Part shown: positions 1 to 64,000 of the stretch, one piece after another
How positions within the stretch are numbered: position 1 is the first letter of the stretch
Layout: every line of letters starts with the position of its first letter
From: Deltaproteobacteria bacterium
GTDB lineage: Bacteria; Desulfobacterota; Desulfomonilia; UBA1062
Assembly: GCA_029552245.1 (NCBI GenBank)
Contig: JAKPDW010000084.1
Span: 1 to 64,000, forward strand
Length of the DNA: 64,000 nucleotides
Direction: 5' to 3'
Translations under genes and position numbers: made by a program
The notes under the pieces: model-generated
The model's database searches: none
Seen by the model: only the letters and a program-made list of their open reading frames with translations
Told to the model about the DNA's origin: nothing

Positions 1-141
1 GAGATGGTGATGCCCGGGGACAACGTGACGATGGAGGTGAAGCTGATTTCGCCGATCGCGATGGAGGAGGGTTTGCGATTCGCCATCCGCGAGGGCGGCA
101 GGACCGTGGCCTCCGGCGTCATCGTCAAGGTTATCGAGTAA
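1..141 (+). CDS. tuf: Elongation factor Tu, C-terminal fragment (cut by window edge)
   Basis: Reading from base 1 gives 46 codons and a TAA stop. The peptide ([16 protein letters not shown]..., ending in SGVIVKVIE) is the conserved C-terminal barrel of EF-Tu, the GTPase that delivers aminoacyl-tRNA to the ribosome. The rest of the gene lies upstream. It is followed by rpsJ after 30 bases, the usual str/S10 operon junction, so co-transcription is likely. Confidence 0.95.
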
Positions 142-171
142 GCTCAGAGAAACGACAGGAGAATACCGGCA

Positions 172-480
172 ATGGAGACCCAACGGATACGCATACGACT
201 GAAAGGCTACGACCACAAGCTCATCGACCAGTCCGTCCAGGAGATCGTCGATGCGGCACGCAAGACCGGCGCCAAGGTGGCCGGGCCCATCCCCCTTCCG
301 ACGAAGATCGAGCGTTTCTGCGTCCTGAGGTCTCCCCACGTGGACAAGAAGTCGAGAGACCAGTTCGAGATCCGCACGTTCAAGCGCCTCCTCGACATCC
401 TCGACCCGACCCAGCAGACGGTCGACTCCCTCATGAAGCTCGACCTGTCGGCCGGCGTCGACGTGGAGATCAAGCTCTAG
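172..480 (+). CDS. rpsJ: 30S ribosomal protein S10
   Basis: The 102-residue product matches S10 over its full length ([16 protein letters not shown]..., with the [10 protein letters not shown] and [16 protein letters not shown] blocks). S10 sits in the head of the small subunit and, as NusE, also takes part in antitermination. The ATG follows an AGGAG-like ribosome site. It is the first gene of the S10 cluster and is 18 bases from rplC. Confidence 0.97.
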
Positions 481-498
481 CACGAAGCGGAGAAAGCC

Positions 499-1128
499 AT
501 GATCAAGGGTATACTCGGCAAGAAGCTCGGAATGAGCCAGGTGTTCAACGAAAACGGGGACATCGTCCCGGTGACGCTCATACAGGCGGGTCCCTGCTTC
601 GTGATACAGAAGAAGGTGAAGGACAGAGACGGCTACGACGCCTTGCAGCTGGGATTCGGACCGAAGAAGGAATCCCGGGTCAACAAGCCGCTCAAGGGAC
701 ACCAGGACAAGGCCGGCAAGGGATACTTCTCCTTTCTCCGCGAGATCCCGTGCGACGACGTCTCCTCGGTTGAAGTCGGCGCGGAGGTGAAGGTGACCGA
801 CGTGTTCAGCAAGGGCGAGGTCATCAAGGTCACCGGTGTCTCCAAGGGAAAGGGATACGCGGGCGTGGTGAGGAGGCACGGGTTCGGAGGGCTGCCGGCG
901 AGCCACGGGTCCCTCATCCTCAACGAGAGCGGGTCCATCGGCACGAACACGACCCCGGGCAAGGTCATCAAGGGCAAGCGCATGGCCGGACACCTGGGAA
1001 ACCGCAGGGTGACCGTCAAGGGCCTCAAGGTCGTTGACATCATCGAGGACATGAACATGATCGCCGTGCGCGGGGCGGTTCCCGGGAGCAAGGGACAGCT
1101 GGTCATCCTGCGCAAGCAAGAGGGTTGA
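499..1128 (+). CDS. rplC: 50S ribosomal protein L3
   Basis: The 209-residue protein starts MIKGILGKKLGMSQVF, typical of L3, and carries the central loop GFGGLPASHGS and the GNRRVTVKGLKVV region. L3 binds near the start of 23S rRNA assembly and reaches toward the peptidyl transferase centre. Length is normal for bacteria. Five bases upstream of rplD. Confidence 0.97.
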   Translation: MIKGILGKKLGMSQVFNENGDIVPVTLIQAGPCFVIQKKVKDRDGYDALQLGFGPKKESRVNKPLKGHQDKAGKGYFSFLREIPCDDVSSVEVGAEVKVTDVFSKGEVIKVTGVSKGKGYAGVVRRHGFGGLPASHGSLILNESGSIGTNTTPGKVIKGKRMAGHLGNRRVTVKGLKVVDIIEDMNMIAVRGAVPGSKGQLVILRKQEG

Positions 1129-1132
1129 TACG

Positions 1133-1756
1133 ATGCCTGTGGTCGACGTTTACAACATAGCTGGGGAGAAGGTCAGGGAGATTCAGCTCGACGACGAGGT
1201 CTTCGGCTGCGAGGTGAAGCCGCATCTCCTCCACGACGTGGTCGTCTGGCAGATGGCGAACCGCCGGGCGGCGACCGCCAAGACGAAGGGCCGCTCCGAG
1301 GTCTCGGGCGGCGGCAGGAAACCGTGGAGACAGAAGGGGACGGGACGCGCCCGTGCCGGTACGAACCGTTCGCCGCTGTGGAGGCACGGTGGTGTGGTCT
1401 TCGGCCCGAACGGCAGGCGCTACGCCATGGATCTCCCCAAGAAGGTAAGGCGGCAGGCGCTCAGGTGCGCGCTGAGCATGAAGGCCGGCGAGAACATGCT
1501 GAGGGTGATAGACAGCATGGATCTCGGGGTTCCCAAGACGAAGGAGTACGTGAAGGCCCTGGGCGCCCTCGGCATGGAAAACGCCCTCGTGGTCGTGGGC
1601 GAGCCGACGGAGAACACCTCTCTCGCCTCCCGGAACCACCCCATGAGCAAACTCATGCAGCCGGCGGGCCTGAACGTCTACGACGTGCTGAAGTACAGGG
1701 GACTGGTGCTCGACCTCAAGGCCGTGGAGCTCATCGTTGAGAGGCTGAAGTCATGA
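1133..1756 (+). CDS. rplD: 50S ribosomal protein L4
   Basis: The 207-residue product has the L4 signature [17 protein letters not shown] and the following [12 protein letters not shown] block. L4 lines the exit tunnel and in many bacteria also represses its own operon; no leader hairpin for this is visible at the cluster start here. Its stop overlaps the rplW start (ATGA), so the two are translationally coupled. Confidence 0.97.
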
Positions 1757-2043
1757 AGAACGCGACCCGCATACTCAAGCGCCCTTTGATCACGGAAAAG
1801 GGCACGGATCTCAAGGAGAAGGGGAACAAGGTGATGTTCTCCGTGGCTCTCGACGCCAACAAGATCGAGATCAAGAAGGCCGTGGAAGAGCTCTACGGCG
1901 TGCACGTTCTCGACGTGAGGACCATGAGGGTCAAGGGCAAGTCCAAGAGGTGGGGCTTCAGGAGACACCAGCGGCCCGACTGGAAGAAGGCGATCGTCAC
2001 GCTCGGGAAGGGCGAGACCATCGAGTTCTATGAAGGGGTATGA
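1753..2043 (+). CDS. rplW: 50S ribosomal protein L23
   Basis: The 96-residue protein ([13 protein letters not shown]..., [20 protein letters not shown]) is a full-length L23. It lies at the tunnel exit and docks SRP and trigger factor. It overlaps rplD by four bases and is three bases from rplB. Confidence 0.97.
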
Positions 2044-2046
2044 CCG

Positions 2047-2868
2047 ATGAGCATTCGTAGCTTCAAACCGACGTCCGCCGGAAGGCGCGGCATGACCGTC
2101 TCGACCTTCGAGGAGATCACGGCGCAGGAACCCGAGCGGTCCTTGACCGTCACCCTCAAGAAGCACAGCGGGAGGAACAACCTCGGCAGGATCACCGTGC
2201 GCCACCAGGGTGGGGGGAGTCGGAGGCTGTACCGCATCATCGACTTCAAGCGCGACAAGGTGGGGGTCCCCGGCAAGGTGATGACCGTGGAGTACGACCC
2301 CAACCGCTCGGCGAGGATCTCCCTCGTCCAGTATGCGGACGGCGAGAAACGGTACATCCTCTGGCCTGACGGGCTGGCCGTGGGCAGCACGGTCATCACC
2401 TCGGAGGAGGCGGAGATCAGGCCGGGCAACGTCATGAGCCTCAAGATGATCCCCCTCGGCACGAACGTCCACAACGTGGAGTTCAGGCCCGGCAAGGGCG
2501 GACAGCTCATCAGGGCGGCGGGCACGGCGGGGCAGGTGCTCGCCAAAGAGGGCGACTACGTCCAGATCAAGATGCCCTCGGGCGAGGTGAGGAAGATCTT
2601 CGCGGAGTGCAAGGCGACCATCGGCCAGGTGGGCAACGTCAGCCATTCCAACATTACCATCGGGAAGGCCGGAAGGAACCGCTGGCTCGGCATTCGGCCG
2701 ACGGTGCGCGGTGTGGCCATGAACCCCGTCGATCATCCCCACGGTGGAGGAGAAGGCCGCGTCAAGGGAAACCACCCCGTGACGCCTTGGGGGGTCTCCA
2801 CCAAGGGACACAAGACCCGCAAGCGGACCAAGGACTCCACCAAGTACATCGTGAAGAGGAGGAAGTAA
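2047..2868 (+). CDS. rplB: 50S ribosomal protein L2
   Basis: The 273-residue product is a full-length L2, with the SAGRRGMT and [18 protein letters not shown] blocks near the N-terminus and the highly conserved [18 protein letters not shown] near the C-terminus. That loop carries the invariant histidine region close to the peptidyl transferase centre. Tightly packed between rplW and rpsS. Confidence 0.98.
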
Positions 2869-2871
2869 GAC

Positions 2872-3153
<282 letters not shown>

Positions 3154-3156
3154 CCC

Positions 3157-3489
3157 ATGGAAGCACGAGCCGTTCTCAGATACTCGAGGGTCTCGCCCCA
3201 AAAGACGAGACTGCTCGCCGACGAGGTGAGAAACAAGCCCATCGCGGAAGCGCTCAGGATGCTCAACCTGCTCGGCACGAAGCGTGCGCGCATCATCGCA
3301 AAGGTGCTCAATTCCGCGGTTGCCAACGCCCTCCAGACGGGCATGGTCGACGTGGACAACCTCTACGTGAAGTCCATCCAGGTCGACGAGGGTCCCATGC
3401 TGAAGAGGTGGATGCCGAGGGCACAGGGCCGCGCCAACCGCATCCTGAAGCGGACCAGCCACATAGCGGTGGTCCTCGAAGAGCTCTAG
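3157..3489 (+). CDS. rplV: 50S ribosomal protein L22
   Basis: The 110-residue product ([27 protein letters not shown]..., ending in [11 protein letters not shown]) is L22, whose beta-hairpin lines the exit tunnel. The [11 protein letters not shown] hairpin tip is intact. Three bases after rpsS and 14 bases before rpsC. Confidence 0.97.
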
Positions 3490-3503
3490 GAAAGGGGTCG
3501 AAG

Positions 3504-4151
3504 GTGGGACAGAAGATTCATCCATACGGGTTCCGGCTGGGCGTGACCAAGGACTGGAAGGCGAAGTGGTACGCCGACAAGGGCTTCGGCGAGCTCCTCG
3601 TCGAGGATCGCAAGATCAGGGACTTCATCACCAAGAACCTGAGTCACGCGGGGATCTCCAACATCATCATCGAGCGTGCGGCGGGCAAGGTGAAGCTCGT
3701 GATCTCGACGGGCAGGCCGGGTCTCGTGATAGGCAGGAAGGGGCAGGGCGCGGAGACCATCAAGAACGACCTCGCCAAGCTCGTGAAGAAGGAAGTGATG
3801 CTCGAGATCAAGGAAGTGAGGCGGCCGGAGACCGATGCTCAGATCGTGGCGGAGGGGATCGCCAGCCAGCTCGAGCGCCGCGTGGCCTACAGGAGGGCCA
3901 TGAAACGGGCCGTGAGCCAGGCGCTCAGGATGGGCGCGCAGGGCATCAAGGTCGCCTGCGCGGGGAGGCTCGCCGGCGCCGAGATCGCCAGGAGCGAATG
4001 GTACCGCGAGGGTCGCGTGCCGCTCCACACGCTCAGGAGCGATGTGGACTACGGGTTCAAGGAGGCCTTCACCATCTACGGGGTCATCGGCGTGAAGGTC
4101 TGGATCTATCACGGCGATGTCATCAAGAAGCAGGAAGAGGCGAGCGCGTAA
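3504..4151 (+). CDS. rpsC: 30S ribosomal protein S3
   Basis: The GTG start at 3504 is chosen because it gives the canonical [18 protein letters not shown]-terminus and lies just after an AGGAAAGGGG ribosome site; the open frame extends further upstream through rpsS/rplV but that part is out of phase with those genes. The 215-residue protein has the KH domain motif [15 protein letters not shown], part of the mRNA entry helicase of the ribosome. Confidence 0.96.
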
Positions 4152-4165
4152 GGAGTGCATGAGTC

Positions 4166-4579
4166 ATGTTGATGCCGAACAAGGTCAAGCACAGGAAACA
4201 GCAGCGGGGCAGGCTCACGGGCAGCCCGGAACGCGGCTCGCGCGTCTCCTTCGGGACGTACGGCCTTCAGAGCCTCGAACCCCACTGGATAACCGCGAGG
4301 CAGATAGAGGCGGCCCGTATCGCCATCACCCGGTTCATCAAGCGCGGAGGGAAGGTCTGGATACGGGTCTTCCCGGACAAGCCCATCACCAAGAAGCCGG
4401 CGGAGACCCGCATGGGTAAGGGGAAGGGCGCTCCCGAAGAGTGGGTCGCACCGGTGAGACCCGGCAGGATCCTCTTCGAGATCGACGGCGTGACCGAGGA
4501 ACAGGCAAAGGAGGCGTTCCGCCTGGCTTCCCACAAGCTGCCCGTGAAAACGAGGTTCGTGGTCAGGGAGGGTGTGTGA
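4166..4579 (+). CDS. rplP: 50S ribosomal protein L16
   Basis: The 137-residue protein ([15 protein letters not shown]..., with the ARIAITR region and [15 protein letters not shown]) is L16, needed for tRNA binding at the A site. Two in-frame ATGs (4166 and 4172) are possible; 4166 preserves the ML-P start seen in the family. The stop overlaps the rpmC start by one base (TGATG). Confidence 0.97.
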
Positions 4580-4767
4580 TGAAGGCCAAGGAGATACGCG
4601 AGAAGAGCCCTGCCGAGCTCTCGGAGCTCCTCTTGAAGCTGGAGAGGGAACTCCTCGACGCCCGGTTCAAGAAGGCGACCGGCCAGCTCAAGGACACGTC
4701 GATCATCTCCAAGCTGCGTCGAGACATCGCACGTATCAATACGATCGCGCGGGAGAGAGTGCAATGA
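4579..4767 (+). CDS. rpmC: 50S ribosomal protein L29
   Basis: A 62-residue L29 ([22 protein letters not shown]..., [18 protein letters not shown]). It is a two-helix protein next to L23 at the tunnel exit. The ATG overlaps the rplP stop (TGATG), and its own TGA overlaps the rpsQ ATG (ATGA), so three genes are coupled in translation. Confidence 0.96.
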
Positions 4768-5021
4768 CGGAACAGGCCAGGAAGCTTGAATTCGAAGGAA
4801 TCGTCACGAGCGACAAGATGGACAAGACCGTGGTGGTCACGGTCGAGCGCCTCGAGAAACACCCGGTGTTCGGCAAGTACGTGCGCAGGCGTGCGAAGTT
4901 CAAGGCGCACGACGAACGCAACGAGTGCAGACCCGGGGACAGGGTGCTGATCCGCGAATGCAGGCCCATCAGCAGAGAGAAGTGCTGGAGGGTTGTGAAG
5001 ATCCTCGAGAGACAGGAGTAG
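4764..5021 (+). CDS. rpsQ: 30S ribosomal protein S17
   Basis: An 85-residue S17, an OB-fold primary 16S rRNA-binding protein, recognised by [20 protein letters not shown] and [19 protein letters not shown]. The ATG at 4764 overlaps the rpmC stop by four bases and gives the expected length; the frame is open further upstream but that part is out of phase with rpmC. Confidence 0.96.
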
Positions 5022-5052
5022 CCGGTAGAGGTGCAGGTGGCGGAGGCCGATC

Positions 5053-5421
5053 ATGATCCAACAGCAGACAAGACTCAAGGTTGCGGACAACTCGGGAGCC
5101 AAGGAGGTCATGTGCATCAAGGTCCTGGGGGGCACCAGGCGCAGGTACGCCTCCCTCGGGGACATCATCGTGGTGAGCGTGAAGGACGCGATCCCGAGGT
5201 CCAAGGTGAAGAAGGGTGACGTGGTGAGGGCCGTGGTGGTCCGCACGACGAGGACGCACAAGAGGCCGGACGGGACGAGCATCAGGTTCGACGAGAACTC
5301 GGCCGTCATCCTCAACAACCAGAACGAGCCGGTCGGGACTCGTATCTTCGGGCCGGTGGCCAGGGAGCTGAGAAGCAAGAACTTCATGAAGATCGTGTCC
5401 CTGGCTCCAGAGGTTCTCTAG
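5053..5421 (+). CDS. rplN: 50S ribosomal protein L14
   Basis: The 122-residue protein starts [18 protein letters not shown] and has the full L14 pattern through [14 protein letters not shown]14 forms an intersubunit bridge and is the contact for the silencing factor RsfS. Length is standard. Ten bases before rplX. Confidence 0.98.
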
Positions 5422-5430
5422 AGGTGCGCG

Positions 5431-5766
5431 ATGGCAGTGGTAAGGCATGAGACCGGCAGGATAAGAAAGGGAGACACGGTGATCGTCCTCACCGGGAAGA
5501 ACAAGGGGAAGCAGGGTCAGGTGATCCGTGTCGTCCCCAAGAAGGACCGCGTCGTCGTCGAGCGGGTCAACATGATCAAGCGGCACACGAGGCCGTCGCA
5601 GAAGTCACAGGGCGGGATCGTGGAGAAGGAGGCGCCGATCCACCTCTCCAACGTGGCCATCGTCTGCCCCGCTTGCAAGAAGGCGGTCCGCATAGGCTTC
5701 AAGTTCCACGAGGACGGGACCAAGGTCAGGTACTGCAGGAGCTGCAGCGAGGAACTGGACAAGTGA
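5431..5766 (+). CDS. rplX: 50S ribosomal protein L24, zinc-ribbon form
   Basis: A 111-residue L24 with the KOW motif (IRKGDTVIVLTGKNKGKQGQV) at the N-terminus. The C-terminal 35 residues contain two CxxC pairs (Cys79/82 and Cys102/105), so this is a zinc-ribbon version of L24. L24 starts 50S assembly on 23S domain I. Nine bases before rplE. Confidence 0.97.
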   Translation: MAVVRHETGRIRKGDTVIVLTGKNKGKQGQVIRVVPKKDRVVVERVNMIKRHTRPSQKSQGGIVEKEAPIHLSNVAIVCPACKKAVRIGFKFHEDGTKVRYCRSCSEELDK

Positions 5767-5775
5767 GGATGTGAG

Positions 5776-6315
5776 ATGGCAAGGCTCAAGGAATACTACC
5801 TCAAGGAGATCGTTCCCGCCCTCAGGACGGAGTACGGGTACAAGAACGTCCACCAGGTGCCGAAGCTCGTCAAGATCGTCCTGAACATGGGGCTCGGCGA
5901 TGCGGTGCAGGACATCAAGATCATCGACCGGGCCGCCGAGGAACTGGCCCTTATCACCGGGCAGAAGCCGGTGGTACGCAAGGCCCGCAAGTCCATCGCC
6001 GCGTTCAAGCTCAGGGAGGGCATGCCGGTGGGCTGCTCGGTGACGCTCAGGGGTGAGCGCATGTACGAGTTCCTGGACAGGCTCATCAACGCGGTGCTTC
6101 CCCGTGTGAGGGACTTCAGGGGCGTCTCCCCCAAGGGCTTCGACGGAAGGGGCAACTACACCATGGGCCTGAACGACCAGTCGGTCTTCCCCGAGATCAA
6201 CTATGACGCGATTGACAAGCTCAGGGGCATGAATATAACCATTGTCACCACTGCCGGCAGCGACGACGAGGGCAGGAGCCTGCTTGCCGCCTTCGGAATG
6301 CCGTTTCGGAAGTAG
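5776..6315 (+). CDS. rplE: 50S ribosomal protein L5
   Basis: The 179-residue product is L5 ([16 protein letters not shown]..., [42 protein letters not shown]). It binds 5S rRNA with L18 and contacts P-site tRNA. Full length with normal N- and C-termini. Confidence 0.98.
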
Positions 6316-6328
6316 ATGAGGGGATGTC

Positions 6329-6514
6329 ATGGCGAAGAAATCGATGATCGCTAAGCAGCGCAGGAAGCCCAAGTTCAAGGTGAGGCAGTACAACAGGTGC
6401 CAGCTTTGCGGCAGGCCGCACGGGTACTACCGCAAGTTCGGGATCTGCAGGATATGTCTCAGGAACCATGCCATGAGGGGCGAGATCCCGGGCGTGAAGA
6501 AAGCCAGCTGGTAA
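6329..6514 (+). CDS. rpsN: 30S ribosomal protein S14, zinc-binding short form
   Basis: A 61-residue S14 of the short, zinc-binding type: cysteines at 24, 27, 40 and 43 (CQLC...CRIC) form the zinc site. The start follows GAGGGG with good spacing. The zinc-independent long form found in some bacteria is not in this cluster. Confidence 0.97.
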
Positions 6515-6527
6515 GAGGGGAACGCAG

Positions 6528-6920
6528 ATGCACACCGATCCCATAGCGGACATGATAACCAGGATCCGGAACGCTGCAGGGGCCCAGAAGGAGAGCGTCG
6601 ACATCCCTGCGTCGAAGATGAAGATAGCGATCGCGGACATCCTCCAGAAAGAGGGTTACATAAAGTCCTACCGCGTGATCGACGACGGCAGGCAGGGGAT
6701 GCTCCGCGTGAGCCTCAAGTACTTCAACTCCCGCCACGTGATCAGCGGCATCGAGCGCGTCTCGAAACCGGGCAGGAGGATTTACCGTGGGGCGGCCGAG
6801 ATAGAGAAGGTCCGGGGCGGGCTCGGCATAGCCATCGTGAGCACGTCTGAAGGCATCATGACCGACCACAATGCCAGGGCCAAGAACAAGGGCGGCGAAG
6901 TCCTGCTGAGGGTTTGGTGA
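6528..6920 (+). CDS. rpsH: 30S ribosomal protein S8
   Basis: The 130-residue product has the S8 N-terminus ([15 protein letters not shown]) and the C-terminal signature [23 protein letters not shown]8 binds helix 21 of 16S rRNA and in enterobacteria regulates the spc operon by binding mRNA. Eleven bases before rplF. Confidence 0.98.
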
Positions 6921-6930
6921 GGAGCTGACC

Positions 6931-7479
6931 ATGGCGATGTCAAGAATAGGAAAACTGCCTATACCCATTCCCAAGGGGGTGAGCGTCACCTTCGACGGCG
7001 AGACGCTCACGGTCAAGGGGCCCAAGGGCGAGCTCAAGAAGCGTTGCGTCGGGAATCTGGACGTGGTGATAGAGGAGAAGGAACTCCGCTTCGTCCCGAA
7101 GGACGAGGAGCGCAAGACGAAGGCATTCCACGGGCTCATGAGGGCGCTCGCGAACAACATGGTGAAGGGGGTCTCCGAGGGCTTCACCAGGAGGCTCAGG
7201 ATCGTCGGCATCGGGTACCGTGGAGAGGCCAAGGGCAACACCCTGGTGTTGAACGTGGGGTATTCCCATCCCGTCGAGTTCCGCCTGCCCGAGGGGGTGA
7301 GCGGCACGGTGAGCAAGGACGGCCTCATCGAGATCACCGGCATAGACAACGAGCTCCTCGGCGACGTCGCAGCGCGCATCCGCAAGATCCGCAAGCCCGA
7401 CTCGTACGCGGGCAAGGGTATCCGCTATGACGGGGAGCAGGTCAGGCTCAAGCCCGGCAAGACGGCCGCCAAGGGCTGA
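6931..7479 (+). CDS. rplF: 50S ribosomal protein L6
   Basis: The 182-residue L6 has both alpha/beta domains and the C-terminal GKGIRYDGEQVRLKPGK signature. There are two in-frame ATGs: 6931 and 6937. The second gives the canonical MSRIGKLPIPIP start; the first is slightly better spaced from GAGGAG. Either is possible. Confidence 0.97.
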   Translation: MAMSRIGKLPIPIPKGVSVTFDGETLTVKGPKGELKKRCVGNLDVVIEEKELRFVPKDEERKTKAFHGLMRALANNMVKGVSEGFTRRLRIVGIGYRGEAKGNTLVLNVGYSHPVEFRLPEGVSGTVSKDGLIEITGIDNELLGDVAARIRKIRKPDSYAGKGIRYDGEQVRLKPGKTAAKG

Positions 7480-7511
7480 TGCCCATGCAGTGAGACAAGG
7501 AGTGGCGTGAA

Positions 7512-7874
7512 GTGAGCAAGAAGACAGAACGGCAGGCGTGGCAGCTCAGGAAGGAAAGGATTCGCAAGAGGATCACGGGCACGGCCGACAGGCCGCGCCT
7601 GAGCGTGTACCGCGGTCTGAGGCATATCTATACCCAGATCATCGACGATGAGAACGGTGTGACCCTGGCCGCCGCCTCCACCTTGAGCCCCGAGATCAAG
7701 GGGAAGGTCAAGGGGGCGAACATCGCGGCGGCAAGGCTCGTGGGCGAGCTGCTCGCCGCCAAGGCCAGGGACAAGGGGATCGACAAGGTCGTGTTCGACC
7801 GCTCAGGGTACCGGTACCACGGCCGCGTCAAGGCGGTGGCCGAGGCGGCCCGCGAGGGTGGGCTGAAGTTCTAG
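7512..7874 (+). CDS. rplR: 50S ribosomal protein L18
   Basis: A 120-residue L18 ([23 protein letters not shown]..., [26 protein letters not shown]). It brings 5S rRNA into the large subunit. Starts with GTG; no ATG would keep the basic N-terminal tail. It lies 32 bases after rplF and 17 before rpsE. Confidence 0.97.
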
Positions 7875-7891
7875 ACAAGCGAGGTGCACCA

Positions 7892-8398
7892 TTGGCTAGA
7901 TTCGAGCAGATCGACGAGAACCAGGAACAGTTGATCGACAAGGTCGTCTACATCAACCGTGTCGCGAAGGTCGTCAAGGGCGGAAAGAGGTTCCGTTTCA
8001 GCGCACTCGTGGTGGTGGGCGACGGCAACGGGAAGGTCGGTCACGGGCTGGGCAAGGCCAAGGAAGTATCCGTGAGCATCCGCAAGGGATACGAGTCCGC
8101 CAGGAAGGCCATGAGGGACGTCCCCATCGTCTCGGGCACGGTCCCGCACGAGATCATCGGGGAGTTCGGCTCTTCCAGGGTGATCGTGAAGCCTGCGCCG
8201 GAAGGCACCGGTATCATCGCCGGGAACGCGGTGAGGGCCGTGATGGAGGCCGCAGGGTACCGGAACGTGGTGGCCAAGACGCTGGGATCGCGCAACCACA
8301 ACAACGTCATACGGGCCACCTTCGACGCGCTCGATCGTCTGGAGACGAGGGAGTACGTCGAGGCCAAGCGCGGCAAGACGCTGGATCTGGGTTCGTGA
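7892..8398 (+). CDS. rpsE: 30S ribosomal protein S5
   Basis: Starts with TTG at 7892 after GAGGTG; this gives the MARFEQIDENQEQLIDKVVYINRVAKVVKGG N-terminus with the S5 double-stranded RNA-binding fold. The 168-residue protein also carries GHGLGKAKEV and the C-terminal SRNHNNVIRATFDAL block. S5 helps accuracy and mRNA unwinding. One of three TTG starts in this cluster. Confidence 0.96.
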   Translation: MARFEQIDENQEQLIDKVVYINRVAKVVKGGKRFRFSALVVVGDGNGKVGHGLGKAKEVSVSIRKGYESARKAMRDVPIVSGTVPHEIIGEFGSSRVIVKPAPEGTGIIAGNAVRAVMEAAGYRNVVAKTLGSRNHNNVIRATFDALDRLETREYVEAKRGKTLDLGS

Positions 8399-8423
8399 AG
8401 GTAGCAAGGAACGGGTGGAGACC

Positions 8424-8606
8424 ATGGCAGGCAAGATCAAGGTGACGCTGTATCGGTCGGTGATCGGTTGTACAGAGAAGCAGAAGGCGATCGTCGCCGC
8501 GCTCGGCCTCAAGAGGCGCGGCAGGTCGAGGGTGCTGCCGGACAACCCCGCGACGCGGGGCGCGGTCGCAAAGGTTCCCCACCTGGTGAAATGGGAGGAG
8601 GCGTGA
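8424..8606 (+). CDS. rpmD: 50S ribosomal protein L30
   Basis: A 60-residue L30 (KIKVTLYRSVIGCTEKQKAIVAALGLKRRG...). The ATG at 8424 follows GGTGGAG and gives the usual length; a GTG at 8415 would add three residues. One base separates its stop from the rplO start. Confidence 0.95.
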   Translation: MAGKIKVTLYRSVIGCTEKQKAIVAALGLKRRGRSRVLPDNPATRGAVAKVPHLVKWEEA

Positions 8607-8607
8607 G

Positions 8608-9051
8608 ATGATCGATCTATCCAACCTCAAGCCGGCCGACGGGTCGAGGAAGAAGAAGAAGCGCGTGGGCCGGGGCAACTCCTCCGGCATGGGGACGACC
8701 TGCGGCCGAGGCACCAAGGGACAGAAGGCTCGCTCGGGCGGGAACGTGCCCCAGTGGTTCGAGGGCGGCCAGATGCCCATTTACCGGAGACTTCCCAAGC
8801 GCGGGTTCAAGAACCGCACCCGCATCGAGTACGCCGTGGTCAACGTCAAGGACCTGGCCCGGTTCGAGAAGGGTTCCGTGGTCGACCGCGACGCGCTCAG
8901 GATGCGGGGTCTCATCCCCTCCCTGTCGGTACCGGTGAAACTCTTGGCCGACGGCGAGATAGACGTTCCGCTCACCGTCAGACTCGACAAGGCCTCCAGC
9001 GCGGCCATAGAGAAGATCAGCAGGGCCGGCGGCACCTTCGAGCACATCTGA
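8608..9051 (+). CDS. rplO: 50S ribosomal protein L15
   Basis: The 147-residue protein has the Gly- and Lys-rich L15 N-terminus (KKKKRVGRGNSSGMGTTCGRGTKGQKARSGG) and the QMPIYRRLPKRGFKN block. L15 is a late 50S assembly protein. The start follows GGAGGAGG. Eleven bases before secY. Confidence 0.97.
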   Translation: MIDLSNLKPADGSRKKKKRVGRGNSSGMGTTCGRGTKGQKARSGGNVPQWFEGGQMPIYRRLPKRGFKNRTRIEYAVVNVKDLARFEKGSVVDRDALRMRGLIPSLSVPVKLLADGEIDVPLTVRLDKASSAAIEKISRAGGTFEHI

Positions 9052-9061
9052 GGACCATCAC

Positions 9062-10375
9062 GTGGCCAACGGGTACGGTTTCAGCAACATAGCGAAGGTT
9101 CCCGAGCTGTGGAACAGGATTCTCTTCACCCTTGCCATGCTGCTCGTGTACAGGCTGGGCATACACATACCCACGCCGGGCATCGATTCCGCCATCATGA
9201 AGGAGTGGTTCGACCAGCAGCAGGGGACGCTGCTCGGGATGTTCGACATGTTCTCGGGCGGCGGCCTGAGGGGGTTGTCGATCTTCGCACTGGGCGTGAT
9301 GCCCTACATTAGCGCATCCATCATCGTGCAGCTCTTGTGCATGATCTACCCGCCCTTCGAGCAGCTCCAGAAGGAAGGCGCGACGGGAAAACACAAGCTG
9401 ACGGTCTACACGCGGTACCTCACCGTCTTGTTGTGCCTCATACAGAGTCACTTCATGGCCTTCGGCGTCGAACAGATGACCGTCGCGGGCCAGTCGGTGG
9501 TGAGCAACCCGGGCTGGGGTTTCAGGATGGTCGCGATGATCACCATGACCACCGGCACGTGCTTCCTCATGTGGCTCGGCGAGCAGATAACGGAGCGGGG
9601 CATCGGCAACGGGATCTCGCTCATCATCTTCGCCGGCATAGTGGCGAGGTTGCCGCTCGCCATCATCAACACCTTCAGGCTCGTGCGCACGGGCGAGATG
9701 TCGATCATCGCGCTCATCCTCGTGGTCGTGCTCGTGGCCGTGGTGATCGCGGGCATCGTGTACTTCGAGACCTCGCAGCGCCGCATCCCCATCCAGTACC
9801 CGAAGCAGATCAAGGGCAGGAGGATCTACGGCGGCCAGAGCACGCACCTGCCCCTCAAGATCAACATCTCCGGCGTCATCCCGCCCATCTTCGCGTCGTC
9901 GATCATCGTGTTCCCGGCGACCATCGCGCAGTTCTTCCCGGACGTGGGCTTCATGAAGACGCTCGCAGGGGCGCTCTCGCCAACGGGGTTCTGGTACAAC
10001 GTCATCTACGTGATCGCCATCGTCTTCTTCACCTACTTCTACACCGCGGTCATCTTCAACCCGCTCGACGTGGCGGAAAACCTCAAGAAGAACGGCGGCT
10101 ACATCCCCGGGATCAGGCCCGGCAAGGCCACCGCGGAGTACCTCGACAGGGTCCTGTCACGGCTCACCTTCATCGGGGCCATCTACCTGAGCATCGTGTG
10201 CGTGCTGCCCATGATCCTCATCTCCTGGACGAACGCCCCGTTCTACTTCGGCGGCACGTCGCTGCTCATCGTGATCGGCGTGTCTCTCGACACCATGAGC
10301 CAGATAGAGTCCCACCTCATCACCAGACAGTACGACGGTCTCCTCAAGACCGGTCGCATACGCAGCAGAAGGTAG
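9062..10375 (+). CDS. secY: Sec translocase channel subunit SecY
   Basis: The 437-residue integral membrane protein has ten hydrophobic segments and family motifs: the plug region after GIHIPTPGID, FALGVMPYISASIIVQLL in TM2, RRIPIQYPKQ in the loop before TM7, and IRPGKATAEYLDRVLSRLTFIGA. SecY forms the channel for protein export with SecE and SecG. GTG start at 9062, after GAGG. In its usual place between rplO and adk. Confidence 0.97.
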   Translation: MANGYGFSNIAKVPELWNRILFTLAMLLVYRLGIHIPTPGIDSAIMKEWFDQQQGTLLGMFDMFSGGGLRGLSIFALGVMPYISASIIVQLLCMIYPPFEQLQKEGATGKHKLTVYTRYLTVLLCLIQSHFMAFGVEQMTVAGQSVVSNPGWGFRMVAMITMTTGTCFLMWLGEQITERGIGNGISLIIFAGIVARLPLAIINTFRLVRTGEMSIIALILVVVLVAVVIAGIVYFETSQRRIPIQYPKQIKGRRIYGGQSTHLPLKINISGVIPPIFASSIIVFPATIAQFFPDVGFMKTLAGALSPTGFWYNVIYVIAIVFFTYFYTAVIFNPLDVAENLKKNGGYIPGIRPGKATAEYLDRVLSRLTFIGAIYLSIVCVLPMILISWTNAPFYFGGTSLLIVIGVSLDTMSQIESHLITRQYDGLLKTGRIRSRR

Positions 10376-10404
10376 CACCCACAACTCACCGAGGGGGAAT
10401 GAGC

Positions 10405-11049
10405 ATGAACATCATCTTGATTGGACCGCCGGGCGCAGGGAAGGGAACACAGGCGAAGAGGATGATCGACAGGCTTGGCGTGCCGCAGATCTCCACGGGG
10501 GACATGTTCAGGGCGGCGGTGAAGGAAGGGACCCCCATGGGGCTCAAGGCCAAGGAATACATGGACAAGGGCGCGCTCGTGCCCGACGAGGTGGTGATCG
10601 GCGTGGTGAAGGAGCGCTTCGGAAAGCCCGACTGCGCCAAGGGTTTCATCCTCGACGGCTTCCCGAGGACCCTGGAGCAGGCGAAGGCGCTTGACGGGCT
10701 GCTCAAGGGAATGGGTAAAAGTCTCGATCACGTGGTCGTCATCGAGGTGCCGGACGATTACCTGGTCAAGAGGCTCACGGGCAGGAGGACGTGCCGCGGG
10801 TGCAACTACATGCACCACGTGGAGTTCGACCCGCCGAAGAAAGAGGGTGTCTGCGACAAGTGCGGAGGCGAGCTCTACCAGAGGGACGACGACCAGGAAG
10901 CCACGATCCGCAGCAGACTGAAGACGTATCACGATCAGACGTCGCCGCTCATCGACTACTACTCCAAGCAGGGGGTGGTCAGGACGATAGACGGCACGAA
11001 GTCGATGGAGCAGGTGCAGGAAGCCATCCAGAAGGCGATAGGAGCGTAG
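10405..11049 (+). CDS. adk: Adenylate kinase with zinc LID
   Basis: Interconverts ATP + AMP and 2 ADP. The 214-residue form starts [16 protein letters not shown] with the P-loop at 8-15. The LID carries two CxxC pairs (Cys130/133 and Cys150/153), the zinc-binding version of long-type Adk. An ATG at 10399 is in frame and would add two residues; 10405 has better spacing from GAGGGGG and the usual length. It is 29 bases after secY. The map gene that often follows is absent; infA comes directly after. Confidence 0.96.
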
Positions 11050-11062
11050 CGCACAAGACGTC

Positions 11063-11278
11063 ATGGCGAAGGATGTCATCGAGGCCGAAGGGATCGTGGT
11101 GGAGCCCCTCCCGAACGCCATGTTCAGGGTGGAGCTCGCGAACGGGCACCAGATACTGGCGCATATCTCGGGCAAGATGAGGATGCATTACATACGGATC
11201 CTGCCCGGTGACAAGGTGCAGGTCGAGATTTCGCCGTACGACCTTACGAAGGGAAGGATCGTATACAGATCCAAGTGA
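11063..11278 (+). CDS. infA: Translation initiation factor IF-1
   Basis: A 71-residue OB-fold protein ([40 protein letters not shown]...). IF-1 occupies the A site during initiation. Length and sequence are standard. It follows adk by 13 bases, a place usually taken by map-infA. Confidence 0.97.
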
Positions 11279-11291
11279 GAACGAGGCGGAC

Positions 11292-11405
11292 ATGAAGGTG
11301 AGCGCATCAATCAAGAAGCGGTGCAGGAAGTGCAAGATCATCAGGCGCAGCGGCGTCGTGCGGGTGATCTGCGAGAACCCGCGGCACAACCAGAGACAGG
11401 GGTAA
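11292..11405 (+). CDS. rpmJ: 50S ribosomal protein L36, zinc form
   Basis: A 37-residue L36 starting at the ATG at 11292 ([21 protein letters not shown]...). Cys11, Cys14, Cys27 and His32 form the zinc site of the C-plus type. The frame is open upstream but that part overlaps infA and is not family sequence. Typical place between infA and rpsM. Confidence 0.96.
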
Positions 11406-11420
11406 AGGAGGTTGTAAGGC

Positions 11421-11789
11421 TTGGCTAGGATAGCTGGAGTAGACTTACCGCGGAACAAGCGTATCGACATCGCCCTTACGTACATCTACGGGATCGGGAG
11501 GACGAGGGCCTCCGAGATCGTGAGGGCCGTGAAGGTCGACCCCGCCAAGAAGACCGACGAACTGTCCGAGCACGACATCGCCGCCATCAGGGACTACATC
11601 GACAAGAACCTGACGGTCGAGGGTGACCTGCGCAGGGAGGTCAGCATGAACATCAGGCGGCTCATGGACATCGCGTCCTACCGGGGGATCAGGCACCGCA
11701 AGGGTCTGCCCGTGCGGGGCCAGAACACCCACAACAACGCGAGGACCAGGAAGGGGCCGCGCCGTCTCGTGGTGGGCAAGAAGAAGTAA
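11421..11789 (+). CDS. rpsM: 30S ribosomal protein S13
   Basis: A 122-residue S13 ([25 protein letters not shown]..., [23 protein letters not shown]). Starts with TTG at 11421 after AAGGAGG, which is the only start giving the conserved N-terminus. S13 bridges the subunits at the head and contacts P-site tRNA. Confidence 0.97.
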
Positions 11790-11813
11790 GGTCTCAGACA
11801 AGGAGTATCCTTC

Positions 11814-12206
11814 ATGGCGAAAGCAAGACAGAGGACAGGGCGGAAGAGGGTACGCAAGGATGTGCCTGAGGGTGTCGTCCACATCCAGGCCACCTTCAAC
11901 AACACCATCATCACGATAACGGATCCGCAGGGCAACACCCTCGCGTGGTCTTCGGCCGGCGCGCAGGGGTTCAAGGGGTCGCGCAAGTCCACGCCTTTCG
12001 CGGCCCAGGTGGCGGCGCAGGAGGCGTGCAAGAAGGCCCAGGAGTTCGGGCTCAAGAGCGCGTTCGCCTACATAAAGGGCCCGGGCAGCGGCCGCGAGTC
12101 GGCGCTCAGGGCGATCAACGCGAGCGGTATCAGGATCACGGGGATCCGCGACGTCACCCCGATCCCCCACAACGGGTGCAGGCCGCCCAAACGCAGAAGG
12201 GTGTAA
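11814..12206 (+). CDS. rpsK: 30S ribosomal protein S11
   Basis: The 130-residue product has the S11 blocks [39 protein letters not shown] and the C-terminal [18 protein letters not shown]11 lies in the platform near the mRNA exit. The ATG follows AAGGAG. Twenty-four bases after rpsM. Confidence 0.98.
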
Positions 12207-12224
12207 CAGAAGGAGGACCACGTC

Positions 12225-12851
12225 TTGTCAAGGTACACGGGAGCTGTTTGCAAGATCTGTCGCAGGGAGGGGCAGAAGCTCTTCCTCAAGGGTGAGCGGT
12301 GTTACACGGACAAGTGCGCCATCGAGCAGCGTGCCTATCCCCCGGGCCAGCACGGCCAGGGCAGGGTGAGGGTCACCGAGTACCGGCTGCACCTGCGCGA
12401 GAAGCAGAAGGTCAGGTATACCTACGGCGTCTCCGAGTCGCAGTTCCGCAGGTACTACGACATGGCCAAGAGGACCCGCGGCGTCACCGGCGAACAGCTC
12501 CTCCAGCTCCTCGAGAGGCGGCTCGACAACATCGTCTACCGCATGGGCTTCTCTTCCTCGCGCAACGCCGCGCGGCAGCTCATCAACCACGGGCACATCC
12601 TCGTCAACGGCCGCAAGGTGGACATCCCGTCGTACCTCGTGAAGGCTGGGGACGTGGTCGAGGTCAAGGAGAAGAGCAAGAAGATGGAATCCATCGGCGC
12701 CTCCCTCGAGAACCGCGAACAGAGGGGTTTCGCCGAGTGGCTCGAGGTGGACAAGGAAGCCCGCAGGGGGCGCATCAAGGCCCTGCCTGAGCGCAAGGAC
12801 ATGCCCACGTCCATCCAGGAGACTCTGATCATCGAGTTCTACTCGAAATAA
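12225..12851 (+). CDS. rpsD: 30S ribosomal protein S4, zinc form
   Basis: A 208-residue S4. TTG start at 12225 behind AAGGAGG. The N-terminus has a zinc site (Cys9, Cys12, Cys26, Cys31) followed by [14 protein letters not shown]; the central S4 RNA-binding domain has [27 protein letters not shown]4 begins 30S body assembly and often represses the alpha operon. Confidence 0.97.
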
Positions 12852-12874
12852 GAATCCAAAGGCACGGGTGAGGG

Positions 12875-13912
12875 ATGATAGAGAAAAACTGGAAAGAGAT
12901 CATAAAACCGACCAAGCTGGAGATCGTGGAGGAGACGTACTCGGACACCTACGCCCGGTTCAACGCGCAACCCCTCGAACGCGGCTTTGGGGTCACGATC
13001 GGCAACTCCCTGAGGAGGATCCTCCTGTCCTCCATCTACGGTTCCGCGATCATCGGTGTGAGGTTCGACGAGTCTCTGGGCGTGCTCCACGAGTTCTCGA
13101 GCATTCCCGGCGTGTACGAGGACGTCACGGACATCATCCTGAACCTCAAGAAGGTCGTGATGCGCATGCACACCGACAAGCCCCAGACGGTGACCCTCGA
13201 GAAGAAGGGGCCCTGCGAGGTCAAGGCAGGTGACATCGACACGGCCGGGAAGATGGACGTGATCAACCCGGACCAGCTCATCGCCACGATCCAGACCGAC
13301 CTCACCTTCAAGCTCCAGCTGAGGGTCGACTGGGGAAGGGGCTATGTGCCGGCGGAGCTCAACAAGGAAAAGCTCGACGTCCACGGCTGGATCCCCGTGG
13401 ACTCCGTGTTCTCGCCCGTGCGCAGGGTGTCCTTCAACGTGACCCCCACCATCGTGGGCCGCAGGACGGACTACGACCGTCTTTCCCTCGAGGTGTGGAC
13501 CAACGGCGTGGTGACGCCGGACGACGCCCTCGCCTACGCCGCCCGGATCCAGAAGGAATACATGGACGTGTTCATCAACTTCCACGAGGAGGAGATCGAG
13601 CACATGGGCGAGGAGGAGGGTCCCGAGCAGGAGCTCAACGACAACCTCTTCAGGACCGTCGAGGAACTGGAGCTCTCCGTCAGGTCCGCCAACTGCCTGA
13701 AGAACGCGAACATGTCCTATATCTACGAGCTGGTCCAGAAGTCGGAATCCGAGCTGCTGAAGACCAAGAACTTCGGAAGGAAGTCGCTCGAGGAGATCAA
13801 GGAGAAGCTCGCCAAGATGGGGCTTCACATCGGCATGAAGCTGCCGAACCTGCCGTCCCCCGAAGAGATAGAGGCGCGCAGGAGGCGGATGGAAGAAGAA
13901 GAAAGCAAGTAG
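12875..13912 (+). CDS. rpoA: RNA polymerase alpha subunit
   Basis: The 345-residue protein has the N-terminal dimerisation domain (about 10-235, with [17 protein letters not shown]), an acidic linker ([15 protein letters not shown]) and the C-terminal DNA- and activator-binding domain (about 255-330, with [20 protein letters not shown] and [14 protein letters not shown]). It ends in a charged tail [10 protein letters not shown]. Placed between rpsD and rplQ as usual. Confidence 0.98.
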
Positions 13913-13928
13913 GATCGGAGCACACGCC

Positions 13929-14393
13929 ATGTACCATCGCATAGCAGGAAGGAAACTCCAGCGCACCACCGACCACAGGCAGGCCCTGCTCAGGAACCTG
14001 GTGACCTCGCTCGTGATGAACGAAAGGCTCACCACGACCGAGGCGAAGGCCAAGGAGCTCAGGAAGCTCGCGGACAGGATGATCACCCTCGGCAAGAAGG
14101 GCGACCTCGCCTCGATCAGGAGGGCGGAGCGCGTGCTCAGGTCGAAGGCGGCGATAGGCAAGCTCTTCAAGGAGCTCGCCCCCCTGTTCGCGAACCGGAA
14201 CGGGGGCTACACCAGGATCATCCGCACCAGCGTGAGGCGTGGGGACCACGCACCCATGGCCATCATCGAGTGGACCGAGAAGAAGGCCGCGGAAAAGTCC
14301 CCGGGCAAGGAAAAGAAAGAGCCGTCGAGAAAGGGCCTCTTCTCCAGGAAGAAGGAGAAGAAGGCCGAGAAGGCCCCAGAGGCCGAGGATTGA
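13929..14393 (+). CDS. rplQ: 50S ribosomal protein L17 with charged C-terminal tail
   Basis: The first ~115 residues are L17 (MYHRIAGRKLQRTTDHRQALLRNLVTSL..., GGYTRIIRTSVRRGDHAPMAIIEW). Beyond that comes a tail of about 37 residues, very rich in Lys and Glu (KKAAEKSPGKEKKEPSR..., KKEKKAEKAPEAED), so the 154-residue protein is longer than most L17s. The TGA overlaps the ATG of the next gene, an ABC ATPase. Confidence 0.96.
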   Translation: MYHRIAGRKLQRTTDHRQALLRNLVTSLVMNERLTTTEAKAKELRKLADRMITLGKKGDLASIRRAERVLRSKAAIGKLFKELAPLFANRNGGYTRIIRTSVRRGDHAPMAIIEWTEKKAAEKSPGKEKKEPSRKGLFSRKKEKKAEKAPEAED

Positions 14394-15205
14394 TGCAACC
14401 TGCCGAGGTCACGCCCGCAGTCACGTTGGCGGGCGTGACCTTTTCGTATCCCCAGACACTCGCCTTGGCCGGGATCGACCTTGAGGTCCCCTCCGGTTCG
14501 TATTGCGGGATCGTCGGTCCCAACGGCAGCGGCAAGACCACCCTCGCGTACCTCATATCGGGCGTCCTGAAGCCCACCTCCGGAACGGTTGACACGAAAG
14601 GCAGGCGGGTCGGCCTGGTGCTCGGCAACCCGGCGAACCAGATCGTCTCGCTCGTCGTGGAGGAGGACGTGGCGTTCGGCCCTGAAAACCTGGGGCTGCC
14701 CGCTTTCGAGATAGACCGGCGCGTCACGCGATCGCTCGAGGCGGTGCACTGCCAGCACCTCAGGCACAGCCTCACCTCCGAACTCTCGGGCGGGCAGCTC
14801 TCGAAGATCGTCTATGCCGGCCAGCTGGCGATGGAGGTGGACGTGCTGGTCCTGGACGAGGGCACGGCCATGCTCGACCCCGCAAGCAGGTCCCAGGTCT
14901 TGGACCAGATCCGTGAGCTCAACGCGACCCTCAAGACGACCGTCATCCACATAACCCACCGTCTCGACGACCCCTCGGCGGCCGATATGGTTCTCGTCAT
15001 GGTCGGCGGAAAGATCGTCCACCGCGCCACAGGGGCGATAGAGCTCGCCCGCAAGGCCTCCGAGCTTGCCGGTGCAGGGGTGGAGGCCGGCCACGAGATC
15101 GTCTACAGGTGTTTCCTCGCGGACATGGGGATCGAGGAAGAGGATCTCGAGAAGGCGACCGAACTACTCGCTGAGAGGCTGAGACAGGCCCGTCGATGCC
15201 GTTGA
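14393..15205 (+). CDS. ECF-type ABC transporter ATPase, orphan
   Basis: The 270-residue protein has Walker A GPNGSGKT (42-49), signature LSGGQ (131-135), Walker B VLVLDEG (151-157) and the VEEDVAFGPENLGLP segment typical of EcfA/CbiO ATPases, which energise vitamin or metal uptake with EcfT and a substrate-binding S protein. The start at 14393 overlaps the rplQ stop (TGATG). In Firmicutes rplQ is followed by ecfA1-ecfA2-ecfT; here no second ATPase or membrane partner follows. The family FQNP Q-loop reads LGNP at 77-80, so the usual glutamine (position 78) is glycine. The substrate is unknown. Confidence 0.88.
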   Translation: MQPAEVTPAVTLAGVTFSYPQTLALAGIDLEVPSGSYCGIVGPNGSGKTTLAYLISGVLKPTSGTVDTKGRRVGLVLGNPANQIVSLVVEEDVAFGPENLGLPAFEIDRRVTRSLEAVHCQHLRHSLTSELSGGQLSKIVYAGQLAMEVDVLVLDEGTAMLDPASRSQVLDQIRELNATLKTTVIHITHRLDDPSAADMVLVMVGGKIVHRATGAIELARKASELAGAGVEAGHEIVYRCFLADMGIEEEDLEKATELLAERLRQARRCR

Positions 15206-15940
15206 TGCGGCCGGTCGCACTGCCGGCTCTTCACCGTCGCGAGGTCTCCCCAGGCCGTCTCCTCCCCAATCCGTGAATGCACAGCCGCGCTCCCGGAAGA
15301 AGGGGGCATGAGCGGCCTCGGCGCTCTTGCCCGCTCTCCGTGGCGGCAGGAGGCCGAACGCGGCACACGGTGGCCGACGCGGTCGGTCCCCCACACAACG
15401 CCGCGCCCACGCTGCAGGCAAGTGCTTGCGGTGTCGATGTCGCCCCGCGTGATCGGGGCCCTGCCATGGCGGCATGTGACGTGCCGGGCGGAGTCTTCCT
15501 CGACTTGACGGAGGGCAGCTCGACCCCGGCGCGTCAACGACAATCGCTCTCGGCAAGGTGGTGCCCCGATGTGGGGCCTATGCCGCGGCATCGTCTCACG
15601 CAATGCTCATCCAGAGGCCGCCCAGCAAGATGGCGGCCATGGGGGCCGCCCGCTCAAGCGGCGGACGGTTTCTCCGCGAGGAAAGACAAGGCGCACGCCA
15701 CGATCTCCCAAGGGTGTCTCACGGGGGTCGCGTGCGGCCGGGCAGGGTGTCGATGCCCCGCGCGACCGACAAGACAAGGGCCGGTTGTACATCGGCATCA
15801 TGAACGGGGCCGGAGATCGTCATGGGGAATGATGCCACGCCTGTTCATCTTCATGGGGGAGCGTGTTCAGGGGGGAGTTCGGGAAGAGGGGCGTGGGCAG
15901 AGGAAGGGCCGCCCCAGACGGCTGAGGCCCGATAGATTGT
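15206..15940 (+). other. GC-rich intergenic stretch, no gene seen
   Basis: About 740 bases between the orphan ABC ATPase and the prpE promoter. Long open frames exist on both strands but their products are rich in Arg, Pro and Ala with no domain, signal or ribosome site, as expected from GC-rich non-coding DNA. No EcfA2 or EcfT remnant can be read. No terminator is obvious. Confidence 0.5.
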
Positions 15941-15943
15941 GTA

Positions 15944-15972
15944 TTGACACCCTCGACCGCCTGCGATAGGAC
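15944..15972 (+). promoter_or_regulatory. Probable sigma70-type promoter of prpE
   Basis: TTGACA at 15944-15949, a 17-base spacer and TAGGAC at 15967-15972. The -35 box is a perfect match; the -10 box is weak, consistent with a regulated promoter. A start site near 15979 would leave a 45-base leader before the prpE ATG. Confidence 0.55.
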
Positions 15973-15980
15973 ATCCAGAA

Positions 15981-15995
15981 TATCGTCATACGATA
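15981..15995. promoter_or_regulatory. Perfect inverted repeat, candidate operator of prpE
   Basis: TATCGT-cat-ACGATA, a perfect 6-3-6 dyad, lies just downstream of the predicted start site and upstream of the AAGGAGG ribosome site of prpE. A repressor bound here would block transcription. The binding protein is unknown and no regulator gene is adjacent. Confidence 0.5.
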
Positions 15996-16023
15996 ATACA
16001 ATTATAAGGAAGGAGGCCATGCA

Positions 16024-17922
16024 ATGTACACGTCGTACCAGGAAGCTTACCGGCGATCCCTCGAGGACAGGGAGGGTTTCTGGGCCGAGGCTGCAGGCAG
16101 GATCACCTGGGACAAGACCTGGGACAAGGTCCTTGACGACTCGAGGAAGCCGTTTTTCCGCTGGTTCAGAGGGGGTAGGCTCAACACCTGCCACAACGCG
16201 GTCGACAGGCACGTGGAGGCCGGGAGGGGGGAGCAGGCCGCCATCATCTACGACAGCCCCGTGACGGGGACGAAGCGGAAGATCACGTACCGTGAACTCC
16301 TCGAGAAGGTCTCGCTCGTGGCGGGCATGCTCAAGGGGCTGGGCGTCGAGAAGGGCGACAGGGTGATCATCTACATGCCCATGATCCCCGAGACGGTGTA
16401 CGCGATGCTCGCGTGCGCCCGCATAGGTGCGGTTCACTCGGTGGTCTTCGGCGGGTTCGCTTCAGGCGAGCTCGCCGTGAGGATCGAGGACGCGAAGCCC
16501 AAGGTCATCCTCTCGAGCACCTGCGGCATCGAACCCAAGGGCCCCATCCCGTACAAGCCGCTTCTCGACAAGGCCATCGAGCTGTCCGGGCACAAGCCCG
16601 AGAAGTGCGTCATCCACAAGCGGCCCCAGGTCGAGGCCGATCTCGTCCCCGGCAAGGATCTCGACTGGGACGAGGCCCTTGCCAAGGCCTCACCGGCTGG
16701 ATGCCTCTCCGTCGAGGCCACGGACCCCCTCTACATCCTCTACACCTCGGGCACGACGGGGAGACCCAAGGGGGTCATGCGGGACAACGGGGGCCATGCG
16801 GTGGCGCTCGCCTGGAGCATGGAGAACATCTACAACGTCAAGCCCGGCGACGTCTACTGGGCCGCGTCCGACGTGGGTTGGGTCGTGGGGCACTCGTACA
16901 TCGTGTACGGACCGCTGATCCACGGCTGCACCACCGTGCTCTACGAGGGCAAGCCCGTGGGAACCCCAGACCCTGGTGCGTTCTGGAGGGTGATCAGCGA
17001 GCACAGGGTCAAGGTGCTCTTCACCGCGCCGACGGCATTCAGGGCCATCAAGAAGGAGGACCCCTCAGGATCCTATGTCAAGAAGTACGACATCTCGTGC
17101 CTGAAGCACCTCTTCCTCGCCGGAGAGCGGCTTGACCCCGACACCTACCACTGGGCGAGCGACCTCCTCAAGATCCCGGTCATCGACCACTGGTGGCAGA
17201 CGGAAACCGGGTGGGCCATCGCGGCCAACTGCATGGGGATCGAGCAGCTGCCCGTGAAGGCTGGTTCGCCGACGAAACCGGTCCCGGGATACGACGTGCG
17301 CATCATCGACGAAGCGGCGCGCGAGGTCGGCCCAGGGACCGAGGGCGTGATAGGCATCAGGCTGCCCCTGCCGCCGGGGTGCCTGCCCACCCTCTGGGAG
17401 AACGACGAGGGTTACGTGTCGTCGTACCTCACCGAGTACCCCGGCTACTACGCCACCGGCGACGGCGGGTACATGGATCCCGACGGGTACATCTACATCA
17501 TGGGCAGAGTGGACGACGTGATCAACGTGGCGGGGCACAGGCTGTCGACCGGCGGCATGGAAGAGGTCGTGGCCAGGCACAAGGACGTGGCGGAGTGCGC
17601 GGTCATCGGCGTCGAGGACGGCCTGAAGGGGCAGGTGCCCATCGGGTTCGTCGTCCTCAAGGCCGGCGTGGACAGGCCGCACGAGGAGATCACCAGGGAG
17701 ATCGTCGACATGGTGCGCAACGAGATCGGCGCCCTTGCCTGCCTGAAGGATATCGCGGTGGTGACCAGGCTGCCCAAGACGCGCAGCGGCAAGATCCTCC
17801 GATCGACCATGCGCAAGATAGCCGACGGAAAGGAATACACGACGCCCTCCACCATCGAGGACCCCGCGGCCCTGCAGGAGATCGCCGGCGCGGCCAGGAC
17901 CATCGGGTATCCGAAGCAGTGA
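16024..17922 (+). CDS. prpE: Propionyl-CoA synthetase (AMP-forming)
   Basis: The 632-residue protein activates a short fatty acid, most likely propionate, with ATP and CoA. It has the adenylate-forming core YTSGTTGRPKGVMRDNGGHAVAL, WWQTETGW, the YATGD region and DDVINVAGHRLSTGGMEE, and the C-terminal RSGK with the catalytic Lys590. The MRDNGGHAVAL and PLPPGCLPTLW segments match PrpE rather than classical acetyl-CoA synthetase; acetate or other short acids are possible substrates. Start at 16024 behind AAGGAGG. It is followed by a hairpin and then an organic-acid-type carrier, suggesting uptake and activation of a carboxylate. Confidence 0.9.
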   Translation: MYTSYQEAYRRSLEDREGFWAEAAGRITWDKTWDKVLDDSRKPFFRWFRGGRLNTCHNAVDRHVEAGRGEQAAIIYDSPVTGTKRKITYRELLEKVSLVAGMLKGLGVEKGDRVIIYMPMIPETVYAMLACARIGAVHSVVFGGFASGELAVRIEDAKPKVILSSTCGIEPKGPIPYKPLLDKAIELSGHKPEKCVIHKRPQVEADLVPGKDLDWDEALAKASPAGCLSVEATDPLYILYTSGTTGRPKGVMRDNGGHAVALAWSMENIYNVKPGDVYWAASDVGWVVGHSYIVYGPLIHGCTTVLYEGKPVGTPDPGAFWRVISEHRVKVLFTAPTAFRAIKKEDPSGSYVKKYDISCLKHLFLAGERLDPDTYHWASDLLKIPVIDHWWQTETGWAIAANCMGIEQLPVKAGSPTKPVPGYDVRIIDEAAREVGPGTEGVIGIRLPLPPGCLPTLWENDEGYVSSYLTEYPGYYATGDGGYMDPDGYIYIMGRVDDVINVAGHRLSTGGMEEVVARHKDVAECAVIGVEDGLKGQVPIGFVVLKAGVDRPHEEITREIVDMVRNEIGALACLKDIAVVTRLPKTRSGKILRSTMRKIADGKEYTTPSTIEDPAALQEIAGAARTIGYPKQ

Positions 17923-17934
17923 GAGCATGAGTCG

Positions 17935-17961
17935 CCGGGGGGCCTGACCGCGGCCCCCCGG
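17935..17961 (+). terminator. GC hairpin after prpE, likely terminator
   Basis: A perfect 10-base-pair stem (CCGGGGGGCC / GGCCCCCCGG) with a 7-base loop, 12 bases after the prpE stop. There is no clear U tract behind it, so it may only pause transcription or protect the mRNA end. Confidence 0.5.
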
Positions 17962-18054
17962 GTTCGTCCTCGAGGGCCGTATGACCGGGCCGTGCGCCCG
18001 GAGGGTTCCCACACACGGCAGGCCTCGGGGCGTGGTGTATCTGCACTGCAAGAC

Positions 18055-18074
18055 TCCCGGGAACGATCCCGGGA
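18055..18074. promoter_or_regulatory. Palindrome TCCCGGGA-acga-TCCCGGGA upstream of MFS gene
   Basis: Two copies of the 8-base palindrome TCCCGGGA separated by four bases, 24 bases before the MFS start codon. It can form a hairpin in the leader or be a protein-binding site. Function not known. Confidence 0.35.
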
Positions 18075-18098
18075 TGAGCATGAAAGAGGAGGTTTCGC

Positions 18099-19322
18099 AT
18101 GAACGATGACCGTGTCATGCCACGTTGGATCCCCCTGGTGGGCGGGGTCCTGGGCAGCACCACCTGCGGCGCGCTGCTCTATGCCTGGAGCGTCTTCATC
18201 AAGCCGCTCAACGCCGAGTTCGGGTGGAACAGGGCCGACATCGCGTTGGCCTTCGCCATCGCCTGCCTCGTGTTCGGCCTCATGACCTACCCGGCTGGCA
18301 GGCTATCCGACAAGTACAGCCCGCGGGTCGTGGTGCTCATCGGCGGCATCATCCTGTGTTGCGGCTTCGTCATGTCCGGGTTCATCCATACCAAGCTCCA
18401 GCTCTACGTCACCTACGGTGTCGTTGCGGGGTTCGGGGGCGGCCTCGTCTACCTGCCGCCCATCGCCACAGCCCCCAAGTGGTGGCCGGACCGGAGGGCG
18501 CTTGCCACGGGGTTCGCCGTGGTGGGCCTCGGTCTCGGGTCGTTCATCATGGCGCCTTTGGCCACGTACATCATAGAGAACTACGGGTGGAGGATGGTCT
18601 TCATCTCGGTGGGCATCGCCATGGGCGTCATGGCCGTCACCGCCGCGCTGTGCCTGAAGGTGCCGCCGGCAGGCTGGAAGCCCGCCGGGTGGGAGCCCCC
18701 CAGGCCTTCCACGCCGGGGCACAGGGAGTTCCGCGACTACACCTACGCGGAGACCATCCGCACCGCCCAGTTCTGGCTGCTCTACACGGCGTACTTCTGC
18801 GGCTCCTTCGCCGGTCTCATGGTCATCGGACACATCGCGGGCCACGGCATCGACCGGGGGCTCGACCCCATGAAGGCCGCAGGCGCCGCGAGCTGGCTCG
18901 CCATGGCGAACGCCGCGACCCGCATCCTCTCGGGCTGGATCGCTGACAGGATCGGCATCAAGATCAGCTTCGTGACCTTCTTCGCGCTGCAGGTGGCGGC
19001 CATGCTGCTGCTCTACCCGGCAGGGCACGTCTACTGGGCCTTGTGGGCCGTCGCGGCACTCATCGGGTGGAACTACGGCGCCATGTTCACGCTGTTCCCC
19101 GCGACCTGCCTGCAGTACTACGGCGCACAGGCGCAAGCCACCAACTACGGGCTCCTCTTCACCTCGTGGGGACTGGCGGGGTTCCTGGGGCCCTTCGTGG
19201 GGGGATGGCTCAAGGACACCACCGGGACCTATTCCGCTCCCTTCGTCGTCGGGGCCGTGGTGGTGTGCGTCTCGGTGCTCATCATCGCCCTCATGAAGCC
19301 GCCGGTACGCAAGCACGTGTGA
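18099..19322 (+). CDS. MFS carrier, oxalate/formate antiporter-like (OFA) family
   Basis: A 407-residue membrane protein with about 12 hydrophobic segments, a central loop rich in Pro ([16 protein letters not shown]) and the OFA-like opening [44 protein letters not shown] members carry oxalate, formate or other monocarboxylates. ATG behind AAAGAGGAGG. Its place after prpE suggests that it imports the acid activated by PrpE; this is inference. Confidence 0.82.
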
Positions 19323-19361
19323 GGTTGCCTCCGCCGATCGCCTGACGCATAAAATCCCTGT

Positions 19362-19389
19362 GGGGGCCCCGGGCACCGGGTGAGCCCCC
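19362..19389 (+). terminator. GC hairpin after MFS gene
   Basis: GGGGGC pairs with GCCCCC, enclosing a second stem CCCGG-gca-CCGGG; 40 bases after the MFS stop. No U run follows, so it is a weak or Rho-assisted terminator candidate. Confidence 0.4.
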
Positions 19390-19561
19390 TGCTGCTCGTG
19401 TGCATGGGCATCCTCGACGAGCGCATGGCCGGGGGGTGGCCTGCTCGCGCTCCCCACGAGCCCGTGGCGGGCCAGACACGGCGGACGCCCCGTCGACCGT
19501 GTCGCCAGGGGTCTCAAGATCGACCTGCCGAAGTCCGACAACAAGGGAAGGGAGCGCCGCC

Positions 19562-19960
19562 ATGAACTGTCCCGCCTGTACGAGCAACCTGGTGACCCTG
19601 GAGCTGAACGGGGTGGAGGTTGACTACTGCTTCACCTGCCAGGGCATCTGGCTGGACAATGGCGAGCTGGAGCGCCTGTTGAGCATGGCGGAGGGGGACG
19701 AGGGCATGGTGTCCGGCTTGATGCCCGCGGCTGTCTCCGAAAAGAGGAGGCGGTGCCCGGTGTGCCGCAGGGTGATGGAGAAGGTGGAGACGAAAAGACA
19801 GGGTGGCGTCCTCCTGGACAGGTGCGACCGCCACGGCCTGTGGTTCGACAGGCTCGAGCTGAGGAAGGTCCTTGAGATGGGCTGTGCGCCGGGTGTGATG
19901 AGCCCGCTTACGAGGATCCTCGACGACATGTTCGCGGCTCGAGGGAGGGGGTGCGTATGA
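19562..19960 (+). CDS. Small protein with two TFIIB-type zinc ribbons
   Basis: The 132-residue protein has two zf-TFIIB-like motifs: CPAC...CFTCQGIWLDNGELERLL near residues 3-40 and CPVC...CDRHGLWFDRLELRKVL near 60-97. Such proteins are common but of unknown function. ATG at 19562 follows GGGAAGGGAG. Its stop overlaps the lemA ATG (ATGA), and the M48 protease downstream also has zinc ribbons, so the three form one operon. Confidence 0.8.
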   Translation: MNCPACTSNLVTLELNGVEVDYCFTCQGIWLDNGELERLLSMAEGDEGMVSGLMPAAVSEKRRRCPVCRRVMEKVETKRQGGVLLDRCDRHGLWFDRLELRKVLEMGCAPGVMSPLTRILDDMFAARGRGCV

Positions 19961-20523
19961 CAGGGACGATCGTCTTCTGGGTGGTGGTCGGGATCATCGT
20001 GGCGCTCGTCATCACCGTGGTTGGGATCTACAACTCGCTGGTGGCCCTGAGGAACCAGGTGAGGAACGCGTGGTCGCAGATCGACGTGCAGCTCAAGCGC
20101 AGGCACGACCTGATCCCCAACCTTGTGGAGACCGCCAAGGGCTACATGAAGCACGAGCGCGAGACCTTCGACGCCGTGACCAAGGCCAGGGCGCACGCCG
20201 AGGCCGCCAGGGGCGTTCCCCAGATCGCCCAGGCGGAAGGCCGTCTCACGGAGGCCATCTCCCGGTTCATGGCCGTGATGGAGAACTACCCCGAGCTCAA
20301 GGCCAACCAGAACTTCCTGGCCGTGCAGGAGGAGCTCGCCTCCACGGAGAACAGGATCGCCTTTGCCCGCCAGGCCTACAACGACGCGGCGCTCCTGTTG
20401 AACAACAAGGTGGAGATGTTCCCCTCGAACATCGTGGCCAAGCTGTTCGCCTTCACCAAGGAGCCCTTCTTCGAGATGGAGGACTCCTCCGAGCGCGCCG
20501 TGCCCAAGGTGAGCTTCAGCTGA
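19957..20523 (+). CDS. lemA: LemA family membrane protein
   Basis: The 188-residue protein has one N-terminal membrane segment (about 3-25) and the LemA pattern YNSLVALRNQVRNAWSQIDVQLKRRHDLIPNLVETAKGYMKHE, then LNNKVEMFPSNIVAKLFAF. LemA proteins have long helical domains and are often paired with HtpX-like proteases. ATG at 19957 overlaps the stop of the zinc-ribbon gene; a GTG at 19951 is also possible. Seven bases before the protease gene. Confidence 0.93.
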   Translation: MTGTIVFWVVVGIIVALVITVVGIYNSLVALRNQVRNAWSQIDVQLKRRHDLIPNLVETAKGYMKHERETFDAVTKARAHAEAARGVPQIAQAEGRLTEAISRFMAVMENYPELKANQNFLAVQEELASTENRIAFARQAYNDAALLLNNKVEMFPSNIVAKLFAFTKEPFFEMEDSSERAVPKVSFS

Positions 20524-20530
20524 GAGGCCC

Positions 20531-21979
20531 ATGTTCTGGCAGGTCATAGCCGCCAACAAGCGCAACACCGTCATCCTCGTCGTCGCCATGGGGGTGGTGC
20601 TGGCGCTCGTGGGCTTCTGTGCGGGCTCGCTGGTGGGCGCGTGGCTGGGCATGACCGCGTACGGGCTCGAACCCGCTCCCGGCGGCCCGAACGCGGGCTG
20701 GGTGGGCATGGTCATCGCGCTCCTCGTCTGGTTCGTGCTCCTGCTCGCGGCCCTTCTGGGTTCGGACGAGCTGTTCCTGGGCCTGGCCGGCGCCAAGGAG
20801 ATCTCCCACGACACCTACCCCCAGCTCTTCAACGTGGTGGAGGAGATGAAGATCGCCTCGTCCCTGCCCACAATGCCCAGGGTCTTCATCGTGGACGACC
20901 CGGCGCCCAACGCGTTCGCCCTGGGCAAGTCGCCGAAAAAGTGCGCGGTGTGCGTCACCGCCGGCCTGCTCGCCATGTGCGACCGGGACGAGCTCCAGGG
21001 CGTCATCGCCCACGAGATCGGGCACATCGTCAACCGCGACGCGCTCTATTTGGGGGTCGCCGCCACCATGCTCGGCGCGGTGACCATCATCTCGGACACG
21101 CTGCTCCGGTCGCTGCGCTACGCGCCCGTGGCCCGCTACCGCTCGCCCGGGACAAGGGGGGGCAAGGGCATGCTGAACGTGTGGTTCATCCTGCTGGCCT
21201 TCGTGTTCATCATCGTGAGCCCCATCCTGTCCAGCATCCTCTATTTCTCCATCTCGAGGAGGAGGGAGTACCTGGCGGACGCCACGAGCGCCCGCCTCAC
21301 CCGGTACCCGCCCGGGCTCGCATCGGCCCTCGAGAAGATCATGCTCTCACCGGCCGTCCTCACCACGGCGCCGCGGGTGATCGCGCCCTTCTACACGGTG
21401 AACCCCTACAAGCAGGACCTCGAGGGCGGCCTGTTCGCCACGCACCCGCCGCTGCCCCAGCGGATCCGGATTCTGAGGGCCATGGCCGGGGGCGCGTCCT
21501 TCAGGGACTACGTGAAGGCCTACTGGGACGTCACGCGCACGAGGAAGCAGCTGATACCGGTGGCGGACATGCGGCTGGGCGAGACCGTGGAGATACGCGC
21601 CCCCTCGCCCATGACCCCGGAGCAGGGCAGGACAGGCGACATCATCCGGGCCATGAACGACTTCGTGTTTATCCCCTGTCCGTGCGGCATGACCATGAAG
21701 ATCCCGCCCGAGTTCGCACGGGGCGTCGTGCAGTGCCCGAGGTGCGGCAGGGATCACACCGTCAAGGGCCCCGACAAGGGTTCGGCCGCGGCGATCCTCG
21801 CCGGGGCGTCCGCCTTCACCAAGCAGGCAAGCGGCCGTGAGCAGGCCGAGCGGCGTGTCAAGGGGGCGTGGCAGACCGTCACGTGCCTGGGGTGCGGCAA
21901 GGGCATAACCCTGTCTTCGGCCTTCAGCCTGGGCACGGTCACGTGCACGCGGTGCGGGCAGGTCATCAGGCTGACCTGA
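20531..21979 (+). CDS. M48 (HtpX-like) membrane protease with two C-terminal zinc ribbons
   Basis: The 482-residue protein has two N-terminal membrane segments (about 13-42 and 56-77), the zinc-protease motif HEIGH at 161-165, further hydrophobic segments around 170-190 and 213-235, and the second-shell SRRREYLADA. HtpX-type enzymes cut misfolded membrane proteins. Unusually, the C-terminus carries two Cys4 ribbons, CPCG...CPRC (about 382-409) and CLGC...CTRC (about 451-482), joined by an Ala-rich linker. Standard HtpX (~290 residues) lacks them. Operon with lemA and a zinc-ribbon protein. Confidence 0.88.
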   Translation: MFWQVIAANKRNTVILVVAMGVVLALVGFCAGSLVGAWLGMTAYGLEPAPGGPNAGWVGMVIALLVWFVLLLAALLGSDELFLGLAGAKEISHDTYPQLFNVVEEMKIASSLPTMPRVFIVDDPAPNAFALGKSPKKCAVCVTAGLLAMCDRDELQGVIAHEIGHIVNRDALYLGVAATMLGAVTIISDTLLRSLRYAPVARYRSPGTRGGKGMLNVWFILLAFVFIIVSPILSSILYFSISRRREYLADATSARLTRYPPGLASALEKIMLSPAVLTTAPRVIAPFYTVNPYKQDLEGGLFATHPPLPQRIRILRAMAGGASFRDYVKAYWDVTRTRKQLIPVADMRLGETVEIRAPSPMTPEQGRTGDIIRAMNDFVFIPCPCGMTMKIPPEFARGVVQCPRCGRDHTVKGPDKGSAAAILAGASAFTKQASGREQAERRVKGAWQTVTCLGCGKGITLSSAFSLGTVTCTRCGQVIRLT

Positions 21980-22192
21980 CCCCGAGGCCTAAAAAACGAA
22001 AGCAAGAATACCGCCTCCCTCGAGCGCACCGCCCGGGATGAGGACAAGGAGGCGGTCTCTTCACCTTCGTCCGGCCCTGCAGGGACGGGTCGTCTGCATG
22101 CCCGGCCTTCCGGCACGGCGGTTTTTGGTTCGTGCCGTCATCGATGAGGGGACCGTCTTTCACCCAGGATCAGGCGTCCTCTCTTGGTTCGT

Positions 22193-22221
22193 CCTTTGCC
22201 GTTCGCAGGGAGCGGCAAAGG
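22193..22221. terminator. Perfect 9-bp hairpin between convergent genes
   Basis: CCTTTGCCG (22193-22201) pairs with CGGCAAAGG (22213-22221) around an 11-base loop. It lies 22 bases past the end of the minus-strand waaA gene and is the best terminator candidate there, though no T tract follows. The plus-strand protease gene ends 214 bases away on the other side. Confidence 0.4.
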
Positions 22222-22243
22222 GCGGCGGCCCTCTTCTCGCGCC

Positions 22244-23503
22244 TCACACGCCCTCTCGTGCGGGCCCGAGACGAGCCTCCAGGGCCTCGAGGTAGCGCTT
22301 GGTCACGCCGCCTGCACCCACGAGGGCCGCCTTCGCTTCCATGCCGAGGCGCCGGGAGGAGTCGAGGTCGGTGAGCATGGCGGTGACCGCCTGGCTGAGC
22401 TCCCTGGCGTCCTTGACCGTGACGGTGCGGTTGCCGATCGCCTCCAGGGCCCAGGAGAAGTTGTCCATGAAGGGCCCATGGACCGTCGGGACCCCCCATG
22501 CCACGGGTTCGAGTATGTTCTGCCCCCCGCAGTCCACGAGTGACCCGCCCACGAAGGCGACACGGGCAATGCCGTAGAGGGTGAAGAGCTCGCCCATGGT
22601 GTCCACGACGACGAGGTCCGCGTCCTGCCGGGGTCTGCTCCTCAGGGTCCACCTGATGCCCCTGCTCTCGGCGATCCCGGTGAGGTGCTCGATCCTCGAA
22701 GGGTGCCTGGGCGCCACGACCGCCAAGAGCCCCGGGACGCGCCCGGCGATGTCGAGGACGGCGTCCAGCACGAGGCCCTCCTCGCCCTCGCGCACGCTGC
22801 CCGCGACGAAGACCGGCCTGCCGTGCGCATGGAGCTCTTCTTCGAGGGCCCGCGCCCGCGCATGGTCGGTCTCGAAGACCTGGTCCAGCTTGAGGTTCCC
22901 GAGCACCCTGACGTTCCGTGCGCCCAGGGAGCGGAAACGTCGCGCGTCCACCTCGGACATGGCGAGCACCTCCACAGTCTCGAGCACGTGGGAGAGGGCC
23001 TTCCTGAACGGTGCGTACGTCCTCTCGGAACGCCTGGACAGGCGTGCGTTCACCAGGACCACGGGGATGCCCAGCCGCCTGTGGGCGAGGAACAGGTTCG
23101 GCCAGATCTCCGTCTCCACCACCACCAGGGCCTTCGGCATGAGCCTGAGCGCGTGTCTGGAGGCGGCACGCCGGGTGTCGAAGGGAAGGCCGAAGACGTG
23201 GTCGACCCCTTCGGTGGCCGTGGCCACCTCGCGGCCCGTGGCGGTCATGCAGGACATCCAGATCTCGAGGCCGGGCCTGGAAGCCTTGATGGCCCTCACC
23301 AGCAGGGATACCGCTCTCACCTCCCCCACGGACGAGGCGTGCACCCAGAGCGTGTTCGACCCGGGCGACGGCGCGGGCGGATGTATCCCCAGCCTCTGGA
23401 GGATCGTGCCCTTGAAGTTTGGGTGCTTCCTGAGCGCCCAGGCAGCAGGCCAGGCCAGGACCGAGGCCGCAGCCCGGTATGCAGGGATCAGGAGAGGGGC
23501 CAT
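22244..23503 (-). CDS. waaA: 3-deoxy-D-manno-octulosonic acid transferase (Kdo transferase)
   Basis: The 419-residue inner-membrane glycosyltransferase (GT30) adds Kdo from CMP-Kdo to lipid A precursors. Visible motifs: N-terminal hydrophobic anchor, LWVHASSVGEVRAV, VVVETEIWPNL, VNARLSRRS and GGSLVDCGGQNILEPVAWGVPTVHGPFMDNF. The start at 23503 gives the usual length; the frame is open upstream but overlaps kdsB. It overlaps kdsB by 16 bases, so the two genes are coupled. Confidence 0.93.
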   Translation of the reverse strand: MAPLLIPAYRAAASVLAWPAAWALRKHPNFKGTILQRLGIHPPAPSPGSNTLWVHASSVGEVRAVSLLVRAIKASRPGLEIWMSCMTATGREVATATEGVDHVFGLPFDTRRAASRHALRLMPKALVVVETEIWPNLFLAHRRLGIPVVLVNARLSRRSERTYAPFRKALSHVLETVEVLAMSEVDARRFRSLGARNVRVLGNLKLDQVFETDHARARALEEELHAHGRPVFVAGSVREGEEGLVLDAVLDIAGRVPGLLAVVAPRHPSRIEHLTGIAESRGIRWTLRSRPRQDADLVVVDTMGELFTLYGIARVAFVGGSLVDCGGQNILEPVAWGVPTVHGPFMDNFSWALEAIGNRTVTVKDARELSQAVTAMLTDLDSSRRLGMEAKAALVGAGGVTKRYLEALEARLGPAREGV

Positions 23504-24204
23504 GGCCGGGGAAGCCCTTCCAGGTCCTTCGGGGAATTGACCTCGTGGAACATGCCCTCGGCCACGATGACCCGGATCGGTATGCCGTTCTCGAGCGCCC
23601 TGAGCTGCTCGAGCGACTCGGTGCGCTCGAGTGGGCTGGGTTCCAGGGAGGTGAAGAGTGTCAGCGCGTCCCTCGAGAACCCGTAGATCCCGATGTGCCT
23701 GAGCATGGGGGCGTTCCCGGGGTTCCGCGCAAACGGTATGGCGGATCGCGAGAAGTAAAGGGCATACCCCGAGCGCGAGCACACCACCTTCACGCAGTCG
23801 GGGTTCGATGCGTCCTCCTCGGAGGCCTTCGCCGCGATGGTGGCCATGGGGGAGCCCTGGCGGAGCGAGCCCACGAGGCCGTCCAGCGATGCCTGGTCGA
23901 GGAGGACCTGGTCGCCCTGCACGTTTATGATGTACGCACAGTCCATGTCGCGTATTGCGAGGGCCACGCGGTCGGTCCCCGAGGGGCAGTCGGCAGGGGT
24001 CATCACCGCGTCCCCGCCGAAGGAGGCCACGGCGTCCTTTATCCTCTCGTCGTCGGTGGCGACGATGACCCTGTCGATGGACGCGCAGCCCTTGACCTGC
24101 TCGTAGACCCACCTGATCATGGGTTTGCCGCAAACGTCAACGAGGGGTTTGCCCGGGAACCGGGTGGATGCGTACCTGGCTGGGATGACGGCCACGACGC
24201 CCAT
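23488..24204 (-). CDS. kdsB: CMP-Kdo synthetase
   Basis: The 238-residue nucleotidyltransferase makes CMP-Kdo from CTP and Kdo. It starts VVAVIPARYASTRFPGKPL, the KdsB nucleotide-binding signature, with CPSGTDRVA, YIINVQGDQVLLD and HIGIYGFSRDAL further on. Its product is the substrate of the overlapping waaA. It starts one base after the stop of the macrodomain gene. Confidence 0.95.
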   Translation of the reverse strand: MGVVAVIPARYASTRFPGKPLVDVCGKPMIRWVYEQVKGCASIDRVIVATDDERIKDAVASFGGDAVMTPADCPSGTDRVALAIRDMDCAYIINVQGDQVLLDQASLDGLVGSLRQGSPMATIAAKASEEDASNPDCVKVVCSRSGYALYFSRSAIPFARNPGNAPMLRHIGIYGFSRDALTLFTSLEPSPLERTESLEQLRALENGIPIRVIVAEGMFHEVNSPKDLEGLPRPWPLS

Positions 24205-24205
24205 G

Positions 24206-24754
24206 TCAGCCCTCCCCCGAGACCAAGCCGAGTTCCCTGAGTGCGCGCAGGTGCTCCCTGTACGAAGACTCGTCGTAGAGCACCATGCGGACGGTCTCGA
24301 TCGAGGTTGGGCCCTCGAGGTACCCGGCGATGGCCTCGATCGCGACGAGCGCGGCCTCGTACACGGGGTAGCCGAAGATGCCGGTGCTCAAGGCCGGGAA
24401 GGAGACCGACCGCGCGCCGTGCTCGTCCGCGAGCCTCAGGGAATTGACGTAGCACGATTTCAGGAGGATCGGGTCGTTGTCCGAGCCCCGGTACACGGGG
24501 CCCACCGTGTGGATCACGTACCTGTTCGGCAGGTTGTACCCCCGCGTTATCTTGGCCTCGCCGGTGGCGCAGCCGCCCAGGGTTCTGCATTCTTCCCAGA
24601 GTTTCGGGCCTGCTGCCCTGTGGATGGCGCCCGCCACCCCCCCGCCGGGGGCCAGCTGCGTGTTGGCCGCGTTCACCACGGCATCGGTGTCCTGTCTCGT
24701 GATGTCGCCGACGACAAACTGGAGCCTCGACCTGTTCACCTGGATCTCTTTCAT
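24206..24754 (-). CDS. Macrodomain protein (O-acetyl-ADP-ribose deacetylase type)
   Basis: A 182-residue MacroD/YmdB-type protein: GDITRQDTDAVVNAANTQLAPGGGVAGAIHRAAG, TGEAKITRGYNLPNRYVIHTVGP and FPALSTGIFGYP. Family members remove ADP-ribose or O-acetyl-ADP-ribose esters. The ATG at 24754 has GGGAGGG upstream; the open frame continues further but has no ribosome site. It heads a tight three-gene unit with kdsB and waaA, an odd combination. Confidence 0.9.
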   Translation of the reverse strand: MKEIQVNRSRLQFVVGDITRQDTDAVVNAANTQLAPGGGVAGAIHRAAGPKLWEECRTLGGCATGEAKITRGYNLPNRYVIHTVGPVYRGSDNDPILLKSCYVNSLRLADEHGARSVSFPALSTGIFGYPVYEAALVAIEAIAGYLEGPTSIETVRMVLYDESSYREHLRALRELGLVSGEG

Positions 24755-25023
24755 GAGCGCCCTCCCGCATGCCTCAAGACATGGCCCGCCTCCATGCCCG
24801 TTGTATAGTACGCATGGCCGGGCAAAGCAACGGCGAGGCGCGTATCGCCCGACCCCGGTATCGGGCGGGCCGGCCGGAGATGATGGCAGGGCAGGCGTCA
24901 ACGGCCGCGATCGCGGTTCCATGCAACCGGGTGCGTATGGACGGGCGGCTCCAGGACAGGCGGTCTCTCTGCGTCATGGCAAGGGGGATTGACATGGCGA
25001 AAACCGGCGGGTATCGAGGTGCC

Positions 25024-25377
25024 ATGGACATCAACGCGCTCATCGAGAAGGTCAAGGAGCACCGAGACTACCGCAAGGTCGGCATGATCCTGTGCCATAA
25101 CGGCGTGGTGAGGGCTACATCGCGTAACGGTGACCCGGTCGCGTCCGTCACGGTGAAGCCGGACAGGGAGGCCATCGAGCGGATCGTGGCCGAGCAGAAG
25201 AAGAGGCCGGGCATCGTCGAGATCCTCGTCGAGGTGAGAGAGGGGGAGCTCCAGGTGGGTGAGGACGTGATGGCCATCGTGGTCGCAGGCGACATCAGGG
25301 AACACGTGATACCCGTCCTGGCGGACACCCTGAACCTCATCAAGGCGCACGGGACCTCCAAGACCGAGCACCCTTAG
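25024..25377 (+). CDS. moaE: MoaE-like molybdenum cofactor protein
   Basis: The 117-residue product (MDINALIEKVKEHRDYRKVGMILCHNGVVRATSR..., VEVREGELQVGEDVMAIVVAGDIREHVIPVLADTLNLIKAHGTSKTEH) resembles short MoaE-type molybdopterin synthase subunits of anaerobes. The usual ATG at 25024 has a close GAGG; an in-frame ATG at 24994 has a better spaced AAGGGGG and would add ten residues. No MoaD or other moa gene is near, so the role is inferred from the family. Divergent from the macrodomain gene. Confidence 0.72.
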   Translation: MDINALIEKVKEHRDYRKVGMILCHNGVVRATSRNGDPVASVTVKPDREAIERIVAEQKKRPGIVEILVEVREGELQVGEDVMAIVVAGDIREHVIPVLADTLNLIKAHGTSKTEHP

Positions 25378-25587
25378 GAGATCTCAAGGGCCCGCTCGAA
25401 AAGGGAAAGACCCGAGAAGGGCCTGTGAGGCATCTCCCCTCTCGAGGGCTGGGGTGACTCCGGCACACCTCGCTCTTTGACTGCCCACCGTTCGACTTTG
25501 CAGTCTCGAGGTCGTCGGGGCCCTGAGAGCGATACTGGCGGACCTTGACTGCCGGCGGCTTGTGTGTTACCCAAGGAAAGCCTTGGT

Positions 25588-25663
25588 GGGGCCGTAGCTC
25601 AGTTGGGAGAGCGCATGAATGGCATTCATGAGGTCGAGGGTTCGATCCCCTTCGGCTCCACCA
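25588..25663 (+). tRNA. tRNA-Ala (anticodon GGC), CCA encoded
   Basis: All cloverleaf arms can be drawn: acceptor GGGGCCG/CGGCTCC, D arm GCTC...GAGC, anticodon stem CATGA/TCATG with loop ATGGCAT (anticodon GGC, reading GCC/GCU Ala codons), T arm with TTCGATC, discriminator A at 25660 and an encoded CCA at 25661-25663. It stands alone between moaE and a long gene-free stretch. Confidence 0.96.
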
Positions 25664-26534
25664 CCTTCGATTCCCTCCTTTCGCATCGAGCCGGATGCGG
25701 AGCCCGCCGCGCAAGGTTCTCCTGCACCAAGCCCACGTCCAGGTGCTCACGCCGATATGTGAGGCAGTCGCCGCCGCATGACCTTCCCAAGCCTGGTGTG
25801 CGCATTCGGACAGGCGTGCCCTTTCTCGAGAGGCCGTCTTTGTCTGGTCCGGCCTGGGGTCGCCTGTGTGCGGCACGCTGGGGCGCGAGGCCGCAAGCCA
25901 TGGGCGCCCACGAGGGTCCTCAGCCCGACCGACAGACGTAAACCGCCCCCATCGCGAGCCGATGTCGCCCCTGTCCGCGGTCGTACCCGATTCCCGTGAG
26001 CATGAGTCGAGCCGGGTTCATGAGAGCGGTCTCGACGGTTCCATTGGTCATCTCCGAGGGCTGGGAGGTCGACAGATGCCGTCTGCATGAACCGCGGGCG
26101 GACCGGGCCTGAGCGAGCGTAAGGAACGGCACCTTGAGAGGGCGGTCACTATCCGTTCGAAGGGAAGGAGTGCCCCGGCCATGTCCGGTGGCTTCCCGGC
26201 GGCTTGTCCGCCCGTCAGGTGCGCGAGCCAGGGGCGTGGCGCGAGGGTTCGTAAGGGCGCATCAAGCCGCAGGGGAAGCGGAAGCCCTCGTGCGGTGTTC
26301 CGTGAGCCGTGACAAGGCGAAACGCCGTGTAACGCTCATAAAAAGCAAGAAACCATGAGAAATATCGCCCTGTGGATTCTCTTGAGGTCCAGGCGGGTCG
26401 AATCCCTCTATGGCCTCTATTTTTCCGTCCTTGTGTTTTTATACTGAAGGAGTATGAAGGCTCGGAAAGAAAAAGGCCTCCGGTATAGGGGGGCGACCCA
26501 GTGAGCCTGCAGAGCGGGAGGACACGGACCAGCG
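25664..26534. other. 870-base gene-free stretch after tRNA-Ala
   Basis: No open frame here has a ribosome site, domain or signal that convinces. The last ~190 bases (26340-26534) are more AT-rich and probably hold the pal promoter and leader, but no good -35/-10 pair can be assigned. No integrase or duplicated tRNA 3' end is visible, so there is no sign of an integrated element. Confidence 0.45.
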
Positions 26535-27086
26535 ATGGAAAGAGCGGCGTCTTCGAGTACTTCGTTCTTCTTTAAGATCCTCGTCTTCATGGCAGTGCTT
26601 GCCCTGTTCTCGGGGTGTGCAAAGAAGACCCCGGAGCCGGGCGTCGAGACGCCCCGCACGACCGAGGCCGCTCCCGCCCCAGGACATGCGCCGGAAGGGG
26701 ATCAAGGCATCCAGGTGGAGGGTGCGGCACCCCCGGCCCCCCAGGAGTCTTTCGTCTTCGACAAGAAGATCTACTTCGACTTCGACCGGTTCGATCTCAC
26801 ATCGGAGTCCATTGCCACCCTGAACGAGCTTGCAGCCTATCTCAAGACGAACCCCGGTCTCAAGGTCACGATCGAGGGGCATTGCGACGAGAGGGGCACC
26901 AACGAGTACAATCTCGCCCTGGGCGAGCGGAGGGCGAAGGCCGCCTACGACTATCTCGTCTCCCAGGGCGTGGACGGGCAAAGGCTCTCGAGAGTGAGCT
27001 ACGGCGAGGAAAGGCCGGTTGACGCGGGTCACAACGAGGAGGCTTGGGCCAAGAACCGTAGGTCGGAGTTCGTGCTCGGAAAGTAG
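26535..27086 (+). CDS. pal: Peptidoglycan-associated lipoprotein Pal (OmpA family)
   Basis: The 183-residue protein has a signal peptide with lipobox LFSGC (lipidated Cys28), a Pro/Ala-rich linker (30-70) and an OmpA domain: IYFDFDRFDLTSES, IEGHCDERGTNEYNLALGERRAKAAYDYL and SYGEERPV. Pal anchors the outer membrane to peptidoglycan. The usual tol-pal neighbours (tolQRAB, ybgF) are not here. Its start lacks a strong ribosome site. Confidence 0.9.
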   Translation: MERAASSSTSFFFKILVFMAVLALFSGCAKKTPEPGVETPRTTEAAPAPGHAPEGDQGIQVEGAAPPAPQESFVFDKKIYFDFDRFDLTSESIATLNELAAYLKTNPGLKVTIEGHCDERGTNEYNLALGERRAKAAYDYLVSQGVDGQRLSRVSYGEERPVDAGHNEEAWAKNRRSEFVLGK

Positions 27087-27390
27087 ACAGAAAGGGTATT
27101 GACAAGGTCGCACGAGTGGTTCTATGGAAGGAATCACCATGGTGGATAGCGAATCGGTGAAGAACGAGCGCAGTCACGAAGAGACAATCCTTTTCGCTCT
27201 TCACGGGAGTTTCTTTCTCGAAGCTCCGTGTGGCATTGCAGGCAACGTTTCTCGGTGGACGTCCCCAAACCACAGGCATTCCCGCCGATATCTGGGCGAT
27301 GACGATATAAGGTGCTCTGAGTGAGGGAGGAGATAGGATACCGCCTGCTGAAACCAATCGGCAGAAAAAAAAAGGATAGGAGATGAGACT
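27087..27390 (+). other. Leader/intergenic region between two lipoprotein genes
   Basis: A 304-base, comparatively AT-rich stretch. It contains TTGACA at 27099-27104 without a convincing -10 box, and ends in an A-rich run and AGGAG before the next gene. A 66-codon open frame (27124-27324) is present but has no recognisable features. Confidence 0.4.
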
Positions 27391-27627
27391 ATGAAGAAGG
27401 GTACAATGTGGGTGTTGTTTGTGGTTGTGGTGTTTGGGCTCATGATGTTCTTCTCCGGGTGCCAGAAGAAGGAACAGCCCGCCGAGCAGCCGGCTGTGAC
27501 CGAGCAGGCCGCTCCTGCCGACACCGCGGCCCCGGCTGACACCGCGGCTCCTGCTGACACCGCGGCCCCGGCTGACACCGCGGCGGCTCCTGCCGACACC
27601 GCGGCTCCTGCTGGCACCGCCCAGTAA
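27391..27627 (+). CDS. Small Ala-rich repeat lipoprotein
   Basis: The 78-residue protein has a signal peptide ending in the lipobox FFSGC (lipidated Cys24), then KKEQPAEQPAVTEQ and six APADTA-type repeats to the C-terminus, so the mature part has no folded domain. It may be a flexible envelope lipoprotein such as an Ala-rich spacer; function unknown. The ATG follows AGGAG. A strong terminator ends the unit. Next to pal, but 304 bases away, so probably its own transcript. Confidence 0.85.
   Translation: MKKGTMWVLFVVVVFGLMMFFSGCQKKEQPAEQPAVTEQAAPADTAAPADTAAPADTAAPADTAAAPADTAAPAGTAQ
27511..27621 (+). repeat. Six 18-bp tandem repeats within the lipoprotein gene
   Basis: Six units of 18 bases, each coding APADTA (the last APAGTA): 27511, 27529, 27547, 27565, 27586 and 27604, with one extra GCG codon at 27583. 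Units alternate between GCTCCTGC- and GCCCCGGC-starting forms, so a 36-base pair of units was probably duplicated. Copy number could vary by slippage. Confidence 0.95.
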
Positions 27628-27658
27628 GCAAGGGTTACACGGAAGCAGCATGACAGGG

Positions 27659-27696
27659 TCCATCCCCGGCCGAGCGCCGGGGGTGGACTTTTTCTT
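27659..27696 (+). terminator. Rho-independent terminator of the repeat lipoprotein gene
   Basis: Stem TCCATCCCCGGC (27659-27670) with GCCGGGGGTGGA (27676-27687), one G-T pair, a 5-base loop CGAGC, followed by CTTTTTCTT. The only hairpin in this part of the window with a clear T run. Confidence 0.9.
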
Positions 27697-27711
27697 GTCC
27701 GCCTTGCCGCG

Positions 27712-27821
27712 GTCTCCGGATCGGCGTGGCTCGGCAGGGATTTCCACACCTTGACACCCAGATGCGCCGGAGCCTCCCCTCTGTCTCCAGGTCGGCGTGG
27801 CTCGACGGAGATTCCCACGGC
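27712..27821. repeat. Pair of imperfect 39-bp direct repeats, 71-bp period
   Basis: Copies at 27712-27750 and 27783-27821, both beginning GTCTCC and sharing TCGGCGTGGCTCG; 31 of 39 bases agree. They lie just past the terminator of the repeat lipoprotein gene and code for nothing seen. Confidence 0.75.
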
Positions 27822-28224
27822 GGGCATTCGCGTGCAGTGCACGAGGTGTTCTTCCAGTCCGTCTCCCCATGCGTAAAGGTCCGGCGTGTGGAGGAAGACA
27901 TCCCGAGGGTATCCTCCGGTCGGTCAGACGTGGTGATGGGGGGCATTCGGGGAAAAAGGCCCCGGCGCATCACTGATCGTGACCGGCATGGCGGTCCATG
28001 TTCGAGGACCCACAGGTTCGCATCCTGCGTCTCCGTCAACCCTCTTGCGGCACGCAGCCGCCGGTTCCCTGTCAGGGAACGACCATGCCCGCGGTTTGGT
28101 TCATGGCCCAGGGCTTGTGGGAAGGTTGTGTGCTCTTGACGGGAACCTTCTTGCGCATATCGCCTTGGAGGGAACACAGGCGCTCGAGAACCAAGAGAAC
28201 GGGACGCCTTCCGTGGGAACCCCG
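27822..28224. other. Intergenic stretch with a perfect dyad
   Basis: About 400 bases with no convincing gene. It contains a perfect inverted repeat GTTCCCTG-t-CAGGGAAC at 28064-28080, which may be a binding site or a small hairpin between the plus-strand lipoprotein unit and the end of the minus-strand EamA gene. Confidence 0.4.
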
Positions 28225-29163
28225 TCAGGATGAAGAGGGGCACGAAGGGGGTTGGCGTGCCCCATACCCGTCTCGACGCCCCTTGTCCCGTGATCGTGGA
28301 CGCTGGAGCGAAAGGCCGCATACGATGATGACGAGCCCGGCCACGGACGAGGCTCGTATGGGCTCACCCACGATCGAGTGAATGAACATGAACGAGATGA
28401 AGGGGGAGATGAAGATGAGGTTCGCCATCTTCGCCGCATTCTCCGAGAGCCTCAGGGCCTTCAACCAGAGCACGAAGGTGATCCCCATCTCGAAGAGCCC
28501 CACGTAGACCCCTCCTGCCACGGCCCGGACGTCCGGGACGGGTGGAGCCACCCACGCACAGGCGATCGCCGTGAAAGGCAGGCTCGAGGCGAACGAGAGG
28601 AACAGGCTCTCGACGACGTCGCGGGGGTCCCTCGTGTTCAGGATCCATGACACGGACCACACCACGGTGCTCGCGAGCGCGAGGAACACGCCCAAGGGGT
28701 CGAAGGAGGTGAAGGTGTCGAACCTGCCCCCGGTGAGGAGAACGGCCACCCCGAGATAGCATACCAGGCCCGAGACCACGTCCCTCTTGTAGATCTTCTG
28801 TTTCAGGAACACCGCGGACAGCGCGGACAGGGTGAAGGCCCACGTGTAGTTGAGGGGTTGAGCGATTTGCGCGGGCAGGAGCGCGTACGCCTTGAACAGG
28901 ATCGCGTAGTAGAGGAAGGGGTTCAGGAACCCCTGGAGGAGGGACAGGGCAAAAAGCCTGGGCGGGCGTGACGTGATGCCGACCGTCCTGCCGGTGAGGA
29001 TCAGGTAGGCACCCAGTACGATCGTCGATGTCAGGGCGGCGTATGCGAGGAGCTGCAGGGGATGGGCGTATTCGAGCGACAGTTTGAACGCCGTGGCCAC
29101 GGTTGACCAGAGAAAGACCGCGAGCAGCCCGTGGGCGTAGGCCCGTGCCTGGTTCGACCTCAT
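28225..29163 (-). CDS. EamA/DMT family transporter
   Basis: A 312-residue membrane protein with about ten hydrophobic helices arranged as two EamA halves (GLLAVFLWSTVATAFKLSLEY at the start of half 1; GVFLALASTVVWSVSWILN at the start of half 2). The end is a hydrophilic tail of about 25 residues. Such proteins export or import amino acids, nucleosides or other metabolites; substrate unknown. It starts three bases after the SYLF gene and is probably co-transcribed. Confidence 0.88.
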   Translation of the reverse strand: MRSNQARAYAHGLLAVFLWSTVATAFKLSLEYAHPLQLLAYAALTSTIVLGAYLILTGRTVGITSRPPRLFALSLLQGFLNPFLYYAILFKAYALLPAQIAQPLNYTWAFTLSALSAVFLKQKIYKRDVVSGLVCYLGVAVLLTGGRFDTFTSFDPLGVFLALASTVVWSVSWILNTRDPRDVVESLFLSFASSLPFTAIACAWVAPPVPDVRAVAGGVYVGLFEMGITFVLWLKALRLSENAAKMANLIFISPFISFMFIHSIVGEPIRASSVAGLVIIVCGLSLQRPRSRDKGRRDGYGARQPPSCPSSS

Positions 29164-29166
29164 ACC

Positions 29167-29856
29167 TCAGGGTGACGATCCGATGATTCTCAAGAAAGCG
29201 GACCTGAATCTCGAAGCGTCCTTGCTCTCGATGGATACCCTGCCGGAAAGCACGTCCGAGGCCTTCAGCCCCGGCTTGCCGTATAAGTGGGCGGTCAGGG
29301 CATCGTCGAGGCCCAGCTGCATGCCGTTGAGTGAAAACCCTGCGGTCACTCCCGAGGTCCGGGCGAAGGAGTACACCTCCATCTCGAGGTTGGGAGAGGT
29401 GTTCTCGTCGAAGTGGATACCACGGTTACCGAGTACCAGGTTCGCGTCCGCGCCTATGAAGATCCCTTCCCTCAACGAGGAGTTCGCCGGTGTGCCCTTC
29501 AGGAAGACGAGCACGAGGTCCGTCGACTGCAGGCCCGCCTGTATGCCGAAACTCCCACCCTTGAGGGTGACGAACACGGGGTTCCCCCACTGTCGGTCTT
29601 CTGTCCTCGCTACCATCACGCCCCTGCCGAACCTGGTGCCGGCGAAAAAGCTGATCTTGAGCACGTCCGGTACGATCACGACGGCCTTGGCCCGTTGGAT
29701 CAGGGAGGGAGGTATGGGGGACGGGGAGGCCATGATGCCCGAGAGGGCGTTCAAGGACGTCCTGAGCCTCGATGCCGCCGCATCGTCGGCCGCGAACGTG
29801 CTCCGAGGCTGCGTGGCGGCCAAGACCACGAGGACAAGGCAAAGAATCCGTCTCAC
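29167..29856 (-). CDS. SYLF-domain (Ysc84/DUF500) exported protein
   Basis: The 229-residue protein starts with GTG at 29856 behind GGGGGAG and has a signal peptide (RRILCLVLVVLAATQPRSTFA). The mature part is a SYLF domain: IQRAKAVVIVPDVLKISFFAGTRFGRGVMVAR, WGNPVFVTLKGGSFGIQAG and TSDLVLVF-like segment, ending FSLNGMQLGLDDALTAHLYG. SYLF domains bind phosphoinositides in eukaryotes; the bacterial role is not established. Open frame extends upstream without a ribosome site. Confidence 0.85.
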   Translation of the reverse strand: MRRILCLVLVVLAATQPRSTFAADDAAASRLRTSLNALSGIMASPSPIPPSLIQRAKAVVIVPDVLKISFFAGTRFGRGVMVARTEDRQWGNPVFVTLKGGSFGIQAGLQSTDLVLVFLKGTPANSSLREGIFIGADANLVLGNRGIHFDENTSPNLEMEVYSFARTSGVTAGFSLNGMQLGLDDALTAHLYGKPGLKASDVLSGRVSIESKDASRFRSAFLRIIGSSP

Positions 29857-30014
29857 GAAGTGACTCCCCCAGGGTGCGCGGTCTCGATGCGGTATCCCTA
29901 TACTACAATGGAGGCCGCGTCCATGCCTTTTTGAGCGAATGGGCTTTCCGCCCGGGAAGGCGTGGCCGGCACCGGCCCTCGATCGCCCGGGAGCATGGCG
30001 GCCGCGGCGGCTGA

Positions 30015-31103
30015 TCAAGCGTTTCTCGAGGACCCCGTCTTGGTATCGGACCCCTTGTGCGGGAGGTCTATGGGGAGGGGGACTGAGGCGTCCAGGAGGA
30101 CGGAGATCCACTTGGTGGACGGGAAGCTGTCGAAGGCGATCTTGAACACCATGGTGAGGGGGGCGGACAGGAGCATGCCGATCGGCCCCAAGACCCAACC
30201 CCAGAAGATGAGGGAGAGAAAGACGACCAGGGTCGACAGCGACAGCCCTCTTCCCATGAAGATCGGTTCGACGATGTTTCCGAACACGAGGTTCACGATC
30301 GCATACCCTGCCGCTGCGAGGATCGCTGTGGTGGTGCCGGCGTCCACGACCGAGAAGAGGATGGCAGGTATGGCGGCCACGAGCGACCCGATGTTGGGTA
30401 TGTAGTGCATGAGGAAGGCTATGAGGCCCCAGAGCACGGCGTAATCCACCCCGATGGCGGTCAGCCAGAGCATGATGGAAAGGCCCGTGGCGATGCTGAT
30501 CAGGGTCTTGATGGCCACGTACCTGCCGACGCACATGAAGATGAAATCGAGGATCTCCAGGGTGTCCGGGGTGGCCCTGAAGGCGGTCTTTATCTTGCCC
30601 ACGAAGGTGTGGGATTCCATGAGGATGAACACCACCATGAACAGGATGAGGACCGACCAGGTAACCATGTTGCCGAGCCCGCCTATGATATTGGCGAAGA
30701 TCTGCACGATCGAAGAGGGATCGAAGTAGTCCACCACGCGGTGAGGGACGTTGAGGCCGTACCTGGCCAGTCGCGAGGTGATCCCGTCGAGGAGGTCCTG
30801 GAATCGTGACTGGTAGACCGGTAGTTCCTGGAGGAAGTCGTTGATCGATATTCCCAGGTATGAGCCCAGGGCAAAGAGCGCGGACGTGATGACCGTCATG
30901 ATGATGACGATCGCCGGGAGAGCCGGGACCCCCTTCTTCTTCAGCCAGGCAAAGGGCGTCTTGCACATCATGGAGATGAAGACCGCGAGCAGCAGGGGCA
31001 CGATGATGCCGGAAGCGGCCTTCATTCCCGCAATGATGACCACGAGGCATGCGACGGCAAGGAGGGTGTCGGGCCTGAAGCGTTCGTCCGTGAAAGTCGG
31101 CAT
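30015..31103 (-). CDS. AI-2E family permease (PerM-like)
   Basis: A 362-residue membrane protein with hydrophobic segments at the N-terminus (two pairs), a soluble region around 75-140, and a C-terminal helical bundle with the family pattern HYIPNIGSLVAAIPAILF and GLSLSTLVVFLSLIFWGWVLGPIGMLLSAPL. Family members export quorum signals or Na+/H+ in some bacteria; the substrate here cannot be told. Four bases after the DUF2141 gene. Confidence 0.9.
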   Translation of the reverse strand: MPTFTDERFRPDTLLAVACLVVIIAGMKAASGIIVPLLLAVFISMMCKTPFAWLKKKGVPALPAIVIIMTVITSALFALGSYLGISINDFLQELPVYQSRFQDLLDGITSRLARYGLNVPHRVVDYFDPSSIVQIFANIIGGLGNMVTWSVLILFMVVFILMESHTFVGKIKTAFRATPDTLEILDFIFMCVGRYVAIKTLISIATGLSIMLWLTAIGVDYAVLWGLIAFLMHYIPNIGSLVAAIPAILFSVVDAGTTTAILAAAGYAIVNLVFGNIVEPIFMGRGLSLSTLVVFLSLIFWGWVLGPIGMLLSAPLTMVFKIAFDSFPSTKWISVLLDASVPLPIDLPHKGSDTKTGSSRNA

Positions 31104-31107
31104 GGCT

Positions 31108-31605
31108 CTACCTGAGGTCGATCACCACGGTCTTTTCCTTGGAATCGAGCCTGAACTTCGCCTTCTCGTAGGGGGGCGGCTGGTCGGCCCGTGCGTGAGG
31201 GGTCGAGAAACCGGAGGGTTCCTTGGGGAGGCCCCGCACGTTCCTGTCGAGCGCCCCGTTGCCGTTTGCGTCGTGGAAAGCGTACACGGCGTAGTCCTTC
31301 CGGGGGATGCCCGCGAGGACGACCCTCGTCTCGAATCCCGTGACCTTGGTCTTCATGAGGGCGAACGGCCGTTCACGGCCGAGGTAGGAGCCCTTCGAGT
31401 CCGCGACGGTGATGTTGAGGAACCCGGAGAGGTTCCGCACCCCCCTGACCACGATGCAGAGGTCCCCTGTGGGTTCCTGCGCCTCGAGCCTAAGCGGTGC
31501 CGAGAAGAGCAAGAGGAGAGCGGCGGCCGCTACGAGGAGCCTTGTAAGGGTTCGTCCCATTATTGTGTCTATCGGCATCGGCGGCTTGCGTATCAAGCGG
31601 GGCAC
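31108..31605 (-). CDS. DUF2141 exported protein
   Basis: The 165-residue product has a hydrophobic signal segment (LLVAAAALLLLFSAPLRLEA, about 21-40) and a DUF2141 domain of unknown role (GDLCIVVRGVRNLSGFLNITVADSKGSYLG..., YAVYAFHDANGNGALDRNVRGLPKEPSGFS). The GTG at 31605 is chosen because a strong GAGGAGGTGA sits just ahead of it, overlapping the stop of the upstream gene; ATGs at 31578 and 31560 have no ribosome site. Confidence 0.8.
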   Translation of the reverse strand: MPRLIRKPPMPIDTIMGRTLTRLLVAAAALLLLFSAPLRLEAQEPTGDLCIVVRGVRNLSGFLNITVADSKGSYLGRERPFALMKTKVTGFETRVVLAGIPRKDYAVYAFHDANGNGALDRNVRGLPKEPSGFSTPHARADQPPPYEKAKFRLDSKEKTVVIDLR

Positions 31606-31607
31606 GG

Positions 31608-32132
31608 TCACCTCCTCGAGCGGTCCTGCTCCACGAGGATGGCGTCCGTCAGTTCCTTCACGTTGTTCCTCGCCTGTGCCAGCTCGTGGGTGGTCTTGCG
31701 CAGCCGGTCCACGAGGATCTTCGCGAGGAGCTTGTAGTACACCGCCTCGAAGCGCTCCTTCTCCGACTCGTTCAGCCTCTCGGAGAGGGACATGTCTATG
31801 GCGAGGGTGGTGGTCTTGGCCACGGCCTTTGCCGATGCGGAGCGTGGTTCGCCGTCCACGAGCGCCATCTCGCCGATGGTCTGCCCGGCATCCCTGATCT
31901 GGGCGATCGTGGTGCCTTCGCTCGAAACATTCACCGCGCCCGACAGGACGATGTACAGCCACGAGTCGTACTCGCCCTGCCTCGTGATGTACTCGCCGGG
32001 TTCGAACGTCCTGATCCTGCTCAGGGAGAGGATCTCCAAGAGCTGTTCGTCGGTATAGGAAGAGAAGAAGGGTATCTTGCGGATCACCTCGATGAGGTCG
32101 GATCGATCCTGCAGGTAGGGCGTCTCCCTCAT
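31608..32132 (-). CDS. Cyclic nucleotide-binding domain protein without HTH
   Basis: The 174-residue form has one cNMP-binding beta-roll (IPFFSSYTDEQLLEILSLSRIRTFEPGEYITRQGEYDSWLYIVLSGAVNV..., IGEMALVDGEPRSASAKA), then a C-terminal helix; no DNA-binding domain follows, unlike Crp. The ATG at 32132 is preceded by GGAGGGGGGA; in-frame ATGs at 32210 and 32243 would add an unconserved N-terminus. It leads a run of genes to EamA. It may be a sensor that acts on a partner protein. Confidence 0.82.
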   Translation of the reverse strand: MRETPYLQDRSDLIEVIRKIPFFSSYTDEQLLEILSLSRIRTFEPGEYITRQGEYDSWLYIVLSGAVNVSSEGTTIAQIRDAGQTIGEMALVDGEPRSASAKAVAKTTTLAIDMSLSERLNESEKERFEAVYYKLLAKILVDRLRKTTHELAQARNNVKELTDAILVEQDRSRR

Positions 32133-32495
32133 TCCCCCCTCCACGTGCACAGGCAGGATCGAGGCGGGCATGCCCGGCATGATCCGTGCCTTCTGCTCAC
32201 GTTCGTTCATAGCAGGAGGGTCGCCCTGAGTCAAAGAGTTCATGCCGGTGAGTGGGGTCGGGTCGTGCAAGGCAAGGTGCAGGCAGGCCGGTGCGCTCGT
32301 GGTGCCCGGGTCTGTCGGTAGAGGCAGCCGCCTCGTGAGGAGATGCACCCCGTCCACGTCGTGGGTCCGGCGGCTAACGCGGTTGTGAAGCTGCGGAGGC
32401 CCGGTCTCTTCTGGGCTGTCGTGTTCGTGGTGTACAGGCCCATTCCCTGTTTGTCGGAGAGACCCGGGCGCCGGGCGTGCTCGATGCGCCCGTGG
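32133..32495 (-). other. Intergenic region upstream of the cNMP-binding gene
   Basis: 363 bases between the QueG-like gene and the cNMP-binding gene, both on the minus strand. No separate gene or clear promoter is seen. In-frame codons extend from the cNMP gene up to 32357, so a longer version of that protein cannot be excluded. Confidence 0.4.
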
Positions 32496-33242
32496 TCAGG
32501 GGATGCGGCATGAACAGGGCAGCCCCGAGACGCACTTGCCGCACGCGTCGGCCCATCCGATGTCAGGGTACAGCGGTGCGTTTGCGAGCAGGTTGGCGTA
32601 GCATTCCTTTTTGTCGAGACCCGTCCCGGTGAGCGCGCCGGTCGGGCACCTGTCGACGCACATGCCGCACGACCCCGATCTCTTGAACAGGCAGAACTCG
32701 ACACGGTGTCGTGTGTCCGGTTTCATGCGGGCGCTCGTGACGATGGACCCGAGCCTGCCGCAGCAGCCCCTTTCCGTGATGAGCATGCCGTTGAGGCCCA
32801 GGGTGCCGAGCCCGGCCGTGAAGGCCACGTGGCGGTGAGACCACCTCGACGTGAGGGTCTCCTCGTCGAAGTCGTGGGTTGCAGGCACAAAGACAGCCTC
32901 GTGACCTCGGGACCGGAGCATCCCGCAGAGCCTTTCGCCGACCTCGTCGATGAGGGCGTTCGTCTCTCTGTAGGCCCGGGCCCACGATGCGCTCTGGAAG
33001 CGGCCTTGAGCGTTGCCCATCGAAACCTGCTCGGAAAACGGGATGAAGAAAGCGACGATGCCGCGAGCGCCGGGCAGGAGCTCCCAGGGCATGAGGTGGC
33101 CGGGGTGCACCCACTCCTTGAGGGACCCGACCAGGGGGTCGTCCACCGAGGCCGAGGCGGCGAGCGGCTCTCTCCACAGCCAGGCCGCATGGGGGCGTGC
33201 GGCCATTGCGTGCACGATCTCCTCGAGGATGACGTCTTTCAC
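32496..33242 (-). CDS. QueG-like 4Fe-4S protein (short form)
   Basis: The 248-residue protein has the pattern of short epoxyqueuosine-reductase-like proteins: ARGIVAFFIPFSEQV, WSHRHVAFTAGLGTLGLNGMLITERGCCGRLGSIV and the ferredoxin motif CGMCVDRCPTGAL, with further cysteines near the end (CYAN..., ACGKCVSGLPCSC). True QueG is longer (~350) with a HEAT tail, so the substrate is open. GTG start at 33242 behind GAGG. It follows the DUF1015 gene by 31 bases. Confidence 0.78.
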   Translation of the reverse strand: MKDVILEEIVHAMAARPHAAWLWREPLAASASVDDPLVGSLKEWVHPGHLMPWELLPGARGIVAFFIPFSEQVSMGNAQGRFQSASWARAYRETNALIDEVGERLCGMLRSRGHEAVFVPATHDFDEETLTSRWSHRHVAFTAGLGTLGLNGMLITERGCCGRLGSIVTSARMKPDTRHRVEFCLFKRSGSCGMCVDRCPTGALTGTGLDKKECYANLLANAPLYPDIGWADACGKCVSGLPCSCRIP

Positions 33243-33273
33243 GCGGCCGCCTCGAGATGCACCGGGCGCAAGC

Positions 33274-34572
33274 TCATGGAACGATCTTCCTGCATTCCAG
33301 GTAGAACCTCTTGTCGTCGGCGTGCCCCATGGAGAACGCCTTTCGGGGGAGCCTCCCGTCTTTGGCAATGGTTGCGAACAGCAAGTCCTTCGAGATCACG
33401 GGCAGCATGAATCCCATGGTGTCTTCCTGGGCCGAGAGCGTCTCCAGCGCAGGTTCGCCGTGGATGTAGTCGACCCTTACGGCGGGGTTTTCCTTCACGT
33501 ACGCGTCGATGAACGCCTGCAGGCCGGCGACCTCGAGCACCCAGGGGGAACGCTCCAGGCGTATCGTCCCTCTTCCTTTTCCGCTCACGTACCGGATGAG
33601 TTGGGTGCCACCCTGCGGTCGTGTCGGGGCCGGGGGTTCCCCGGTCACCGTGCAGGTGCACCGCATGCCCGTGAAGAAATCGGCCAGGGCCTCGAGGACG
33701 CGCCCTGGGTCCACGTTGAAGAGCACGCGGTGGATGGGCTCGAACACGAGCCCCCTGTCGTGGAGGTTGACGAGTTCCACCAGGGCGTAGCGTGCGGGGT
33801 GGCCTGACGCGCCAGGGAGGTTCTTGATCTCCTCCCAGAAGAGCTTCGCAGCGGCGAGGGAGTGGTTCCCGTCGCCCACGGCGTACAGGATCGCCCCGCC
33901 CGCGCCCGCGCGTCTGCGCGATGTCTCGAGGAGCGCCTCGAGGGACCGTGCCACCGACGTTATCGTCCTGTCGTCGGTTACGCGGTATCCCCGAACCCTT
34001 CCGCCGTTCATCATGAGGCTGAAGTCGTAGATCTTCTCGAGAGGCCTTCCGAAGAGCGGCTCGATGACGCTCATGGCGTCGTCGTCTATCAGGACCATGG
34101 TGTGCGGCAGTTCCACGCTCGCCCGGGAGCGGATCTTCACGCGGGCCGGGAGCCTCTCCAACACGGTCTCCTCCGTGGCCCTGACCAGGCTCGAGCTCCC
34201 CTGGGAGAAGTCGTAGCTCTCCAGGTCGAGTGCGACCATGAGCCCCCTCCTGAGGGACCCCCCGGAGGTCGTCCGCTCCACGAGGACGAACCCTTCTCCG
34301 ATAGGCTGGAGCGTACCGTCCGCAAGGTAGATGTCCATGGTCTTCTTGATGGCTTCCAGGGCCGTCTCGTCCGCCGTGTCGCCCAGGTAGGCCTCGGGGA
34401 GGATGAGCCTGAGCGTCGACGGCGAGGAGCCCACGATCCTCTCGACCTCCCGCCAGTATTCCGGCTGCGAGGTGTACTGGTCGCAGGCGATCACCGACCA
34501 CTTCGTATAGTCTATCTGAGGGTTCGGCACGAGGATGCTGGGGACGTGGAGTGCGACCTTGTCGAAGTTCAT
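33274..34572 (-). CDS. DUF1015 family protein
   Basis: A 432-residue protein matching DUF1015 (early VPNPQIDYTKWSVIACDQYTSQPEYW..., central YAVGDGNHSLAAAKLFWEE, NLHDRGLVFEPIHRVLFN, C-terminal TMGFMLPVISKDLLFATIAKDGRLPRKAFSMGHADDKRFYLECR). The YAVGDGNHS motif is a family hallmark with possible catalytic His. Function unknown; in other bacteria it lies near serine biosynthesis genes, not here. ATG behind GAGGTGA. Likely operon with the Fe-S gene. Confidence 0.86.
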   Translation of the reverse strand: MNFDKVALHVPSILVPNPQIDYTKWSVIACDQYTSQPEYWREVERIVGSSPSTLRLILPEAYLGDTADETALEAIKKTMDIYLADGTLQPIGEGFVLVERTTSGGSLRRGLMVALDLESYDFSQGSSSLVRATEETVLERLPARVKIRSRASVELPHTMVLIDDDAMSVIEPLFGRPLEKIYDFSLMMNGGRVRGYRVTDDRTITSVARSLEALLETSRRRAGAGGAILYAVGDGNHSLAAAKLFWEEIKNLPGASGHPARYALVELVNLHDRGLVFEPIHRVLFNVDPGRVLEALADFFTGMRCTCTVTGEPPAPTRPQGGTQLIRYVSGKGRGTIRLERSPWVLEVAGLQAFIDAYVKENPAVRVDYIHGEPALETLSAQEDTMGFMLPVISKDLLFATIAKDGRLPRKAFSMGHADDKRFYLECRKIVP

Positions 34573-34665
34573 GGCGAGTCACCTCGTCGATGTGGGTGTA
34601 TCGCCATCACATAGCAGAATCAGGGACAGGCTTTCAATCGCCTTGCCGCGGGGTCGTCAAACCCT

Positions 34666-37305
34666 TCAGCGGGGAACGAGCTTCCTGACGTTTCCGAAGC
34701 GTGACCTGATCCCCTCCTCCCCGAACGGGAAGGCGAGGTAGCGTCCCTGGCGCCACAGGGCCGTGGCATCGTCGTAGTGGGGGCTGGAGGGTTTGTCCGA
34801 CTGGCCGGTGCTGTTGACCGCGTGCATGGGTTCTTGGAGACCGAAATCCACCACGATGCGCATGGCCGGGATGAGCCACACGTCGAAGTTCCTGCCCATG
34901 GTGTAGGCGGCCACGTTCAGCGTGAAGTGGTCCCCGGGCGCCTCGTGGGGACCCCGGTTGAAGTACCCCCAGAGGGCGGACATGAAGAGGCGCCTGACGG
35001 GATCGAGGTGCTCGGTCATCCTGTAGGCGTCCGTCTCCCACGTGTACGCGTGGAGCCTTCCCCACCTCCACGCGGCATGGTTCGTGCCGAGCCTCCTTTC
35101 GCACAGCTCGTAGGCCTCGCCTATCACCCTGGCCAGGATCTGCGCCTTGTCCTCCCGGGAGGCTGTCGAGCAATCGTCCCAGAAGGGGCTCTCGTCCGTC
35201 CTCGCGACGATGTGATCGCACGTGGCGTTGTAGTTCTCGTCCCCCAGCGCCAGGAACGCCCTCCATGCCGGTGAGTCTTCGGGCCCGAGCTCGTCCAGGA
35301 AGATGGCGCGCGTGGCGCAGTGGAGCATCGCCCCCACGAGTGCCGCCCCCGGCGAGGAGGCGGACATGTCGGCATCGAAGGCCCTCAGCATCTCGAGACC
35401 TTGGCGGGCCTTGGCCCGGGCACGCGCATCACCCCAGGACTCGATGACCCTTGCGATCTCTCTGCCCGTCTCTCCCTCGAGGTACACCTTCTTCAGCTTG
35501 GGGACGAAGGCCGAGTGCGTGTCGAGCTGCATGGCCATGCTCGTCTGGAGGCTGTGCCGTTCGGTCGCCAGGATCATCTGCTCGATGCGCTCGGCCCTCT
35601 CCGGCCAGTACCAGGAAGAGGACAGGGTCACCGGGTGATCTGCCGGAACGGTCCTGTTGTTCGCAGTCAAGATGTATCCCTGTGGCGGGTTGAGGGACTC
35701 GGGCAGGGATGCGGGGTCGACGTAACCCTTCCAGTCATACTCGCCCGTCCACCCCGGGGAGGGCAGGAGCCCCCTTCCCCTTGCACGCACCGGGTATGTA
35801 CCGGTCACCCTCCAGGCTATGGAGTCCCTGTCCGCGACCACCATGTTCAAGGCGATCGCCCTGATCCTCCTCGTGACCGGCAGGGCCTCCTCGACGCTGC
35901 GGGCGAGGTTCAGCTCGAAGAAGGCCTGGAGCGTGCCGTCTGTATCCCCTGCCTGAACCTGGGACAGCGCCAGGCCGTACGGAAGGCCGGTCTCCCGGGG
36001 CTGGAAGGGCAGGATGGGCCTCGCGCTGAGCGCGCCGTCCAGGAGCACCCCATGACGGGTCCTGTTCACCTGGATCGTCCTCGGATCCTCCCCCCGTATG
36101 CGTATCGTCTCGGTTCGCGTCTGAACGGGCTCCCAGCGACCCTGATAGAGGTAGTGGGGCCTGCCGTCGATCACCTTGAGCCGCTCGAGGAAGACGTCCT
36201 GGTTGTCCGCCATCACCATGGTCATGCCCCAGGCGAGGCTGCCGTTGAACCCGGCGGCAATGCAGGGTGCGCCGGCTATGCTCACGCCTGCAGCGTTCAT
36301 GTCTTTGCACCTGAGGTGCATCATGCACCACAGGGAGGGCAGCGAGATCAGGAGGTGGGTGTCGTTCGCAAGAATGCTCGCGGCCTTGGCCGTGCGCCGG
36401 CTGGAGATCGCCCAGTTGTTGGATGCAGGCAGCCCGGAAAGGCCGAGGGATTTCAGGGTCGTCATGGTGGATGCGATATCGATGTCGGAGACGGGCAGGC
36501 GGGCGAGATCCACCCGGGCGAGCTTTTCCGCCTCGTCGAAGGGGATGGGCTCGTCGGGGTACACGGGCACGAGCCACGCGGCGCGGCGCGGCCCCACGAC
36601 CTGCATGATCTTGAGCGCGGCTATTTCTTCGACGAGATTGAAGGAGAGGGCGGTGTTGAGGAGAGCGAACACGTATGCCGTGTCCATGGGCCTCCAGGGC
36701 TCCGGCGTGTACCCCGCCAGCCCGAGCGCGGGGTTGAGCCTGCCCTTGTGCAGCTGTATGTAGGCGTTCACGCCCTGGGCATAGCTCTCCAGCAGGGCCC
36801 TGTTTTCGGGCGAGATGCCCTCGAACATGGCCTGTGCGGCTTCCGAGAGGCCCAGGGTGCGCATGTACACGTCCACCTGGAACGTGGCAGGTCCTGTCAG
36901 CTCCGATATCCTGCCCTGTGCGAGGAGTTTGAACCCGACCATCTGGGCGAGCCTGTCGGATGCGTGCACGTATCCCATGGCCATGGCGAGGTCGTGGAGG
37001 CTTTCGGCCTCGATGAGCGGGATCCCGAAGTCGTCCCTTGCCACGGTGACCGTGTTCTCGAGCCCCGGCAACACCAGGGTCCCGCACTCGGCCTCCACGG
37101 TATCCTCGAAGTGCCTGGTGATGGCGCCGGTACAAGCCCCGATCATGCAGGCGAGCACGAAGGCGAGCCCCAGGGAGAGTAACCCCGGACATACGCGGGA
37201 ATGTCTCGCAGGACGCGAACCGCAAGCCTCAGCGGGTAATGGAGAGTGCAGGGTGGCTTCTCCCTTTTCCCCGGACACCTTCGTGACCTCCTCGTATCCT
37301 TCCAT
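34666..37305 (-). CDS. Penicillin acylase family (Ntn hydrolase, S45) lipoprotein
   Basis: The 879-residue precursor has a long N-terminus with a hydrophobic segment (about 42-57) and lipobox IGAC (Cys58). Residues ~75-290 form the alpha chain (YVHASDRLAQMVGFKLLAQGRISELTG). Self-cleavage should occur before Ser295 in LPASNNWAISSRRT, freeing the catalytic Ser; FNGSLAWGMTMVMADNQDVF and the ANDTHL segment match the beta chain. The family hydrolyses amides such as beta-lactams or acyl-homoserine lactones. Substrate unknown. The membrane anchor is unusual, since most are free periplasmic enzymes. Confidence 0.88.
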   Translation of the reverse strand: MEGYEEVTKVSGEKGEATLHSPLPAEACGSRPARHSRVCPGLLSLGLAFVLACMIGACTGAITRHFEDTVEAECGTLVLPGLENTVTVARDDFGIPLIEAESLHDLAMAMGYVHASDRLAQMVGFKLLAQGRISELTGPATFQVDVYMRTLGLSEAAQAMFEGISPENRALLESYAQGVNAYIQLHKGRLNPALGLAGYTPEPWRPMDTAYVFALLNTALSFNLVEEIAALKIMQVVGPRRAAWLVPVYPDEPIPFDEAEKLARVDLARLPVSDIDIASTMTTLKSLGLSGLPASNNWAISSRRTAKAASILANDTHLLISLPSLWCMMHLRCKDMNAAGVSIAGAPCIAAGFNGSLAWGMTMVMADNQDVFLERLKVIDGRPHYLYQGRWEPVQTRTETIRIRGEDPRTIQVNRTRHGVLLDGALSARPILPFQPRETGLPYGLALSQVQAGDTDGTLQAFFELNLARSVEEALPVTRRIRAIALNMVVADRDSIAWRVTGTYPVRARGRGLLPSPGWTGEYDWKGYVDPASLPESLNPPQGYILTANNRTVPADHPVTLSSSWYWPERAERIEQMILATERHSLQTSMAMQLDTHSAFVPKLKKVYLEGETGREIARVIESWGDARARAKARQGLEMLRAFDADMSASSPGAALVGAMLHCATRAIFLDELGPEDSPAWRAFLALGDENYNATCDHIVARTDESPFWDDCSTASREDKAQILARVIGEAYELCERRLGTNHAAWRWGRLHAYTWETDAYRMTEHLDPVRRLFMSALWGYFNRGPHEAPGDHFTLNVAAYTMGRNFDVWLIPAMRIVVDFGLQEPMHAVNSTGQSDKPSSPHYDDATALWRQGRYLAFPFGEEGIRSRFGNVRKLVPR

Positions 37306-37637
37306 GCCCCCACTGGAAGCCGTCTTCCCTGTGCATGGCGCTGTGGCGGCGAGGATCGGGGAGAGTGCCCCGCCCGCGCCCTTCAGCCTCCGTCACACCC
37401 TCAAAGGCCCCGCCTTCCCCGGCCCGGGTGTCACCGACGGGCCCATGGTGGGTTCGTTCAGGGCCGGCGGCGGTCAAAGGTTCCGCACGTCCGACGAGGG
37501 CGCATCGCAATGCCTCTCCCAGGTCCACAGCCGCCTTTTTCCCTCCGGGGCGGTCCGGAGACGTTCCTCGTAGGTGGCGGAAACCTCGAGGGCCCGCCAT
37601 GGCCGGCTTCCGCATCGCCCACCCGGCACAACGCCTT
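37306..37637 (-). other. Intergenic region between phzF-like and acylase genes
   Basis: 332 GC-rich bases, upstream of the penicillin acylase gene. Short open frames are present on both strands but none shows a ribosome site and family sequence. No promoter could be assigned with confidence. Confidence 0.4.
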
Positions 37638-38420
37638 TCACGGCAGGGTTATGCGGCCGCGAAGGTAGGTCACCGCCCGTCCGGATATGGCGACCCTGTC
37701 GCCGTTGTCCCTGCAGAAGAGCTCTCCCGTCCGCTCGGAGACTTGGATGGCGTGGAGGTCTCTCTTGCCCAGGCGTGCCGACCAGTAAGGGACGAGCTCG
37801 CAGTGCGCGGATCCCGTGACCGGGTCCTCGTTGACCCCCAGTCCCGGTGCGAAGAAACGCGACACGAAGTCGCAGCGGTCGGAAGGAGCGGTCACGATCA
37901 CCCCCCTCAGCGGGAGGTCTTTCAAGAGGTCCATGTCGGGCGCGATGTTTTTGACGTCCTCCTCGCACGCGTAGACCGCGAGGTAGTCGCCCCCTTCGAG
38001 CACCTCGAGGGGGGGAACGCCGAGACCCTCGACGAGCCCCTGCGGGGGGATGGCGGGTCGCGGCGGCAGGGACGGGAAATCCATGGCCAGGAACTCGGCC
38101 TCGCGCCTCACGGAGAGGGGCCCCCCGGCCGAGTCGAAGACCACCAAGTCACGGGTGGGGTCCATCTCGGTGAAGATCACGTGCGCCGATGCAAGGGTTG
38201 CATGCCCGCAGAGCCCGACCTCGGAGCGTGGGGTGAACCAGCGTATCCTGTAGCCGTCCCCCTCGCGAACGAAGAACGCGGTCTCCGAGAGGTTGTTCTC
38301 GAACGCGACGCTCTGCATGACGCCATCGTCCAGCCAGCGCTCGAGGGGGCACACCGCGGCGGGGTTGCCCTTGAACAGTCGCGGGGTGAAGGCGTCGACG
38401 ATGTATATGGGGATATCCAC
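37638..38420 (-). CDS. PhzF family isomerase-like protein
   Basis: A 260-residue protein with the two-domain PhzF fold: IYIVDAFTPRLFKGNPAAVCPL, ENNLSETAFFV (with the catalytic Glu of the NLSETAF motif), RWFTPRSEVGLCGHATLASAHV and GLGVNEDPVTGSAHCELVPYW. Despite the name, most members do not make phenazines; the substrate is unknown. GTG start at 38420 behind GGGAGG. Divergent from a small plus-strand gene. Confidence 0.9.
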   Translation of the reverse strand: MDIPIYIVDAFTPRLFKGNPAAVCPLERWLDDGVMQSVAFENNLSETAFFVREGDGYRIRWFTPRSEVGLCGHATLASAHVIFTEMDPTRDLVVFDSAGGPLSVRREAEFLAMDFPSLPPRPAIPPQGLVEGLGVPPLEVLEGGDYLAVYACEEDVKNIAPDMDLLKDLPLRGVIVTAPSDRCDFVSRFFAPGLGVNEDPVTGSAHCELVPYWSARLGKRDLHAIQVSERTGELFCRDNGDRVAISGRAVTYLRGRITLP

Positions 38421-38699
38421 GTCCTTTTCCCTCCCATCGAGACACGAAAAAAGCCCCGTTTGAGTTCCTCGGTTCGCGTCCCATCGTCCCACCAGGGCGT
38501 ACGAACATCATACAACCAGTCGGGCCGTGGCTCAAGGATGTGAAGAAAAAAGGGACAATGGTGGAACGGGAAGACCATACACCCAAGGTCCGGAAAGGAC
38601 GTGGTGTTCCTATTCATGCGAAATCCTTGATGATATCGAGTGGCACGTCCTTTGCTCTGTTTTCCCTGCGGTTCATGAAGGGTAAGGGGGCCGAATGAC

Positions 38700-38987
38700 A
38701 TGATCTTCGACAACGAGAGACTGCTTCGCATAGCATCCCAGCGTCACGAGGGGCACGAGATAGACGCCCTCGTCGCCCAGAGGGACCGGTTCTTGAGCGA
38801 GCACCCCGAACTCAGGGCCCTCCAGGAAGAGATCGATGCGCTGCTCGCCACTACGCTCGACCCGATCAAGCGTCTCGACATCCTCTTCATGCTCATCTCG
38901 GAGCGGCTGGACGCCATGAGGTCGTCCCTGGGAGAGGCCTTCGAGGCGGCGGGCAGGGTGTGCGGGTCGTTGACGAGGGACCGCTGA
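38700..38987 (+). CDS. Small helical protein, unknown function
   Basis: A 95-residue charged, helix-rich product (MIFDNERLLRIASQRHEGHEIDALVAQRDRFLSEHPELRALQEEIDALL..., DPIKRLDILFMLISERLDAMR) with AAGGGGG nine bases ahead of its ATG. Codon use is like the neighbours. Weakly similar in layout to DUF3135 proteins, but the family is not certain. No membrane segment. Confidence 0.6.
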   Translation: MIFDNERLLRIASQRHEGHEIDALVAQRDRFLSEHPELRALQEEIDALLATTLDPIKRLDILFMLISERLDAMRSSLGEAFEAAGRVCGSLTRDR

Positions 38988-39423
38988 TCTGAGAGTGTGG
39001 CGCGCGGTCTCTTCCCGGACGTGCTCGAGAGTGCCGCGGCGGTGACGGACCGCACACCCCCACAGGGCAGTGGCTCGCCTCTGTCGGCCGGCGGCGTGCA
39101 AAGGCCATGGTCGATCGTCCCTGCCCTCCGGCGCCCACCCACGATGACGACGCACCCCGCCCGAAGGGCTGCCCACTTTCTTCAAGGGGATTTCACTGCA
39201 AGGAGCTCGTTCACGGTCTCCGGCCGGCGGTGCGGGCACCCACTCTCCCCGCCGGAACTCGGGGATTACACTGCAAGGAGCTCGTTCACGGTCTCCGGGC
39301 CCGGTACCCGGCCCGTCCATCGAGATCCGACCGTCCTCATGGACAGCTTCCCGGCGTCGGGGCTTGCGCCGTCATGCCGCGACAGGGGGAGGCCGGGGGC
39401 CTCGAGGCCGTGACGGGTGAGGC
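38988..39423. other. Intergenic region holding a repeat pair
   Basis: 436 bases between the small helical gene (plus) and a lipoprotein gene (minus, converging). It carries the pair of 38-bp repeats listed separately. No gene is seen. Confidence 0.4.
39186..39298. repeat. Pair of near-identical 38-bp direct repeats, 75-bp period
   Basis: Copies at 39186-39223 and 39261-39298, both GGGGATT-CACTGCAAGG..., ending in TTCACGGTCTCCGG, with one mismatch (T/A at the eighth base). A 37-base spacer separates them. No cas gene or further copies are seen in the window. Confidence 0.9.
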
Positions 39424-39957
39424 CTAGAGTACCTTGATCTTGCTCACCAGGTGGTTCTTCGCCGCCTCGCCCTTCATGTAGATGGGCTTGCCCTGGTACT
39501 TGAGCTCCATGACCAGGATCTCTGTCATGGTGATGGCGACGACCGGGTATTCTTGGCGTTTCGCCTTCTGGATGAGCTCCTGTATCTTCTTCTGCGTCTG
39601 CGCGTCCTCGGCGATCACGGCAAGGCGGCGCACCTTCTTGCGGAGCTCGCGGATCTTGTTCCTGTTCTCGGGGTCCGGGTTCGCGCGCAACTTCCCGAGG
39701 AGCTCGTAGTCTTCCTTGGGCAGGACGGTGAGCTTGCCGTCCAGGTAGGACAGGGCCGGGGGGTGCTCGACTGCATGCGCGGACATCAACACGTACACCC
39801 CTTCTTCAGTCGCACCCTTGAGGGCCTTGACCCTGAGGTCCTTGGCCTTGATCTCCACGATGTTCCCCTTCGTGGAGATGTCTCCCCCGGTCCTGGAGGT
39901 GCAGGATGCGAGGATGAGGACGAGGGCGAGCAACATCAGGTGCCTTCTTGTGGTCAT
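39424..39957 (-). CDS. Lipoprotein of unknown function
   Basis: The 177-residue product has a signal peptide with lipobox LASC (Cys19) and ATG at 39957 behind GGGGAGG. The mature part contains a charged middle (RKKVRRLAVIAEDAQTQKKIQELIQKAK) and ends EYPVVAITMTEILVMELKYQGKPIYMKGE. No family recognised. Upstream is a 224-base gap to the CYTH gene; both are on the minus strand. Confidence 0.75.
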   Translation of the reverse strand: MTTRRHLMLLALVLILASCTSRTGGDISTKGNIVEIKAKDLRVKALKGATEEGVYVLMSAHAVEHPPALSYLDGKLTVLPKEDYELLGKLRANPDPENRNKIRELRKKVRRLAVIAEDAQTQKKIQELIQKAKRQEYPVVAITMTEILVMELKYQGKPIYMKGEAAKNHLVSKIKVL

Positions 39958-40181
39958 CTCGAATAACCTCCCCGTACGGAGCATCTGTCATCTCGGCCTG
40001 CGTGCGTGCCCAGAGACGCGGTCCCACGCAGCCCCCTGCACCTATAGCCAGGGGTGTCAGGAATGTCAAGCCGGCAAGCCTGTGTGGTCAGGACCCCTGG
40101 ACACCGAGTCCCTTCGATGCGCTTGAGCATGTCCCCTTGGGGTGCGTCCATGTGGGCGCGCTCGTCCCCCACCGGGCCGGG

Positions 40182-40967
40182 TCAGGTTCGGGGCGAAGCG
40201 GCAAGGCGCCTGGAGATCAGCTTGTAATCCCCCCTGGAAAGGCCCCTCTCGAAGGTCTCGGGACGGAGGAGACCGCACGATGCGAGTTCCGAGATGGCGA
40301 ACCCCGTGAGGAGCTTGTTGTGAGGCCATGGGAACAGGACACCGCCCAAGCGTTTCCTCAGGAGGCCAGCGATCGCGGCTGCATGAGCGGCATCCGTACC
40401 GCCTCCGGCTTCCACCTCGATCTCGCGGTGGACGAGGTTCCTGCCCATGATGCGGTAGGTGACCCTGTCGAGACAGACCTTGGCGGTCATTTCCCCGGGT
40501 GGTGCGTCCCTATGCCTGGCGACGAGCACCCGCCTCACTGTCTGGCGGCTCTGGACCGGGAAATACCCGAGCCTCGCGAGGGTTGCCTCAGGGTCCGTGG
40601 GATCGAAGAGGCCCTCTTCAAGGGGTCGGCTCGGGCAGATCTCCGAGAGGAGCCGTGCGACCGCATCGAAGCGGCGATCACACCAGGGCGTCTCCGTCTC
40701 CTCCCTCTCGGCGAGAAGACCCATGGTCGTGCGCTCCTTCTTCTTCACGCACACCAGGGTGTTTCCGCGCTCCCGCCTCGTCCTCAGGGCGCAGGCCGTA
40801 CGCGCGAGCAACCCTTCCGGGGTGTCATAGTACGTGTCCTCGAGAACAGACACCCCGGAGGGCTCGAGCCGATAGGGCCCCAGGGCGGTCAAGGCGTAGA
40901 CCGCCTCCAGCACGCCGTCCGGGTCTTGGCAGCAGACGGCAAGCGTCGCCTCGATCTCGATCGTCAT
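40182..40967 (-). CDS. CYTH-domain protein (triphosphate tunnel family)
   Basis: The 261-residue protein starts TIEIEATLAV, the CYTH family start (Glu4 and Glu6; the usual ExExK Lys is Thr8), followed by YYDTPEGLLARTACALRTRRERGNTLVCVKKKE and the later acidic strand VHREIEVEAGGG. CYTH enzymes bind triphosphates and act as triphosphatases or class IV adenylyl cyclases. No CHAD domain follows. No good ribosome site stands before the ATG; a tiny membrane-peptide frame 16 bases upstream could couple translation. Confidence 0.8.
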   Translation of the reverse strand: MTIEIEATLAVCCQDPDGVLEAVYALTALGPYRLEPSGVSVLEDTYYDTPEGLLARTACALRTRRERGNTLVCVKKKERTTMGLLAEREETETPWCDRRFDAVARLLSEICPSRPLEEGLFDPTDPEATLARLGYFPVQSRQTVRRVLVARHRDAPPGEMTAKVCLDRVTYRIMGRNLVHREIEVEAGGGTDAAHAAAIAGLLRKRLGGVLFPWPHNKLLTGFAISELASCGLLRPETFERGLSRGDYKLISRRLAASPRT

Positions 40968-40983
40968 GGGTCGTTGGGCCGGC

Positions 40984-41052
40984 TCAGGCCGCCTTCCGTA
41001 TGAGGAGGGACAGGCATATCAGGATGCATCCCGTTACGACAAAGCTCGTCAT
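40984..41052 (-). CDS. Possible membrane micropeptide upstream of the CYTH gene
   Basis: A 22-codon frame (MTSFVVTGCILICLSLLIRKAA; or 24 codons from 41058) forms one hydrophobic helix followed by Arg-Lys. AGAGG lies eight bases before the ATG at 41052. It ends 16 bases before the CYTH start, which lacks its own ribosome site. Too short to be proven from sequence alone. Confidence 0.3.
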   Translation of the reverse strand: MTSFVVTGCILICLSLLIRKAA

Positions 41053-41058
41053 GTTCAT

Positions 41059-41413
41059 GACCTCTCGACATGAAATTGCACCAGGCATTCTGGACATCCC
41101 CCCTGGCATGGCCCCTCGCAAGACCCCGGGCATACCAGCGGACCGACGGCCGTCATGCGTCGACGCCCCTCACAAGGGCGTAGTCTTCTTAGACAAGCGC
41201 TCCATGAAAGGCAAGTGAAAAAGAGGTGAAGCGAGGGACGTGGGTCGGTCTTCGACTGCCCGTGGGGGTCACGGCCGGGATCGCGGTCTGCCACGCATCC
41301 CGGTAAGCGTCGTGATCGAGCGCGCCGGTCGCTTGTCCCCCGTCCTGCCGGGGTGTGTCCCGTCGGGCAGGTGCACGGCGTCCCGAAACCGATGGCTCCG
41401 GCCGTGACGGGGT
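41059..41413. other. Intergenic stretch between CYTH unit and TGS GTPase gene
   Basis: 355 GC-rich bases between two minus-strand genes. No gene, terminator with a T run or recognisable promoter is seen. Confidence 0.4.
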
Positions 41414-42400
41414 CTAGATGTGGATCTCGACGATATCCCCGTCCTGGAGGACGTAGTCCCTCTGGACCATCATCCCGTCGTGGACCGTGCCGCCCCAGAT
41501 GCGTGCATACTTGAGCTTTTCCACGAAGTCCTTGTGGATCCTGCCCGCGAGCTCCTCCAGGGTGGACCCTGCCCTGACGACGAACGGTTCCTCGAGGTCC
41601 GGTTCCCTGCCCGGGGTCTTGGAGTAGACACGGATGATCCCTGCGAGATCGTAGATCTTCTTGAGGAATGCGTCGAGACCCGTGGAGTTGAGGACGGAGA
41701 CGGCCACGACGGGCAGGCTTGTCTGCGTGAGCTCGAGGAAGGTGTCGAAGTCCTCCTGCCTGCCCGGGCAGTCCACCTTGTTGACCGCGACCAGGACCTT
41801 CTTGAACGTCACGGGCTTCCTCATGCCTTCGGGCACGCAGGAACCCAGGGGCAGTATCCTGTGGTCGGCCATGATCGCGAGGAGGTCCTCGTACTGGCCC
41901 AGGGGGTCTGTCGTGATGTCGAGGACCATGGTGACGATGTCCGCCCTCCTCACGAGGTCCATCATGAGGGGGTCCGCGTACTCCAGGGTCACGGGCGGTG
42001 TGTCGATGAGCTGGAACTGGATGTTCTCGTAGGGCGCCATGCCCGGTGTAGGCTTGTGGGTGGTGTGCGGGAAGGGCGCTATCTCCGGTTCGGCGTTCGT
42101 CAGGGCCGCGACGAGAGAGGATTTCCCCGTGTTGGGCCCCCCCAGCAAGACCACCTGGGCCGCCCCCTCCTTGTCTATGGCATAGACGTTCTTCTGCTTG
42201 ACCCCGCCCTTCTTCTTCTGCGCTTCCTCCTTGTGCTTGCTGATGCGGCGCTTGATGTCCGCCTGCATCTTGTCGGTACCCTTGTGCTTGGGGATGAGGG
42301 CGAGCATCTCCTCGAGGGCCTCGACCTTTTCCTCGGGGGTCTTGGCCTCTCGGTATCTCTTTTCGGCCTCGAGATAGGTCGGCGGGAGGTTCGCTGGCAT
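41414..42400 (-). CDS. TGS-domain GTPase (Obg/DRG-like)
   Basis: The 328-residue protein has a helical N-terminus, then a G domain: G1 GGPNTGKSS, G3 DTPP, G4 NKVD, and at the C-terminus a TGS domain (PFVVRAGSTLEELAGRIHKDFVEKLKYARIWGG..., LQDGDIVEIHI). Similar to DRG/Obg-type GTPases linked to ribosomes. ATG at 42400 has AGGGTG upstream; an in-frame GTG at 42409 is an alternative. Confidence 0.86.
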   Translation of the reverse strand: MPANLPPTYLEAEKRYREAKTPEEKVEALEEMLALIPKHKGTDKMQADIKRRISKHKEEAQKKKGGVKQKNVYAIDKEGAAQVVLLGGPNTGKSSLVAALTNAEPEIAPFPHTTHKPTPGMAPYENIQFQLIDTPPVTLEYADPLMMDLVRRADIVTMVLDITTDPLGQYEDLLAIMADHRILPLGSCVPEGMRKPVTFKKVLVAVNKVDCPGRQEDFDTFLELTQTSLPVVAVSVLNSTGLDAFLKKIYDLAGIIRVYSKTPGREPDLEEPFVVRAGSTLEELAGRIHKDFVEKLKYARIWGGTVHDGMMVQRDYVLQDGDIVEIHI

Positions 42401-42472
42401 GTGGTTCACCCTGGCATCTTCAACGGCGTACTCTAGACATCGCCCGTTCTATACACGAATCGGGCACTAGGC

Positions 42473-43171
42473 TCAAGACAAGGGCCTCCTCCCATGGACG
42501 ATGAAGATCGCGCCCAGCATGTACCGCTCGAATCCTACCTCGACGAAACCCGTCTCTCTCATGAGCGACGCCGTGCGCTCGGCGTCCATGAACGCCTTCG
42601 TCGAGTCGGGGAGGTAGCGGTAGGCCTGTGCGTGCCCGGTGACGACTGCGCCGAGCCACGGGATGATCCGCTCCAGGTGGAACCTGGCCAGGGGTTCTAA
42701 CATTCCCTGCCCGAGCGGCCCTGCATCCAGGCACACGACAGTGCCGCCGGGCTTGAGCACCCGGAGTTGTTCAGAGAACGACAGGGAGGCGTCCGGGACG
42801 TTGCGGACCATGAACCCTGAGGTGACGGCGTCGAAAGACCGGTCTGGAAACGGCAACCTGAGCGCGTCCCCGAGAACCCAGGAGACCCAAGGGGGCGTTA
42901 TGCGCCTGCCTATGGCCATCATCTCCGGCGTGATGTCCAGGGCCACGATCCGCGCCCCTGGGCACGATCGTGCGGCCTCGAGGGTGATCCTGCCCGTGCC
43001 CGCCCCCACGTCCAGCATGGCCGCCCCGGGGAAGAGCCTCGCGAGCCTGACCACGCGTTTCCTCCACCTCTTGTCCATCCCGAAGCTCATGAGGGTGTTC
43101 ATGAGGTCGTATCGCCCTGCGATGTCTGCGAACATGCCCACGATGCCGTCTGTCGATCTCCGCCGGTACAT
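42473..43171 (-). CDS. UbiE/MenG-like SAM methyltransferase
   Basis: The 232-residue protein has IAGRYDLMNTLMSFGMDKRWRKRVVRL, SAM-binding LDVGAGTGRITLEAA, GDALRLPFPDRSFDAVTSGFMVRNV and LRVLKPGGTVVCLD, all typical of UbiE/MenG, which methylates the quinone ring in menaquinone or ubiquinone synthesis. With an anaerobic menaquinone-using cell, MenG activity is likely but not certain. The start is unclear: 43171 fits the family, while 43225 adds 18 residues; neither has a good ribosome site. Confidence 0.85.
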   Translation of the reverse strand: MYRRRSTDGIVGMFADIAGRYDLMNTLMSFGMDKRWRKRVVRLARLFPGAAMLDVGAGTGRITLEAARSCPGARIVALDITPEMMAIGRRITPPWVSWVLGDALRLPFPDRSFDAVTSGFMVRNVPDASLSFSEQLRVLKPGGTVVCLDAGPLGQGMLEPLARFHLERIIPWLGAVVTGHAQAYRYLPDSTKAFMDAERTASLMRETGFVEVGFERYMLGAIFIVHGRRPLS

Positions 43172-43331
43172 GCACGCTGCATACTCGAGCGGGCTCGCCG
43201 TGTAAAGGGCAAGCAGCCCTTGCATTCCCCCGGGCGGCAGCTACTTTTCTTGAGGCGATACATCACACGGCCGGCCGGCGCCCGGCTCGAGCGGCCCCGG
43301 CGCCGGTACACGAGGCCCAGCGGGGGGATGC

Positions 43332-44204
43332 ATGGTCATCGATTGTCACTACCATCTGGAGGAGAGGGTGTTCTCTGCGGAGAGGCTCGTCAGGGAGATG
43401 GACGCACGCGGCATACACAAGGCGGCGCTCATGGGGAGCATGGTGAGTCCGTTCAAGGAACCGCCGCCCTTTCTCATCGCGGTGCTGCAGCGCCTGCTCG
43501 AGAGCCCGGTGACGAGGCCTATCGCGCGCAGGCTCGTCTCGGACTTCACCGACAAGGGCGAGGTCAAGATCCTCGGAAGGCCCTACCCCATCGACCCTGA
43601 TCCCGACAACGACAAGGTGTTCGAGACGGTCGAGCGGTACCCGGGGAGGTTCCTCGGGTGGGTGTTCGTGAATCCCAGGGGTTCGAGGGACCCGGTCGCG
43701 GAGTACGAACGATGCAAGGATCGTCCCGGGTTCGTGGGTGTCAAGGCCCACCCGTTCTGGCACCACTTCAGGCCGGTGGAGCTCGAGGCCGTGGCGAGGC
43801 GCCTTGCCGATGCAGGCAAACCCCTCCTGATCCATGCCGGTTTCGGCGAGGAGGGCGACTTCGAGGCCCTCCTCGCTCGGGTGCCGAACCTCAAGCTGAT
43901 CCTCGCACACGCCGGTTTCCCCGAGTACCGGCAGACGTGGGAGAGGATCAAGGACAGGCCCAATGTGTATCTCGACGTCTCGCAGACGAGTTACACGAGC
44001 AGGCGCGCGACGTTTCAGGCCGCGGAGTTTCTGGGCCCCGGGAGGATCCTGTTCGGGACCGACGGCCCTTACGGTTTCCACGGGCCCGACGGCGTGTACG
44101 ACTACGGGTTCATCAAGCGCAGGATCGAGCGCCTGTTCCCGGACAAGACCGTCAGGGAGAGGATCCTCGGGGGGAACTTTGCGGAGGTCGCAGGCCTTTC
44201 CTAG
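43332..44204 (+). CDS. Amidohydrolase (TIM-barrel, amidohydrolase-2 type)
   Basis: A 290-residue metal-dependent hydrolase: DCHYH at the start gives the HxH metal pair, followed by VGVKAHPFWHHF, LLIHAGFG, ILAHAGFPEYR and LFGTDGPYGFHG, which carries the final Asp of the barrel. This group includes decarboxylases and lactonases; substrate unknown. Divergent from the methyltransferase gene. Confidence 0.85.
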   Translation: MVIDCHYHLEERVFSAERLVREMDARGIHKAALMGSMVSPFKEPPPFLIAVLQRLLESPVTRPIARRLVSDFTDKGEVKILGRPYPIDPDPDNDKVFETVERYPGRFLGWVFVNPRGSRDPVAEYERCKDRPGFVGVKAHPFWHHFRPVELEAVARRLADAGKPLLIHAGFGEEGDFEALLARVPNLKLILAHAGFPEYRQTWERIKDRPNVYLDVSQTSYTSRRATFQAAEFLGPGRILFGTDGPYGFHGPDGVYDYGFIKRRIERLFPDKTVRERILGGNFAEVAGLS

Positions 44205-44414
44205 CCTCGGCCGCACCGAAGGGGTGAAACCTCTCGATCGGCCTTCGGGGCGCAACCCTTGATGTGTCTCTTTGCCGATGGCCCGCCCAGGAGCATCGGG
44301 GTGTGGGGGCGGGAGGAAACGCCGGCGGTCGACCCCAAGGGCTGCATTCGTGATGCGGTCATGAGACGAACCAAGGCGGTCACGAGCGCCCGCCAGGGGT
44401 CGCCGAAAGGTCGG

Positions 44415-45239
44415 TCACCCGTGTCTCGAGAGCCTGACGATCGCGTCCATGAGGGCCATGACCACGGACGGCGCGAGCCTCTTGGCTGCGAGGATCAGCT
44501 TGCCCTCCATGCCAGGCGTTATGAGGAACTTCCCCCTCGCCATGCCTGATACCAGGGCCTTGGCGACCGCATCGGGGCTCATGAGGCCGGCGCTCTTGCC
44601 GAGCGCCCTGGTCTCTGGCGGCTTGGTCCTGTTCTCGAACGCCAGGCCCGGGGTGTCCGTGTCGGGAGGGCACAGGACCGAGACCCGGATACCCTTCGGC
44701 TTCAGCTCCGCGCGAAGCGCCTCGGAAAGGCCGATCACCCCGAACTTGCTCGCGCTGTAGGCTGTGTAGCCGAACACCCCCAGGAAGCCCGCTATGGACG
44801 ACACCGTGACCACGTGCCCACCCTTGGCGTGCATGAGGGGGACGAGCACGCTCAGGACGTTCCAGGTCCCCGCGAGGTTCGTCCTCAGGGTCAGTTCGAA
44901 GTCGGATGCGCTGATGCGCTCGAAGTAGTCCGGGTACGCGATGCCGGCGCACGTGATGACCACGTGCGGAGGCCCGAAGGATGCCACGGATTCCCTGAGT
45001 TTGTCTGCGACCTTCTCCGTATCGGTGACATCCACGCTCGTGAACCCTATCCGCTGCGACGGGTCCGCCCTGTGGGGTTCGATCGATAGAGCGGCCTCCT
45101 CGAGCGCCTCCCGCCTCCTCGCGAAGATGAAGACGTTCGAACCCAGGCGCGCGAACTCCTTTGCACAGGCGAGCCCGATGCCGCTCGAGCCCCCGGAAAT
45201 GAACACGTTCTTTCCAGCGTAGAGCCCCGCAGTCGTCAT
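44415..45239 (-). CDS. Short-chain dehydrogenase resembling 3-ketodihydrosphingosine reductase
   Basis: The 274-residue SDR has the cofactor motif SGGSSGIG (15-22), the NAGT-like CAG and catalytic Ser-Tyr-Lys (VSSIAGF...YSASK). The late segment CPPDTDTPGLAFENRTKPPETR matches the YPPDTDTPGF-ENRTKP hallmark of eukaryotic KDSR, which reduces 3-ketosphinganine. ATG behind GGGAGGTG. A PlsC-type acyltransferase gene is divergent, but no serine palmitoyltransferase is in the window. It may act in sphingolipid synthesis or on another keto lipid. Confidence 0.85.
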   Translation of the reverse strand: MTTAGLYAGKNVFISGGSSGIGLACAKEFARLGSNVFIFARRREALEEAALSIEPHRADPSQRIGFTSVDVTDTEKVADKLRESVASFGPPHVVITCAGIAYPDYFERISASDFELTLRTNLAGTWNVLSVLVPLMHAKGGHVVTVSSIAGFLGVFGYTAYSASKFGVIGLSEALRAELKPKGIRVSVLCPPDTDTPGLAFENRTKPPETRALGKSAGLMSPDAVAKALVSGMARGKFLITPGMEGKLILAAKRLAPSVVMALMDAIVRLSRHG

Positions 45240-45630
45240 GGACACCTCCCTATGCCGGGCTGTGGTCGCATACCGCCGGTGTGCATGGTAACACGTTCCC
45301 CGTGGTTTAGCCAGGCCGCAGACGGCGGTCGAAGGCCTCGAGGGACGACGGGAGACGAGCCCCTTGGTGGATGCCCGGGCATGAGGCACGGCCGTCCTTG
45401 AAGAAGCCCGGGGCCGCCCCACGGCGTGAACGCACAGGGGGATCGGCGGGAGGCGCTAGGCGGCATGCAGGGGGAGGGGAACCCGCCGGCGAGGCGCGCC
45501 TCCGGTCGACCATCGATGCGGCCTCACGGGCCGCACCGGGCTGACCCCCTCCCTCGGGAGGTGCACGGCCCGTTCATGGCTGGTCGGGCCTTTCTCCTTC
45601 TACATGATCCTCACCGTCTTGAAGTTTCTG
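45240..45630. other. Divergent intergenic region between SDR and plsC
   Basis: About 390 bases between two divergent genes. A plsC promoter lies at its right end; an SDR promoter is not clear. In-frame codons continue upstream of plsC without a family match. Confidence 0.4.
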
Positions 45631-45658
45631 TTGAAGTCGTGATCCCGGTTGATATAAT
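45631..45658 (+). promoter_or_regulatory. Strong sigma70-type promoter just before plsC
   Basis: TTGAAG at 45631-45636, a 16-base spacer and a consensus TATAAT at 45653-45658. The expected start of transcription (about 45665) falls at the plsC ATG (45666), so the mRNA may be leaderless. Confidence 0.6.
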
Positions 45659-45665
45659 CGGCCCC

Positions 45666-46427
45666 ATGGGATCAACTCGTCGATCCTTGATCGACTCGGC
45701 GAAGGTTGCATGGATATCCTTGTGGGCGGCGATCGCGACCCTCGTGCTGTTTCTCCCCGTGACCCTCGCCGCACTCTTGAGCTCGACGGGAAACCTCGCC
45801 TTCAACCTCTCGAAGATATGGGCGTACGTGATGCTCGCGGTCACGAACGTGAGGCCTGTCATCAGGGGCAGGGAGAAGATCGTGCCCGGCAGGTCGTACG
45901 TGATCGTCAGCAACCACCAGTCCGAGTTCGATATCCTGGCCCTCGTCACGACACTTCGCATCCAGTACCGGTGGATCATCAAGAAGGAACTGCGCAAGGT
46001 CCCGCTCTTCGGCTACGCGCTGGAGGCCTCACGCAACGTCTTCATCGACCGGGGGGACCACGAGCGGGCCATGAGGAGCATCAGGGAGTCGATGGCGCGA
46101 CTGCCGGAGGGCGTGAGTGTGCTCTTCTTCGCCGAGGGGACCAGGTCCGAGGACGGGAGCATCGCCCCCTTCAAGAAGGGAGGGTTCCTCGTGGCGCTGG
46201 AGAAGGGCCTGCCCATCCTGCCCGTCACCGTGAACGGCAGCAGGAGGGTGCTGCCCAAGAAGAGCCTCGTTTTCACCCCAGGCCCCATCGAGGTGGTGGT
46301 CGCGGATCCCATCGACACGACCGGTTACTCCAGGGAGAACCTGCAGGAACTGGTCGACAGGACCAGGAGCGTCATCGTCGCCAACTTCGACCCCGAGTAT
46401 CCCTTCTCGCGGACCGGGCGGGCCTGA
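45666..46427 (+). CDS. plsC: 1-acyl-glycerol-3-phosphate acyltransferase-like (PlsC)
   Basis: The 253-residue protein has a membrane segment near residues 14-35, the acyltransferase motif NHQSEFD (HxxxxD) and FFAEGTRSEDG, then LPILPVTVNGS. It transfers an acyl chain to lysophosphatidate in membrane lipid synthesis. No ribosome site precedes the ATG, which sits seven bases after a TATAAT; an upstream GTG at 45639 is in frame but is not supported by a ribosome site. Divergent from the KDSR-like gene. Confidence 0.88.
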   Translation: MGSTRRSLIDSAKVAWISLWAAIATLVLFLPVTLAALLSSTGNLAFNLSKIWAYVMLAVTNVRPVIRGREKIVPGRSYVIVSNHQSEFDILALVTTLRIQYRWIIKKELRKVPLFGYALEASRNVFIDRGDHERAMRSIRESMARLPEGVSVLFFAEGTRSEDGSIAPFKKGGFLVALEKGLPILPVTVNGSRRVLPKKSLVFTPGPIEVVVADPIDTTGYSRENLQELVDRTRSVIVANFDPEYPFSRTGRA

Positions 46428-47040
46428 GCTTGGTTGCCGGGCAGGCGCGGTCGCGGTGTCGCCGGGGAAGACCCTTTCCCGACCCGCCGAGACTGTCGAG
46501 AGACCCAGAGAGACCGCCATGCCTGGCGAGGCTCCTAAGGCGCGGGTCTCGGGGCGTCCTGGGGCGGTACCTGAGCCTGGGGGGTCTCTTCGCCCCTGCC
46601 GTCAGATCGGTGAAAGAGGGGGCATGCTCGCCATGGCGCGCATCGCCTCGCGATGGCGGAAACCGCTCGGGACTGGCATCGGCTGAGCGGCCGGAGACTT
46701 CCCCCGACCCTCTTCCGGCTGCGAGGGCGGGCCGCCCGGCCAGGGTTTCCCGCCCTGGCGTCGCGGGGGTGCACGTTTCCCGGAGACCGCTCGAGCCCGA
46801 CCGGTCGGGTCTTTCCCGGTCAGCCGCCTTGTTCCTTCCCGGTCTCGAGGAAAGGAACGGGCTGCCGTCCATGGGGGATGCCGCGCGTGTATCCCGTGCT
46901 TCCCGGTCCGCATGCGGGGACCCAGGCCCCGATCCCTCTGCAGGAAGCATAAGGGCCGTATCCCGTCTTCGGCCCTCTACCGCATCGCCGCGGTTTAACG
47001 CTTGCCTGTTCCTTCGGGATGCGCTTCGCCCATCCTTCGC
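46428..47040. other. 613-base gap between convergent genes
   Basis: Lies between plsC (plus) and the SGNH-like gene (minus). Open frames on both strands have Arg-, Pro- and Gly-rich products with no domain. No terminator with a T run is seen. Confidence 0.45.
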
Positions 47041-47682
47041 CTATCCTTCACCCTGGTCCCGGGGACACCGCTTTTGGGCCCCTGCAGCCTTTACCCTCTC
47101 GATCGCCCTCTCGATCGCCGGCCTCATGGCCTCTGCGATGACGAGATGCCCATCCTCGTTGGGGAGCCTCGCGTCTGACAGTACGAGGTCCCTGGTGGTG
47201 ATCCCCCGTTCCCTGCAGGAGCCCGCCCAGATGGTGTGGACGGCCACCATGGTGCATCCCAGGTCCATGCAGACCTCGCGGATGGTTCGGTAGTAGATGT
47301 CCACCGCGTCCATCTCGTGGACGTCCTCGAAGGTGTGGGACGTGGGCATGACGATGACCGGGTCGCCGTGGGAACGCGCCGAGCCCACCATGCGGACGAG
47401 GTTTTCCTTGAACTCCGATCGGTAGACGGGGTGGAAGGCGTCGTCGATGCCGAAGTGGATGACGAGGATGTCTGGTCTCCACGGCGCTATGTCCTCGTCG
47501 AAGGTCCAGACGCCGTCGAAGGACGTCTCGCCCGGCCTCGAGACGTTCACGAACTCCACGCCCTTCGCCCTGCACAGCGCTTCGAGGTGGTCCGTGTATC
47601 CCTTCCCGACTCCGACGCCGGAGGCTATGCTTCCCCCCCTCACGAGGAGGAGCCTCCTGTGGGAACATCCCCTTGTTCTCAT
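47041..47682 (-). CDS. SGNH/GDSL-like hydrolase with altered motifs
   Basis: The 213-residue protein has the layout of an SGNH hydrolase: block I RGGSIASG (Ser18, but the Asp of GDS is Gly), block II around SRPGETS, block III HFGIDDA (GxND reads GIDD), and block V PNEDGHLVIAE where the usual DxxH reads ExxH. The nucleophile Ser and His remain. Activity may differ from common esterases, or it may be a divergent member. ATG behind GAGGAGG. Confidence 0.78.
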   Translation of the reverse strand: MRTRGCSHRRLLLVRGGSIASGVGVGKGYTDHLEALCRAKGVEFVNVSRPGETSFDGVWTFDEDIAPWRPDILVIHFGIDDAFHPVYRSEFKENLVRMVGSARSHGDPVIVMPTSHTFEDVHEMDAVDIYYRTIREVCMDLGCTMVAVHTIWAGSCRERGITTRDLVLSDARLPNEDGHLVIAEAMRPAIERAIERVKAAGAQKRCPRDQGEG

Positions 47683-48317
47683 GATCGTGACCTCCTCGAG
47701 ACACCCTGGTGCGTCGGCCGGGTGCCGCGCCTGTCCGCTCCACTCCGGGGACAGGCCCGCCTGTCACGGAAGGGCGGGGTCGTATCCCCGGCCGCCACGG
47801 CAGGGACAAGCAACGGCTGGCACGCAGGGAGACCCGTGACATGACGGCCGACGAGGCCGCCCTGCGGCGTGCACGTCTCCCGCACGGCCCGGCCGCCTCT
47901 CTCATATACACCTTGGCGATGCAAGAGACGATACCCCCTGGCGGGGGAAAACCTGCCCGCGCTGAAGGCGTCCGACTTCGTGGCCCGGACGGGTCAGGGT
48001 CGAGGCGAGGGGGGAGAGGTTATGGGAGGAGCCTTGGATGGCGATGAAGCGCGTAGCCTCGGGAAGCGGCGATGGGGATGATGCGGCCTTGCCGGTTACG
48101 GGTACGGGTGAGGGCCTGCGTGGAAAAGGGTTTGAGCTCTTCCGGTTCGGGAGAGGGCATGCCCGGTGCCCCATGAGCGCCCGAGCGGGAGATCTGACGG
48201 ACCTGGACCCGGGAGACGCCAGGCGGGGGTCTCGTGTCCCTGAACGGAAATCTCTACGATAGTTACCTATAAACGCTCGCCTCAACGTCCACGGGTGCAC
48301 GCTGCATGAAAATGGTG
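47683..48317. other. Gene-free stretch upstream of the etf operon
   Basis: About 635 bases between the minus-strand SGNH-like gene and the etf promoter. No convincing gene. The last ~70 bases become AT-richer ahead of the promoter. Confidence 0.4.
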
Positions 48318-48347
48318 TTGACAGAAATCGAGACCATCATGTATGTT
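48318..48347 (+). promoter_or_regulatory. Probable promoter of etfBA-oxidoreductase operon
   Basis: TTGACA at 48318-48323, an 18-base spacer and TATGTT at 48342-48347. A start near 48354 gives a leader of about 160 bases to etfB. Confidence 0.55.
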
Positions 48348-48368
48348 CACCCGGTGATGAATGATGGT
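48333..48368. promoter_or_regulatory. Inverted repeat over the etf promoter, candidate operator
   Basis: ACCATCAT (48333-48340) and ATGATGGT (48361-48368) form an 8-base inverted repeat that brackets the -10 box and start site. Such placing fits a repressor; a fatty-acid-responsive regulator would make sense but none is encoded here. Confidence 0.35.
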
Positions 48369-48516
48369 TCACTCATGGCCGGTCGCTGATTCGTTCGGTG
48401 GGACACGTTTTTGCAACACGGCCGTCGGTACTGCGAGGGAGTGGATCCTGTCCATGGAGAACGGAACGTGTACAACAACATCCCGTCCCGGGATGAACCA
48501 TGAAGGAAGGTAGCCA

Positions 48517-49329
48517 ATGCTCGTAGTCGCATGTATCAAGCAGGTGCCAGACACCACGCAGGTCAAGATCGATCCGGTCACCAACACCCTGGTCCGCGAG
48601 GGGATCCCCTTCATCATGAACCCCTTCGACACCCATGCCCTCGAGGAGGCCCTCAGGCTCAAGGACAGGTTCGGGGTGAGGGTGGCGGCCGTGTCCATGG
48701 GGCCCCCGAACGCAGAGATGACGCTCAGGAAGGCGCTGTCCCTGGGGGCGGACGAGGTGGTCCTCCTTTCCGACAGGGCCTTCGGCGGCGCCGACACGCT
48801 CGCCACGAGCATGGTCCTTGCGGAGGCGGTCAAGAGGCTCGCCGAGAAGGACGAGCTCGCGCTCGTGATCTGCGGGAAGCAGACGATCGACGGGGACACC
48901 GCCCAGGTGGGCCCCGGCATCGCCATGAGGTTGAATCTCGTTCCCTTGACCCTGGTGGACCGCATCGTGGATCTCGACCTCGCTGCCAAGACCATCGTGG
49001 TCAGCAGGAAGCTCGAGGCGCGTCACGAGATCGTGCAGTCGAAGCTGCCCGCGCTCCTCACGGTCGTCAGGGAGATCAACAAGCCCAGGTACCCCAGCGT
49101 CCCCATGCGCCTCGAGGCCCAGGACCTTCCGGTTCAGCTCTGGGACAACAAGGTCATGAACCTCGACGTGAACAAGATCGGGCTCAAGGGGTCTCCCACC
49201 GCCGTGCGCAAGATCTTTTCGCCCGAGCGCGAGCAGGGCGAGATCATAGGCGACGGGATGAAGGATCCCGAGGGCACAGCGAAGCTCCTGGTCGAGAAGC
49301 TCGTCCAGAAAGAGCTCCTGGCGCTGTAG
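48517..49329 (+). CDS. etfB: Electron transfer flavoprotein beta subunit
   Basis: The 270-residue EtfB (VACIKQVPDTTQVKIDPVTNTLVREGIPFIMNPFDTHALEEAL..., ICGKQTIDGDTAQVGPGIA) binds AMP and an FAD in EtfAB. It accepts electrons from acyl-CoA dehydrogenases or related enzymes. ATG behind GGAAGG. First gene of a three-gene operon with etfA and a membrane Fe-S oxidoreductase. Confidence 0.95.
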   Translation: MLVVACIKQVPDTTQVKIDPVTNTLVREGIPFIMNPFDTHALEEALRLKDRFGVRVAAVSMGPPNAEMTLRKALSLGADEVVLLSDRAFGGADTLATSMVLAEAVKRLAEKDELALVICGKQTIDGDTAQVGPGIAMRLNLVPLTLVDRIVDLDLAAKTIVVSRKLEARHEIVQSKLPALLTVVREINKPRYPSVPMRLEAQDLPVQLWDNKVMNLDVNKIGLKGSPTAVRKIFSPEREQGEIIGDGMKDPEGTAKLLVEKLVQKELLAL

Positions 49330-49382
49330 CACTCGGTGTGAAGGCCGGAACATAAAGACACAAAGAGACAGGACGACAGGAT

Positions 49383-50723
49383 ATGGACAAGCCGAAGAAG
49401 GTCAAGAAGCCGCGAGGTAGGGCGTCTCTCATTCCCAACAAGTGTATCGCCTGCGGGGCCCGGTGCCAGAGCTCCTGCCCCGTCGAGGCGATCGAGATGA
49501 ACGAGAAGGGCGAGCCGATCATCGACCAGGCAAAGTGCATCGGCTGCCAGAAGTGCATCAAGGTCTGTCCGGCGCAGGCCCTCGAGATGTACTTCACCCC
49601 CGAGGAACTCGAGATCCTCAAGCAGCTCGCCGCCGAGAAGGGCGCCGCAGGGGCCGAGGAAGAGGAAGACTCGGAAGAGGCGAAGCTCAGGAAGTACCTC
49701 GACCAGTATCGGGGCGTGTGGGTCTTCGTGGAACAGACCGACTGCATCCCGGCCAAGGTTTCCTGGGAGCTCCTGGGCGTGGGCGCCCAGCTCGCGTCGG
49801 CGCTGCAGGTGGAACTCTGCGCGGTGGTCCTCGGCCACAACGTCGAAAAGCTGTGCCACGAGGCGTTCGCCTACGGCGCCACCAAGGCATACCTCATCGA
49901 CGACCCCATCCTTCACCACTACCGGACCGCGCCCTACGTGGAAGGGTTCTGCTCACTGGTGGAGAAGTACAAGCCAGAAGTGGTGCTCATGGGTGCGACC
50001 GGCCTCGGCAGGGACCTTGCCGGCGCCGTGGCCACGAGGCTGCAGACAGGGCTCACCGCCGACTGCACCGGCCTCGGCATCGACGAGAAGAGACAGCTTC
50101 TCCAAACGCGACCCGCTTTCGGCGGGAACATCATGGCGACCATCTTCTGCGAGCAGAGGAGGCCGCAGATGGCCTCGGTGCGCCCGCACGTCATGCCCAT
50201 GCCGGCCAGGAAAGAGGGGGCCGAGGGGACCATCGTGCGCGAGACCATCAGCATGAAGGAAGAGGATATCCTCACCAAGGTCCTCGAGGTGATCACCGAC
50301 GCATCGCACAAGGACAGCATCGACATATCCGGCGCGGAGTTCATCGTGTCGGGCGGCAGGGGCATGATGGCGAAGGAGAACTTCAGGATCCTCCAGGAGC
50401 TCGCCGACGAGCTCGGAGGTGTGGTGGCGTGCTCCAGGAGCGCGGTGGACGCGGGCTGGATGCCCGTTGAGAGACAGGTCGGCCAGACCGGGAAGACGGT
50501 GAGGCCCAAGATCTACATCGCCTGCGGCATATCCGGCGCCATACAGCACCTCGTCGGGATGCAGGACTCAGATCTCATCATCGCCATCAACCGCGACAAG
50601 GAGGCGCCCATTTTCGAGGTGGCCACCTACGGGATCGTCGGCGACCTCTTCCAGGTCGTCCCGGCGATAACTGAGTACATCAGGAAGGCGAAGGCCACCC
50701 GGGGGACGCCGAAGGTCTGCTGA
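49383..50723 (+). CDS. etfA: Electron transfer flavoprotein alpha subunit with N-terminal ferredoxin domain
   Basis: The 446-residue protein has an added N-terminal domain with two 4Fe-4S motifs: Cys21-24-28-32 (CxxCxxxCxxxCP, one residue longer than usual) and Cys52-55-58-62. After an acidic linker (about 85-105) comes the EtfA FAD domain with FIVSGGRGM, VDAGWMPVERQVGQTGKTV and ISGAIQHLVGMQDSDLIIAINRDKEAPIF. The ferredoxin domain is found in EtfA of anaerobes. Between etfB and the membrane oxidoreductase. Confidence 0.95.
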   Translation: MDKPKKVKKPRGRASLIPNKCIACGARCQSSCPVEAIEMNEKGEPIIDQAKCIGCQKCIKVCPAQALEMYFTPEELEILKQLAAEKGAAGAEEEEDSEEAKLRKYLDQYRGVWVFVEQTDCIPAKVSWELLGVGAQLASALQVELCAVVLGHNVEKLCHEAFAYGATKAYLIDDPILHHYRTAPYVEGFCSLVEKYKPEVVLMGATGLGRDLAGAVATRLQTGLTADCTGLGIDEKRQLLQTRPAFGGNIMATIFCEQRRPQMASVRPHVMPMPARKEGAEGTIVRETISMKEEDILTKVLEVITDASHKDSIDISGAEFIVSGGRGMMAKENFRILQELADELGGVVACSRSAVDAGWMPVERQVGQTGKTVRPKIYIACGISGAIQHLVGMQDSDLIIAINRDKEAPIFEVATYGIVGDLFQVVPAITEYIRKAKATRGTPKVC

Positions 50724-50751
50724 TCAGGATACTACGAAAGAGGATACGTTC

Positions 50752-52710
<1,959 letters not shown>

Positions 52711-52733
52711 GCGCATCCCCAAATCAAGCCAGG

Positions 52734-52762
52734 AAGGCCCCGGGTGTATCACCCGGGGCCTT
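52734..52762 (+). terminator. Hairpin terminator of the etf operon
   Basis: A perfect 13-base-pair stem, AAGGCCCCGGGTG (52734-52746) with CACCCGGGGCCTT (52750-52762), 3-base loop TAT, 24 bases after the stop. No long T run follows, but the stem is the strongest nearby. Confidence 0.75.
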
Positions 52763-52851
52763 CGCATATCTCCTCTCCCATCTCGAGCCAAGAAGAACGC
52801 AGGCAAGGGCCCCTAGGGGGAGCTTCGCATATCGGGGCCCCTGTCTCGAGC
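52760..52851. repeat. Two-copy element CTTCGCATATC-N10-TCTCGAGC, 63-bp period
   Basis: Copies at 52760-52788 and 52823-52851 keep both outer blocks exactly while the 10 bases between them differ entirely. Each copy is preceded by a dyad (the terminator stem, and CCCCTAGGGG at about 52811-52820). Confidence 0.8.
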
Positions 52852-53000
52852 GAGGGGGTCAAGGTGCCGGGGAGATCCCGTTCAGCCCCATCGGAGGGGC
52901 GAGGCGCAGGCGGTCTCCCTCGGTACGGCCACAGCTCGTGTCCGCAGTGCATGTATGCCCGGTCATCGGCGCCGGGTATCCCCGAACCTCGCGGCGGGCC

Positions 53001-53078
53001 GCACCCTCAAGGGGCCGCTTCGGAGCGCGCCATAATCGACGCCAAAACAGGGCGGCGGCCAGCACCCTCGAGGGGCCG
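53001..53078. repeat. Pair of 17-bp direct repeats, 61-bp period
   Basis: GCACCCTC-AGGGGCCG at 53001-53017 and 53062-53078, one mismatch (A/G at base 9). Confidence 0.7.
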
Positions 53079-53110
53079 GCCGGGGGCCCATGACGGGCGA
53101 AGGGCCGCTG

Positions 53111-53647
53111 TCAGGCGCCCTGCTGGGTGACGAAGCCCTTGGTGAACCCTCCCGTTTCCGCCGGGGTCCCGGCAATCTGGGACAGGTATGCCGCGCCGAG
53201 GCTCTTGATGTGCTCCGTGACGTTGTCGAAGTAGTTGAAATGGACCTGCTCCTCGGCGATGACGGTCTCGAACAGCTTCATGCTGATACTGTCGCCGCTC
53301 TCCCTGCACACCTGGATGAAGGTGTTGTACACGTCGATGGTGTCGTCCTCGAGACCGGCGTCGAAGGGGAAGATCGCCTCCACCTTCTGGCCCCGCTCCA
53401 CCTTGGCGGCCGGCTCTGTCGTGGGTTCACCCCCGAGTTCCTTGATCCTCTCGGCGAACATCTCGGCGTGGCGCATCTCGTCGATCGCTATGAGCTTCAC
53501 CTTGGCGGCGAGGTCGCCATAGTCCATATCGTCGAGGTTGTAGTGCTGGTTCATGTACTGGCTTATGGCATGCAGTTCCATGGATCGTGCCCTGTTGAGC
53601 ACCTCGATGACCTTCTTCCTTCGCTGGTTCCTCGTGTCCTGGGCCAT
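53111..53647 (-). CDS. bfr: Bacterioferritin/ferritin-like iron storage protein
   Basis: A 178-residue four-helix protein: RARSMELHAISQYMNQHYNLDDMDYGDLAAKVKLIAIDEMRHAEMFAERIKELGG carries the first diiron ligands (E..., ExxH), and AEEQVHFNYFDNV the second ExxH. The pattern fits bacterioferritin of sulfate reducers and relatives, which store iron and use up peroxide or oxygen. Haem ligand Met candidate in MNQHY region. ATG behind AAGGAGG. Confidence 0.88.
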   Translation of the reverse strand: MAQDTRNQRRKKVIEVLNRARSMELHAISQYMNQHYNLDDMDYGDLAAKVKLIAIDEMRHAEMFAERIKELGGEPTTEPAAKVERGQKVEAIFPFDAGLEDDTIDVYNTFIQVCRESGDSISMKLFETVIAEEQVHFNYFDNVTEHIKSLGAAYLSQIAGTPAETGGFTKGFVTQQGA

Positions 53648-54553
53648 GATCGCCTCCTTTCCTTCATGCACTCGTTCATACAAGGGGAACACCCCTCACA
53701 TGCGTACCACGCAGCCCATGCACCGGGTTTAGGGCAAGGAGACGAAGGTGGGGTGTCCGCGCCCCTTGAGCCCGACCGGAAAGAGGCCTCCCCACGGACG
53801 AGCTCCCGGTCCCGAACCGCCCGCCTACGAGCACAACGGTCTCAGCCCGGTTCTGTCCCGTGTGCCGCCCGTCAGGGCCTCTCCCCTTGGGCTCGCCCTT
53901 CCGGCAGAACCTCCCACCTCGGTGCGGTCTGCTCTCGGTGATCATAGTAATGGCACCACCTCTGCTCGTCAATCGTGCCTTTTCCCGGCGGGCATTTCCC
54001 TGTGGGCCTCACCCCGTGGATCATCAGGCGTGAGCATTCCCCCACGAGGCCGGCAGAGAAGGGAGGATCTCTCACCGCCCCCGGCCGGGCATGGTCCGCG
54101 AAGTCGTTCTCGGTGAGCTCAAAGGGATTACCTGGGAACCCCATAGCCGGTTTTCGTAGCGGTGCAGCGGCGGCCCACGGTGCATGGCCGTCTTCGTGCC
54201 TTGCCGTTTTTTGGGCCCACGCGGGTATGCATCCTCAGGCCCTGGGGTGCGAGATGGCATCCCTGGGCGTCAGGTCTGGAGCCCGCGATCGTCGGCCAGG
54301 GATGCCTTTCCGACCCGGCATGCATCGGGGATGCCCCCCGAGTGGGGCCGGCGGGCAGGGCGGGGGATGCCATCGAACCACCCCCCGGTATGGAGCATGA
54401 GCCTATGTGTGGAGATCGGGCACCGGGGTCGAGGGGGCGTCAACGGGTCACGGAGCCTGCCTGCAGGTTTCACCGGCGCAAGGCGTCCAGGGTATCCCGG
54501 GTGCCAGGCTGATCTTGCAACCCGGGTATCAGGGCACCGGGGTTCGATGCGGG
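53648..54553. other. 906-base gene-free region rich in short repeats
   Basis: Between bfr and the endonuclease V gene (both minus). No convincing gene. Around 54220-54375 the motif GGATGC/GCATCC occurs about six times in both orientations, including GGCATCCCTGG (54256-54266) with CCAGGGATGCC (54296-54306), and GATGGCATCC (54254-54263) with GGATGCCATC (54365-54374). GGGCACCGGGGT recurs at about 54418 and 54531. Confidence 0.45.
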
Positions 54554-55066
54554 TCATGGCCGGCGCCTCCCGCAGGACACGGCGGATCTGTGGGCCAGTG
54601 CAAGCAGGGTGGGGATCCTGTACGGTCCGTGCATGCGCGAGACCCAGGCCGCGGCGAGGTCTTCCGGGCAGCCGGCCCCCGAGACGTAGACCGGCCTCTT
54701 GCTCGAGCCGCGGAAGATGGGTACGAACCTGCAGGCGAAAGAGAGCGGGCTCTTCGCAACGCCAACGACGATCGACCTGCCCCCGAGGGCCTCGTAGAGA
54801 TGCCTGCCGAGCCCCTTTCCCCGTGAACCGTCCAGGTCCACGTAGCCGTCGATGACGACGGCGTCGAACGGTATCGATGCTCTTTCCAGCACCGCCAAGA
54901 GGCACGGCAGTTCCCGCTCGAAGAATCTCCCTGGCCTGTACGGCCCGACACCCGTCCCGGAAAGGGTCACCACCTCGGAGGCCCGGGCGTCTTCCCAATG
55001 TTCGAAGACGACACAGCAGGCGCAGAAGGTGTCCTTGTCGTACCACACATCGAGGGCGGCCTTCAT
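54554..55066 (-). CDS. nfi: Endonuclease V, short form
   Basis: The 170-residue protein keeps the EndoV core: Asp6 (ALDVWYD), RPGRFFERELP with Glu52, VVIDGYVD with Asp73, GRHLYEALGGRSIVVGVAKSPL with His89, and the C-terminal PVYVSGAGCPEDLAAAWVSRMHGPYRIPTLL. EndoV cuts DNA (or RNA) next to deoxyinosine/inosine. Known bacterial EndoV proteins are ~220 residues; this lacks the N-terminal extension. ATG behind GGGAGGTGG. Cofactor and exact substrate not shown. Confidence 0.8.
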   Translation of the reverse strand: MKAALDVWYDKDTFCACCVVFEHWEDARASEVVTLSGTGVGPYRPGRFFERELPCLLAVLERASIPFDAVVIDGYVDLDGSRGKGLGRHLYEALGGRSIVVGVAKSPLSFACRFVPIFRGSSKRPVYVSGAGCPEDLAAAWVSRMHGPYRIPTLLALAHRSAVSCGRRRP

Positions 55067-55471
55067 GAGGGTGTCGCCACCTCCCCTCTTGTTCCTCTGC
55101 CTTGCGCACGGGTCGTCCCGAGAGGCTCCATGGGCCCAGGGGACGCAGGCGATCCGGCGTTTCCGGGCTCATGGTTCGTCCCCTAGCAGGTGGAGCGTCG
55201 ACCCGTCCTCCTGTATGCATCGTTCTGAAGGCCAGATCAAGAGAGGCCGTAAGCTGCCCTGCTCAGGGCCGTCCCCGGCAGGCGTGCGGAACCGTCGGTA
55301 CGTGGTTGACGGCAAGGAGGGATCTCCCGGTGACGGGGCCGATGCCTGGGTGAGCGGTTCCTCAAGGATACGGTGGACACCGGCCGATCGTGTTGTTATG
55401 AGAAAGGCGTTGTCAGGGATGGGCTACGTTACGAACATCGCCCTTGAACGACAGGGACACGAGGGGGAAGG
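55067..55471. other. Divergent intergenic region between nfi and the NlpC lipoprotein gene
   Basis: 405 bases upstream of two divergent genes; must hold both promoters. No consensus pair could be picked out with confidence. No gene seen. Confidence 0.4.
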
Positions 55472-56269
55472 ATGGCAGGGCATGCGGGGACGCGAAGTCT
55501 CCTCCTGTGCGCGACCGTCGCCGCCCTGGCGTTGATCGTTGCCGGGTGCGCCCTGCGCAAGGTGGAGGTCGCACCCTTGAAGACCAGGGGCGTCCCCAAG
55601 CCGCGCGCGATGATCACGGCCCAAAAGATGGGGTATGCCATCCAGGTGGGCGCATTCAGGGACGTGGGGAACGCCGCCAGGCTCACCCGCAAGCTCGAAT
55701 CCAGGGGCATAGACGCCTTCTACTTCCACCACGCCTCGGGGTTCTTCAAGGTTCGGTTCGGGGACTACCCGACGCTTTCCACAGCGGCTGAAGAGGCGAG
55801 GCGACTCAAGGACGCCGGTATCATAGACGTCTACTTCGTGGTCAAGCCCGGCGAGTACGCCGTCGCCCGGGGCAAGAGCGGGGCAGGCCCGTCCTTGCGG
55901 GCGGATATCGTGGAGACGGCGATGGAGTTCGTCGGTCTACCCTACCTCTGGGGGGGCGCGGACCTGGATGCGCCTCTCGACTGCAGCGGGCTCGTCATGG
56001 CGGTCTACAGGCTCAACGGCCTGGACGTCCCCCGGACATCACAGGAGCAGTACGAGGGAGGGACCCCGGTGGACATGGAAGAGCTCGAGGCAGGCGATCT
56101 CGTGTTCTTCTCCACCTCGGGAAACGGCAGGGTGAGCCACGTGGGTATCTACATAGGGGACGGCAGGTTCATCCATGCGCCGAGAAGAGGAAAAACCATT
56201 TGTGCCGATTCTCTCTCCAGCGGATATTACCGAGACCGCTTCCAAGGCGCACGAAGCTACTTGAGATGA
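55472..56269 (+). CDS. SPOR + NlpC/P60 peptidoglycan hydrolase lipoprotein
   Basis: The 265-residue protein has a lipobox VAGC (Cys26), a SPOR domain (about 53-125; YAIQVGAFRDVGNAARLTRKLESRGIDAFYF..., FKVRFGDYPTLSTAAEEARRLKDAG) that binds denuded glycan, and a C-terminal NlpC/P60 domain with catalytic Cys171 (LDCSGLV), His223 (VSHVGIYIGDG) and His235 (FIHAP). It should cut peptide stems at the cell wall, possibly at the septum. Just upstream of the ATP operon but with its own 234-base gap. Confidence 0.9.
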   Translation: MAGHAGTRSLLLCATVAALALIVAGCALRKVEVAPLKTRGVPKPRAMITAQKMGYAIQVGAFRDVGNAARLTRKLESRGIDAFYFHHASGFFKVRFGDYPTLSTAAEEARRLKDAGIIDVYFVVKPGEYAVARGKSGAGPSLRADIVETAMEFVGLPYLWGGADLDAPLDCSGLVMAVYRLNGLDVPRTSQEQYEGGTPVDMEELEAGDLVFFSTSGNGRVSHVGIYIGDGRFIHAPRRGKTICADSLSSGYYRDRFQGARSYLR

Positions 56270-56378
56270 AATCCGGCATCGGAAAACACATCCTGTTTGG
56301 CCGATACATCGAGGGGCCGTGAGAGGCTAGTTCCTCGGATTCTTTGAGGAAATTTTGGGGTGGGGGCCTGTTTCCCTC

Positions 56379-56406
56379 TTGACAGCTCTGGAGATAGTCG
56401 TAATGT
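56379..56406 (+). promoter_or_regulatory. Probable promoter of the N-ATPase operon
   Basis: TTGACA at 56379-56384, a 16-base spacer and TAATGT at 56401-56406, giving a leader of about 90 bases before atpD. It lies in an AT-richer gap after the NlpC gene. Confidence 0.5.
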
Positions 56407-56413
56407 GTAATGA

Positions 56414-58264
<1,851 letters not shown>

Positions 58265-58265
<1 letters not shown>

Positions 58266-58618
58266 TGGACAGGCAGCCCAGGAAGGATCACCTCCGCAGG
58301 GAAGATATCATGAAGAAGTTCACCGACGAGGTGGTCAAGAAAGAAAAGCGCAGGATAAGGGGCCTCAGGCAGCAGGACAAGACGGTCTGGTTCGGCCTGG
58401 GCATGTTCGGCGTCGTGGGTTGGTCGGTCGCCATCCCCACGCTCATCGGCGTCGCGATCGGCCTCTGGATCGACCAGCGCTGGCCGTCGCAGTACTCGTG
58501 GGCCCTGATGCTGCTCATCCTCGGCGTCATGGTCGGGTGCCTGAACGCGTGGTATTGGGTGCGAAAGGGCGGGATCGAGAAAGACGAAGACAGTGACGGT
58601 ACAGGGGGTCCGTCGTGA
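58265..58618 (+). CDS. atpQ: N-ATPase accessory protein AtpQ (AtpI-like)
   Basis: The 117-residue protein has a charged N-terminus (about 1-45) and two membrane segments (about 48-72 and 80-100). AtpQ is found only in N-ATPase operons and resembles AtpI. The ATG at 58265 overlaps the atpC stop; an in-frame GTG is one codon upstream. It probably helps assemble the rotor or imports Mg2+. Confidence 0.85.
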
Positions 58619-58929
58619 GCGTGCAGGCGAGCGTCCCGTCCATGGTCCTCGCGTTGGTCGCAGGGGCGGTCCTCGGTGTCTTCTTCTGCATGCACCTCAA
58701 GGCCCAGGTGCGAAGGATCGCTGATGCCGGGGGATATACGCTGTCGAACGTCGCAGGCTACTTCCTGAGGATCGGTTTCGTCGTGGCGGGGTTGCTCATC
58801 GTCATGAACGGCAGGTGGGAGCGCCTGGCAGCCGCGCTTGTCGGGTTCATCGTGGCGCGTGAGTTGTTTGTGCGCGCCGCAGGACCGGCACGGTTCGCCC
58901 ACGGGAGGGGCTCGGCATGGAAATCCTGA
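58615..58929 (+). CDS. atpR: N-ATPase accessory membrane protein AtpR
   Basis: A 104-residue protein with about three membrane segments (VLALVAGAVLGVFFCMHL, NVAGYFLRIGFVVAGLLIVM, LAAALVGFIVAREL). AtpR is an N-ATPase operon protein proposed to interact with the c subunit through its charged membrane residues. GTG start overlaps atpQ (GTGA); it overlaps atpB by 13 bases. Confidence 0.85.
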   Translation: MSVQASVPSMVLALVAGAVLGVFFCMHLKAQVRRIADAGGYTLSNVAGYFLRIGFVVAGLLIVMNGRWERLAAALVGFIVARELFVRAAGPARFAHGRGSAWKS

Positions 58930-59618
58930 GCCTGAACCAGATCAGCCCTGACCAGGTGGTACTCCTCCAGTGGGGGGTCGTCAGGATCACGGCGACCCTC
59001 CTCTACACCTGGGTCGTCATGGCCATCCTCATCCTCGTCGCGATTCTCGTGGGGAGGAAGGCCACCGCCGATACGGCCATTTCCCGCTGGCAGAACCTCC
59101 TCGAGGTCGTCGTGTCCTCGATCCGCGAGCAGATCCGGGAGATCAGCCAGGACGAACCCGACCACTACACCGCCTTCATCGGGACGCTGTTCCTGTTCAT
59201 CGGTCTTTCCAATCTCCTCCTCATCGTGCCCGGCTACGTGGCACCCACCTCGTCCCTCACCACCACCGCGGCGCTGGCCGTGTGCGTCTTTTTCGCTGTG
59301 CCCATCTACGGGATATCCAAGAACGGCCTGGCGTACTTCAAGGAGTACTTCCAGCCCACCTTCATCTTCTTCCCCTTCCACGTGATGGGCGAGTTCACGA
59401 GGACCCTGGCACTCATGATCAGGTTGTTCGGCAACATCATGAGCCACGACAAGGTGATAGCGATCCTCCTTGCCGTGACCCCTCTCTTCTTCCCCATCGT
59501 CATGCACGCGCTCGGGCTCCTCATAGGCATGGTCCAGGCGTACATCTTCTCCATCCTGGCCATGGTGTACATCGCATCGGTAACCCAGGCCCACGAGTCT
59601 CACGGCCGCGGGCCCTGA
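58917..59618 (+). CDS. atpB: N-type ATPase Fo subunit a
   Basis: A 233-residue membrane subunit with the essential arginine in LALMIRLFGNIMSHD and later GLLIGMVQAYIFSILAMVYIASVTQAH. It forms the ion half-channels against the c ring. Overlaps atpR; 40 bases before atpE. Confidence 0.93.
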   Translation: MEILSLNQISPDQVVLLQWGVVRITATLLYTWVVMAILILVAILVGRKATADTAISRWQNLLEVVVSSIREQIREISQDEPDHYTAFIGTLFLFIGLSNLLLIVPGYVAPTSSLTTTAALAVCVFFAVPIYGISKNGLAYFKEYFQPTFIFFPFHVMGEFTRTLALMIRLFGNIMSHDKVIAILLAVTPLFFPIVMHALGLLIGMVQAYIFSILAMVYIASVTQAHESHGRGP

Positions 59619-59658
59619 GATATGCGTTCCTCACTCTACTGAGAAAGGAAGGTATGAC

Positions 59659-59940
59659 ATGGAAATTCTCACTGTTGTAGCGCTAGCATCCATCGTCACA
59701 GCAGGGCTTACCATGGCGATCGGTTCCATCGGTCCGGCGTTGGGCGAGAGCCTGGCGGCGAAGCAGGCGGTAAGCGCCATCGCGCAGCAGCCGGACGAGA
59801 AGAACACCATCACCCGCACCCTGTTCGTGAGCCTCGCCATGATCGAGTCCATCGCCATCTACTGCTTCGTCATCTCCATGATCCTGATCTTCGCGAACCC
59901 GTTCTGGGACCACGTCATCGGCATGGCCAAAGGGGGATGA
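59659..59940 (+). CDS. atpE: N-type ATPase Fo subunit c with two carboxylates
   Basis: A 93-residue two-helix subunit. Helix 1 has IGSIGPALGES (Glu30 at the position of Gln32 in Na+-type c subunits), and helix 2 has IESIAIY (Glu63, Ser64, Tyr68). Two carboxylates per subunit are typical of N-ATPase rotors; a 17-subunit ring with such a site has been described for a Burkholderia N-ATPase. Whether Na+ or H+ is bound cannot be told from sequence. Confidence 0.93.
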   Translation: MEILTVVALASIVTAGLTMAIGSIGPALGESLAAKQAVSAIAQQPDEKNTITRTLFVSLAMIESIAIYCFVISMILIFANPFWDHVIGMAKGG

Positions 59941-59943
59941 TGG

Positions 59944-60783
59944 ATGCACATCGACTGGTTCGTCTTCGCCGCCCAGATCATAAACTTCCTCATCCTGGTG
60001 GCGCTGCTGAAGTACTTCCTCTACGACCGCATCGTGAAGGCCATGGATGCGAGGCAGGCAGGCATCGCCTCGCGCATGGAAGAGGCGGAGCGACTCAGGC
60101 AGGAGGCGGGCAGGCACCTGCAGGAGATGGAGGAAAAGAAGCGCCAGCTCGACGCCCGGGTGCAGGAGATCCTCAATCAGGCGGTCAGGGATGCAGGCGC
60201 GGAGAAGGAGAGGCTCCTCGCGCTCGCGAACGAGGAGGCCCAGGAGAGCAGGAGACGATGGAAAGAGACGCTCGCCAGGGAGCGCGAGGCCTTCTACGAC
60301 AGGCTGCGCCTCACCTCGGGGGAGATCATCTTCTCGACGATCAGGCGCATCTTGGGCGACATGGCGGACGCCGCGCTGGAAGAGCACGTGGTGGATACGT
60401 TCGTGGGCAGGATCAGGGGCATGGATGAACAGGCCCAGGAACTCCTCAGGAGATCCCTGGACGACTCCCGCAGTGAGGTCACCCTCGTGAGCGCCTTCGA
60501 GCTGAGGCCTGACCAACAGGAAAAGATCCTCTCGGCGCTCGGGCCGTTTCTGTCTCACGACGTGACCTTGAGATGCGAGGTGAGGCCTGAGCTCATCTCC
60601 GGCATCGAGCTCGTCTCGCAGGGATACCGGCTTGCCTGGAGCGTGCAGAGGCACCTCGAGACCCTCGAGGAGGCGTTCAAGGAAGCACTCAGGGAAGAGT
60701 TGCCGGAGGTGAACCTCGAGAATGCCGGGGGGGAAGATGCGCCGGCCCAGGAGGGATCGAGGCAGCCGCACCAGAGCGGGTGA
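59944..60783 (+). CDS. atpF: N-type ATPase subunit b, with delta-like C-terminus
   Basis: The 279-residue protein has one N-terminal membrane helix (WFVFAAQIINFLILVALLKYFLY), a long charged coiled coil (about 35-125) and a C-terminal part (about 185-255; VTLVSAFELRPDQQEKILSALGPFL..., RPELISGIELVSQGYRLAWSVQRHL) like the C-terminus of subunit delta. No separate delta gene exists in the operon, so this fusion can serve as stator stalk and OSCP. Confidence 0.9.
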   Translation: MHIDWFVFAAQIINFLILVALLKYFLYDRIVKAMDARQAGIASRMEEAERLRQEAGRHLQEMEEKKRQLDARVQEILNQAVRDAGAEKERLLALANEEAQESRRRWKETLAREREAFYDRLRLTSGEIIFSTIRRILGDMADAALEEHVVDTFVGRIRGMDEQAQELLRRSLDDSRSEVTLVSAFELRPDQQEKILSALGPFLSHDVTLRCEVRPELISGIELVSQGYRLAWSVQRHLETLEEAFKEALREELPEVNLENAGGEDAPAQEGSRQPHQSG

Positions 60784-60922
60784 GGCTCCGGGGGCTGCAG
60801 GGTGAGAAGGCACAGGGTCGGACGATATCACGTGGGCGTGCGGGAGGATGGGCACGAGAGAACCTGCAAGTACACCGGCTTACAGGACGCCGCCCATGAA
60901 AGGCTCGTGAAGGGGGGCCGCA

Positions 60923-62479
60923 ATGGAAGAGAGATCCGATGAGGGCACGCTGAGGAGGTGCCTCGACGACACGGTCAAGAGGCTCGACAGGGTGGTCTCT
61001 GGCACGAAGCCCGGCCTCAGGCCCGAGGAAGTGGGGGTGGTCACCTTCGTGGGAAGGGGTATCGCCCGCCTGAGCGGGTTCGACACCATCCGGTCGGAAG
61101 AGCTCGTTCGTTTCCCCGGGAATCTCTACGGGCTCGTGTTCAACGTGGACCCGGACGAGGTGGGCATCATCATGCTGGATCCCACAGAGAGGATCAGGGC
61201 GGGCGACATCGTGCACCGCACGGGCAGGGTCCTTGACGTGCCGGTCGGCGAGGCCCTGCTGGGCAGGGTGGTGGACGCCCTGGGCAGGCCGCTCGACAAC
61301 ATGGGGGAGGTGCGAGCGACGGCACGGTTCCCGGTCGAGCGCGAGGCGCCCCCCATCATGCACCGAGATCCGGTCACGGTGCCTCTCCAGACAGGCATCA
61401 AGGCCATCGACGCACTGATACCCATCGGGAGGGGCCAGAGGGAGCTGATCCTCGGTGACAGGCAGATCGGCAAGACCACCATCGCGCTGGACACCATCAT
61501 CAACCAGCACGACAAGAACGTGATCTGCATCTACTGCGCCATCGGCAAGCAGAGCTCGGACGTGGCGAAATCCATAGCCATACTCAAGGAACACGGGGCC
61601 ATGGGCTACAGCGTGGTGGTGGTGGCCTCGGGAGAGGAGGTCCCCGGGCTCCAGTTCGTGGCCCCGTACGCGGCCACGGCCATGGGTGAGTACTTCATGG
61701 AAAAGGGCCGCGACGTGCTCGTGGTGTACGACGACCTGACACGCCACGCCCGGGCCTACAGGGAGCTTTCCCTGCTGCTCAGGAGGCCGCCCGGAAGGGA
61801 GGCCTTCCCGGGTGACATCTTCTACATCCACTCCCGCATGCTCGAGCGGTCCACCCACCTCAGGGCCCACTACGGCGGCGGGTCACTGACCGCCCTGCCC
61901 ATCATCGAGACCGAGGCGCAGGACATCTCCTCCTACATCCCCACCAACCTCATCTCTATCACGGACGGACAGATCTACCTGTCGCCCAACCTCTTCCAGA
62001 AGGGGATCCTGCCTCCCATAGACGTCGGGAAGTCGGTCTCCCGCGTCGGCGGCAAGGCTCAGCTTCCCGCCTACCGGGCGGTGGCCGGGGACCTGAGGAT
62101 CGCGTATTCCCAGTTCGAGGAGCTCGAGAGCTTTTCACGGTTCGGTACCCGGCTCGACGAGGACACGAAGAGGAGACTCGAACGCGGGTGGCGGGTGCGT
62201 GAGATCCTCAAGCAGCCCCAGTACAGGCCGATACCCGTGGCGGAGCAGATCGCGGCCCTCATGGCGGTCACGAGCGGGGTGTTCGACGATGTGAAGGTCG
62301 AGGATGTCGGCAAGGCCGAGATGCTCGTGCGCACCGAGGTGACGAAACGGTTGGAGTCCGTGTGCACGAAGATCTACGAGGGGTCGAAACTCACCATGGA
62401 CGACTTCAACCTCATGCTCAGCGTGGCCAAGTCCGCCGTCTCCTCCATGGCAGGGGGGCAGGGCGATGCAAACCCTTGA
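60923..62479 (+). CDS. atpA: N-type ATPase F1 alpha subunit
   Basis: The 518-residue noncatalytic subunit has a P-loop [35 protein letters not shown], and the [35 protein letters not shown] block. A 139-base gap separates it from atpF; the ATG follows AAGGGGGGCC. Its stop overlaps atpG by 14 bases. Confidence 0.95.
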
Positions 62480-63413
62480 GTCGCTGAAACGGCGGATCAA
62501 GAGCACCCAGGACCTCCTCTCGGTGGTCAAGACCATGAAGGCCCTGGCCGCCGTGAGCATCAGGCAGTACCAGAGGGCGGTGGAGTCCCTCGCCGATTAC
62601 GCCAGGAACGTCGAGATGGGGCTCCAGGTGGTGTTGCAGTCACGTCCCAGGGAGGAGATGCTCACGGGTACGGTCCCTTGTACGCGCGCCGGAGCGGTGG
62701 TGTTCGGTTCCGACCAAGGCCTCTGCGGCCAGTTCAACGCGCTGGTGACCTCCCATGCCCTGGACGAGCTGGACAGGCTGGGCCTCAAGCCCCAGGACCG
62801 CTACATCCTCACCGTGGGTGAACGCGTGAAGGATCTCGTGACCGCATCCGGCCAGGACATCTACGACAACCTCTCCACGCCGAGCTCCATCGCCGGCATC
62901 ACGCCCATGGTCCAGGAAATGGTCCTCATCCTCGAGGAGTGGCACTTCGGGGCACAGATCCAGCACATCTATCTCTATTACAACCACTACGTGTCAGGCG
63001 CCACCTACCACCCGGCGACCCTGAGGCTTCTGCCCGTTGACCAGGAGTGGCTCGAGCAGGTCCGCTCGCGGAAATGGGAGTCCAAGAGCCTGCCGATGTT
63101 CACCCAGGACTGGCAGGGTCTCTTTCTCAGCCTGCTCAGGGAGTATCTCTTCGTGTCGCTCTACCGGGCGTTCACCGAGTCGCTCGCGAGCGAGAACGCG
63201 AGCAGGCTCGCATCCATGCAGAACGCGGAGAAGAACATCCAGGAGCACCTCGAGGAGATCCACGTGGCATACCACCGTCAGCGCCAGATGACCATCACGG
63301 AGGAGCTTTTGGACATCGTGGCCGGCTACGAGGCCATGAAGGGCGACACGAGGCTCGGCAAGGACGAGGAGAAGCAAGGCCGCGGCATGCCGGGTTCGAG
63401 GGCGGCCACGTGA
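62466..63413 (+). CDS. atpG: N-type ATPase F1 gamma subunit
   Basis: The 315-residue central-stalk subunit has the N-terminal helix [49 protein letters not shown] and the C-terminal helix [39 protein letters not shown], followed by a charged tail. Ends the operon. No ATPase gene follows. Confidence 0.92.
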
Positions 63414-64000
63414 TGCACAACCACATCTCCGGTCCTCAGGGGGAAAGGCGGTGAGTGGGGCGGATTTTCCCCGATAGGCAGGGCTCACCTCCCTTTTACG
63501 GTAGGGGGTCGCGTTCAAGGATCCCCTGGGCCACACGGCGCTCGTTCCTTCCATCCCCGTCTTAAGGGGCTTCGAGGTGCTGTCCATGCCGATCGGGCCG
63601 CCCGGTGAGCAGACGCCGTTACCACGTCCACTGCGTCGGTACGGCTTCGCGTTCCTGGGGCCGGGCCGTCTCGTGGGGGGGGGGAAACCCTGTCCCCCAT
63701 GGGCCCCTTCCTTTTCCTCCCGGGTGAGCACGTGAAGAGAGAAAATCCGCGATCGGGCAAGATCCCGGACAACCCGTGATCCCCTGCTCGTCTCGCGTGG
63801 GAGGGTGAACTCTGACTCCCGCGCAGGACCCCCGCCCCGGCAACACGTGAGTCCTCGCTCATCTCGCGTGGCCCACGACACCCCGGCTTGGCAGCGGCCG
63901 AGGGTCAGCCCCTTGTATGCAGGCGCTTCCCAGCCTGCTAGCCCATTGTTGCCGCGTCGTGGTTCTCTCTCATCACTTGGGGGCGCTCACCGGCCCAAGG
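63414..64000. other. Gene-free end of window with a repeat pair
   Basis: 587 bases after atpG with no convincing gene or terminator. It contains the pair of imperfect repeats listed separately. Confidence 0.4.
63764..63871. repeat. Pair of imperfect ~37-bp direct repeats, ~72-bp period
   Basis: Copies at 63764-63800 and 63836-63871, sharing CCCGG-CAAC, CGTGA and the end TCTCGCGTGG, with one-base gaps. About three quarters of the bases agree. Confidence 0.6.

Follow-up and report, generated by a model that had tools for sequence, protein, structure and literature searches.

A gene in the window (the whole stretch of DNA analysed, 64,000 nucleotides of a deltaproteobacterium) encodes a classical SDR of the same clade as 3-ketosphinganine reductase-like (KDSR-like) enzymes that stand beside serine palmitoyltransferase (Spt) genes in other bacteria. 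Judging from sequence, we consider it slightly better than an even bet (probability about 0.55) that this protein is a KDSR-type reductase of long-chain keto lipids, uncoupled from de novo sphingolipid synthesis. Since the first enzyme of the sphingolipid pathway is missing from the bacterium and its family, the substrate of the SDR is probably some other long-chain keto lipid, or material that the cell has scavenged.

Organization of the gene pair

The ORF listing and direct reading of the sequence confirmed the divergent gene pair described in the first-pass annotation: an SDR whose sequence contains PPDTDTPG..ENRTKPPET, and a PlsC-type acyltransferase (Table 1). The listed SDR ORF of 335 aa (44415-45422, reverse strand) is too long. 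Translation most likely starts at the ATG indicated in the table, because a GGAGGTG sequence is found just upstream and the homology of the relatives begins there. The acyltransferase probably starts at ATG 45666, not at the listed GTG 45426.

Table 1. Features of the divergent gene pair (positions in the window).
Feature	Position	Strand	Basis
KDSR-clade classical SDR, 274 aa	44415..45239 (ATG 45239, stop included)	-	ORF; Pfam adh_short (PF00106), 153 bits; alignment; model pLDDT 91
Shine-Dalgarno-like GGAGGTG of the SDR	45243..45249 (+ strand: CACCTCC)	-	direct reading
GGSSGIG codons, cofactor-binding glycine motif, residues 16-22	45174..45194	-	(nearly) invariant in alignment
YSASK codons, SDR catalytic Tyr/Lys, residues 161-165	44745..44759	-	Y161 and K165 invariant in alignment
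PPDTDTPGLAFENRTKPPET codons, KDSR-type post-catalytic motif, residues 191-210	44610..44669	-	alignments, sequence reading
PlsC-type 1-acylglycerol-3-phosphate acyltransferase, 253 aa, probably housekeeping	45666..46427	+	PF01553, TIGR00530, family-wide
Intergenic region separating the divergent genes	45240..45665	.	ORF listing, sequence

The SDR has the classical fold with GxxxGxG and YxxxK motifs. Downstream of the catalytic residues lie PPDTDTPG (residues 191-198) and ENRTKP (202-207), followed by PET. Seven residues of this region (P191, D193, T196, P197, P207, E209 and T210) are invariant across 19 aligned relatives, and the fungal 3-ketosphinganine reductase TSC10, a solved structure, aligns through the stretch; the post-catalytic motif is thus not due to chance. 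The predicted structure (pLDDT 91.2) is a classical SDR with two C-terminal helices. A structural search with this model gave SDR matches at Z about 30, with HSD17B13 and similar SDRs as the best at Z about 32; TSC10 was absent among the 50 matches listed, an absence that carries no weight of its own. The model confirms the classical SDR class, but it cannot tell a KDSR apart from further SDRs that handle lipids, nor does it decide on the substrate.

Similarity of the SDR to KDSR

A profile of 19 SDR relatives ranked TSC10 (PDB 8jat) fourth of 683 PDB sequences, with 144.8 bits. Its alignment reaches profile position 238, passing through the post-catalytic stretch with an identical ENRTKP; the alignments of the three PDB rows ranked above it end at position 223 or earlier. 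Eight SDR loci of the genome entered a phmmer comparison with the TSC10 fragment (three weaker SDR matches without a locus were left out), and the window SDR came first, with 85.3 bits vs 60.5 and 41.7 bits for the runners-up. In a quick tree built without human KDSR and BT_0972, TSC10 sits on a long branch (2.5) and its placement is unsure. The closeness to eukaryotic KDSR therefore rests on motif and score. Homology of the SDR to KDSR is supported. Human KDSR presumably carries a post-catalytic motif of the same PPDTDTPG/ENRTKP type.

FabG and multifunctional enzymes of beta-oxidation account for many of the top PDB matches. They would fit an ordinary 3-hydroxyacyl-CoA dehydrogenase or 3-ketoacyl-thioester reductase (FabG- or HADH-like) whose KDSR-like motif is a mere clade signature, an alternative that we regard as unlikely but worth weighing. 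Against it, the SDR reached no NCBIfam equivalog, FabG models included: the best, PRK06181, scored 157 bits vs a cut-off of 215. Since the best models lie so far under their cut-offs, no named equivalog fits this protein.

Distribution and phylogeny of the SDR relatives

The post-catalytic motif had been called rare in bacteria, a view that did not survive a search of the named genome collection. Relatives collected by either of two peptide patterns amounted to at least 562 confirmed sequences, of which we retained the best 80. In at least 41 of these 80 loci the SDR shows P-P-D-x-[DQN]-T-P or something close to it. The relatives come from, among others, Spirochaetes, Deltaproteobacteria, Chloroflexi, Cyanobacteria, Actinobacteria, Alphaproteobacteria and Opitutaceae. 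An SDR match at E<=1e-30 was obtained in 25 of 60 genomes (that of the window included), and 16 of the 24 genomes of the window's own family carry a motif-type SDR (17 sequences in total).

A second SDR subfamily shows PPEVDTPMN or a similar form; its member in the same genome lies on another contig (C2:33906-34667, 40%). This SDR (PGEVDTP form) is located just 3' of a large enzyme and its activase, whose translations read like a glycyl-radical pair (region L046:3653-8743). Homologues of both are also found near an SDR of the wider second subfamily in one family genome (G010, L069).

The window SDR belongs to a 29-row clade (SH-aLRT 98) together with the Spt-adjacent SDRs of L092, L119 and L095. 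In this tree, where the place of TSC10 itself is unsure, it is not set apart from KDSR-type enzymes. In a careful 36-row tree the 17 SDRs of the family do not form one clade, and the hypothesis of a family clade separate from the Spt-linked SDRs was rejected (AU p 0.002). Spt-linked and Spt-less SDRs are therefore intermixed, with inner supports that are partly weak. Fifteen mostly Bacteroidota loci (L156-L170) were placed elsewhere in the tree, and no alpha-oxoamine synthase (AOAS) gene was found beside their SDRs.

AOAS genes beside the SDR in other bacteria

An AOAS gene lies within 1.5 kb of the SDR and on the same strand in 20 of the best 80 related loci, and farther away in 5 more; genes in the fetched loci were called with a simple frame-score script, and their ends and some frames are approximate. 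In Spirochaetes and in one deltaproteobacterium, SDRs of the clade directly adjoin Spt-type genes, and the PPDTDTPGLAFENRTKPPET-type motif is present in these Spt-adjacent SDRs as well. Six AOAS neighbours were scanned. The Spt model NF047600 was the best model for four of them, at 445-518 bits for a cut-off of 640 (488-518 bits for those in L092, L119 and L102), and BioF was the best match of the other two. In a spirochaetal locus (L095:3752-6923) a GNAT gene that is bacterial ceramide-synthase-like, the SDR and Spt follow each other with gaps of less than 10 bp as called. This run has the look of a full ceramide operon in which a KDSR-type reductase replaces the CerR-type one.

The partners of the AOAS differ from locus to locus. 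A clade SDR follows an acyl-AMP ligase/ACP and an AOAS in two cyanobacterial loci (L107 and L117), and a PKS and an AOAS in two others, one cyanobacterial and one alphaproteobacterial (L124 and L144). Since such different systems supply the AOAS, the clade SDR tracks the AOAS product. This repeated adjacency, like the TSC10-like post-catalytic motif, is foreign to FabG and argues against an ordinary fatty-acid enzyme. The four loci (cyanobacteria, Rhizobiales) are in themselves candidate sphingoid-like natural-product lines.

At the genome level, some AOAS was detected in 40 of the 41 genomes behind the related loci that were searched (L148 was left out), and a strong Spt-like gene in 16 of the 41, including all 11 Anaerolineae of one clade, a frequency that refers to SDR-bearing Anaerolineae only. 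Strong Spt-like genes were defined as those scoring at least 487 bits, the limit being set at the gap from 487 to 445 bits; no match passed the curated 640. The search covered nine named genomes of the 29-row clade; a strong Spt-like gene turned up in four of them, only a weaker AOAS in another four, and no AOAS in one (the L097 genome).

Absence of AOAS from the genome and its family

The search for an Spt homologue was negative in the genome of the window, which is 99.32% complete, and in the other 23 genomes of the family; no other AOAS was found in these 24 genomes either. PF00155 gave 9 matches in the genome, of which the 8 that became loci were classified (the ninth, on C72, scores 26 bits). 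All 8 score best as aspartate-type or related aminotransferases, HisC, DAP aminotransferase, a MocR-type regulator or a sugar aminotransferase. The best score of NF047600 in this genome is 16 bits. The AOAS model TIGR01825 matched none of the 24 family genomes at E<=1e-15, some of these being down to 77% complete; it matched 18/18 genomes of another family of the class, 13/18 in other families and 8/14 control genomes. This model also covers 8-amino-7-oxononanoate synthase-like proteins, and since none of the 24 genomes (G000-G023) matches it, the family may lack biotin synthesis or carry it out in an unusual way.

With AOAS absent from so complete a genome and from its family, it is very unlikely that this organism makes sphingolipids de novo by the known kind of pathway, and we rejected this reading. 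The KDSR-like character of the SDR, as first proposed, is borne out by its motif, its TSC10 match and its clade; the accompanying hint at sphingolipid synthesis in the organism fell with the absence of Spt. A reading in which the bacterium makes its sphingolipids de novo and the PlsC-type neighbour acts as the pathway acyltransferase has the clade of the SDR and the adjacency of the two genes in its favour. It is already largely refuted by the missing AOAS and by the distribution of the acyltransferase described below, and is highly improbable.

Gene neighbourhood of the SDR

The PlsC-type assignment of the neighbouring gene stands, with 91.8 bits for PF01553 (cut-off 23) and 102.7 bits for TIGR00530, just under the cut-off of 102.95. 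Its use as a marker of a sphingolipid locus does not. At 65% identity or more, the acyltransferase is present in 19 of the 24 genomes of the family, and in five of these 19 (G001, G006, G010, G017 and G018) a motif-type SDR is missing. In the Spt-bearing locus L095 the acyltransferase beside the SDR is a GNAT, not a PlsC. We therefore rejected PlsC as a sphingolipid gene; found family-wide and also where the SDR is missing, it is probably an ordinary phospholipid enzyme. Adjacency of the two genes was seen in the window's own genus alone; they are divergent in the window and likewise in G002 and G003. The two genes of G004 lie at contig ends, which fits the divergent order, and those of G011 share a contig with other genes between them.

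Some neighbours of the SDR point to fatty-acid metabolism and hence to the FabG- or HADH-like alternative: a long-chain acyl-CoA ligase gene lies directly 3' of the SDR in G003 and G004, a CoA-ligase-like gene is found nearby in G002, G003 and G011, and genes whose translations read as EtfA- and EtfB-like stand near the SDR in the window. However, the neighbours of the SDR vary between genera, which speaks against this alternative. The region 48517-52710 of the window contains, from translation reading, EtfB-like, ferredoxin-EtfA-like and large Fe-S oxidoreductase-like genes in a row, the set-up of an acyl-CoA-oxidising anaerobe.

CerR is an epimerase-type protein and is not known as a classical SDR. 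An HpnA-like epimerase gene is located near the SDR in seven genomes (G002, G003, G005, G014, G020, G021 and G023) and by the PlsC-type gene in G004 and G012. As a candidate CerR it was rejected: it is 27-29% identical to the Spt-cluster epimerase and was matched to HpnA. In genus g4 (L058, L059, L063, L064 and L065) the SDR region forms a conserved cluster, with genes read mostly from their translations as an AraC-type regulator, an HpnA-like epimerase (not seen in L058), a sugar-kinase-like gene, and glutamate-semialdehyde-aminotransferase-like and RuBisCO-like genes.

A GNAT-PAP2 pair elsewhere in the genome

Contig C32 of the same genome carries a PAP2-superfamily gene (270582-271505, forward strand) convergent with a GNAT gene (about 271802-272920, reverse strand; L177:8583-10921). 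The convergent pair occurs in 8 of the 24 family genomes. In two genomes of the same phylum (G048 and G051) it flanks an epimerase-type gene and Spt, and in G045 the Spt, GNAT and PAP2 genes lie on one strand. GNATs of the same family adjoin SDR-Spt in L095 and occur in the L119 region.

These observations are consistent with a salvage or Spt-free sphingoid metabolism, in which long-chain bases from outside, or a base made by a non-AOAS enzyme, would be processed by the SDR and would receive an N-acyl chain from the GNAT, which is bacterial ceramide-synthase-like, and a head group from the PAP2 protein. We regard this as improbable. The GNAT of the genome is just about 32% identical to the L119 GNAT, a Spt-region GNAT (reference bCerS was outside the comparison). 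The SDR and the pair are located on different contigs, and 6 of the 8 pair-bearing genomes have a motif SDR vs 16 of 24 overall; as this is no more than expected, there is no real association between them. If true, the scheme would amount to a bacterial sphingolipid salvage route, the very existence of which is called unclear in a portion of PMC11324152. A role close to sphingolipids is still to be reckoned with, because the pair occurs beside Spt in two genomes of the phylum. That the family, without AOAS, forms ceramide-like lipids with bases taken from neighbours that produce sphingolipids, or with an unknown base made without an AOAS, seems to us a shade less probable again than the salvage scheme.

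Proposed role and implications

As a KDSR-type reductase of long-chain keto lipids, the SDR would use NADPH, the cofactor suggested by the Arg-rich stretch FARRRE after strand 2, and reduce a long-chain lipid, probably one held in the membrane, at its 3-keto group to the alcohol. In other bacteria, SDRs of the clade would serve an AOAS by converting its alpha-amino-ketone into an amino-alcohol. With no AOAS partner in the family studied here, the substrate would most likely be another long-chain beta-keto lipid from acyl-CoA metabolism, which the long-chain acyl-CoA ligase gene directly 3' of the SDR in G003 and G004 would fit as well. In the open-licence papers searched, no activity was found for any member of the clade. 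The substrate cannot be read from the sequence, since reductase candidates with conserved residues are often inactive: an excerpt of PMC11211663 reports that, among 12 candidate reductases from one species, all with their active-site residues conserved, only 3 showed activity.

A KDSR-like gene alone is thus poor ground for calling sphingolipid synthesis. In bacteria whose Spt is not clustered with CerR, the missing reductase could be a KDSR-clade SDR of the kind found next to Spt in Spirochaetes, Anaerolineae, cyanobacteria and a deltaproteobacterium. Going by titles and the first lines of abstracts in the open-licence literature, we found no description of such an arrangement of a KDSR-type SDR and Spt in Spirochaetes or Anaerolineae. 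A family in which the reductase and, in part, the GNAT-PAP2 pair persist without Spt is a natural setting in which to learn how these enzymes are used when a home-made sphingoid base is lacking.

Comparison with known systems

The window SDR resembles eukaryotic KDSR/FVT1 and TSC10 (8jat) in being a classical SDR with the same catalytic residues and an ENRTKP-type motif. It differs from TSC10, which reads PCGISGPG where the window SDR has PPDTDTP, and from eukaryotic KDSR in that its own organism provides no Spt partner. Bacteroides BT_0972, likened here by description only, is an SDR that reduces 3-ketosphinganine with NADPH and is not clustered with Spt, according to parts of PMC9278070; its organism has Spt, whereas that of the window has none.

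Assembly lines offer a second comparison. The AOAS of the PfSgaAB lipid assembly line, as outlined in PMC12134224, yields an intermediate that resembles 3-ketosphinganine. In L107, L117, L124 and L144, clade SDRs come after comparable lines built of a PKS or acyl ligase and an AOAS, unlike the window SDR, which stands without such a line.

Caulobacter CerR and bCerS are described in PMC11087976 and PMC11324152, in extracts of which CerR is the enzyme of keto reduction that accompanies Spt and ceramide synthase. A Black Sea study, in the part of PMC11334938 available, counts Anaerolineae and Desulfobacterota among the likely producers; it also suggests that non-homologous proteins may replace bCerS and CerR in some groups. 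In G048 and G051 the Spt cluster has an epimerase-type gene in the position of CerR (Pfam Epimerase for G048); unlike these clusters, L092, L095 and L119 have a KDSR-clade SDR beside Spt.
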